30,434 bases of DNA, taken from a virus. A program made the position numbers and the translations under genes. The DNA lies in IMG/VR virus record IMGVR_UViG_3300037843_000088, positions 1 to 30,434 of that record; one strand, 5' to 3'. The notes beneath the pieces are model-generated. The model ran no database searches. It worked only from the letters and a program-made list of their open reading frames with translations, and was not told the DNA's origin. Position 1 is the first letter of the stretch. Every line of letters starts with the position of its first letter. This document shows positions 1 to 30,434 of the stretch, piece by piece.

Positions 1-113
1 CGGATTATCTCCTTCTCGGCAGAATTTAATTCACTTCCCGCTGCGCTCCGGCTCCTCGCCTTATCTTCGTCAGCGGGCACGATTACGTTACGCTCTTTCG
101 GTTTCAAATGCAA
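1..113 (-). CDS. Possible 5' part of a further minus-strand gene, truncated by the window edge
   Basis: Downstream of the 678-residue internal protein one minus-strand frame stays open to the window edge. It could start at TTG (113 or 107) or GTG (80). The readable part is highly charged, with a KPKERN segment followed by PADEDKARSRS and an AEKE run. No good Shine-Dalgarno site precedes any of these starts, and about 37 open codons prove little. It may continue the late operon, or it may be chance. No function can be assigned. Confidence 0.3.
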   Translation of the reverse strand, partial: MHLKPKERNVIVPADEDKARSRSAAGSELNSAEKEII

Positions 114-120
114 GAAACTT

Positions 121-2157
121 CTACTTTGTCGGTCCCAATGGCCGCATTCCTTCCAGGGTTTGCAACCCAGAATGACCAAAAGCCGCCAGGAGTTCTCCCA
201 TCCGCGCGGTTGGAAGTTTTGAGAACTCAGCCCTCGTCAATCCCTGCCGTTTCAGAAAGTCCTCGAATGCTTGCGGACTACGGGCGGCTTGCGTCCCCGT
301 TCGGCGCTCGGCTGCTGCGGAAAGTCCTTCTCTTGGGATTCGCCCGAGAACTTCCGGCGCTCTTTCTCCCAAGGCTGAAGCGGGACCAGCCAACGGAAGC
401 TCCCGCGAAGGCCCGGAAAACGGCGGTACGCCGGGGCTGAATTCTCGTTCCGGTCCAGTTGGCGGTTCAAATGGCAATGGCCCACGATTCGGCGGAATTC
501 TGCCCGGCGGTTCCCATCCTGGCCCAGACAACGGGAGCAACGCCTCAGTTCTGGCAATCGGAGGAGGTGCGGATGACTCTTCGAGTGGTTCCATGCTCGA
601 TGGCATTCCACGGCCGCCCGCTGTGAGCAATGGAAACTCTCTGGCCGGGGCAGTTAGGGGAGCACCAGCGTTAAGGGGCAATGGAGCTTGTTCCGCTGGC
701 GGCATTCTTTCAGACGAAAGCCGAAACGGCGGCATCGGAGGCGCTTCGAGAGAGGAACGGCCAAGTTGTCCGAGGCCCCGGCCTAATTTTCCAGCCGGCG
801 TAGGCATAAGCATCCTACCGAGACTTACACCCAAACCGACTGACGCCGGAATCGCTTCCGCGCCGGGATGAAGGAATTCATAAGCATGGAGCCACGGCGG
901 AACAGTCGGGGCTTTCCCAGCCTTCCGCATTTCGTTGAATCCTTGCTCAATAGCCCGTTCCTTCTCGTTTTCCAGAGCCCCCCAGCGCTGGTTGAATTCT
1001 CGGACACCAGGCTCCCCATTTCTTTCGAGAACATTGTCAATCTCATTGCGGATTGCTTTCGCCGCCGCATTCCGAACGGCTACATCCTTGGGGCCGTATG
1101 GTTCGGATCTCTTCCCGCGAAGATCGTTGTTCAATTCCCGCAGAAAATCGTCGAGTTGACCAAGACTGCGAGGTTTTGCCAGCACATCGCTAATCCACGT
1201 TTTTGCCTTAGCTGTTTCTCCCGGATTTGCGTCCGTTGCCTCTGTAGGAAGCGACTTACTGGCTTCGGCTGCGATTCCCTGGACATTGGTTGGCTCATTT
1301 TCCCACCGCTGAATCTGTGGTTTGTGAGCCTCGTTCCAAATCTTGTCCTGATAATCGTCAATGTTATTAGCAAATTCGTGAAAGCGTTCGGGACCGCTGG
1401 CTTTTACTGGAGTCTGTCTCTGAATTGTTGCAAGGTCATTTTGCGCGATCTTATCAGCCGCCATGCCTTCGGCAGCCCGCACTCCACCTCTGCCAGTTGG
1501 CCGGTCTAGCGCTGCGGTGACGTTGGCAATACCCCGCTCTGGAGACGAACGCCAGTCGGCCACCTTCCCGGCGATGGCCCCCATACCATTCCCGATGAGC
1601 GGGGGCACCGTAGCATAGGTCGCCAATTCTGCCGCTGGCCCAACGGTGCCAGTCGCAGCCTTTTCGGTGGCCCCGGATACTAATGGCCCGACTGCCGGAA
1701 CGGCAGCGGCTAGGCCATGCCCGATAGCCTCAGAATATCGGCCTTCCTTGCCCAGTTCATAGGCTCGCTTACCCTCTTCAATCTGTGGGCGGATCAAACC
1801 AGCAGCAGGTCCGAGCGGAGTCAATATCTTGCCAGTTAGGTCGCTGGTGTCGGGCGGCGTTATCGCCATGCTCAACAGGCCCTTGGCTGCCGAACCGATT
1901 CCGCCAATAGCCTGCCGTGCCAGCGCGTGACCAAATCCCTCACCGGGCGCGATAGTGGATTGGACAGGCTCATTCCCAACCGTCAGTGGAGCGGAGTATT
2001 CCCCCGACCAAATGCTCGGCACCTTCGGCTCCGCCGCAGCGATTTGCTCCTTGGTCTGTTTCGGAACAAAACTTCCAGAAAAGTCCAAACCGCCGCTCGC
2101 CATTCCTGGAGGCGCTTCTTTTGGAACGAATGCCGAAGAAAAATCAAGTTCTGGCAT
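121..2157 (-). CDS. Large Ala/Gly/Pro-rich internal virion (ejection-like) protein, 678 aa
   Basis: Not recognised as a named family. The N-terminus carries a ten-residue peptide twice, LDFSSAFVPK at residues 4-13 and LDFSGSFVPK at 24-33. Hydrophobic Gly/Ala-rich segments follow (about 75-210), then a charged helical middle (about 230-420). A long Pro-rich tract (about 450-600) contains recurring REFP/REFS/RELP motifs, and the C-terminus is a short charged helix. This makeup resembles ejected internal proteins of short-tailed phages, which are helical, partly membrane-active and low in cysteine. The ATG directly abuts the TAA of the upstream 535-residue gene, so the two are probably translated together. 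It is the last complete gene of the late operon here. A role in DNA delivery is inferred from position and composition; a peptidoglycan-hydrolase domain was looked for by eye and not seen. Confidence 0.75.
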   Translation of the reverse strand: MPELDFSSAFVPKEAPPGMASGGLDFSGSFVPKQTKEQIAAAEPKVPSIWSGEYSAPLTVGNEPVQSTIAPGEGFGHALARQAIGGIGSAAKGLLSMAITPPDTSDLTGKILTPLGPAAGLIRPQIEEGKRAYELGKEGRYSEAIGHGLAAAVPAVGPLVSGATEKAATGTVGPAAELATYATVPPLIGNGMGAIAGKVADWRSSPERGIANVTAALDRPTGRGGVRAAEGMAADKIAQNDLATIQRQTPVKASGPERFHEFANNIDDYQDKIWNEAHKPQIQRWENEPTNVQGIAAEASKSLPTEATDANPGETAKAKTWISDVLAKPRSLGQLDDFLRELNNDLRGKRSEPYGPKDVAVRNAAAKAIRNEIDNVLERNGEPGVREFNQRWGALENEKERAIEQGFNEMRKAGKAPTVPPWLHAYEFLHPGAEAIPASVGLGVSLGRMLMPTPAGKLGRGLGQLGRSSLEAPPMPPFRLSSERMPPAEQAPLPLNAGAPLTAPAREFPLLTAGGRGMPSSMEPLEESSAPPPIARTEALLPLSGPGWEPPGRIPPNRGPLPFEPPTGPEREFSPGVPPFSGPSRELPLAGPASALGERAPEVLGRIPREGLSAAAERRTGTQAARSPQAFEDFLKRQGLTRAEFSKLPTARMGELLAAFGHSGLQTLEGMRPLGPTK

Positions 2158-3765
2158 TTATGGAACCGTTGAGAACCCTTGCGCTTTCGCACCGGCTTCG
2201 ATTTGCTCTCGCGTGGCCTTTGGGTTAGCTTTCATTGCCGCTGAAATGCTAATTGCATGGGTATCAGGTTTTGGCTTCTCTTCTGCCGGAGTTCCTTTGT
2301 TAATCCCTTGTAGTTTCCTGGTCAGGTCGGTATAAATCTTCCGATGTTCTTTTGGATCGTCTGACTCGGTTAGCGCCTGTTGAGCATCGGAGATTGTTTC
2401 GAGCCGTTGGGTGTTTCGCTGGCTCACAACATCGAAAAGATCGCGGGTTTGCTTTCTCTGATCCGGAGTAAGCGCAAAGCCTTTGTTCGGGTCTGCCCGC
2501 CATGCGTCGAGCTTCGCCTTGATGGATTGCCACTGCGTTCTGCCCCCAACGATGCGGGAGATTTCGGCCTCGTTCATGCGAACGCCGGAGCCTTGCCCGC
2601 CAGCCATTACCGAGAGTAATTCAGGCGCTACCAGAGCATCGGCCTGCGGCGTTCCCTGATCCAACGTATCTCCGATTCGGGAAAGCCTGTCGGCCCGTGC
2701 CATCGGGTCTTTTGCAATGTCGGCAATGCGAGTTGAGTTGAACTGATAGCTACGATCCGAGCGGGATTGGTCGCGCGCTGTTGTGTCTTTCGGCTCACGC
2801 TTCTCGGTCTGCAATGCCGTCCTGATCGTATCCCGGTTCTCTGGCGTGTCAGGAAGCCCTTTACCTGCAAGCCGGTCGCTAATTGCCTTCTCTTCCTCGT
2901 TAGCAGTCAGCGGCTTCGGCTTCGCCGCCGCCATCATATCCTTTTCGTCCTGGGTGAGGTTCTGGCTGTTCGGCCCTAGGAGGTTTCCGGCGGCATCGCG
3001 GAAGCCGATTATTGAGCCTTCCTTATCGAATAGTGGCTCATTCTTTCCGGGCACGGCCTCTTTCGGCTTCTCAGTTGCCGCCTCGTACTGTTTCACCCGA
3101 GGCTCAAGCAGCGCGGCCTTGGCTGTATCTCCTGTTGCCAGCGCATCGGAGTATGCCTTGAGCACATCCTGCTGTTCGGGAGTTGTGGCTTCCCGCTGAA
3201 GTTTTTTGATCTCCTCCAAGCGCAATTGAGTCTCGGCATTTACTGAACCTGTTTCAGCGCCGAGATGCGCGGTCTCCGCTGCGGTCTTTCCCAGTCCAGC
3301 CTCTCGCGTCTCTTCGCGCTCCTTGAACTGGCGTGTGCCGGGAATTTCTGGGGCCAATTTTGGGTCTGCAAAGATTGCTGCTCCGGTTCCAATCTTTCCA
3401 AGAACATGACCAATGGTTCCAAGCGTTGATCGTCCTGCCGGAGCCATCCCTGACACCGTTGGAGCCGTCAGGTCCGAATCGCTGAGAACTGGTTTGGTTG
3501 ATATTGCCCCGAGCGTAGGGCGTGTCAGTGGAACGGCGGTCTGATCGTCTTGCTGTTGCCCAGGAAGCCCAACGCGGCCAAAGTTTCTAAGTGCCGGATT
3601 CCCGCCGAGCGTAGGTCCTGCCGTTGGCATGACCGGCGCGTTGCCAGCGTTGTTGGCCCGTGACATCGCTCCGTTGAACTCCTCGGGGGTCAGATTGCCC
3701 AAGAGGCCCAGGATGCCATCAGCGGCGGTCATTGGAAGGCCGAGTTTTACTGAGTCGTTTGCCAT
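2158..3765 (-). CDS. Large helical internal virion (ejection-like) protein, 535 aa
   Basis: Not recognised as a named family. I chose the ATG at 3765 because it follows the upstream TAA by one base, with GGGGGCGG at the right distance; a longer frame would run back into the upstream gene. The N-terminal 150 residues are Gly/Ala/Pro-rich with repeated PTLG and STLG motifs. From about residue 150 the protein is strongly charged and helical (KEREETREAG, LRLEEIKKLQREA). The last 40 residues include a segment reading MKANPKATREQIEAGAKAQG. There are no cysteines and no secretion signal. Between two other Ala/Gly-rich genes, it is best read as the middle member of a three-protein internal or ejection set. 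This is inference from context. Confidence 0.72.
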   Translation of the reverse strand: MANDSVKLGLPMTAADGILGLLGNLTPEEFNGAMSRANNAGNAPVMPTAGPTLGGNPALRNFGRVGLPGQQQDDQTAVPLTRPTLGAISTKPVLSDSDLTAPTVSGMAPAGRSTLGTIGHVLGKIGTGAAIFADPKLAPEIPGTRQFKEREETREAGLGKTAAETAHLGAETGSVNAETQLRLEEIKKLQREATTPEQQDVLKAYSDALATGDTAKAALLEPRVKQYEAATEKPKEAVPGKNEPLFDKEGSIIGFRDAAGNLLGPNSQNLTQDEKDMMAAAKPKPLTANEEEKAISDRLAGKGLPDTPENRDTIRTALQTEKREPKDTTARDQSRSDRSYQFNSTRIADIAKDPMARADRLSRIGDTLDQGTPQADALVAPELLSVMAGGQGSGVRMNEAEISRIVGGRTQWQSIKAKLDAWRADPNKGFALTPDQRKQTRDLFDVVSQRNTQRLETISDAQQALTESDDPKEHRKIYTDLTRKLQGINKGTPAEEKPKPDTHAISISAAMKANPKATREQIEAGAKAQGFSTVP

Positions 3766-3766
3766 T

Positions 3767-4438
3767 TTAACCGCCCCCACCTGTTGCTCCAAGGATGCCT
3801 TTGGCCACATTTCCGCCAATCCCAACAACATCGCCAAATTGCTTCATCCAACCAGCCCAAGGGTCGCTCTGGGTTGCGGCCATTTCGGTTTTGATGTCCT
3901 CCGGCACCAGCCCCGCCTCGGCGGTCTGCGCCCCAATATCCTCGCCCAAGATGCCCGATAGACTCCGGTTTGCCATTTCCTGCTGGCTCTCTTTTAACTT
4001 GGCGTTATTCGCCAAAATTGACTGCAAAGCTCCCCCAGTGGCCCGTGCCCCCTCGCCAGCCGATGCCACATCAGTTGCCCCGAGCCCCGCTGCGTTCCCT
4101 GTCCGCATGGCCCTGAGTCGAGACCTCTCCTGGGCTGCTCCGGTTGCTCCCGCTCCGGTCTGTTCAGCCGCTGTTTCCATTTCGCTCAGGCCGAATGGGC
4201 CGTAGCCAGGCGTGTTGCCAGCCGCGTAGGATTCGAGCCTTGGCACGATGCTGCCCTGAATACCCGCTGCCTGCGCCCCATAGCCCGCTGCCGTGCCCGC
4301 AGCGGTTGATTCGGCCTGCTGAGCCTGCTGGGTAAGCGCGCGGTCACAGAGCGCCAGAGGGCCGGAATAGAGGTAAAACGAGTCGAAAAGAACTTTTCCG
4401 GTCTCGATGTCCCAGGTTGTTTTAGTGTGAATCTTCAT
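3767..4438 (-). CDS. Ala/Gly-rich ejection-like protein with N-terminal tag shared with the scaffold, 223 aa
   Basis: The first 31 residues (MKIHTKTTWDIETGKVL then Y-x-GP-x-ALC) match the N-terminus of the scaffold protein (17760-19214) without gaps, 14 of 31 identical. The rest is a low-complexity Ala/Gly/Gln-rich helix (QAQQAESTAAGTAAG), a charged middle with QERSRLRAMRTGNAAG, and a C-terminal amphipathic Gly-rich segment. That composition resembles small ejection proteins of podoviruses. I use the ATG at 4438 because the tag begins with this Met in both proteins. A TTG seven codons upstream is possible but has no clear ribosome site. Its own ribosome site is weak; a four-codon micro-frame ends in an ATGA overlap with this ATG and could couple translation. 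Function in virion interior or DNA delivery is inferred. Confidence 0.7.
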   Translation of the reverse strand: MKIHTKTTWDIETGKVLFDSFYLYSGPLALCDRALTQQAQQAESTAAGTAAGYGAQAAGIQGSIVPRLESYAAGNTPGYGPFGLSEMETAAEQTGAGATGAAQERSRLRAMRTGNAAGLGATDVASAGEGARATGGALQSILANNAKLKESQQEMANRSLSGILGEDIGAQTAEAGLVPEDIKTEMAATQSDPWAGWMKQFGDVVGIGGNVAKGILGATGGGG

Positions 4439-4472
4439 AGCAGCGCCATTGTTCCCCAATTCTTGATTGTGG

Positions 4473-4580
4473 CTATTTCAGGGTGACCTTTGGCATATTC
4501 GAGGTGGACACGGGTTCTTCTTGATGACAAAAGCTTCTTTCTATAAGTCTGGTAATGGCCTCAAATTGACCCGCATACAT
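4473..4580 (-). CDS. Possible small protein, 35 aa
   Basis: This open frame fills most of the otherwise empty 146-base gap between the 126-residue gene and the ejection-like protein. It begins five bases after the upstream stop and reads MYAGQFEAITRLIERSF in its first half, an amphipathic helix, then a Glu/Pro/Ser segment. A purine stretch (GAGAAAG) lies upstream but farther than usual. No family is recognised. Support comes from spacing and plausible composition only. Confidence 0.38.
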   Translation of the reverse strand: MYAGQFEAITRLIERSFCHQEEPVSTSNMPKVTLK

Positions 4581-4584
4581 GTTG

Positions 4585-4965
4585 TCACACTTTCTCAAAA
4601 TGATGGATAAACAGTCTTTCCCCAAATGGTTTCGCTAATTCATCAAACCGCTTGATTGCCTCCGAAGATTGATACAGGAAATCGTCTTCCGTTATATCGT
4701 ATGAGAAAAATAGAATTCTTGGAGATATTGTCCGGTCATGTGCGCTTGGATATTCTTCCGCCTTGAAACCAAAGTTTATCACGGCAGATATTTGGCGAGC
4801 AGTGTAGCCATCTGCGTTTGCCCCTTCGGTCAAAATAGGTTCAGGCACCGAATACACTTCACCACCAAAATCAAAGAACTCAAGGTGACGGCGAAGCATG
4901 AAATCATCGGAACAGACCATCCAAATGGGTGGCGGCCAGCTTCGTTCTTTTATTTCAGTTTCCAC
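4585..4965 (-). CDS. Unknown protein in an AT-richer pair of genes, 126 aa
   Basis: The GTG start at 4965 has GGGGG four bases upstream. The product is acidic and looks globular, with segments such as LEFFDFGGEVYSVPEPIL, ARQISAVINFGFKAEEYPS and RILFFSYDITEDDF. No catalytic motif or membrane helix is evident and I do not recognise the family. By eye it is less GC-rich than the structural genes around it, as is the acetyltransferase gene upstream, so the two may be accessory (moron-like) genes inserted in the late operon. It is followed by a possible 35-residue frame and preceded by a 22-residue frame that would overlap its start. Confidence 0.62.
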   Translation of the reverse strand: METEIKERSWPPPIWMVCSDDFMLRRHLEFFDFGGEVYSVPEPILTEGANADGYTARQISAVINFGFKAEEYPSAHDRTISPRILFFSYDITEDDFLYQSSEAIKRFDELAKPFGERLFIHHFEKV

Positions 4966-5018
4966 GATGCCCCCATTCTAACAGCCTGGAGAAGCACCTC
5001 CAAGCTGTAAATCCTCAT
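4950..5018 (-). CDS. Possible coupled micro-ORF, 22 aa
   Basis: An ATG overlaps the acetyltransferase stop as ATGA and opens a 22-codon frame beginning MRIYSLEVLLQAVRM. It ends 16 bases inside the following gene. The overlap is the arrangement seen at many junctions in this operon. The frame may only serve to carry ribosomes to the GTG of the next gene. The evidence is slight. Confidence 0.28.
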   Translation of the reverse strand: MRIYSLEVLLQAVRMGASWKLK

Positions 5019-5419
5019 TTTAGCACCACCGTCCAATTTCTCCACGGCGACGGTCTCCATCCGAGCTTTTCAATGACCCGTGCAAAACATTTGGCAATCT
5101 TTTCTGGAATCCAACAGCTAACCTCTTCGAGTCCGAGTTGTGTGGCTTCCCTACTACACTCACCGTGGAGGATTTTAGCACTTCTGGCCTTTTCCAGCGA
5201 AGAAATCTCTGGATTGAGCCATAAAAAAGCTTCCCCGACCAATTTAACCGTTGCCATGCCCAGAATCCTGCCGTTTTCGTCACAAACAGCCTTTTTGACA
5301 CAGAATAGTGGCCCAAAAGACTCGGGAAGTTGGTAGCCAACCTGCATTTGGGCATGAAAATGCGCGAGTTTCGGCATATCTTCCGGCTGCCAGTCGCGGA
5401 TTGTCAATTTCTGGCCCAT
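5015..5419 (-). CDS. GNAT-family N-acetyltransferase-like protein, 134 aa
   Basis: The layout is that of a small GNAT fold. There is an N-terminal strand and helix (LTIRDWQPEDMPKLAHF), a strand ending in GRILGMATVK, a strand reading EAFLWLNPEI that would precede the acetyl-CoA loop, a helix (residues about 76-95), a strand (LEEVSCWIP), and a final helix leading to an ARVIEKLGWRP motif. Such a C-terminal EKLGW/EKxGF motif is common in GNAT enzymes. The canonical Q/R-x-x-G-x-A loop is not clear, so the protein may be divergent. Small GNAT-like proteins occur among structural genes in several podoviruses, where the substrate is usually unknown. It lies two bases downstream of a structural gene and overlaps a micro-ORF at its stop. 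Confidence 0.65.
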   Translation of the reverse strand: MGQKLTIRDWQPEDMPKLAHFHAQMQVGYQLPESFGPLFCVKKAVCDENGRILGMATVKLVGEAFLWLNPEISSLEKARSAKILHGECSREATQLGLEEVSCWIPEKIAKCFARVIEKLGWRPSPWRNWTVVLK

Positions 5420-5420
5420 T

Positions 5421-5825
5421 TCACATTCCGGTCACAAGGAACGCGGGATTCGGCGTGCATCCCATGTCAATCCTGAGCAAATTCCAGTTCGCACAGCTTT
5501 GACCGACCGAGGTAATCTGAAAAAACGCCCGATTGGCAACCACGTTCAGCGGCACATTCACATCGCCCAGCGCCGGGTCCGCGAGCGTAAACGGCGCTTG
5601 CTCGAACGGATATGGCGTGTCGAGTGTTTCGGGCAGCATTGTAATCGCAACCTGCCCCGATCCTTCCATGTTCACCAGCGCGTAGGGGTAGAGCGCCATC
5701 GCCAGCCCCAATTGCAGCCGTTCGCGGTCTTGCGAGTCGGCAAACGCATAGGTGACGTAGTTCGACAGGATGCAGCAGCCGTTGTCGGTTGTCGCAGCCG
5801 AATCGAGTTTTGATATGCCAGCCAT
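5421..5825 (-). CDS. Probable virion structural protein, 134 aa
   Basis: A beta-rich protein without a recognised family. The N-terminal part reads SNYVTYAFADSQDRERLQLG with a hydrophobic MALYPYALVN segment; the second half is strands rich in Pro, Val and Thr (LGDVNVPLNVVANRAFFQIT). There are three or four scattered cysteines and no zinc ribbon. Its ATG abuts an upstream TAG, though that TAG closes a frame with no convincing start. A tail or neck role is inferred from position between the nozzle-like gene and the ejection genes. Confidence 0.65.
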   Translation of the reverse strand: MAGISKLDSAATTDNGCCILSNYVTYAFADSQDRERLQLGLAMALYPYALVNMEGSGQVAITMLPETLDTPYPFEQAPFTLADPALGDVNVPLNVVANRAFFQITSVGQSCANWNLLRIDMGCTPNPAFLVTGM

Positions 5826-5911
5826 CTACTGTTTCTTTTGTTCCGGCGGTCCCTGGTTTTTCTTCGCATCCTGCGAAGGGCAGTGGCCTCATTTCTTTTT
5901 GACAATTTTCA

Positions 5912-8900
5912 TTATGGCCCGAAGAACTCCGCTTTGAATTGACCGCCCGAATAGCTTGAGCCGTCGAGCAGCGAGGTAATGACGAAATGGAACGTGAATT
6001 TCTGCGGCCAGCTCTGGCATGTCGCCGTGACCGTAATTGGCTCGTAGCCGCATCCTGCCGAGATGATCGAACCGGAATCCGGGGCGCATGTTAGCGTGCC
6101 CGCCCCGGAATCCTGCACCAGCTCGAAGATTGAAAGGCCAAGAGACGGCGCAGTGATGATGTAGCACTTAATCTCGAGAACCAAAGTCGTCATATAATAG
6201 CCGGGAAGCGTGTAGATCGGCCACGAGGCCCGGCCCATTGGAACCGATCCGATATTAAATTCGGGATCAAAGTTGAAACCGCCCCATGCCTGATATTCGC
6301 CCACGGCCTGATAGATTCCAATGACCTGAGTGCCTAATGTTGGGGCTACCGCGTAGGTAACGCTGATTGAGCCGGTGGTGTAATTGATCGTCCCGGCGGT
6401 CACTCCCGTTCCAACGATGTGCCCGGAACCATCATCATGGGCATACACGGTCCCGGAGATAACCTGGATTGAGCCGGCGCTGACCGGCGTGCTTGCAAGG
6501 CTCCCGGTAAATGTTTTGGTTCCCCCATCGCCAACTCCAAGACTCTGCGCGGATAAAGTCGGATTGATGGAAAGCTGGCCGAACGGAACGGGGATAGAGA
6601 TGCTGTGCGTGTTACTGGCAAGATCGGTGCCCTTCAAGGTCGGCAAATAGATAGACGGGAAAGCGCTTGGAGCGAAATTGCAGGCCGCTCGCATCCAAAG
6701 GCTTGTGCTGGTAGTCGAGTAAATCGCACCTTCGCCCGCCGCAGGGTATGCCAGCGAGCCAAATCCGCCCTCGACAGTCGCTGGAAACACGGCTGACCAG
6801 TCGGGCCAGGAAAGCGTCACGGTCCCGGTATATCCGTCGAGGAAACTGACGGTCACGGTGTACTTATAGGCTCCGTTTATTGCATTGCCCGTGTAGGAAA
6901 GGGTTTGGTTTTGCTGCGGGAAGTCAAACAGCGCCGTAATCTGGAATGTTTCCGTTGCCGCGTTCACGGTAAACGGCGATTCAGAGGAACCGCCGCAGCC
7001 CGGCGGCGGATTGTAAACGGTCAGTTCCAGGGTTGCCGCGCTTGCAACGTCAGTGCTGAGAATCGTGACGAGCAGTTGGGTGCTGCTGACGTAGGTCGTC
7101 ACCCGTGGCGAGCCGCCAACTTCCACAACCGAAGATGGAAAGAAATTGCTGCCCGTCACCAGCACCGTAAAGTTGACTGCGATTCCAGCCAAGACCGATG
7201 AGGGCGTTAGCGTACTGATTGCCGGGACGCCGCCTTCACACGAAATCGAAAGCGTTGCGGCTGGACAGCTCCAGTAGCCGGTATCGGGATTGTAAATTGA
7301 GATTTCCGCTGTTCCAGAATCCGCAACGTAACTGGCCGGAACTTCTCCGGTAAGCTGGCTGGGGCTGTCATAGACGGTAAACAACGGCGTCGTATTCCAA
7401 TAGACCACCATGCTTGAAGTGAAATTCGATCCCGTGACCGTCAGGTTAAAGTTGCCACTTCCAGGTATCACGTTTGTCGGGCTGATGGAAAGCTCCGGGG
7501 GCTCGCCCTGGCCAAACCAAACCTCTTCGCTGCCATCCGATCTTTCGATGAGCGATGCGCAAGCAGCCGGAATCTGCCACGGGGACCACTTGCGTTTCAT
7601 GTCATGGAACAGCAGCATTCCGGTAAAGGCCGAAGGGTAGATTGCATGACCGTTGGCAATTTCCGCGCCCGTCATCATTCCGAGGTATCGGCACATCAGG
7701 ATCACGTTCGGAGTGGTTGGAGCCGCATTGAGCGGCGCATTGGGAAGCCACTGGTTCGGCGTCGGCAACGGCAGTCCGACAAGAATCCTCTGGTTGTCCA
7801 GATCGTTCAGCATCCATACCGTGCTGTCGGACGGTTTGTAGCGGGCATCCCAAATCGGCTGAATTTCCTGGCTGATCTTGATGTGGTTGCCGCCGTCAAA
7901 GATGTAAACCCCGTTCTGATCGGCAACGCCCATATACTCTTCCCCGACGAAGTTAGCCAGCGGCCCGAGGGAACCTACCGCGTTCGAGATTTCATCCACT
8001 ACCCATGAATCCGGCTCGCCGGAGGCGCTTTGGATTGGAGAGAATGTCCGGCTCTTGGTGGTGATGAAATACTTGTTGATAAATACAAAGTGGTTGGTTT
8101 GCGGCTGTGAACTCAGGATAGAGGTATCAATCGCTCCGGTCACGCCGTCAATCGCTTCCGTATTTTCCGCGTAACTCGCCGCCACCTGCAAGGTGTAAAC
8201 CGGCTGGTTTGCCGCAAATACTTCGATGCGATCCACGGTCACATTATCCAGATTCGCAAGATTCAGCGGATAGACCCGCAAGAGCAGATCGGCAGGAACG
8301 GCATCCCACAGCGGATTATTCAGCGGAACAATGAACTCCTGAAGTGTGGTGGGCATGGACGACATCGGAATAACCGCCTGCCATCCGGCGGAAACCGCAG
8401 TCGCCGGGTTGCTTTCCGCGACCCCGTTTGGATTGACCAGCGTCAAGGTAAGGGCCGTGGATGCCACGCACAGCGCGTTGACGATATTGTTCCCAGGATT
8501 GGTTGCAAATCCCGATACCGTGAAATATAAACCGGCGAAGGCATTGGAGGCTCCGCCCGTGATCGTGCCAGAATAAACCGTGTCGCCGCCGGATGCGTTA
8601 GCGGCTGCGGTGAGCGTGAAATCGTAGACCGTGGCGCTTGGGGAATAAAACTCAATGACCAGGAAGCCGCTCGCAAGCCCCGCCGAGTTGGCCGCTGTCA
8701 CCCGAATCGAGTAGGCGGTGTTCGGCTGAACGATTGGTGAATTCAGGTTCGGAACTTCATAAGCAACCTGGCTGAGACTTGCAATCGAGGCCAATACCGT
8801 TCCAACCGAATTGATTGTTGAGCCCGAGGTGTTATTGATGAACAGCGATTCCCCGAACACCTGAGAATAAATAAGGCTCACGTAGGTTGCGAGGCTCGAT

Positions 8901-10939
8901 GAGATTGTCCAGCCGGTTGGCAGCAACGCCAGATGGCCCCCGTCAAACGTCAGGTTCACAAATTGATCGTTCTTCGTTCGCTCGCCCAAGTAGAAGCAGC
9001 GCCCAGCCCATTGAACGACCTTGACGCACTCGCCCAATTCCCGCTGCTGTTGAAGATTGTTCCCGGCAACCGAGATATTTTCAGAAGCCGCGATCACGGC
9101 ATCCGAGAGATTGATCGGATTTGGGAAGCTCGTTTGCACGTTATCATCGAGCACCGTTTTGTTGAACGTGGTGGTCACGCCCAAGGCCGCAACCGAACCG
9201 AGCACCACTACATCGTCCGGCACCCAGAAATAAGGGCCGCCAACCCCGGCATTTGCCAGCGTAATAGCCACGATCCGCGCAATGACGTTGGGAGGGCCAA
9301 CCGCGAGATTAAACGGTGTGACGTATCCGCTCCCCCCGTTGGTATAGAAGCTCACGGGAGGCGATGCTGGCGTTATATAGCCGTCTCTGGTGAGAAACAA
9401 AGTTACGGCCCATCGCTGGCCCGCCGCAACAAACGAATTGGTTGGCACCAGAACATCGCCGCCCGTGGCATTGCCGTAGATCGGATTTGTTCCCGGCGTT
9501 CCGGTTCCAAGCGTGATTGTTCCTGGGTCAATAATCAGCGCCGTGCCCGAGCCGGTAACAGCCTGTCCATCCTCGGAAGCCGAGCCAATATCGGGAGATG
9601 TGATAGCAACGGTAAAACTGGTCGAATTTGCCAAAAGGACTTGCTGATTGGCGACGTTGAAAATGCCGTTGCCGTTCGTGGTGTTAAAGACCGTTGCGAG
9701 AACTGTAGTGCCGCTGGCCTGCTTGGTCCAAACAACGGTGTTGTCGGTCTGCGGAGAAGAGCCGAAACCAGGAATCGAGCCGCCGCTGGTCCCCGGCGTC
9801 GTCACCTGCCAGACCGTTCCATCGCCCGCGTTCGGATCAACGATCTGCGCGGCCATCGGGTAGATGAAATCGGGCTGCCAGCCCGGAGCTTCGCCAGACT
9901 GAAGAACATAATCATACGTGGCAACGTCTGTGCTCAATGAAGTTGCCGAAATCGAGAGCTGGCCTTCGGTCGGCGTCTCGGCAATCTTCCAGGGAGTATT
10001 CCACTGCGCGACTGACGCGCCCTGGACGGTGATTGTCGCGCCCACAACCGCGTCCTGCTGCGGAATCGGGTTGGTAAGCTGGATAAGTGCCTGAGTCCGC
10101 TGATAGGTCCCTATCGTTGAGGTCCCGCGCACGAAGTCGCTGTTGGCAACGTAGGCCGTGACGCCGAAATACTGGTGCGTTCCGTTGCTGTCGGCAAATT
10201 GCCCGATAGAGGTCACGGCATACGTTCCGTTCGGGTTCTGGCCTTCCAAAAGCCCAATGCCGGTCACATAAACCAGGACGCCAATGCTCAAGTCAGAGGC
10301 AAAAGCGGTATCGCCGCCAGCGCCCATGAAATAGAGATTCGCGCTGGGCGGCGGCGCGTTTGTTGTATTCAGCGCCGAGCCCCAGACCAGCGTTGTGATG
10401 TTGTGCGTCGAATAAATCTCGGTGATTGCCGAAATGGGGTAATTCGCGGAGGCCACGGTCATAGACGGTCCCTGTCCTGGACCGACCTGGGAGATTCGAT
10501 CGAGGTTCACACCGTCATACTGGCGCGGCTGATCGGTTCCCTGCGCGAAATTCGATAACGCGATGTATTCGCGGCTGTTGACCGTCTCGGAGAGTGCTCT
10601 GGCATTGTTCAGGATCGGAGAATAAAAGCTGGTAAAGATGCCTGGATCATTGAGGTTTTCATGGTAAAGCGTCGTGCCGCCATCTTCCATCAATGTCAGA
10701 TTGAGCGGCCCGAGAACCTGAGTGCTTTTCAGATATTCGACCGGGTATGCGGCGAGAGTGGGTGTGAAGCTCGTAACCGGATCGCTTAAACCTGGGCGTG
10801 TTCCGACGCCTGCAATCTGGAAATCCACATCCCAATTTTGCGGGGAGGATCCGGGAGGAAGATTACGCGCCTCCGTCATAAGATAGAGGCCGCCAAACTT
10901 GTTCAGAAGGATTTCACGGTAGCCGGCCAGTGTAAACAT
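5912..10939 (-). CDS. Giant tail nozzle-like structural protein with IPT/TIG repeats, 1675 aa
   Basis: The N-terminus (NKFGGLYLMTEARNLPPGSS, then a GVGTRPGL motif) resembles the opening of large nozzle or tail-tubular proteins of short-tailed phages. A long beta-rich body follows, with a propeller-like segment around residues 930-1130 (TNHFVFINKYFITTKSRTF, a DQNGVYIFDGGN turn). There are two IPT/TIG Ig-like domains at about 1145-1230 and 1237-1325, each with a TVTGSNF or LVTGSNF signature. Near 1495-1545 a further beta module contains DDGSGHIVGTGVTAG and INYTTGSISVTYA. A module at about 772-848 is shared with the 371-residue adaptor-like protein. The ATG abuts the stop of the 276-residue gene. 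IPT and Ig-like repeats are common in phage surface proteins and could contact the host surface. At 1675 residues it is about twice as long as T7 gp12, apparently through added beta modules. Confidence 0.72.
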   Translation of the reverse strand: MFTLAGYREILLNKFGGLYLMTEARNLPPGSSPQNWDVDFQIAGVGTRPGLSDPVTSFTPTLAAYPVEYLKSTQVLGPLNLTLMEDGGTTLYHENLNDPGIFTSFYSPILNNARALSETVNSREYIALSNFAQGTDQPRQYDGVNLDRISQVGPGQGPSMTVASANYPISAITEIYSTHNITTLVWGSALNTTNAPPPSANLYFMGAGGDTAFASDLSIGVLVYVTGIGLLEGQNPNGTYAVTSIGQFADSNGTHQYFGVTAYVANSDFVRGTSTIGTYQRTQALIQLTNPIPQQDAVVGATITVQGASVAQWNTPWKIAETPTEGQLSISATSLSTDVATYDYVLQSGEAPGWQPDFIYPMAAQIVDPNAGDGTVWQVTTPGTSGGSIPGFGSSPQTDNTVVWTKQASGTTVLATVFNTTNGNGIFNVANQQVLLANSTSFTVAITSPDIGSASEDGQAVTGSGTALIIDPGTITLGTGTPGTNPIYGNATGGDVLVPTNSFVAAGQRWAVTLFLTRDGYITPASPPVSFYTNGGSGYVTPFNLAVGPPNVIARIVAITLANAGVGGPYFWVPDDVVVLGSVAALGVTTTFNKTVLDDNVQTSFPNPINLSDAVIAASENISVAGNNLQQQRELGECVKVVQWAGRCFYLGERTKNDQFVNLTFDGGHLALLPTGWTISSSLATYVSLIYSQVFGESLFINNTSGSTINSVGTVLASIASLSQVAYEVPNLNSPIVQPNTAYSIRVTAANSAGLASGFLVIEFYSPSATVYDFTLTAAANASGGDTVYSGTITGGASNAFAGLYFTVSGFATNPGNNIVNALCVASTALTLTLVNPNGVAESNPATAVSAGWQAVIPMSSMPTTLQEFIVPLNNPLWDAVPADLLLRVYPLNLANLDNVTVDRIEVFAANQPVYTLQVAASYAENTEAIDGVTGAIDTSILSSQPQTNHFVFINKYFITTKSRTFSPIQSASGEPDSWVVDEISNAVGSLGPLANFVGEEYMGVADQNGVYIFDGGNHIKISQEIQPIWDARYKPSDSTVWMLNDLDNQRILVGLPLPTPNQWLPNAPLNAAPTTPNVILMCRYLGMMTGAEIANGHAIYPSAFTGMLLFHDMKRKWSPWQIPAACASLIERSDGSEEVWFGQGEPPELSISPTNVIPGSGNFNLTVTGSNFTSSMVVYWNTTPLFTVYDSPSQLTGEVPASYVADSGTAEISIYNPDTGYWSCPAATLSISCEGGVPAISTLTPSSVLAGIAVNFTVLVTGSNFFPSSVVEVGGSPRVTTYVSSTQLLVTILSTDVASAATLELTVYNPPPGCGGSSESPFTVNAATETFQITALFDFPQQNQTLSYTGNAINGAYKYTVTVSFLDGYTGTVTLSWPDWSAVFPATVEGGFGSLAYPAAGEGAIYSTTSTSLWMRAACNFAPSAFPSIYLPTLKGTDLASNTHSISIPVPFGQLSINPTLSAQSLGVGDGGTKTFTGSLASTPVSAGSIQVISGTVYAHDDGSGHIVGTGVTAGTINYTTGSISVTYAVAPTLGTQVIGIYQAVGEYQAWGGFNFDPEFNIGSVPMGRASWPIYTLPGYYMTTLVLEIKCYIITAPSLGLSIFELVQDSGAGTLTCAPDSGSIISAGCGYEPITVTATCQSWPQKFTFHFVITSLLDGSSYSGGQFKAEFFGP
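8395..8622 (-). repeat. Copy 1 of a mobile ~76-aa beta-rich module (in nozzle-like protein)
   Basis: Protein segment at about residues 772-848 of the nozzle-like protein with the signature YSGTITGG, FTVSGF, NALCVASTALTLTLVNPNGV and a closing ATA. It aligns over its whole length with a segment of the 371-residue adaptor-like protein (12431-12676). The DNA is also recognisably similar. Two other stretches of this protein (about residues 205-265 and 415-465) have a weaker NG-x-F/Y-x-V pattern and may be diverged copies. Confidence 0.65.
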
Positions 10940-11770
10940 CTATCCCCAGCCGCTTCCTATCAAGTCGCCCCTTCCGTCGCCAAACGGACGGCGCGAGAAG
11001 TGGGACCATTGCTGCGATTTGATATACCGATTTGCCATCTTGAGCATCGCCTTTTCGTATCGCGCGTCCAGTTTTTCAGCTTCTCCGTTCGGAAGCCGGG
11101 GGGATGCAAAAATGTAGGCCATCTTGTATGAGAGCGCTTCCATGCAATCGAGGAACGGAATCAACGTAGTTGAAAATAAATCTGGACTCAGGCTTTCAGA
11201 GTATTGCGGACAGCCCCCGGTATATCGCAGTTCGATGTCGCAAGTATTCTGCGACCCGTTGAACCAAATCGCGTCCTGCCGCCAGGTCCACCAGCCGAGC
11301 AAATAGTTCTGATAGACCGAAGGCAGATCGGTTGGCGAGTTCGGAACATTTGTAAAAACGGTCCCGGAATTGGTGATTCGCTGCTTAATTTCAATCGGCA
11401 CCAGCAAATCGGGAGGCAGAACCGGAGAGACGTGGAGAACGCCCCCATCCCAATAGCCATTGAAGGACAGGTAGACTTGAACGGTTGGATCGGGAATTCC
11501 TAGGCCCATCGGCCCGTTGACAGGCGTGATGCCGTTGACGATGAAAACAACTTCGCGGGTTGAGGGCAGCCCGTAATTCTCAAGGTCGCGCTGGAGGGAT
11601 TGCAGTGCGATATTCAGGATTGGGACCGTTTCGTTGACCGGATAGGTGTCAGTGTAGACGCGAGTGCCGTTGGCCGCAGCCGTAAACGACTCGTTGACAT
11701 GAACGCGCACGCTCGCATTGACCTGAGCGATGCTTGGGTACAAACCAACGGTCGGCGCTGTAATCGGCAT
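10940..11770 (-). CDS. Head-tail adaptor-like protein, paralogue lacking the module, 276 aa
   Basis: Paralogous to the adjacent 371-residue protein. Both open with GLYPSI-x-x-VN and run through a helix containing LQRDLE, a strand EV-x-FI, an ITPVNGP-x-GL segment and VQVYLSFNGYWDG. Both end in a helix with AYIF-x-x-PRLP-x-G and a C-terminal SRR-x-FG. The helical ends around a beta-rich middle fit a connector or gatekeeper role, which is inferred from position between capsid and nozzle genes. The start ATG has GAGGATC seven bases upstream. The stop TAG abuts the ATG of the nozzle gene. A tandem pair of such proteins suggests two rings or two isoforms at the neck. Confidence 0.62.
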   Translation of the reverse strand: MPITAPTVGLYPSIAQVNASVRVHVNESFTAAANGTRVYTDTYPVNETVPILNIALQSLQRDLENYGLPSTREVVFIVNGITPVNGPMGLGIPDPTVQVYLSFNGYWDGGVLHVSPVLPPDLLVPIEIKQRITNSGTVFTNVPNSPTDLPSVYQNYLLGWWTWRQDAIWFNGSQNTCDIELRYTGGCPQYSESLSPDLFSTTLIPFLDCMEALSYKMAYIFASPRLPNGEAEKLDARYEKAMLKMANRYIKSQQWSHFSRRPFGDGRGDLIGSGWG

Positions 11771-11806
11771 TGCTGATCCTCACCGCATCTATCCCTCTTC
11801 GCAGCC

Positions 11807-12922
11807 TTACCGGACTGGCCCTGCGCCGCCGGGAGGCATTGCGCCAGTGTTTCCGAACTCGCGCCGGGAGAGTGGCGACCGCTGTTGAGTCTTTCTCCAC
11901 CGATTTGCCATGCCCTGTACGGCATATTCGTAGTTGGCCTGCAACTCCTGTGCCCTGGTATCGCCAGCCGGAAGCCGAGGACGGCAGAAGATATAGGCGC
12001 AGCGATAGGACATTGCCTCCGTGGAATCGAGGAACGGAATCAACGTAGTGCCGTAGTTGCTAACGCTCAAAGATGTCGGAAACGGCGATACTCCGCCAGC
12101 GTAGCGCAGCTCAATATCCATGTTGACCAGAGCGCCATTGAAATTCAGCTTATCGGTCCTCCATTCCCATCCACCAAGCCCTTGAGCAGTCTGGAGATTT
12201 GACGCCAAGCCGTCCGGCGCTTCTGCAACTGTCTGAAAAATCGCCGCATTCCCTGTCGAACCGCTGATTCGCTGCTGGACCTTCAAGGGCACCAAAAGAT
12301 CGGGTGGCAGAATCGGATTCTCATGCAACACGCTGCCATCCCAGTAACCGTTGAACGAAAGATAAACCTGGACGCTGGGATCGGCAACCGCGAGCCCGAG
12401 CGGACCATTGACCGGCGTAATCGCGTTCGTTACCGCCGTGGCTGTCGCTGCTTTGCTTTCCAGGACTCCATTAGGATTAGCCAGTGTCAGGAGCAGAGCG
12501 GTAGAAGCGACACACAAGGCGGTTGCGACGTTGTTTCCCGCGTTCGCAAACCCGGCGATTGTGAAATACTGTCCCACAAGGGCGTTCGATCCGCCGCCGG
12601 TGATCGTCCCTGCATACGCCGTATTGCCGCCGACCGCCGCCGCCGCGCCGGTCAATGTCAGTGTTGCCGGAGTAACCGGCGAGGCAATGATGAACGTGAC
12701 TTCCTGGGTAGTCGGGACGCCTTCAGTCTCCAAATCTCTCTGAAGGTGTTGCATCGCCTGATTGATGATCGTGATATTCGGCGTCCACGTGTCAACGTAG
12801 ACTCGGCCTTCTCCGGTGACATTATTTACCCCGGCAAACGTATCGTTGACCAGCACTCTCACCGCTTTATTTACATCCTCTATGCTTGGGTAGAGGCCGT
12901 TAATCGGGATTGGAAAGGCCAT
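11807..12922 (-). CDS. Head-tail adaptor-like protein with inserted beta module, 371 aa
   Basis: Tandem paralogue of the 276-residue protein downstream. It is 95 residues longer, mostly because of an insert at about residues 83-164 placed exactly between the EV-x-FI strand and the ITPVNGP segment, which are nearly continuous in the paralogue. The C-terminal helices (RAQELQANYEYAVQGMANRW) and the SRREFG end are conserved. The ATG has GAGGAGAG at good spacing. A neck or connector role is inferred. The duplication followed by insertion (or loss in the partner) is visible directly in the sequence. Confidence 0.65.
   Translation of the reverse strand: MAFPIPINGLYPSIEDVNKAVRVLVNDTFAGVNNVTGEGRVYVDTWTPNITIINQAMQHLQRDLETEGVPTTQEVTFIIASPVTPATLTLTGAAAAVGGNTAYAGTITGGGSNALVGQYFTIAGFANAGNNVATALCVASTALLLTLANPNGVLESKAATATAVTNAITPVNGPLGLAVADPSVQVYLSFNGYWDGSVLHENPILPPDLLVPLKVQQRISGSTGNAAIFQTVAEAPDGLASNLQTAQGLGGWEWRTDKLNFNGALVNMDIELRYAGGVSPFPTSLSVSNYGTTLIPFLDSTEAMSYRCAYIFCRPRLPAGDTRAQELQANYEYAVQGMANRWRKTQQRSPLSRREFGNTGAMPPGGAGPVR
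12431..12676 (-). repeat. Copy 2 of the mobile ~80-aa beta-rich module (in adaptor-like protein)
   Basis: Encodes residues about 83-164 of the 371-residue protein: YAGTITGGGSNALVGQYF, then FTIAGF-like and ALCVASTALLLTLANPNGV motifs. It aligns with residues about 772-848 of the nozzle-like protein and is absent from the otherwise collinear 276-residue paralogue. That contrast gives a clean view of the insert boundaries. Confidence 0.68.
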
Positions 12923-12937
12923 CGGCTCTCCTCGCGG

Positions 12938-13309
12938 TTATTTGCGTCCAGGCGGTGGCATCGGAGCGACGGCTTTTGGCGGCTGTGTCACTGTAGCCGG
13001 TTCCGGGAGCGGCGCAGCAGATTCAGCCTGGACTTTCGCCGCTGCTTGGGCGACAAGCTCCGCCCCGACAACTCCGGCGTCGGCAGGCACGGCTGGAGTT
13101 ATTACTGGTTCTGGAGGCGGCGAATCAATTACGGCGATGGTTTTTTTCTTCATCGCCTGAATCGCGCCACTGGCGATTTTGCGGCAATCCGGGCACAGAT
13201 CAATTTCTTCCTCCGGGGAGGCTTGCGGCTGTGGAGCGCCAACCTTGACCAGACGATAAGAAGAAGAATTACCGCCGCCGCAGTGATCGCAGAATGGGGC
13301 TGGCTTCAT
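12938..13309 (-). CDS. Zinc-ribbon protein with Pro/Ala-rich tail, 123 aa
   Basis: Two CxxC knuckles (C7/C10 and C39/C42) frame a short beta segment, making a probable zinc ribbon. A low-complexity tail from about residue 60 is rich in Pro, Ala and Val (PPPEPVITPAVPA) and ends in MPPPGRK. AAGGAG lies ideally before the ATG. The next upstream gene (88 aa) also carries a CxxC pair, and the gene beyond it a third zinc site. Function unknown; perhaps a small virion or assembly protein. Confidence 0.62.
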   Translation of the reverse strand: MKPAPFCDHCGGGNSSSYRLVKVGAPQPQASPEEEIDLCPDCRKIASGAIQAMKKKTIAVIDSPPPEPVITPAVPADAGVVGAELVAQAAAKVQAESAAPLPEPATVTQPPKAVAPMPPPGRK

Positions 13310-13318
13310 TGTCGCTCC

Positions 13319-13585
13319 TTACGCGGTCGCTCTTACTACAATCCGTTCCCGCAATCGTCTGGCCTGTGCCGCAATTCTCTGTTGCATTTGCGCCCGCTTG
13401 TTTAGCTCCGAGCATGTCTGCGGATTCGGATGAAACACGACGGTTTCCTGCTTTACCCTCACATGCTGTTCATCGTCGGCATCGAAATAGGGAAGGTCTC
13501 TCAGGACCACCTTCCCCTCGCCAGCGGGAACCAGGAAGCCGCAACGCTCGCAGGCTTTTGGCTTCGCGTTGGTCGCTTCGGCCAT
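13319..13585 (-). CDS. Small zinc-binding-like protein, 88 aa
   Basis: A CERC knuckle (C12, C15) is followed by a beta segment (GFLVPAGEGKVVL) and an HPNPQTC segment (H52, C58) that could complete the metal site. The C-terminal 30 residues form a basic helix (KRAQMQQRIAAQARRLRERI). The ATG lies two bases after the stop of the 297-residue gene. A much longer frame in this register reads back through the upstream gene and is a shadow, so only this 3' part is called. No family recognised. Confidence 0.6.
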   Translation of the reverse strand: MAEATNAKPKACERCGFLVPAGEGKVVLRDLPYFDADDEQHVRVKQETVVFHPNPQTCSELNKRAQMQQRIAAQARRLRERIVVRATA

Positions 13586-13587
13586 CC

Positions 13588-14481
13588 TTACCGCAGCTTT
13601 CCTACCGGCGGCCGCAGCGGGCCGCTTGCCAGCGGCTCCGGTGCTGGCGGCTCCGGCTCCTCTTTCCACCAACGTTGATCCTCGGGTACTTCCGCCTTGG
13701 TCTTTACCCCGGCTGAGACTGCGCGTTTCCAGTCGAGTACACAGACGCCGCCGACCGCAGACGGATGGTAAGCGATTCCAGGATTCACCGGCTCGCCGCA
13801 ATTCGGGCACGCTTCCTGGACCGCCGTGCGAACGTGCCACGATGAATTCATGTGCAGGTATTCTGCGGCAAGATGATGCTCCGCTCCAATCTCGCGTCTG
13901 GTTTTCGGGTCGCCAGCCAGCTCTTCGGCCTGTTCGACCAGCAAACGGTAGTGGCGCTCCATCAGCGTCCTGGATCGCGCCAGTTCCTCCGGGGTTGGAA
14001 CCTCGTTCCGGCTCCAGAACACTCCCCGGCGCGAAAGATCGTCTCCGCCGCCGTGCAGCAAATCCATTTCCGGGTTGCTCACTTCGGTCCACATCTGGTT
14101 TCCGAGGTTCGCCGGATTGATGAGGTCGGTTGCCCAGCGTTCGCCGGAAATAGACATCAGGCTCGTTTGCCCGGTTCCAACGTCCTTGACCTTGTAGTTG
14201 ATTGTGTCCCGAACCCGTGCCGCCAGAACGTAGGGCTGTCCTGCGGGGCACGCCCGGAGGGTGATGTTCGGGAAGTCCGGCGGCCGGTGGCGAACGAAGG
14301 TGCGCGTCGAAATGTTGAAAACGTAGAGCCAGTAGTCGGGTTCCCGGTTGTAGTTCCGATCCTGGCCGATCACCATAGCGGCGGCCAGAGTCTCGTCCCG
14401 GTCAAGCCGGTTTTGCTGATTCATTATCGAGCTGACCGACTCGCCATAATTGGCGGCGGTGGCTGTTTCAAGATATGGCAA
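13588..14481 (-). CDS. Probable structural protein with C-terminal zinc knuckle, 297 aa
   Basis: The N-terminal 120 residues look beta-rich and globular (DYWLYVFNISTRTFVRHRPP). The middle is helical (PTPEELARSRTLMERHYRLL, LVEQAEELAG). A zinc-type site follows, CPNC at 225/228 and C247, and then a Pro/Glu-rich end. It overlaps the upstream 224-residue gene by 14 bases. Helical stretches with EHHLAAEYLHMNSSWHV could bind partners in the head. The family is not recognised; a virion role is inferred from position between decoration-like and adaptor-like genes. Confidence 0.66.
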   Translation of the reverse strand: MPYLETATAANYGESVSSIMNQQNRLDRDETLAAAMVIGQDRNYNREPDYWLYVFNISTRTFVRHRPPDFPNITLRACPAGQPYVLAARVRDTINYKVKDVGTGQTSLMSISGERWATDLINPANLGNQMWTEVSNPEMDLLHGGGDDLSRRGVFWSRNEVPTPEELARSRTLMERHYRLLVEQAEELAGDPKTRREIGAEHHLAAEYLHMNSSWHVRTAVQEACPNCGEPVNPGIAYHPSAVGGVCVLDWKRAVSAGVKTKAEVPEDQRWWKEEPEPPAPEPLASGPLRPPVGKLR

Positions 14482-15142
14482 TCGCTCCTCCTAAATCCGG
14501 CAGAATAATTTTGCCCTGCGGCGGACCTTGCACGAGCCCGCCGCGCGGGAAACGGCTGGCCTGTTTCTGAATCCGGCTCAGGTTGCGTTCGAGCAGATCG
14601 AGTTTCTGCTTGACCACCGAATTGCAATTTGCCTGGCCGAAAAACGATGTGGCGTCAATGAACGCTGGCGCTCCGTCCGCAATCATCTCAACGATCTGTT
14701 TATTCTGTTCGGCTTTCATCCGGTCGAATTCATCTTTGAGGTAGTGGTAGCGTTTCTGAGGAGAATCGTGCCGATGGTTGCAAATCACCCACAGATGAAG
14801 CTCCAGAACCTTCTTGTTCAGAACCTCCGAATCGAGCCTCATCGGTTCGTTGCCGTTCCGAAAGACCTGAATCGGCAGATACATACCCTCGCGGGGATAC
14901 GGCCCAAGGTAACTCTCCCATTCCCGCTCTCTGCCGAATTCCTCCGGGCTGGTCCATTCGGCCAGACACCAGAAGTTAAGATAAGCGGCCATGAACGCAT
15001 GGGGCATCAGGAACCGCTCCGGCCCTATGGCCTTGCGCGGAACCGGATCACTGCCCCAGTGCAACAGGAAATTGGGTTCCCCGTGTTCGTTCAGGCCGCC
15101 CAGCCTCGTGAGGAGATCGGCGTAGTCCTTCGGCGTCTGCAA
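14468..15142 (-). CDS. Probable head/neck protein, 224 aa
   Basis: It starts at TTG (15142) with AAGGAG six bases upstream, better placed than any ATG in frame. Segments include PRKAIGPERFLMPHAFMAAY, an EWTSPEEFGREREW region, a helix with ICNHRHDSPQKRYHYLKDEF, and a C-terminal helix LDLLERNLSRIQKQASRFP. A Gly/Pro tail ends the protein. No known motif. The final 14 bases overlap the next gene, implying coupled translation. Confidence 0.62.
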   Translation of the reverse strand: MQTPKDYADLLTRLGGLNEHGEPNFLLHWGSDPVPRKAIGPERFLMPHAFMAAYLNFWCLAEWTSPEEFGREREWESYLGPYPREGMYLPIQVFRNGNEPMRLDSEVLNKKVLELHLWVICNHRHDSPQKRYHYLKDEFDRMKAEQNKQIVEMIADGAPAFIDATSFFGQANCNSVVKQKLDLLERNLSRIQKQASRFPRGGLVQGPPQGKIILPDLGGAIAIS

Positions 15143-15151
15143 GTCGGCTCC

Positions 15152-15637
15152 TTACTGGCCCAAGGATTCGATGATCGGAATTAACTGGACGGCAGGGCCG
15201 GGAGCCGGTGAGCCTCCGGCAGCCGTAACCGCCGTGCTGATCTGGATTGCCGTTCCTGCCGCAGCCCGGAACACGATATTCCCAAACCCAGTTCCATAGG
15301 CCGCTTCGTAGAGCAGCACCGGCCCCAGCGTGCCGTTGTAGGTATTGCCAGAGTCGGTCCAAAACGTCGCCAGCGTCACGGTCGTGGCTGAGGCCGCGTT
15401 CGGATCGGTGAAAATGAGACTGACAACAAACTTCGCGGGCGTGCTGCTGCAACCCGTCCCGATAGTCGTCAGACTGGCTGAAATGCTCACCCGATAGGTT
15501 CCCGTCTGCGGAACCGTAATCAGCGTGGTGGCTGATAACGCCCCAGTCGCCGGTGCCAGCGGAAGATTGTAAATGATCGGGTCGAATTGGTCTCCGGGGT
15601 TCGATCCCGGCACTGTTACGTTCGGAAGTCCTGGCAT
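15152..15637 (-). CDS. Beta-rich capsid decoration or fibre-like protein, 161 aa
   Basis: The sequence is Ser/Thr/Ala/Gly-rich beta strands throughout (LITVPQTGTYRVSISASLTT, FVVSLIFTDP, TFWTDSGNTYNGTLGPVLL). The TGTYRVSISASLT strand resembles strands of jelly-roll (C1q/TNF-like) folds that occur on phage capsids. AAGGAG sits well before the ATG. It lies downstream of the capsid gene, separated only by the HNH gene, which fits a decoration protein. The fold is inferred by eye. Confidence 0.58.
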   Translation of the reverse strand: MPGLPNVTVPGSNPGDQFDPIIYNLPLAPATGALSATTLITVPQTGTYRVSISASLTTIGTGCSSTPAKFVVSLIFTDPNAASATTVTLATFWTDSGNTYNGTLGPVLLYEAAYGTGFGNIVFRAAAGTAIQISTAVTAAGGSPAPGPAVQLIPIIESLGQ

Positions 15638-15650
15638 GGAAAACTCCTTT

Positions 15651-16160
15651 TTAGGTCACTACAGAGGTTCGGTCATATTGGGCGAGGTAGGCAAGCGCCT
15701 TGGCTAGCCTGTCGCTTTCGACAAAAGCCAACGCTGTGTTGCAATTGGCGCACAGAAGCCCTCGGGTGCATTTGCCGCATGATCTCCTACCTGAACAGCA
15801 ATGATGGTCATGGTCCACAGCGAGCCGATAGTTTTTACCAGACCCCTGATGGACATTTGTTTCAACATTTCCACAGATAGCGCAACGACCATTTTGTGCG
15901 CTGAGTTTCGCATCGTACTCTTCTGGTGTAAGCGACGATTGCCGATTGAGGTTTGCTCTCCACTGATACTCCCGCAAAACTGGGAGATTTTCAGCTTTAA
16001 GTTTCTCGTGATTGCGCTTGGCCCATTTCTTGAGCTTGTCCTTGTTTCGGGCGCTCCAGCCACGGTGATAAGCATTCCAGCAATCCCGGCAAAGCGTCCC
16101 GTGTCTCCAATTGGTCTTTGGCTCATGTTCTTTACCGCATTTTGAACAAATCTTTTTCAT
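15651..16160 (-). CDS. HNH nuclease of the recombination endonuclease VII type, 169 aa
   Basis: An Endonuclease VII-like domain is clear. Zinc ligands C93/C96 and C137/C140 surround a DHDH motif (116-119). It ends in the family signature RGLLCANCN (133-141), whose Asn is the final HNH residue, followed by a helix. An extra insert with CC and C-x-x-C lies between DHDH and RGLLC. The N-terminus has another pair of knuckles (C5/C8, C24/C27) and a basic helix (KDKLKKWAKRNHEKLKAEN) suited to DNA binding. Between capsid and decoration genes and less GC-rich than both, it is likely a free-standing homing endonuclease rather than the phage's resolvase. I chose the ATG at 16160 because GGAGGATGCC precedes it. 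That ribosome site is paired in a hairpin (16165-16195). Confidence 0.82.
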   Translation of the reverse strand: MKKICSKCGKEHEPKTNWRHGTLCRDCWNAYHRGWSARNKDKLKKWAKRNHEKLKAENLPVLREYQWRANLNRQSSLTPEEYDAKLSAQNGRCAICGNVETNVHQGSGKNYRLAVDHDHHCCSGRRSCGKCTRGLLCANCNTALAFVESDRLAKALAYLAQYDRTSVVT

Positions 16161-16164
16161 GGCA

Positions 16165-16195
16165 TCCTCCGTATAAACAAACATAACACGGAGGA
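16165..16195 (-). promoter_or_regulatory. Hairpin that occludes the ribosome site of the HNH gene
   Basis: Perfect 8-bp inverted repeat TCCTCCGT / ACGGAGGA with a 15-base AT-rich loop. On the mRNA the 3' arm contains the GGAGG Shine-Dalgarno site of the HNH gene, so folding would hide it. Similar hairpins restrain late translation of homing endonuclease genes in T4 (for example I-TevI). Confidence 0.6.
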
Positions 16196-16216
16196 ACCAC
16201 GAAAAAACAGCTAAAC

Positions 16217-17551
16217 CTAAATCGTTGGCTGCGTTGCACCTGAAACGATCACGCCAGCACGAACGTTGCTGTTAATTAAGTTGCAAGCTGTTACGTAGAC
16301 GAACATGGTGCTGCTCAGATACGATCCGCCAGCGGTTCCGAGGTCGGGCACCGGGGCAATCGTGATGCCTCCGCCGAAGTCGTACAGTTCGAGCGGAACC
16401 ATCTCGCCCAGATACCAGGTGCTCATCGTGAACAGGTCGAGCCGTCCGGGCAGCGCATTGTACCCGACAGTCAGCGGATAGCCGCCAAACTCGGTCGGGA
16501 ATCCGGCTGGGGTCATGTCCGGCGCATTAGCCGCCGATTTCCCCATCGAATCCATGCGCGAGGTCAGGACTTGCAGGTACAGGTTCCCAATCTGGAATGC
16601 CTGATCGGGTCCGCAATACCACATGACCTTCTTGATTGATGCGTTATCCGGCCCCAAAGCGCGGCCCAAGAGCACTTGTGCTCTCCACGGTGTTGAGGTC
16701 GAGATCGGAGCGTTGTTGAGATTGATGATTGGAGTGGTCAAACGTCCCGGATAGGTTGCCCGGTTCAGACCGCCGATAACTCCGGTGTTGGAGTTGACCT
16801 GCCAGGCCCGCAGACCCAGGATGGAACCGCCAGCGGTTCCCGGAGCGCCCTGGACAATCAGGAGATCGCCCGTGGCGGTGCCAGCCGGAAGCGCTTGCTG
16901 GGAATAAATCGTTTGAGACACCGCATCAACGAAGCTGATGGTGAACGTCCCGCGATTCGTTCCGCTCAACTGGTTCCACACCTGTACGGTCTGCTGGTCC
17001 GTAAACTGGAAGGCGTTATTGAGGCCGACAATCGAGGAGAATGACGGCCCGGCTCCGCCCGTTCCATTGTTGATCGTCGCGGTGGTTGGGATGGTGTCCA
17101 AGGTCCCGGAGCCGTCGCCTTGGAACAGAGCTTCCAATCCCTGAGTGGCCTGGTCGAAGGTGTTCTTCAATTCCTGGGCTTGGACGTTGAACAGCCCGCG
17201 CTTTTGGCCTTCGGTGGCCTGCCGTGCGAGCCAAGAGATTTCGCAGGGGGCGTAAATCACCACGGGCGAGACCGCAAAGCCTGCCCATTGTGAGCCGGTC
17301 CCGCGATACAGGGAGTCGGCGTTCCCGGTTCCCTGGATGATTGCTCCTCCGGCCTGCATCCGCATCGGGATTCGCAGGGAGGGGCGCTGAACGCCGCCGG
17401 CAGCCGTCACGTTGGAAATGGGAATGGTGACGGCATCTTTCTTGAATTTTCCGTAAAGGGTTGTGTTGTGCTGAACGAGGTCGGGGATTTTCTTAGCGAA
17501 TGCTTCCAATTCTATCGCTTGGACGGCCGATTCTAACAAGGGAGCTGCCAT
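16217..17551 (-). CDS. Major capsid protein (probable HK97 fold), 444 aa
   Basis: The position directly after the scaffold, the length, and the sequence pattern fit a major capsid protein. The N-terminus is a helix (AIELEAFAKKIPDLV) followed by a strand-rich region with PSLRIPMRMQ. A long helix-like segment (FNVQAQELKNTFDQATQGLE) resembles the spine region. An inserted beta domain lies at about 160-250 (VWNQLSGTNRGTFTISF), and the C-terminal half carries MWYCGPDQAFQIG and STWYLGEMVPLELYDFGG, in the style of capsid P- and A-domains. The ATG follows GAGGTG at a somewhat long spacing. A stop lies just upstream in frame, so no longer form is possible. The HK97 assignment is inference. Confidence 0.75.
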   Translation of the reverse strand: MAAPLLESAVQAIELEAFAKKIPDLVQHNTTLYGKFKKDAVTIPISNVTAAGGVQRPSLRIPMRMQAGGAIIQGTGNADSLYRGTGSQWAGFAVSPVVIYAPCEISWLARQATEGQKRGLFNVQAQELKNTFDQATQGLEALFQGDGSGTLDTIPTTATINNGTGGAGPSFSSIVGLNNAFQFTDQQTVQVWNQLSGTNRGTFTISFVDAVSQTIYSQQALPAGTATGDLLIVQGAPGTAGGSILGLRAWQVNSNTGVIGGLNRATYPGRLTTPIINLNNAPISTSTPWRAQVLLGRALGPDNASIKKVMWYCGPDQAFQIGNLYLQVLTSRMDSMGKSAANAPDMTPAGFPTEFGGYPLTVGYNALPGRLDLFTMSTWYLGEMVPLELYDFGGGITIAPVPDLGTAGGSYLSSTMFVYVTACNLINSNVRAGVIVSGATQPTI

Positions 17552-17684
17552 GTGTCATAAGCACCTCAAAGTTACTCGCCTGGGCCGTTTGATGCGCGGC
17601 TACGCCATTTCTCCGAGGCGGATTAAGATTGGGTGATGGCAGTGGCGCTTGGCCTGTGGCTTCGCGTCCTTGGTTTAAAGACAT
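17493..17684 (-). CDS. Possible leader ORF overlapping the capsid start, 63 aa
   Basis: In the 208-base space between scaffold and capsid genes one frame starts at ATG with GGGAG eight bases upstream. It encodes a Pro/Asn/Ala-rich peptide beginning MSLNQGREATGQAPLPSPNL and runs 59 bases into the capsid gene in another frame. It could couple translation to the capsid start or be fortuitous. Composition is weakly protein-like and no family is recognised. Confidence 0.28.
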   Translation of the reverse strand: MSLNQGREATGQAPLPSPNLNPPRRNGVAAHQTAQASNFEVLMTHGSSLVRIGRPSDRIGSIR

Positions 17685-17713
17685 TCTCGGTCTCCCTTCC
17701 CAATCCGAATGAA

Positions 17714-17742
17714 GGTTAAACCAGTCCGAAACGAAAAGTCAA
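17714..17742 (-). promoter_or_regulatory. Weak candidate promoter ahead of the capsid gene
   Basis: TTGACT (17742-17737) is followed after 17 bases by TTAACC on the minus strand, about 30 bases before the leader ORF. The -35 is good and the -10 is poor. An extra promoter for the capsid gene would be reasonable, but the match alone is not convincing. Confidence 0.22.
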
Positions 17743-17759
17743 GCGATTTTCGGAGAATT

Positions 17760-19214
17760 TTAAGGCTGTTCCTTCCAGGTAACGAACCGCCCGTTCTTTA
17801 GATAGGCTTTGTTTTGGAGGAAAAGGGTGTCTCCGGGATCCTTGGACCAATCAATATCGTCGTGTCCAGGCTTTCTGGTGATTGGCACCGGAGTCTTGCT
17901 GGCAGCAGCGGCTGGCTTCACATCGCCAGTCGGCGTTCTGGGCGCTGCGGCTGCCGGTCGCCGGGCGGCTGGTGGCTGTGCAGTTCCGTAGCGGCGGCTC
18001 CAGACGGTATTGACCGCGCTTTTGCGGGCTTGGTCAATATAGGCCTTGGCGAAGTTCACCGCCTGCTGGGTTTTGCCGGATTTGACCAGATTGCCGATGC
18101 TGTCCATGTAGAATTTGTTTCCCTGGAGGATAGTAGTCATTTCGAGCCTCACGCCCTGAACCAAATCCTTGATTCCCGCCTCGCTGATCTTCATGTCCCT
18201 GGTCAGCGGCGTAAGAGCGCCGCGAACGGTTGACCCGACATAGGAACTGACATCGCGCGTGTAGGTCTGCCAGTGAATGTTTTCCTGTTCCTCGCGCAAA
18301 CGCCCCCGCTCGGTTTCCAGTTGAGCGAGTTTCGGGTCTTGATACCGGCCCTTGAAAGCCGTCTCTTCCTGTTTGAGCTTATTGAACGATGCGATAACCT
18401 GATTGAGCCGCGCCTCCGCCGATTTGTAATAGACCGGGGCGGTCGTGGCATCCCCTGCGGCGGCTTTCATGTATTCGATGGCATCGGACATTGCCTGAAG
18501 CCAGCCGTTTGTCTCGACGATTTTCAAAAACGGCCCGCGCATCGTTTCCACATAGGCGTCAGTGTCGAGCTTTTCCAGCCGGTCGAGCGCCGGAGCCACA
18601 AGTTTCTTGAACCCATCCGGCCATTGATCGGCCAGCCCGTGAATGACTCGCGGATTACCTTCCTCGGCCATGCGGTCGAATTGTTCCAGATTGGAAAGTT
18701 CCTGGCGCATCCCGGCAATCGCGTCATGGCCCCCAAGGGCCTCGATAGCCGCTTTGTCGGTTCGCGCCTCATCTACAGTCGGATAAACCCGCGAGTAAGC
18801 GTCTGCGGCATAGAACCGCTTTTCTAGCGCCTTGAGCGCTCTGGCTTGCTCGGGATGCGCCTGTTTCATTTCACGGATTGCCTTGGACAATTCGGCGGGC
18901 AGCACTTCGCCCTGTTTTTCCGCTGGAGGCTCACCCGTAGCCGGAGTTTCTTCCGCTTCCGCCTCTTCGCCATCGGGCGGAGTTTCGCCAAGCAAGTCGG
19001 GTGTGATCTCATCGCCAGTCGGCGGCTGCTCTGCGCCAGTTTCTCCCCCGGCAGGCTCACCTGCCGCATCCGGGGGCGTATCGAGCACGGCGCTAATGTC
19101 CGCCATGATCCCGGCATCCCCGCACAGGGCCACGGGACCGAAATACTCCTCGCTTGTGGAAGTCAGAATCGCTCCTGATTCAATGTCAGAAGTCACGCTC
19201 GAATAGATTCTCAT
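17760..19214 (-). CDS. Scaffolding protein with N-terminal tag, 484 aa
   Basis: An acidic, helical protein directly upstream of the capsid gene, as expected of a scaffold. The start ATG at 19214 overlaps the upstream stop (ATGA) and has AAGGAG at ideal spacing. Residues 1-31 (MRIYSSVTSDIESGAIL then Y-x-GP-x-ALC) match the N-terminus of the ejection-like protein at 3767-4438. An acidic Pro/Glu tract (about 45-100) is followed by charged helices (QARALKALEKRFYAADAYSR; QLETERGRLREEQENIHW). Near the C-terminus an Ala/Pro-rich linker leads to a basic, globular end (DDIDWSKDPGDTLFLQNKAY), where scaffolds usually bind capsid protein. No protease domain was seen, so capsid maturation, if any, must rely on another protein. 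Confidence 0.75.
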   Translation of the reverse strand: MRIYSSVTSDIESGAILTSTSEEYFGPVALCGDAGIMADISAVLDTPPDAAGEPAGGETGAEQPPTGDEITPDLLGETPPDGEEAEAEETPATGEPPAEKQGEVLPAELSKAIREMKQAHPEQARALKALEKRFYAADAYSRVYPTVDEARTDKAAIEALGGHDAIAGMRQELSNLEQFDRMAEEGNPRVIHGLADQWPDGFKKLVAPALDRLEKLDTDAYVETMRGPFLKIVETNGWLQAMSDAIEYMKAAAGDATTAPVYYKSAEARLNQVIASFNKLKQEETAFKGRYQDPKLAQLETERGRLREEQENIHWQTYTRDVSSYVGSTVRGALTPLTRDMKISEAGIKDLVQGVRLEMTTILQGNKFYMDSIGNLVKSGKTQQAVNFAKAYIDQARKSAVNTVWSRRYGTAQPPAARRPAAAAPRTPTGDVKPAAAASKTPVPITRKPGHDDIDWSKDPGDTLFLQNKAYLKNGRFVTWKEQP

Positions 19215-19420
19215 TTTGTCTCCTTGAACATCTCGATAACGCACTGCACGGCAATGCGGGCGGATTTCGCGAATTCATCGCCGCATCCGCCAGTAATTGT
19301 CAATCGTCCTTCTCCGGGAACGGCGGTCGCCTCAACCAGAAGCACCATGCCGCCGCCTTCGGCAACGGCTAAACCGTTCACTGCTCCAACTGCCCCCTTG
19401 GCTTCCGGCTGTTCGCTCAT
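19211..19420 (-). CDS. Small protein between portal and scaffold, 69 aa
   Basis: Both ends overlap neighbours by ATGA (portal stop at 19417, scaffold start at 19214), a strong sign of a real, coupled gene. The N-terminal half is Gly/Ala-rich. The centre (GGMVLLVEATAVP, EGRLTITGGCGDEF) looks like a beta hairpin, and a helix follows (AKSARIAVQCVIEMFKE). No family is recognised. Perhaps a portal or scaffold accessory. Confidence 0.66.
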   Translation of the reverse strand: MSEQPEAKGAVGAVNGLAVAEGGGMVLLVEATAVPGEGRLTITGGCGDEFAKSARIAVQCVIEMFKETK

Positions 19421-22400
19421 TGCGCCATGCCCGGTGCCGGAGGTCTCGGCTGTGCAGCCTCAACTCCCGGAACCGGAGGACCTCCCACCTTGGAGCTTTT
19501 CCGAATCTCCGCATTGAACTCACGGGTTTGCACAACATCCTGCCCGCTGGTTTCCAATCCTGTGTCTTTCAGCGCATTAGCCATCGCATCGGGCGGAGCG
19601 TCTTTTAGATTCAAACTGATACCTTTTGGCAGGCCGGCCATTGTTGGCTTTGGTTCGATTTTCGCTTTGTGCTCGAAATAATGAAGCGTCAGGTTGGCAA
19701 AGGCTTCCTTTTCTTCCTGATTCCCGTCAGCGAGTTTGCGCCCGTCCGCGCTGTTGATCTTGTCCAGGCAGGCTTCGGCTTCAGCCTCGTGCTTGTCCGT
19801 CTCTTTTACCGGAACACTCGAAATCAACGGCGGTATGGACTGCAACTGCTGTTCCATCTGCTGAATTGTCTGCAAATCCGGCGGAGCAGCCGGGGTTCCC
19901 GCCATCTGGCTTGCCTTGATCTTGTTGGTGGCGTCGTCCAAAGCCTGTTTTGCCTGAACATAGTCGGGATTCGGAACCGGTGGCATCTTGAGCAGCAACT
20001 CAAACTCTCCCATCTGCTTTTCGTATCCGTCCCAATCCGGGTCCTCCAACCCCGGCAACTGAATTCCTTCCTCGATAGCCTTGTGCCGGACCCGAATCGA
20101 AGTCATCAGCTTTTGGCTCAGCACGTTATTCACGTCCTGGGCCAACTCCATCCATCGGCTGCGCTTTTGAATCGAGGTTTCGGGGAAATTCGCATCCGAT
20201 TCCGGGTAGGCCAGCACATTGCCTTTGAGATCGGCAAGCTCGACCCGCACCTTGTTCCCCGCCGCATCGCTCCCCTCGATAGCTCCGGCGGATGCCGGAC
20301 GGTTCCGCGCCGCAGCCTGCACCGCCTGCTTGAAATATCCGGCGGTCGCCATTTGAATTCTGTGCCAGGGCGTTCCCAGGCACCCGAGCGCCTGATCCCG
20401 CTGCATCATAATTCCGGCGGCGGTATCGGTGTTTGCCGGGCTTCCGAACAGAGACGGCAGGGCGTGGGAGAGCATCTGGGGAAGTTCAGAAAAAAAGAAT
20501 TTGATGAACTCTCCCATGATCGGCTGTGCGGTGGGGAACGGCTCCATCCAGATCAAATCCTGGACACCTTTGCCGGGGGGAATTTCCGAGAGCAAAAACG
20601 GCAGGAAATCGCCTGGCGACGTTCCCTGCTTATTGATTGCGTTCACATCGAACGGCCCCTGTGCGACGTACCGCATGGGAACGCATTTGGTGAAGTACAG
20701 GTCCAGTAAATCAATCCAGTTGTTGAGCCGTTTCTGAATGGAAATCAGCTTTGAGCCCAGCGCCAGCCGGTTCATGCCGCTGCCGGGCAGCGCGTGGACA
20801 AGTTTCAGGTGATCGTCCATGCACTCGCGCCGCGCCTTGATGAATACGTTTCCGGCCTGAATGACCAGCGCCCCATCGGGGAATTTCTCGAAAAAACTTT
20901 CGCGCGTCTCGTTGTCGTCCACGTTCATAAAATAGCCCGGCCTTATCCACGTTCCTTGCACCGTGCAATCGCGCACCATCGAATCGCCCGTGACGTAAGA
21001 GGCTTCTAAGGCGAGCGTCGCATTGATCCGCGCAATCCGGTCTAATTCATCCTCGCCGGAGCCGGAACCTCCGGGCTTGATCTTATCCGCCTTCTCCGGG
21101 AACATGGCTTTGACCAGCGCCACGTCCAATTCTTCCGAGACCTGCGCCCACAGGCAATCCTCCAGCTTCCCGCTTTGCGCGGCGAACGGAACCTTGTGTT
21201 CCAGTTTCCCGTAAACCTTCGTCACTTCCCGGCCACGCGGACGCCCGCGTTTCTGTCCAACCGCGCTCTCGGGAGGAGTGACCGGAAACACGACAGACGG
21301 CTTGAACGTGCCATCGGCGTTCGGGGTAATGGCCGCTATCCATCCGGGCTCAACTTCCGAACCCGGCGGCACGGCGTCTCCCTGAAACATCTTGAATATC
21401 TGGCTGATTACCGAATCGTGGAGCATGAACGCTATTGGTCCCGGTTTTGATAGCCATTCCATCACCGCGTCCTGGACTCGCTGCTCGAACTGGTCTGGCG
21501 ACTCGCCTCCCGCAATCGGCTCGGCGGGATGCTCCTCGAACGCCTCTTCAATATCCTCCGATCCTTTTTGAGAATCCGTGCCGGCGTCGGCCCCGATGTC
21601 GAGCGATGCCAGCCGGTCGTCAACCTCCAGCGGCGCTCCCAGCTTCTCAGCCAGTAGTTGCGCGCTGCTCAACGCTCTCTCGACGGGAGAAGAAACAACC
21701 AGCCTGATGCCTTTCTGCTTTAGCCAGTCCGCAGCCCGGTCAATCTGCCGTTCGCCTTTTTCGTTGATCTCAACCTCATCGCGGCCCCGCTCCTCGTGCA
21801 TCTTGTTCCGGTCAGTCTCCCCATGCCTCACGGCATAGGCCGCCGGCTCCGGCTGCTGTTCCTCGGTCTCGGGCACCACGGGCTCCGATGCCTCCGGATC
21901 GCAGCGCCCAAACTGCTGCGCGTCAATGATATGGTCGGTGACGAGCAGTGCGCGGCCATCGGTCCAAAGGTAATCGGCCAGTTGCTCGTGAAGTTCCAGA
22001 AGATCGTTGTTGCGGGAGAAGATGCGGGAATAGCGGGTTGCGGCTTCTTTCGCCGTTATGTCGGCATCCGCGTATGGATTCGCGGGCTCAAAGCGCACGC
22101 CTGGAATATCGCGGGTCAGGGCCGCAACGATGATTTCGCCGTAACTCGCATAGATGTTGGTTTCGTTCCCGTATAGCGCATACCCGCCGCGCCCCTGTAG
22201 ATAATCGGTTGCAAACGGAATGTAAATCCAGCCGCCGCCGCGCCGGGGCCATAGATACTGATAACCGCGCTTATAGAGCCGGTTTCTCCAGCAATCTTCC
22301 ACCTCCCAGCGCCTGGCCGCAACGTCTATGCTTCCGATCTTGTCTACGAGGGCTTTTAATTCCCGCTCTTCGGTTTCCGACAACTCGGCGTCGGGAAACG

Positions 22401-22518
22401 GCGAAGCGCAGTGCGGAGCAATTTCTCCCGGCTCGAAATTCAGTTCCGGGCGCTCCTCGCTTGCGTCCTGCTTCGGGTCGGTTTCGACATCTACGGGTTG
22501 GTCTTTTGATCCGTCCAT
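19417..22518 (-). CDS. Portal protein carrying an inserted histidine-phosphatase domain, 1033 aa
   Basis: The portal forms the DNA-entry ring and initiates procapsid assembly. Residues about 50-200 (LWPRRGGGWIYIPF, a helix EAATRYSRIFSRNNDLLELH, then YLWTDGRALLVTDHI) and 430-780 (REVTKVYGKLEHKVPF, ALPGSGMNRLALGSKL, LIWMEPFPTAQPIMGEF, GIMMQRDQALGCLGTPW) follow the pattern of P22/T7-type portals. A phosphoglycerate-mutase-like domain interrupts them at about 226-412. A canonical AT-hook-like KRGRPRGR (423-430) follows. The C-terminal 250 residues are coiled and charged, ending in Pro/Gly. Length is well above a usual 500-750-residue portal, mainly from the insert. No strong ribosome site precedes the ATG. 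The upstream gene ends ten bases before it, so coupling is likely. Confidence 0.8.
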   Translation of the reverse strand: MDGSKDQPVDVETDPKQDASEERPELNFEPGEIAPHCASPFPDAELSETEERELKALVDKIGSIDVAARRWEVEDCWRNRLYKRGYQYLWPRRGGGWIYIPFATDYLQGRGGYALYGNETNIYASYGEIIVAALTRDIPGVRFEPANPYADADITAKEAATRYSRIFSRNNDLLELHEQLADYLWTDGRALLVTDHIIDAQQFGRCDPEASEPVVPETEEQQPEPAAYAVRHGETDRNKMHEERGRDEVEINEKGERQIDRAADWLKQKGIRLVVSSPVERALSSAQLLAEKLGAPLEVDDRLASLDIGADAGTDSQKGSEDIEEAFEEHPAEPIAGGESPDQFEQRVQDAVMEWLSKPGPIAFMLHDSVISQIFKMFQGDAVPPGSEVEPGWIAAITPNADGTFKPSVVFPVTPPESAVGQKRGRPRGREVTKVYGKLEHKVPFAAQSGKLEDCLWAQVSEELDVALVKAMFPEKADKIKPGGSGSGEDELDRIARINATLALEASYVTGDSMVRDCTVQGTWIRPGYFMNVDDNETRESFFEKFPDGALVIQAGNVFIKARRECMDDHLKLVHALPGSGMNRLALGSKLISIQKRLNNWIDLLDLYFTKCVPMRYVAQGPFDVNAINKQGTSPGDFLPFLLSEIPPGKGVQDLIWMEPFPTAQPIMGEFIKFFFSELPQMLSHALPSLFGSPANTDTAAGIMMQRDQALGCLGTPWHRIQMATAGYFKQAVQAAARNRPASAGAIEGSDAAGNKVRVELADLKGNVLAYPESDANFPETSIQKRSRWMELAQDVNNVLSQKLMTSIRVRHKAIEEGIQLPGLEDPDWDGYEKQMGEFELLLKMPPVPNPDYVQAKQALDDATNKIKASQMAGTPAAPPDLQTIQQMEQQLQSIPPLISSVPVKETDKHEAEAEACLDKINSADGRKLADGNQEEKEAFANLTLHYFEHKAKIEPKPTMAGLPKGISLNLKDAPPDAMANALKDTGLETSGQDVVQTREFNAEIRKSSKVGGPPVPGVEAAQPRPPAPGMAQ
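21283..21843 (-). other. Histidine phosphatase (PGAM/SixA-like) domain inside the portal
   Basis: Encodes portal residues about 226-412. The hallmark is AVRHGETDRN (RHG at 231-233). It is followed by the second arginine in VVSSPVERALSSAQLLAEKL (R281), an acidic GGESPDQFEQRVQDAV segment and the second catalytic histidine in IAFMLHDSVISQIF (H367). All catalytic positions of the superfamily (RHG, R, H) are present, so the domain could be active. In the family the first His is phosphorylated transiently while phosphate is removed from small molecules, proteins or phospho-His. What it acts on in a portal is unknown. Confidence 0.82.
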
Positions 22519-22528
22519 ATTTGGAAGG

Positions 22529-22765
22529 TCAACTCGCTACATTCTTCTTTCTGTCCCTCGGAACGACCGTAATGCCTCCGCCAAGGGGGATATTTACTTC
22601 TATGGCTTTGTCGGGTACAATCTTTCCACATTGCAAGAGCGCAAATATATTCACCGACAATTGTGGCGGCAACAAAGTAAGAGCGTCCCGTAATTCCCCT
22701 ACAGTTTGGTCTTTTGTAATCTTGAGCGTATAAAAGCGCCCAAGTTCAATTCCAGAAGAACTCAT
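22529..22765 (-). CDS. Small protein with ubiquitin-like (beta-grasp) pattern, 78 aa
   Basis: The order of elements fits a ubiquitin-like fold. Strand 1 is GIEL and strand 2 is GRFYTLKIT. A helix opens with DQTVGELRDAL (like the TIENVKAKI helix start of ubiquitin), then PPQLSVNIF and a LLQCGKIVPD turn. A final NIPLGGGITVVPR strand corresponds to the ESTLHLVLR end. It lacks a C-terminal Gly-Gly and ends in a basic RDRKKNVAS tail, so conjugation is not suggested. The ATG has no good ribosome site. It lies immediately upstream of the portal gene and is less GC-rich than it. The fold call is by eye and needs a structure model. Confidence 0.6.
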   Translation of the reverse strand: MSSSGIELGRFYTLKITKDQTVGELRDALTLLPPQLSVNIFALLQCGKIVPDKAIEVNIPLGGGITVVPRDRKKNVAS

Positions 22766-22839
22766 AAGGTTACTTTTGCGTATCGGACCCCTGCTCCTGC
22801 CGCTTTAGCGCTCACTGCGAGTCAAGCTCCAAACTCATT

Positions 22840-23016
22840 CTACCCGATCAGAGCATGAATCCAATCTATAAATCTTTCCAGCCGACTCCTGCCCTTAAAA
22901 TGGCAGCGGCCACATTCCAGGAAGGAACGATCCCAATAACCTTCCACATGACAAATTGGGCATTCATCATCTGTGGATGTGATCAAATCGAATTGGGGCC
23001 AGTAAATTTGCGTCAT
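22840..23016 (-). CDS. Small zinc-ribbon protein, 58 aa
   Basis: The ATG overlaps the upstream stop as ATGA (23016), starting MTQIYWPQFDLI. CPIC and CGRC knuckles are separated by 14 residues (HVEGYWDRSFLE), then a basic helix with RSRLERFIDWIHAL. A typical one-domain zinc ribbon. A longer frame extends upstream but shadows the KWIQ gene. About 75 bases without a gene follow before the ubiquitin-like gene. Confidence 0.6.
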   Translation of the reverse strand: MTQIYWPQFDLITSTDDECPICHVEGYWDRSFLECGRCHFKGRSRLERFIDWIHALIG

Positions 23017-23204
23017 CCCTGAACGTTTTTCATCCATTGCGCTTTCTTCCGCTCTTTTTCCGTGTGCTTCTCCGGGTGAGCCGTGATCTTGTCGGCGGCT
23101 TCCTCCGTCGAATCTCCCATGCGGGCCGCAATCCGGCTGAACGATCCGCGCGTTCCCTTTTCGTCCATCTTGCGCGTCGAAGCCTGAATCCACTTACTTG
23201 CCAT
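23013..23204 (-). CDS. Small basic phage protein of the KWIQ type, 63 aa
   Basis: The ATG at 23204 has a perfect GGAGGTGA site. The N-terminus MASKWIQASTRKMDEKGTRG recalls a class of tiny phage proteins starting with KWIQ and a KGT-x-GSF motif. The rest is a charged helix (EEAADKITAHPEKHTEKERK). The function of these proteins is not known. It overlaps the HiPIP-like gene by 11 bases and the zinc-ribbon gene by 4 bases. Confidence 0.62.
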   Translation of the reverse strand: MASKWIQASTRKMDEKGTRGSFSRIAARMGDSTEEAADKITAHPEKHTEKERKKAQWMKNVQG

Positions 23205-23394
23205 GTTCACCTCCGGCAATCTTCGTTACCGACCGTTTCTTGCGCTCCCATTCCTCGCACCACCCGCCCGGACTGATGCTTCCATTGACGACCCGGCAAC
23301 CACCAGGAGGCTGAAAGTGCTCGCACCCCCGGCACTTATCGGGGCCGTTAGAAAAGGCCGTGTACTTTACTTCGGCCTTGGAACTCTTATCCAC
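23194..23394 (-). CDS. HiPIP-like four-cysteine small protein, 66 aa
   Basis: The cysteine spacing C21-x2-C24-x8-C33-x12-C46 with GWC at the last cysteine and W49 nearby (CRGCEHF, GGCRVV, SPGGWCEEW) is that of high-potential iron-sulfur proteins, which bind a 4Fe-4S cluster. Here no secretion signal is seen. Small phage proteins with this pattern exist and are of unknown role; binding zinc instead is possible. The GTG start at 23394 has AAAGGA upstream and overlaps the end of the preceding gene by eight bases. A longer ATG form would read through that gene. Confidence 0.6.
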   Translation of the reverse strand: MDKSSKAEVKYTAFSNGPDKCRGCEHFQPPGGCRVVNGSISPGGWCEEWERKKRSVTKIAGGEHGK

Positions 23395-23587
23395 GTTCCT
23401 TTGCCCCGATGTTCGCAGCCGACTTGCGCTTATCGCGCCCAACCACGGCATTTGCCGCCCGTACTGCCCTGCCTTCGTCTCCCGTGCTCTCTAACTCGCT
23501 GTTAGCGACGTGCTCCCAAAGCCGCTTGCGCTTCGGCGTGTCAGCCTTGTGGGTATGACGGGTTGAATCGGACGGACTCCAGGGAAT
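23387..23587 (-). CDS. Small phage protein of the PWSPSD type, apparently starting at ATT, 66 aa
   Basis: No ATG, GTG or TTG exists in this frame upstream of conserved-looking sequence. The codon at 23587 is ATT, with GAGGTG six bases before it, and gives (M)PWSPSDSTRHTHKADTPKR. This matches my memory of a family of tiny phage and bacterial proteins that begin MPW, continue with HT-x-KA-x-TP-x-K-x-RQW and end in EG-x-AIR-x-ANAVV (here GDEGRAVRAANAVVGRDKR). The stop overlaps the HiPIP-like start. A sequencing change of ATG to ATT is the alternative. Function unknown; helical and basic, perhaps DNA-binding. Confidence 0.6.
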   Translation of the reverse strand: MPWSPSDSTRHTHKADTPKRKRLWEHVANSELESTGDEGRAVRAANAVVGRDKRKSAANIGAKERG

Positions 23588-23595
23588 TGCTCACC

Positions 23596-23973
23596 TCACG
23601 CTGGCGGATTATCGAGTGGAACGTGTTCCGCCGCCTCTGGCTCTTCCGTATGCCCAACCAGGGCAATGCCGTTGGGCTTGCCCGGAGGAAGTGGATCGGC
23701 TGATGGCTCTCCGGCAGGCTCGGCAACCTGTAACTGCGCCGCCGGATTATGGATGGATATAAAGTCCTGCAAGAATTGCTTGGGCTGCTTCGGATTCAGG
23801 GGAATCTCCACTTGCAGGGTCAGCACTCCGTCCGTCAGTTCCTTTTTCCCCGGTATGACGAGACCGCCATGATTGAGGCCGGAGACCTTGGCGATCATTC
23901 CAAACTTCGTCCAAAACAGCAGGCCGCCTTCCTGGATCGGATTTCCTATCGAATCGAAAAACTGGTTTGCCAC
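23596..23973 (-). CDS. Small beta-barrel-like protein with flexible tail, 125 aa
   Basis: I prefer the GTG at 23973 because AAAAGGAGG lies just before it and would otherwise be coding. An ATG 13 codons earlier overlaps the upstream stop and remains possible. Residues 1-75 (ANQFFDSIGNPIQEGGLLFW, then AKVSGLNHGGLVIPGK and VLTLQVEIPL) suggest a small SH3-like barrel. The tail (AEPAGEPSADPLPPGKPNG) is Pro/Glu-rich. No family name is recognised. Confidence 0.58.
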   Translation of the reverse strand: MANQFFDSIGNPIQEGGLLFWTKFGMIAKVSGLNHGGLVIPGKKELTDGVLTLQVEIPLNPKQPKQFLQDFISIHNPAAQLQVAEPAGEPSADPLPPGKPNGIALVGHTEEPEAAEHVPLDNPPA

Positions 23974-24008
23974 AATCCTCCTTTTCAGAACGCGAAATTG
24001 GCGAGAAG

Positions 24009-24227
24009 TCATTTCTTTTCCGCTTCTTCCAGTCCCTTGCGAAGCAGGCCAACTATTACATCTTGGCCAATCTTGGCTGTTCCCCGCTGTAAAACCTTTT
24101 CCAATTCGTCCGCGATTGCCTGATGAAGTAAGCTAGGGAGCATGACGTGGACAATTGTTTCTAGCCGCGGAATCACTTTCTCGATTAAATACTTCTCTTC
24201 GTCTGCTTGAACAAACACATTGGCCAT
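24009..24227 (-). CDS. Small helical protein, 72 aa
   Basis: GAGGAAG lies at good distance from the ATG, which follows the upstream stop by one base. The chain is almost all helix: EEKYLIEKVIPRLETIVHV, a LPSLLHQAIADELEKVL segment, and a C-terminal LLRKGLEEAEKK. Hydrophobic spacing suggests an oligomer or a partner-binding bundle. No family recognised. Confidence 0.6.
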   Translation of the reverse strand: MANVFVQADEEKYLIEKVIPRLETIVHVMLPSLLHQAIADELEKVLQRGTAKIGQDVIVGLLRKGLEEAEKK

Positions 24228-24228
24228 A

Positions 24229-24492
24229 TTATTTCTTCCTCGCAGTGGATGTTACGCTCTTTCGCCGGGCCCTGGCAACAGGTTTTTCTTCCCGCTCCCC
24301 CATGATGCCGTCCGCAAGCCGCTCGCTTAACTCCCGCGCGTGCTCTTTTTCCTCGCCCTGAATATGGGTCAGCAGCCTCGCAATCCCAGGTTTCCCGCCC
24401 TTGCGAAACTGCGGACTGGCCTTCCCGTAAGACGCTATCGCTTCGTGTTCATCCGAGAGCAGCGCATTGAGGACCGATCTACCGCTCCTCAT
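24229..24492 (-). CDS. Short ferritin-like helical protein, 87 aa
   Basis: The start ATG at 24492 has GGGAGGTGG upstream and overlaps the previous gene by 14 bases. Two helices carry a half-ferritin pattern: LLSDEHEAIASYGKA (E17, Y22) and LLTHIQGEEKEHARELSERL (E48-x-x-H51). One copy gives only two helices, so a dimer would be needed to form a four-helix diiron bundle. The tail is basic (ARARRKSVTSTARKK). Similar small proteins in phages are annotated loosely as ferritin-like; iron binding is not shown here. Confidence 0.52.
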   Translation of the reverse strand: MRSGRSVLNALLSDEHEAIASYGKASPQFRKGGKPGIARLLTHIQGEEKEHARELSERLADGIMGEREEKPVARARRKSVTSTARKK

Positions 24493-24901
24493 CCTCCACC
24501 TCCCGGTTGTCCTCCCGGTCCAGCCGCTCCTTCTCCTTCGGTCCCACGGGGAACGACCGCGCCCTGGAATGAGTCGCAATTGCCGGGGGCGGCTCCAGCG
24601 CCATGTAATGCCCCGCTACCTGATGCGCCCGGTATGCCTCGGGATGCACCGATGTTGATTCGATGCCATCCGCGTGCAGCGCCGTGTGACGCCAGCGCCC
24701 AGGCCCCTCGTTCTCAATCGTGATTTTCGTCACCATCCCGTGCGCGTTCAGGTCCGCTTCCCACATCTCCCCGCCCGGCGCACTCTCCACGTCCTGCTTG
24801 CCGCGCTCGGTCTCGGACTTATCCCGCTCAAGGCTCTCATCATACTTCCGGCCTTGTACCGGGTGTCCGAAGCGCCGACCGTCCTTGGCGACATAAGACA
24901 A
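24479..24901 (-). CDS. Unknown basic/acidic protein, 140 aa
   Basis: The frame is open further upstream, but its reading there looks unnatural and overlaps another good micro-ORF. The likely start is TTG at 24901 with GAGGGGGAAG well placed, giving (M)SYVAKDGRRFGHPVQGRKYD. The middle (MWEADLNAHGMVTKITIENE) is beta-like, followed by a TALHADGIESTSVHPEAYRA segment and a highly charged end (RLDREDNREVEDEER). No known motif. Confidence 0.5.
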   Translation of the reverse strand: MSYVAKDGRRFGHPVQGRKYDESLERDKSETERGKQDVESAPGGEMWEADLNAHGMVTKITIENEGPGRWRHTALHADGIESTSVHPEAYRAHQVAGHYMALEPPPAIATHSRARSFPVGPKEKERLDREDNREVEDEER

Positions 24902-24935
24902 CGCTATGCTTCCCCCTCGACCGCCTGGGTCTGCA

Positions 24936-24989
24936 TTATCGCTTCCCCACTTCCTCCGGCACCTGCACGCCAATGATTTTGTAGCCCAT
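24936..24989 (-). CDS. Possible micro-protein, 17 aa
   Basis: AGCAGGA precedes an ATG opening MGYKIIGVQVPEEVGKR, a plausible peptide that ends in TAATG. A second ATG overlaps that stop and opens ten codons that finish a few bases before the TTG of the next gene. The chain of overlaps suggests coupled translation. The alternative is that both are remnants of a longer gene. Confidence 0.4.
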   Translation of the reverse strand: MGYKIIGVQVPEEVGKR

Positions 24990-25002
24990 GTCAATCCTGC
25001 TA

Positions 25003-25305
25003 TTATCTGATTCTTTTAGTGGTCTCCTCTAATTGCGTTGTTACTCCAATCCGCTCCCAATCAACCAGATCGATTGCCGACACCGGAATCCCCAGCTTCC
25101 GCGCCATGTCCTCCCGCGTCAGCGTGGCAGGATGCGGCTGCGCCCTCATGGCAACCGCGAGCTTGGCAACCGACTCCTGGAGCGAGGCTATCGTGACCTG
25201 GTGCGCCTGCACTACCTTCGTCTGCGCGTCCAGCGCCGCTTGCAGGCTATCCCGCTGCCGCTTCAACTCGGCTATCAATTCTTCGTGGTCACAGAAGATT
25301 TTCAT
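25003..25305 (-). CDS. Coiled-coil protein, 100 aa
   Basis: The ATG at 25305 has GGAAGGA upstream and overlaps a micro-ORF stop as ATGA. Residues 8-60 form a long coiled coil (ELIAELKRQRDSLQAALDAQ; VTIASLQESVAKLAVAM). A C-terminal TLTREDMARKLGIPVSAIDL looks like a small helix-turn-helix. It might be an accessory of the terminase located just upstream; this is inferred. Confidence 0.6.
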   Translation of the reverse strand: MKIFCDHEELIAELKRQRDSLQAALDAQTKVVQAHQVTIASLQESVAKLAVAMRAQPHPATLTREDMARKLGIPVSAIDLVDWERIGVTTQLEETTKRIR

Positions 25306-25391
25306 TTGTCCTTCCATCCACAGGCTTGAGCCATCAATTCTGGCTGGTGAAATAGCGTTGCCATAACCTCGCGGAAGCGCTCGATGAACAT
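25302..25391 (-). CDS. Coupled micro-protein after the large terminase, 29 aa
   Basis: Begins 13 bases after the TerL stop and ends in an ATGA overlap with the coiled-coil gene. The sequence MFIERFREVMATLFHQPELM is a good amphipathic helix. No strong ribosome site is seen apart from AGAGGATGAG, about 14 bases upstream. The overlap is the best evidence. Confidence 0.5.
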   Translation of the reverse strand: MFIERFREVMATLFHQPELMAQACGWKDK

Positions 25392-25404
25392 GCGATTATT
25401 TCAC

Positions 25405-28212
25405 TCATCCTCTAAACTCCCGCTCCCAGGGCATCACCACCGTGTTGTGAACTACTGTACCCGTGGCCTTGTGCTTCCTCCGCCATGACACTGTGGCAAA
25501 CCACCTTGCTACCGGATCATCAATCTTCTCTATCTCCCGCATCGCCAACACCTCATCCGGTACCGCAGCCTTCCGCAGCCTGTAGGTCAGCACATGAGTA
25601 GCCCCGTCGAACGGATCGTCACCATCGAACTTGAGCGACTTCTCCGGGTCCATCTTGTCCCGGCAAACGCTTGGCAGCACCTCTATCAGCTTCCGGCATG
25701 ACGGATCAATCACTATCTCAGGCGTGCGGTACTCCGGCGGTTGCGTTCCTGTAATCTGCGGCCCCATCAAATCATAGAGCAGCGCGGCCCTGCCCTTGGG
25801 GTCCATGCTTGCCATCTCGGGATACGGCATTCCGTTCATGCGGAAAACCTCGGCCATCTGGTCCGCAATTGTATCACTTTCCGTCCGCTTTGCAAACGCA
25901 TCGTGCGAAAGGAAGATATGCTTGACCTGTGGACGCTCCTCTTGCGGCGTTCGGTCCACAATCTCTTGAGCCAGGGCCCGCGGCGATCTTCCAGACTCAC
26001 AGAACTCCCGATAGTACGCCAGCTTCCGCAACGGTTCCCGGCCAGCCCTCTCAATCTCAATCTGTGAGGCCCAGTAGCACGCCGAGAGATGCGCGAAGCC
26101 CCAGTCAATCCCAATCCAGCGCGTATCCCATGCAGCAGGCCGGCACGGCGCCACATGGCGCTCAAGCGAGAAGATGTCGTAATACTGTCCCGCAAACTGG
26201 TCCATACGGCCGAGGAGCCAGCCAACCCGCATCGCCTCTGGCAGCGCATTCAGCTCCCGCCCATGCTGCGTCCGCTTGGTGAAATAGTCGAACTGCTTAT
26301 CCGCATCCCAGTGGTAATAGACCTTACAGGCCGCTTCCTCCCTGGCCTTACGGGTTTCCGCAGGCCATGCGGCAAGCTCATCATCCGTCATGCCGTCAGC
26401 ATGGGCCAAGTCCGTTACCAGCGGGTCTTTCGCCCACTCCCAGTTGTCCCAGCCAAAAGCCTGAATAAAGGAGTACTCGCGGGGATTCTCGATCCAACTG
26501 AACGAGCCATCGTCCTGCTCAACCGTTCGCAGTGTGTCTCGGTGCTGAATGTCTGTCTTGTACCGCTTATCGTAGAAGATACGTTTGAGGAAGCTGTGCC
26601 CGATTCCGCCAGGATTGAATGTCAGAATGAACTTGCACGCCGACGCACTGACCCCAGGCCAGCGCGTACAGCTTTTCATTGTGATCAACTCCCGCTCCGT
26701 AAACGCTTCTGCTTGGTCCACTACAAATCCCCGGTACTCCTTCCCGATCATACCCTCAACATCCCCAGGGGTTTCGGCATAGCGGAACGCAATAACGCTC
26801 TTGTTGGGCAGTAAGAGCTCCTTATCGCCAACCCTGTACCAATCCCGCATGAACGGCCACTGAGTCAATAACGGTTCGATATGATTCTCCCGCACCAGGT
26901 CATACGTTCGGCGCAGGATACACCAGCGCGTACCAGCGTTAGCAGGGTCCAGTGCCAGCAGCACAACAACGGTACGGGCCGCGTGACTGTTGTGGGTCGG
27001 AATAAACGTGCGGCCAATCAGGTATGTTCCACTTGGGTCGGCAACCGTAACACACTTCATTCCGCACGGCTCAACCCGGTAAACCGAGACGATGTAGCGG
27101 CGCTGGGTGGTGGGTCGGAAGTCTGATAGTTTCTGACGCGCTGCCTTGCGCTCCAATTGAAAACATCGGAAGCCAGCGACGAACTTAATCCCGTAACAGG
27201 CCGAGACAACCCTATCGTAAATCTTGGCCTCGCCAACCGTCTTAGTGGCCTTGATTCCGAGAGAATTTACCAACTCAAGAGTGTCGTCAATCAGCCGCTC
27301 ATTAGTGTTGCTGAAACTGGCCTGCCCAAGACCCTCGACGGTGCCGTCACTATCCATCAATCCTTGCAACAGAGCAATTCTCTGTGCCTTAGACGCTCGC
27401 TTGTATTGCGGCGGGATGTGTTTATTGCGGATCAACCCGGCGCTGCGTAGGGAGGCTGTTAGCCCATCGAAACGCATTGTCAGAAACGGAGCCTTGCGAG
27501 TCGGAGAACCTTCCAATCTTGACCAAGTTGGAGGCGGCAGGAACGCGGCCACCTCGCGCATGTCGGATTCTGCCATGCCAATCAACCCAGTATGGCTCTG
27601 CCCATCGCCCAGCCATAACCCGAGCAGATATGGTTCGATTGGCAGGTCAGCAGCAGGTAGTTCCAACGGGGCAGCGACAGCTACAGAATGGTTGATCTCC
27701 CGGCCATCTTGGACGGTGAGACTCAATGCAATTTCTTCCGTGGTGCGGATTGAGCCTTCCGGCGGGTCGAGATAGGTATAAGCACGGGATTTATTGAGGG
27801 ATGTAGTTACGTCTTTCAGCCACGGCTTTTGGCTATTCATTTTTGCGCGGCTTGGCCTGATAGCACGCCGGGTGACCCACAGGTGGTCCGCGTTGGCAGT
27901 CACCCTCTCACCAGTGTTAAAACATACCTCGTAGGCTGCCGACTCAATACGAGCCTCTGTAACAGCTGTGATGCGCGTTGGCTGCCCGGACGCTGTAAAC
28001 ACGGTATCGCCAACCAGCAGCGCCCCGTGGGGCTTGAATCCGCTTGGATGTGTGTCGAGGGTAACGGGAACCGGCGTGTCATATCGTAGCGCCTTCGCGC
28101 CTCCGCGAGATCCGCCGTACCCCAACCACGTTGCGGCTGACTCTTTCACTAGGTTGTACAGTTTGAATTGCTTCGGTTGAAGTTCGGGCTGAATCTCGAT
28201 CCGGCGAGCCAT
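25405..28212 (-). CDS. Terminase large subunit (packaging ATPase-nuclease) interrupted by an intein, 935 aa precursor
   Basis: The motor that pumps DNA into the procapsid and cuts it. Removing residues 41-408 leaves a 567-residue TerL. Walker A is restored as GGSRGGAK joined to S409. Walker B is GFVVDQAEAF (D499, with Gln and Glu following rather than the usual DE). The coupling motif is TFNPGG. The RNase H-like nuclease has D703 (IGIDWGFAH), D771 (FLSHDAF) and D869 (DPFDGATH). All motifs expected of an active enzyme are present. The ATG directly follows the stop of the small-terminase candidate. Confidence 0.9.
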   Translation of the reverse strand: MARRIEIQPELQPKQFKLYNLVKESAATWLGYGGSRGGAKALRYDTPVPVTLDTHPSGFKPHGALLVGDTVFTASGQPTRITAVTEARIESAAYEVCFNTGERVTANADHLWVTRRAIRPSRAKMNSQKPWLKDVTTSLNKSRAYTYLDPPEGSIRTTEEIALSLTVQDGREINHSVAVAAPLELPAADLPIEPYLLGLWLGDGQSHTGLIGMAESDMREVAAFLPPPTWSRLEGSPTRKAPFLTMRFDGLTASLRSAGLIRNKHIPPQYKRASKAQRIALLQGLMDSDGTVEGLGQASFSNTNERLIDDTLELVNSLGIKATKTVGEAKIYDRVVSACYGIKFVAGFRCFQLERKAARQKLSDFRPTTQRRYIVSVYRVEPCGMKCVTVADPSGTYLIGRTFIPTHNSHAARTVVVLLALDPANAGTRWCILRRTYDLVRENHIEPLLTQWPFMRDWYRVGDKELLLPNKSVIAFRYAETPGDVEGMIGKEYRGFVVDQAEAFTERELITMKSCTRWPGVSASACKFILTFNPGGIGHSFLKRIFYDKRYKTDIQHRDTLRTVEQDDGSFSWIENPREYSFIQAFGWDNWEWAKDPLVTDLAHADGMTDDELAAWPAETRKAREEAACKVYYHWDADKQFDYFTKRTQHGRELNALPEAMRVGWLLGRMDQFAGQYYDIFSLERHVAPCRPAAWDTRWIGIDWGFAHLSACYWASQIEIERAGREPLRKLAYYREFCESGRSPRALAQEIVDRTPQEERPQVKHIFLSHDAFAKRTESDTIADQMAEVFRMNGMPYPEMASMDPKGRAALLYDLMGPQITGTQPPEYRTPEIVIDPSCRKLIEVLPSVCRDKMDPEKSLKFDGDDPFDGATHVLTYRLRKAAVPDEVLAMREIEKIDDPVARWFATVSWRRKHKATGTVVHNTVVMPWEREFRG
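26989..28092 (-). mobile_element. Class 3 intein with LAGLIDADG homing endonuclease, inserted in TerL Walker A
   Basis: Encodes TerL residues 41-408. The first residue is Ala, not Cys or Ser, and the end is T406-H407-N408 followed by S409. Class 3 inteins splice by a Trp-Cys-Thr triad. W112 (ADHLWVT, block B), C387 (MKCVTV, block F) and T406 (IPTHN, block G) match it. Two LAGLIDADG motifs, YLLGLWLGDG (195-204) and LLQGLMDSDG (281-290), form an endonuclease that would cleave intein-less TerL genes. Both Asp residues are present, so it may be active. The site, between the Walker A Lys and Ser, is a frequent intein target. Confidence 0.88.
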
Positions 28213-28629
28213 CTACTGCCCCAGGACCTTGATTAACACGGCGACTTCGAGAGGCCCGCCACCCTCGCCGGTCACGGATTGCGGAACCTTGCCCTCGATC
28301 CTGTCAAATATCTGCTCAATCGCGCGGACTGAGGCGTTGGCGGTCTTTTCGCTGCGAGAGGTGGCGTGGTGAAGTAAATTGCCAACAACTTTCCCGGCTT
28401 CAACGTTACCCTCTTTGGTCAACTGCCGGAAAAGCCTTTCACTTAACGGCAACTTAGGGCGGCCAGCAGGATTTCCAGTGCGGCCAGGTTGAAACTGATA
28501 TGGTTTCAACCACTCGCCTTGCTTGCGCGTGCGCGAATCCGTTTTGCTGATAAGTGCATGTCTTTCAGCATCTTGCTCCATAGTCTGTACCGCTGGGTGA
28601 TTCAATGTTCTTTCAATGATTTGGCTCAC
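28213..28629 (-). CDS. Putative terminase small subunit, DUF5681 family, 138 aa
   Basis: The FQPGRTGNPAGRPKLPLSER motif (47-66) is the hallmark of the DUF5681 family, often encoded just before TerL and thought to bind DNA. Helices in the C-terminal half (VRAIEQIFDRIEGKVPQ) would oligomerise. It starts at GTG (28629). No Shine-Dalgarno site precedes it or the ATG at 28581, so the start is uncertain. Its stop abuts the TerL ATG. Confidence 0.7.
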   Translation of the reverse strand: MSQIIERTLNHPAVQTMEQDAERHALISKTDSRTRKQGEWLKPYQFQPGRTGNPAGRPKLPLSERLFRQLTKEGNVEAGKVVGNLLHHATSRSEKTANASVRAIEQIFDRIEGKVPQSVTGEGGGPLEVAVLIKVLGQ

Positions 28630-28635
28630 GGCCCA

Positions 28636-28664
28636 ATTGTCAAACGATTTTCTGAAAAGGTCAA
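28636..28664 (-). promoter_or_regulatory. Candidate promoter for the terminase operon
   Basis: TTGACC (28664-28659), a 17-base spacer and GACAAT (28641-28636) on the minus strand. Transcription would begin at about the GTG of the small terminase, giving a leaderless mRNA, which fits the missing ribosome site. The -10 matches only four of six bases. Confidence 0.3.
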
Positions 28665-28814
28665 GGGAAATTTGGTTGAAAGTTTGGTGAAAATTGGTAA
28701 ATAGTGGATTATCAGTTAGTTAACAGGGGCCAGTTTTTTCAGTGGGGACTGGAAATCCTGAAGCTATGGGCGAAACCGGCCCCCGGTTCAAGTCAGCGTT
28801 TAGCGAAAAGCGTT

Positions 28815-28835
28815 ACCTCCTTTCGAGTGGGATGA
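28815..28835 (+). repeat. 21-bp direct repeat, copy 1, with anti-Shine-Dalgarno-like core
   Basis: ACCTCCTTTCGAGTGGGATG plus A. It matches copy 2 in 20 of 21 bases. It lies 104 bases (close to ten helical turns) from copy 2 in a gene-free stretch before the small terminase. A GGTTCAAGTC box (28785-28794) lies upstream. The plus strand contains ACCTCCTTTC, like the 3' end of 16S rRNA. Confidence 0.72.
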
Positions 28836-28918
28836 TGCCGACTCGTTATGTGGCTCGGCTCGGTCGGTCCCCCGAGGTTGAAACAGTGTTACCGTATTAG
28901 GCGGGTTCAATCCACATC

Positions 28919-28939
28919 ACCTCCCTTCGAGTGGGATGA
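28919..28939 (+). repeat. 21-bp direct repeat, copy 2, with anti-Shine-Dalgarno-like core
   Basis: Copy 2 of the element at 28815, differing only at one C/T. It is preceded by GGTTCAATCC (28904-28913) and a CATCACCTCC string resembling the 16S 3' end, and followed at once by the outer arm of the inverted repeat at 28941. The rest of 28630-29024 holds no gene I can support; it may contain a packaging site or a small RNA. Confidence 0.72.
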
Positions 28940-28940
28940 A

Positions 28941-29017
28941 TTGCCGGGGTGCTCTTCGGTGCTGGGCTGGGCACGCATCATCACCCATGCGTGGCAGGCG
29001 CGATGAGTCCCCGGCAA
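28941..29017. repeat. Nested inverted repeat (possible structured RNA or packaging-site element)
   Basis: Perfect 9-bp arms TTGCCGGGG (28941-28949) and CCCCGGCAA (29009-29017) enclose 59 bases that contain a second perfect 7-bp pair, CACGCAT (28972-28978) and ATGCGTG (28987-28993). No tRNA arms fit on either strand. No T-run follows, so a terminator is unlikely. Confidence 0.5.
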
Positions 29018-29024
29018 ACTTGAT

Positions 29025-29135
29025 TCAGCGCCGGGCCTTGGCGAAGGTCTCAACTGCGAGGCCGATACCGAGCAGTGAGGCGAGGCCGAGGATTATCACG
29101 GCGAGCCACTCGGCTATTGCCTTGAGGATTGGCAT
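29025..29135 (-). CDS. Tiny single-span membrane protein, 36 aa
   Basis: GAGGAAGAGG lies seven bases before the ATG, one of the best ribosome sites in the window. Residues 8-28 (AEWLAVIILGLASLLGIGLA) form one membrane helix, flanked by a Lys and a basic end (FAKARR), suggesting N-out or dual topology. The start lies one base after the stop of the zinc-ribbon micro-gene. It might be a small holin-like or membrane-targeting protein; there is no direct evidence for this. Confidence 0.58.
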   Translation of the reverse strand: MPILKAIAEWLAVIILGLASLLGIGLAVETFAKARR

Positions 29136-29136
29136 G

Positions 29137-29262
29137 TCAGAACCTCTTCCTCTGAATCCGAAGAATTTTCTTACTTCGCCAATCTGCAGTCAGCTTAAGG
29201 CAAGCGCGGCACAAATCCGCCATGACTTGTTTCCCGCACAGTGCGCATCGTCTCATTGCCAT
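29137..29262 (-). CDS. Zinc-ribbon micro-protein, 41 aa
   Basis: CALC (C6/C9) and CRAC (C18/C21) knuckles form a minimal zinc ribbon: MAMRRCALCGKQVMADLCRA. A basic helix follows (WRSKKILRIQRKR) that could touch nucleic acid. A GAGGAA site lies a bit far upstream. The stop lies one base ahead of the membrane-peptide start. It overlaps a 62-codon frame; I favour this one because its cysteines are paired as in zinc ribbons. Confidence 0.52.
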   Translation of the reverse strand: MAMRRCALCGKQVMADLCRACLKLTADWRSKKILRIQRKRF

Positions 29263-29383
29263 GTTTCCATGATTCCTCGTAGCAGCAGTAAAAGCAGCTG
29301 CGGCGCCAGAGGCCATCTATACCGCGGAACCAGGACGTGAGGTGATGAACCTTGCAGCGTATCGTGGTGTCAAGTATTGCCAT
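29195..29383 (-). CDS. Alternative small Cys/His protein, 62 aa
   Basis: ATG preceded by GAAAGG. The product has CKVHH (C10, H13, H14) and CFYCC (C30, C33, C34) and might bind zinc. It overlaps both neighbouring candidates by about 67 bases, which is more than usual in this genome, so only some of the three frames may be expressed. Confidence 0.33.
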   Translation of the reverse strand: MAILDTTIRCKVHHLTSWFRGIDGLWRRSCFYCCYEESWKHGNETMRTVRETSHGGFVPRLP

Positions 29384-29608
29384 AGTGTGAGCCTTTCAAT
29401 CAGAGCCGCTCCGCGTTGCTCCCGGTTGCTTTCGATAGCAAACGTCGGAGCCAGGTTAAGTTCGTGCAAGGCAAGACGCCTGGAAGAATTATTATATTCC
29501 AAAACTCGCGGTCCCCAATCTTCAAACAAAGATAGCTTTTTAAAAAGTGCCTCAAAAACTTCGCCGGATTCCTGGTAAAGACCACGGCAAGGGGCCGGGC
29601 TCGTTCAT
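29317..29608 (-). CDS. Candidate gene requiring a +1 frameshift, about 96 aa
   Basis: An ATG overlaps the upstream stop as ATGA and opens MNEPGPLPWSLPGIRRSF, ending in TTT TGA (29557-29552). Shifting forward by one base at this point continues into a protein-like frame (GAG at 29553 onward: EALFKKLSLFEDWGPRVLEY; later ALHELNLAPTFAIESNREQR) that runs to 29317 and has no good start of its own (only TTG). Either the gene uses a programmed +1 shift as in RF2, or an indel has broken it. The remaining frame (29400-29585) looks less natural. Confidence 0.4.
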
Positions 29609-30033
29609 TGCTGAATGGCCGGCGCTCCCCTGGTCAATAAGGCTTCTGCCTCGTTGCCATCGCTGGCAGCGGACGGGGCCTGAGCTTCGCCGATTTGCTT
29701 GACGTGATCTCCTGCGCCCAGCACGGATAATCGCTGGCGTCGCAGCCGTTCGATCTCTCGTTTCGCTTTTTTACTGGCTTCTTGGATAATGGCCGCAGCT
29801 TTACGCGCCGGAGACAGGCGGGCGAAGCGATTGCGCCTCACCTGTTCACGCTCGACCGGGTTCTGATAACTTGAGAGCGGACGGCGGTTTGGTTTCGGCA
29901 GGGTTCCGCGCACACTCCTGCCGTACCGTTTTATCGGCACGCCGTTCACTTCGCCAATAATCTTATATCTTGGTTCTGAATCCATCTCCAACCCGTTGCC
30001 AAATTCACCAGTAAACGGGTGAGCCCGCCCCAT
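29605..30033 (-). CDS. First gene of the leftward operon, basic helical protein, 142 aa
   Basis: The open frame begins farther upstream, but a promoter at 30072-30102 lies inside that part. The likely start is ATG at 30033, or ATG at 29985 with a weak GGG/GGAG region. Residues near the second Met read MDSEPRYKIIGEVNGVPIKR, beta-like. A basic helical part follows (REQVRRNRFARLSPARKAAA; EASKKAKREIERLRRQRL), and an Ala/Glu tail ends it. No family recognised; nucleic-acid binding is possible. Confidence 0.55.
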   Translation of the reverse strand: MGRAHPFTGEFGNGLEMDSEPRYKIIGEVNGVPIKRYGRSVRGTLPKPNRRPLSSYQNPVEREQVRRNRFARLSPARKAAAIIQEASKKAKREIERLRRQRLSVLGAGDHVKQIGEAQAPSAASDGNEAEALLTRGAPAIQQ

Positions 30034-30053
30034 GACGGGCTCGGATGGTTTCT
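30032..30053. repeat. Short inverted repeat at the start of the leftward transcript
   Basis: GAGCCCG / CGGGCTC arms (7 bp) around an eight-base loop that holds the ATG of the longer start choice at 30033. It would form a hairpin in the 5' region of the mRNA and might favour the downstream start at 29985. Confidence 0.4.
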
Positions 30054-30071
30054 GGTTGGTTTGACAGCCCC

Positions 30072-30102
30072 ATGATAACCCACAATCCCGGGAATCTGTC
30101 AA
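30072..30102 (-). promoter_or_regulatory. Leftward promoter with embedded inverted repeats
   Basis: TTGACA (30102-30097) and TTATCA (30078-30073, 18-base spacer) or TATCAT (19-base spacer) on the minus strand. Arms TTGACAG (30061-30067) and CTGTCAA (30096-30102) form an inverted repeat around it, and a TCCCGGGA palindrome (30086-30093) lies between the boxes. Either could be an operator. Transcripts would start near 30065. Confidence 0.5.
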
Positions 30103-30295
30103 GCGCGAAATGCAACTATTTTTTAGTTTCTCCGTTTTCTTCGCCTCCGATTGCACTTGTAGCCAATGTTTACGGCCATTGCAAGCATGATAACTTCCGA
30201 GGCACTAGCCTAACTTTTCTTTGCTGCCTGCCTCGCTATACCATTAGTTGCGGTCATGCTGCGCGCCTGCGGCATATTATGTATGCAAAAAAGAC

Positions 30296-30324
30296 TTGAC
30301 ATGGCATATCTATACATATATCAT
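30296..30324 (+). promoter_or_regulatory. Strong rightward promoter, leaderless
   Basis: TTGACA (30296-30301), a 17-base spacer, and TATCAT (30319-30324), five of six bases of the -10 consensus. The ATG of the regulator lies nine bases after the -10 box, so the transcript would start within about three bases of the ATG. No ribosome site is present. The 30103-30295 stretch upstream holds no gene I can support once the shorter start of the leftward gene is accepted. Confidence 0.68.
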
Positions 30325-30333
30325 CATATTGTC

Positions 30334-30434
30334 ATGGAAAAGAAAAAAGACAAGCTAATCACCAAGGGCACGGCAGCCCGGATACTTGGGCTGTCCGATC
30401 AAACCGTCCGCAATATGGCAATCAAGGGCACGCT
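30334..30434 (+). CDS. Helix-turn-helix regulator (excisionase/MerR-type), 5' part
   Basis: The 33 visible codons read MEKKKDKLITKGTAARILGL then SDQTVRNMAIKGT. A lysine-rich start leads into a helix-turn-helix of the HTH_17 (excisionase/MerR-like) kind, where TAARILGLS is the first helix and TVRNMA the recognition helix. It is the only plus-strand gene supported here, divergent from the leftward operon, which suits a phage switch regulator or excisionase. It is cut by the window end. Confidence 0.72.
   Translation, partial: MEKKKDKLITKGTAARILGLSDQTVRNMAIKGT

Follow-up and report, generated by a model that had tools for sequence, protein, structure and literature searches.

A histidine phosphatase (HP) domain was found embedded in an internal loop of a 1033-aa viral protein that is well supported as a phage portal, the ring protein by which DNA passes into the head; the phages concerned are uncultured tailed phages. 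The protein is encoded on the IMG/VR virus record IMGVR_UViG_3300037843_000088, and the whole stretch of DNA that was analysed, 30,434 nucleotides in length, is referred to as the window. The best reading, and in our judgement a probable one, is that the domain is a catalytically active phosphatase that forms part of the head vertex. The features of the window that bear on it are the following:

19417..22518, minus strand: portal protein gene with the inserted HP domain, 1033 aa (open reading frame; the model of the homologue L077 matches solved portals)
21844..22518, minus strand: N-terminal portal part, residues 1-225 (alignment with insert-less relatives)
21286..21843, minus strand: inserted HP domain, residues 226-411 (Pfam His_Phos_1; alignment with HPs in the PDB)
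21823..21828, minus strand: codons of R231 and H232, the latter being the phospho-acceptor His by homology (invariant in six insert-bearing lineages)
21676..21678, minus strand: codon of R281, the second catalytic Arg (conserved among insert-bearing lineages)
21604..21606, minus strand: codon of S305, at the usual place of the proton-donor Glu (alignment with PhoE, CobC and YtjC)
21418..21420, minus strand: codon of H367, the second catalytic His (conserved among insert-bearing lineages)
19420..21285, minus strand: C-terminal portal part, residues 412-1033 (alignment with insert-less relatives)
25405..28212, minus strand: large terminase gene, upstream of the portal gene, containing a LAGLIDADG segment that resembles an intein (PHROG terminase large subunit, E 7.6e-34; Pfam LAGLIDADG_3)
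16217..17551, minus strand: 444-aa gene downstream of the portal gene, candidate major capsid protein by position only (synteny)

The 1033-aa open reading frame was intact in a second contig, IMGVR_UViG_3300009636_000148, which is 99.98% identical over 13 kb, and relatives were found at about 48-58% identity. Because the frame is present in the second contig and in relatives, and is intact in several contigs, an assembly artefact or a frameshift join can be ruled out. The portal gene lies downstream of the large terminase gene, and this gene order is common to the relatives. The product of the 444-aa capsid-candidate gene is 58-71% identical in relatives and gave no match in a PHROG search. 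Within the terminase reading frame, the LAGLIDADG homing-endonuclease segment is located near the Walker A region and is absent from the terminase of the relative L004; it is probably an intein. An endonuclease VII-like reading frame downstream of the capsid-candidate gene (15651-16184, minus strand) is perhaps a homing endonuclease.

Residues 226-411 are a domain of HP superfamily branch 1. Residues 228-378 matched Pfam His_Phos_1 (PF00300) with an E value of 1.8e-28 and 99.9 bits against a cut-off of 21.7, which rules out a chance or motif-only match. The earlier note, which had placed an HP domain within the portal protein, was thereby borne out, with coordinates essentially as claimed (21286-21843). 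The motifs that it had described in the order of the PGAM/SixA superfamily were all found at their places, with RHGET starting at residue 231, SSPVERA at 276 and LHDS at 366, and portal sequence picks up again afterwards, at REVTKVYGK (residue 430). The four core residues of branch 1 (Arg, His, Arg, His) are thus present as R231, H232, R281 and H367. Structure prediction, which had been proposed as a check, gave the same picture: in a full-length AlphaFold2 model based on 13 sequences, the insert was modelled as a domain of its own with pLDDT mostly 70-87, and residues of about 224-417 aligned with solved HPs at a Z score of 19. The fold match and the alignment suggest that R231, H232, R281 and H367 cluster in space.

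No Pfam or PHROG model matched the rest of the window protein outside the HP domain, and portal identity was therefore tested separately. As the portal part of the full-length model was of poor confidence, this was done on the insert-less homologue L077, modelled with 40 sequences (mean pLDDT 77.9, pTM 0.66). The best 50 PDB matches of this model were portals (best Foldseek E value 9.8e-14), with structural Z scores of 24.2 for the Pan3 portal, 22.3 for SU10 and 21.1 for P22. In addition, the homologue L008 matched the PHROG portal family phrog_156 (E 2.3e-6). The assignment of the 1033-aa protein as a portal is well supported through this homologue model. By the same structure comparison, the family has the portal fold in common with the podovirus portals of Pan3, SU10, N4, PaP3, P22 and T7, whereas there is little sequence similarity to them and some family members carry an enzyme insert of about 190 aa. 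No sequence in the PDB was matched by the portal profile, and profile-profile comparison with the P22 portal and phrog_1216-type portals gave no useful match. Scans of cellular genomes revealed no relative of the window portal, and a search of phage records revealed none covering 80% of it.

Alignment with relatives, another of the checks proposed in the earlier note, demonstrated that the HP segment is foreign to the portal fold, as insert-less relatives pass directly from the VVPETEE region to VYGKLEHK. In the L077 model, the insertion site is a loop (residues 215-235, pLDDT under 50) between two confident strands. These relatives and the model rule out that the insert is a normal part of the portal fold. 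In known portals, the wing domain lies inside the capsid. The insert is most likely located in this domain, as judged from the domain layout of the P22 portal (PMC5290284) and the order of elements. A domain on the wing would be inside the capsid, where it would not reach the outside of the virion and would not obviously be injected. The earlier proposal of an outward-facing loop that could serve as a counter-defence carried in the virion has to be changed accordingly.

In a scan of viral contigs, 78 loci were recovered, the majority of them from the same portal family as the window. The HP domain was present at the same site in six distinct lineages (the window and L069, L070, the L071 group, L074, L075 and L062), and about 60 related loci were without the insert. 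The insert-bearing portals form one clade (100/98), as do the inserted HPs (99/99), and the simplest reading of these trees is that the HP was inserted once, in a single event. Five insert-less loci (L077, L078, L080, L084 and L085) have a separate HP gene beside the portal gene, and these adjacent HPs form another clade (100/98). The separate HP frame starts 3 bases past the portal end in both L077 (portal to 6502, HP from 6506) and L078 (portal to 6445, HP from 6449); the two genes abut in L080 and L084, and the HP starts about 0.7 kb downstream of the portal gene in L085. In a Pfam search of 42 whole records, some of which are fragments, 13 had an HP and each had exactly one (eight inserted, five separate, never both). 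The presence of an HP beside the portal gene in relatives suggests a working part of the head module and not an accident. One explanation would be a morphogenesis switch, with the HP taking phosphate off a component of the head, the scaffold or the packaging machinery at the portal vertex. HPs fused to or beside portal or head genes in several phage groups would fit such a switch, as would the P22 wing, which is known for scaffold contacts, but we consider it unlikely, since close relatives in the same portal family have no HP at all on contigs of 40 kb or more. A small Cys-rich segment was seen inserted in the HPs of L084 (6622-7452) and L085 (7281-8108), and an apparent frameshift interrupts the portal of L016 (7938-8150 and 8107-11016) close to the N-terminus.

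HPs were also observed with other portals and head modules. Two portals of other types have an HP at the C-terminus: L040, which is of the Mu type (PF06074, E 9.5e-74) and is encoded directly after a terminase gene, and L044, which is of the lambda type (PF05136, E 5.1e-38) and is encoded upstream of a capsid gene. The HPs of the two group together (96/90), apart from the inserted clade, and the two C-terminal fusions may thus share an origin. Searches for records covering 80% of these fusions found none among phage records and, for L044, none among plasmid records. In the head modules of other phages, stand-alone HPs were located immediately behind the gene for the major head protein (L037), two genes after it (L041) and two genes after the portal (L033). 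The last of these (5767-6603) has a Cys-rich segment like that of L084 and L085, here N-terminal to the HP, and GIY-YIG homing endonuclease-like frames, judged by eye, lie on either side of the L033 portal gene (2236-2940 and 4987-5766). L065 contains an open frame of 2003 aa or more (2528-8536) in which HP-like segments occur together with a 2H domain that bears a weak similarity to the anti-CBASS protein Acb1. Its first HP-like segment is without RHG, and an isolated RHGET stretch appears further on; the HP-like part may therefore be degenerate or permuted.

Four residues are described as conserved throughout the histidine family phosphatases (PMC12051542), and their counterparts here are R231, H232, R281 and H367. 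Together with N238 and E339, these counterparts are invariant in the six insert-bearing lineages, and the core catalytic residues of the PGAM/SixA type have thus been kept, as the motifs had indicated. The HP parts of the six insert-bearing portals have a mean identity of 43%, compared with 52-57% for the flanking portal parts. Invariant columns make up 33 of the 186 in the HP, and all six of these residues would be among them by chance with a probability of about 2e-5, a figure that treats columns as equal and serves as a guide only. At the place of the PhoE donor Glu, the inserted HPs have Ser or Ala (S305 in the window), other phage head or portal HPs have Ser, Ala or Pro, and E. coli SixA has Pro. 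Proton donors vary across the HP superfamily (PMC12051542), and MINPP, of a related branch, has Ala at this place (PMC11836120); the missing Glu is therefore not proof of inactivity, and we infer that it favours good leaving groups. The lower conservation of the HP part relative to its flanks, the numerous related loci without an HP and the absence of the donor Glu all weigh against an active phosphatase at the head vertex, which we nevertheless regard as the best reading.

Two other explanations of the domain touch directly on these residues. It could be a metabolic enzyme that supplies the phage with free phosphate or with salvaged nucleotides or sugars, for which the portal provides expression or location only. 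The nearest solved relatives do include metabolite phosphatases such as PhoE, CobC and phosphoserine phosphatase, but the donor residue differs, and the fact that HPs are joined to portals and head modules time and again suggests that the connection with the head goes further than expression; this explanation seems to us an unlikely one. Alternatively, a bulky domain could act as a shield or decoy, hiding the portal from a portal-sensing defence such as Avs4, with catalysis being dispensable. The portal fold is a known target of Avs4, and the structures matched by the L077 fold include 8dgf, a portal bound to Avs4. However, all core catalytic residues are kept, and adjacent and stand-alone HPs would be unable to shield likewise, which makes a shield highly improbable.

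The window domain shares the fold, the motif order, the four core residues and the phosphate-pocket Asn with HP superfamily branch 1 (PF00300; PhoE, CobC, Aquifex HFP), from which it differs in being embedded in a portal and in having Ser or Ala for the donor Glu. The phosphohistidine phosphatase SixA likewise lacks the donor Glu, with Pro in its stead, but sequence similarity is weak, and SixA is a minimal, free protein without the GES segment; the window HP, with 22.6 bits against a cut-off of 74.5 for the sixA equivalog of NCBIfam, is not classed as SixA. The statement in the earlier note that portals normally have no enzymatic activity has to be corrected, as portal fusions to 2H, PBECR, InPase, Nudix and lysozyme domains have been described and were read as serving packaging and injection or, for ARTs, as countering immunity aimed at the packaging apparatus (Iyer et al. 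2017, 2022; PMC5512222, PMC9503650). In these proteins, too, an enzyme domain is joined to a tailed-phage portal, but the enzyme folds are different and HP is unmentioned there (PMC5512222, PMC9503650), and the window insert lies in an internal loop and alternates with an adjacent gene. The earlier remark on the lack of a described case applies to this enzyme and not to enzyme fusions in general: in a partial literature search, no title or abstract reported a portal fused to a histidine phosphatase or phosphoglycerate mutase. What appears to be new here, within the scope of that search, is the HP in a portal; enzyme-portal fusion itself is already known.

The purpose of the domain may be sought in counter-defence, where a portal-borne HP would destroy a phosphorylated signal or modification that a host defence makes while the phage infects or assembles. 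Such a reading has been given to other enzymes fused to portals (2H, ART, Nudix), and the polyvalent L065 frame links HP-like segments to an Acb1-like 2H domain. The portal, however, is not obviously injectable, and L065 is a single, distant and partly degenerate example; we hold counter-defence to be possible, if short of probable. Somewhat more doubtful is the broader idea that HPs without the donor Glu are a widespread head-vertex enzyme of uncultured tailed phages, associated with portals of at least three families (inserted, C-terminal or adjacent), that clears a phosphorylated signal or modification of host defence at the packaging vertex.

For an active phosphatase at the head vertex, we propose the following history and mechanism. 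The HP was probably first a stand-alone gene of the phage head module, and a single uptake would have brought it into a surface loop of a podovirus-type portal, probably on the wing, where it has since been kept as a catalytically competent domain. The portal ring would then place about 12 HP copies at the head vertex of each virion. In phosphoryl removal, H232 would become phosphorylated as an intermediate that R231, R281 and H367 hold, and with the canonical Glu donor missing, the enzyme most likely depends on a good leaving group in its substrate (phosphohistidine, a phosphoanhydride or similar) or on another acid. It would act in the infected cell or the procapsid; we favour the producing cell or the procapsid as the site, since injection is not an obvious route for a domain bound to the portal. 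The target could be an assembly protein, or a phosphorylated molecule from host defence or metabolism.

These results indicate that a portal loop is able to accommodate an entire enzyme domain in a gene that remains conserved, and they identify a natural insertion site in podovirus-type portals. The inserted, adjacent and absent states of the HP provide a natural comparison for the role of a phosphatase at the phage head vertex.
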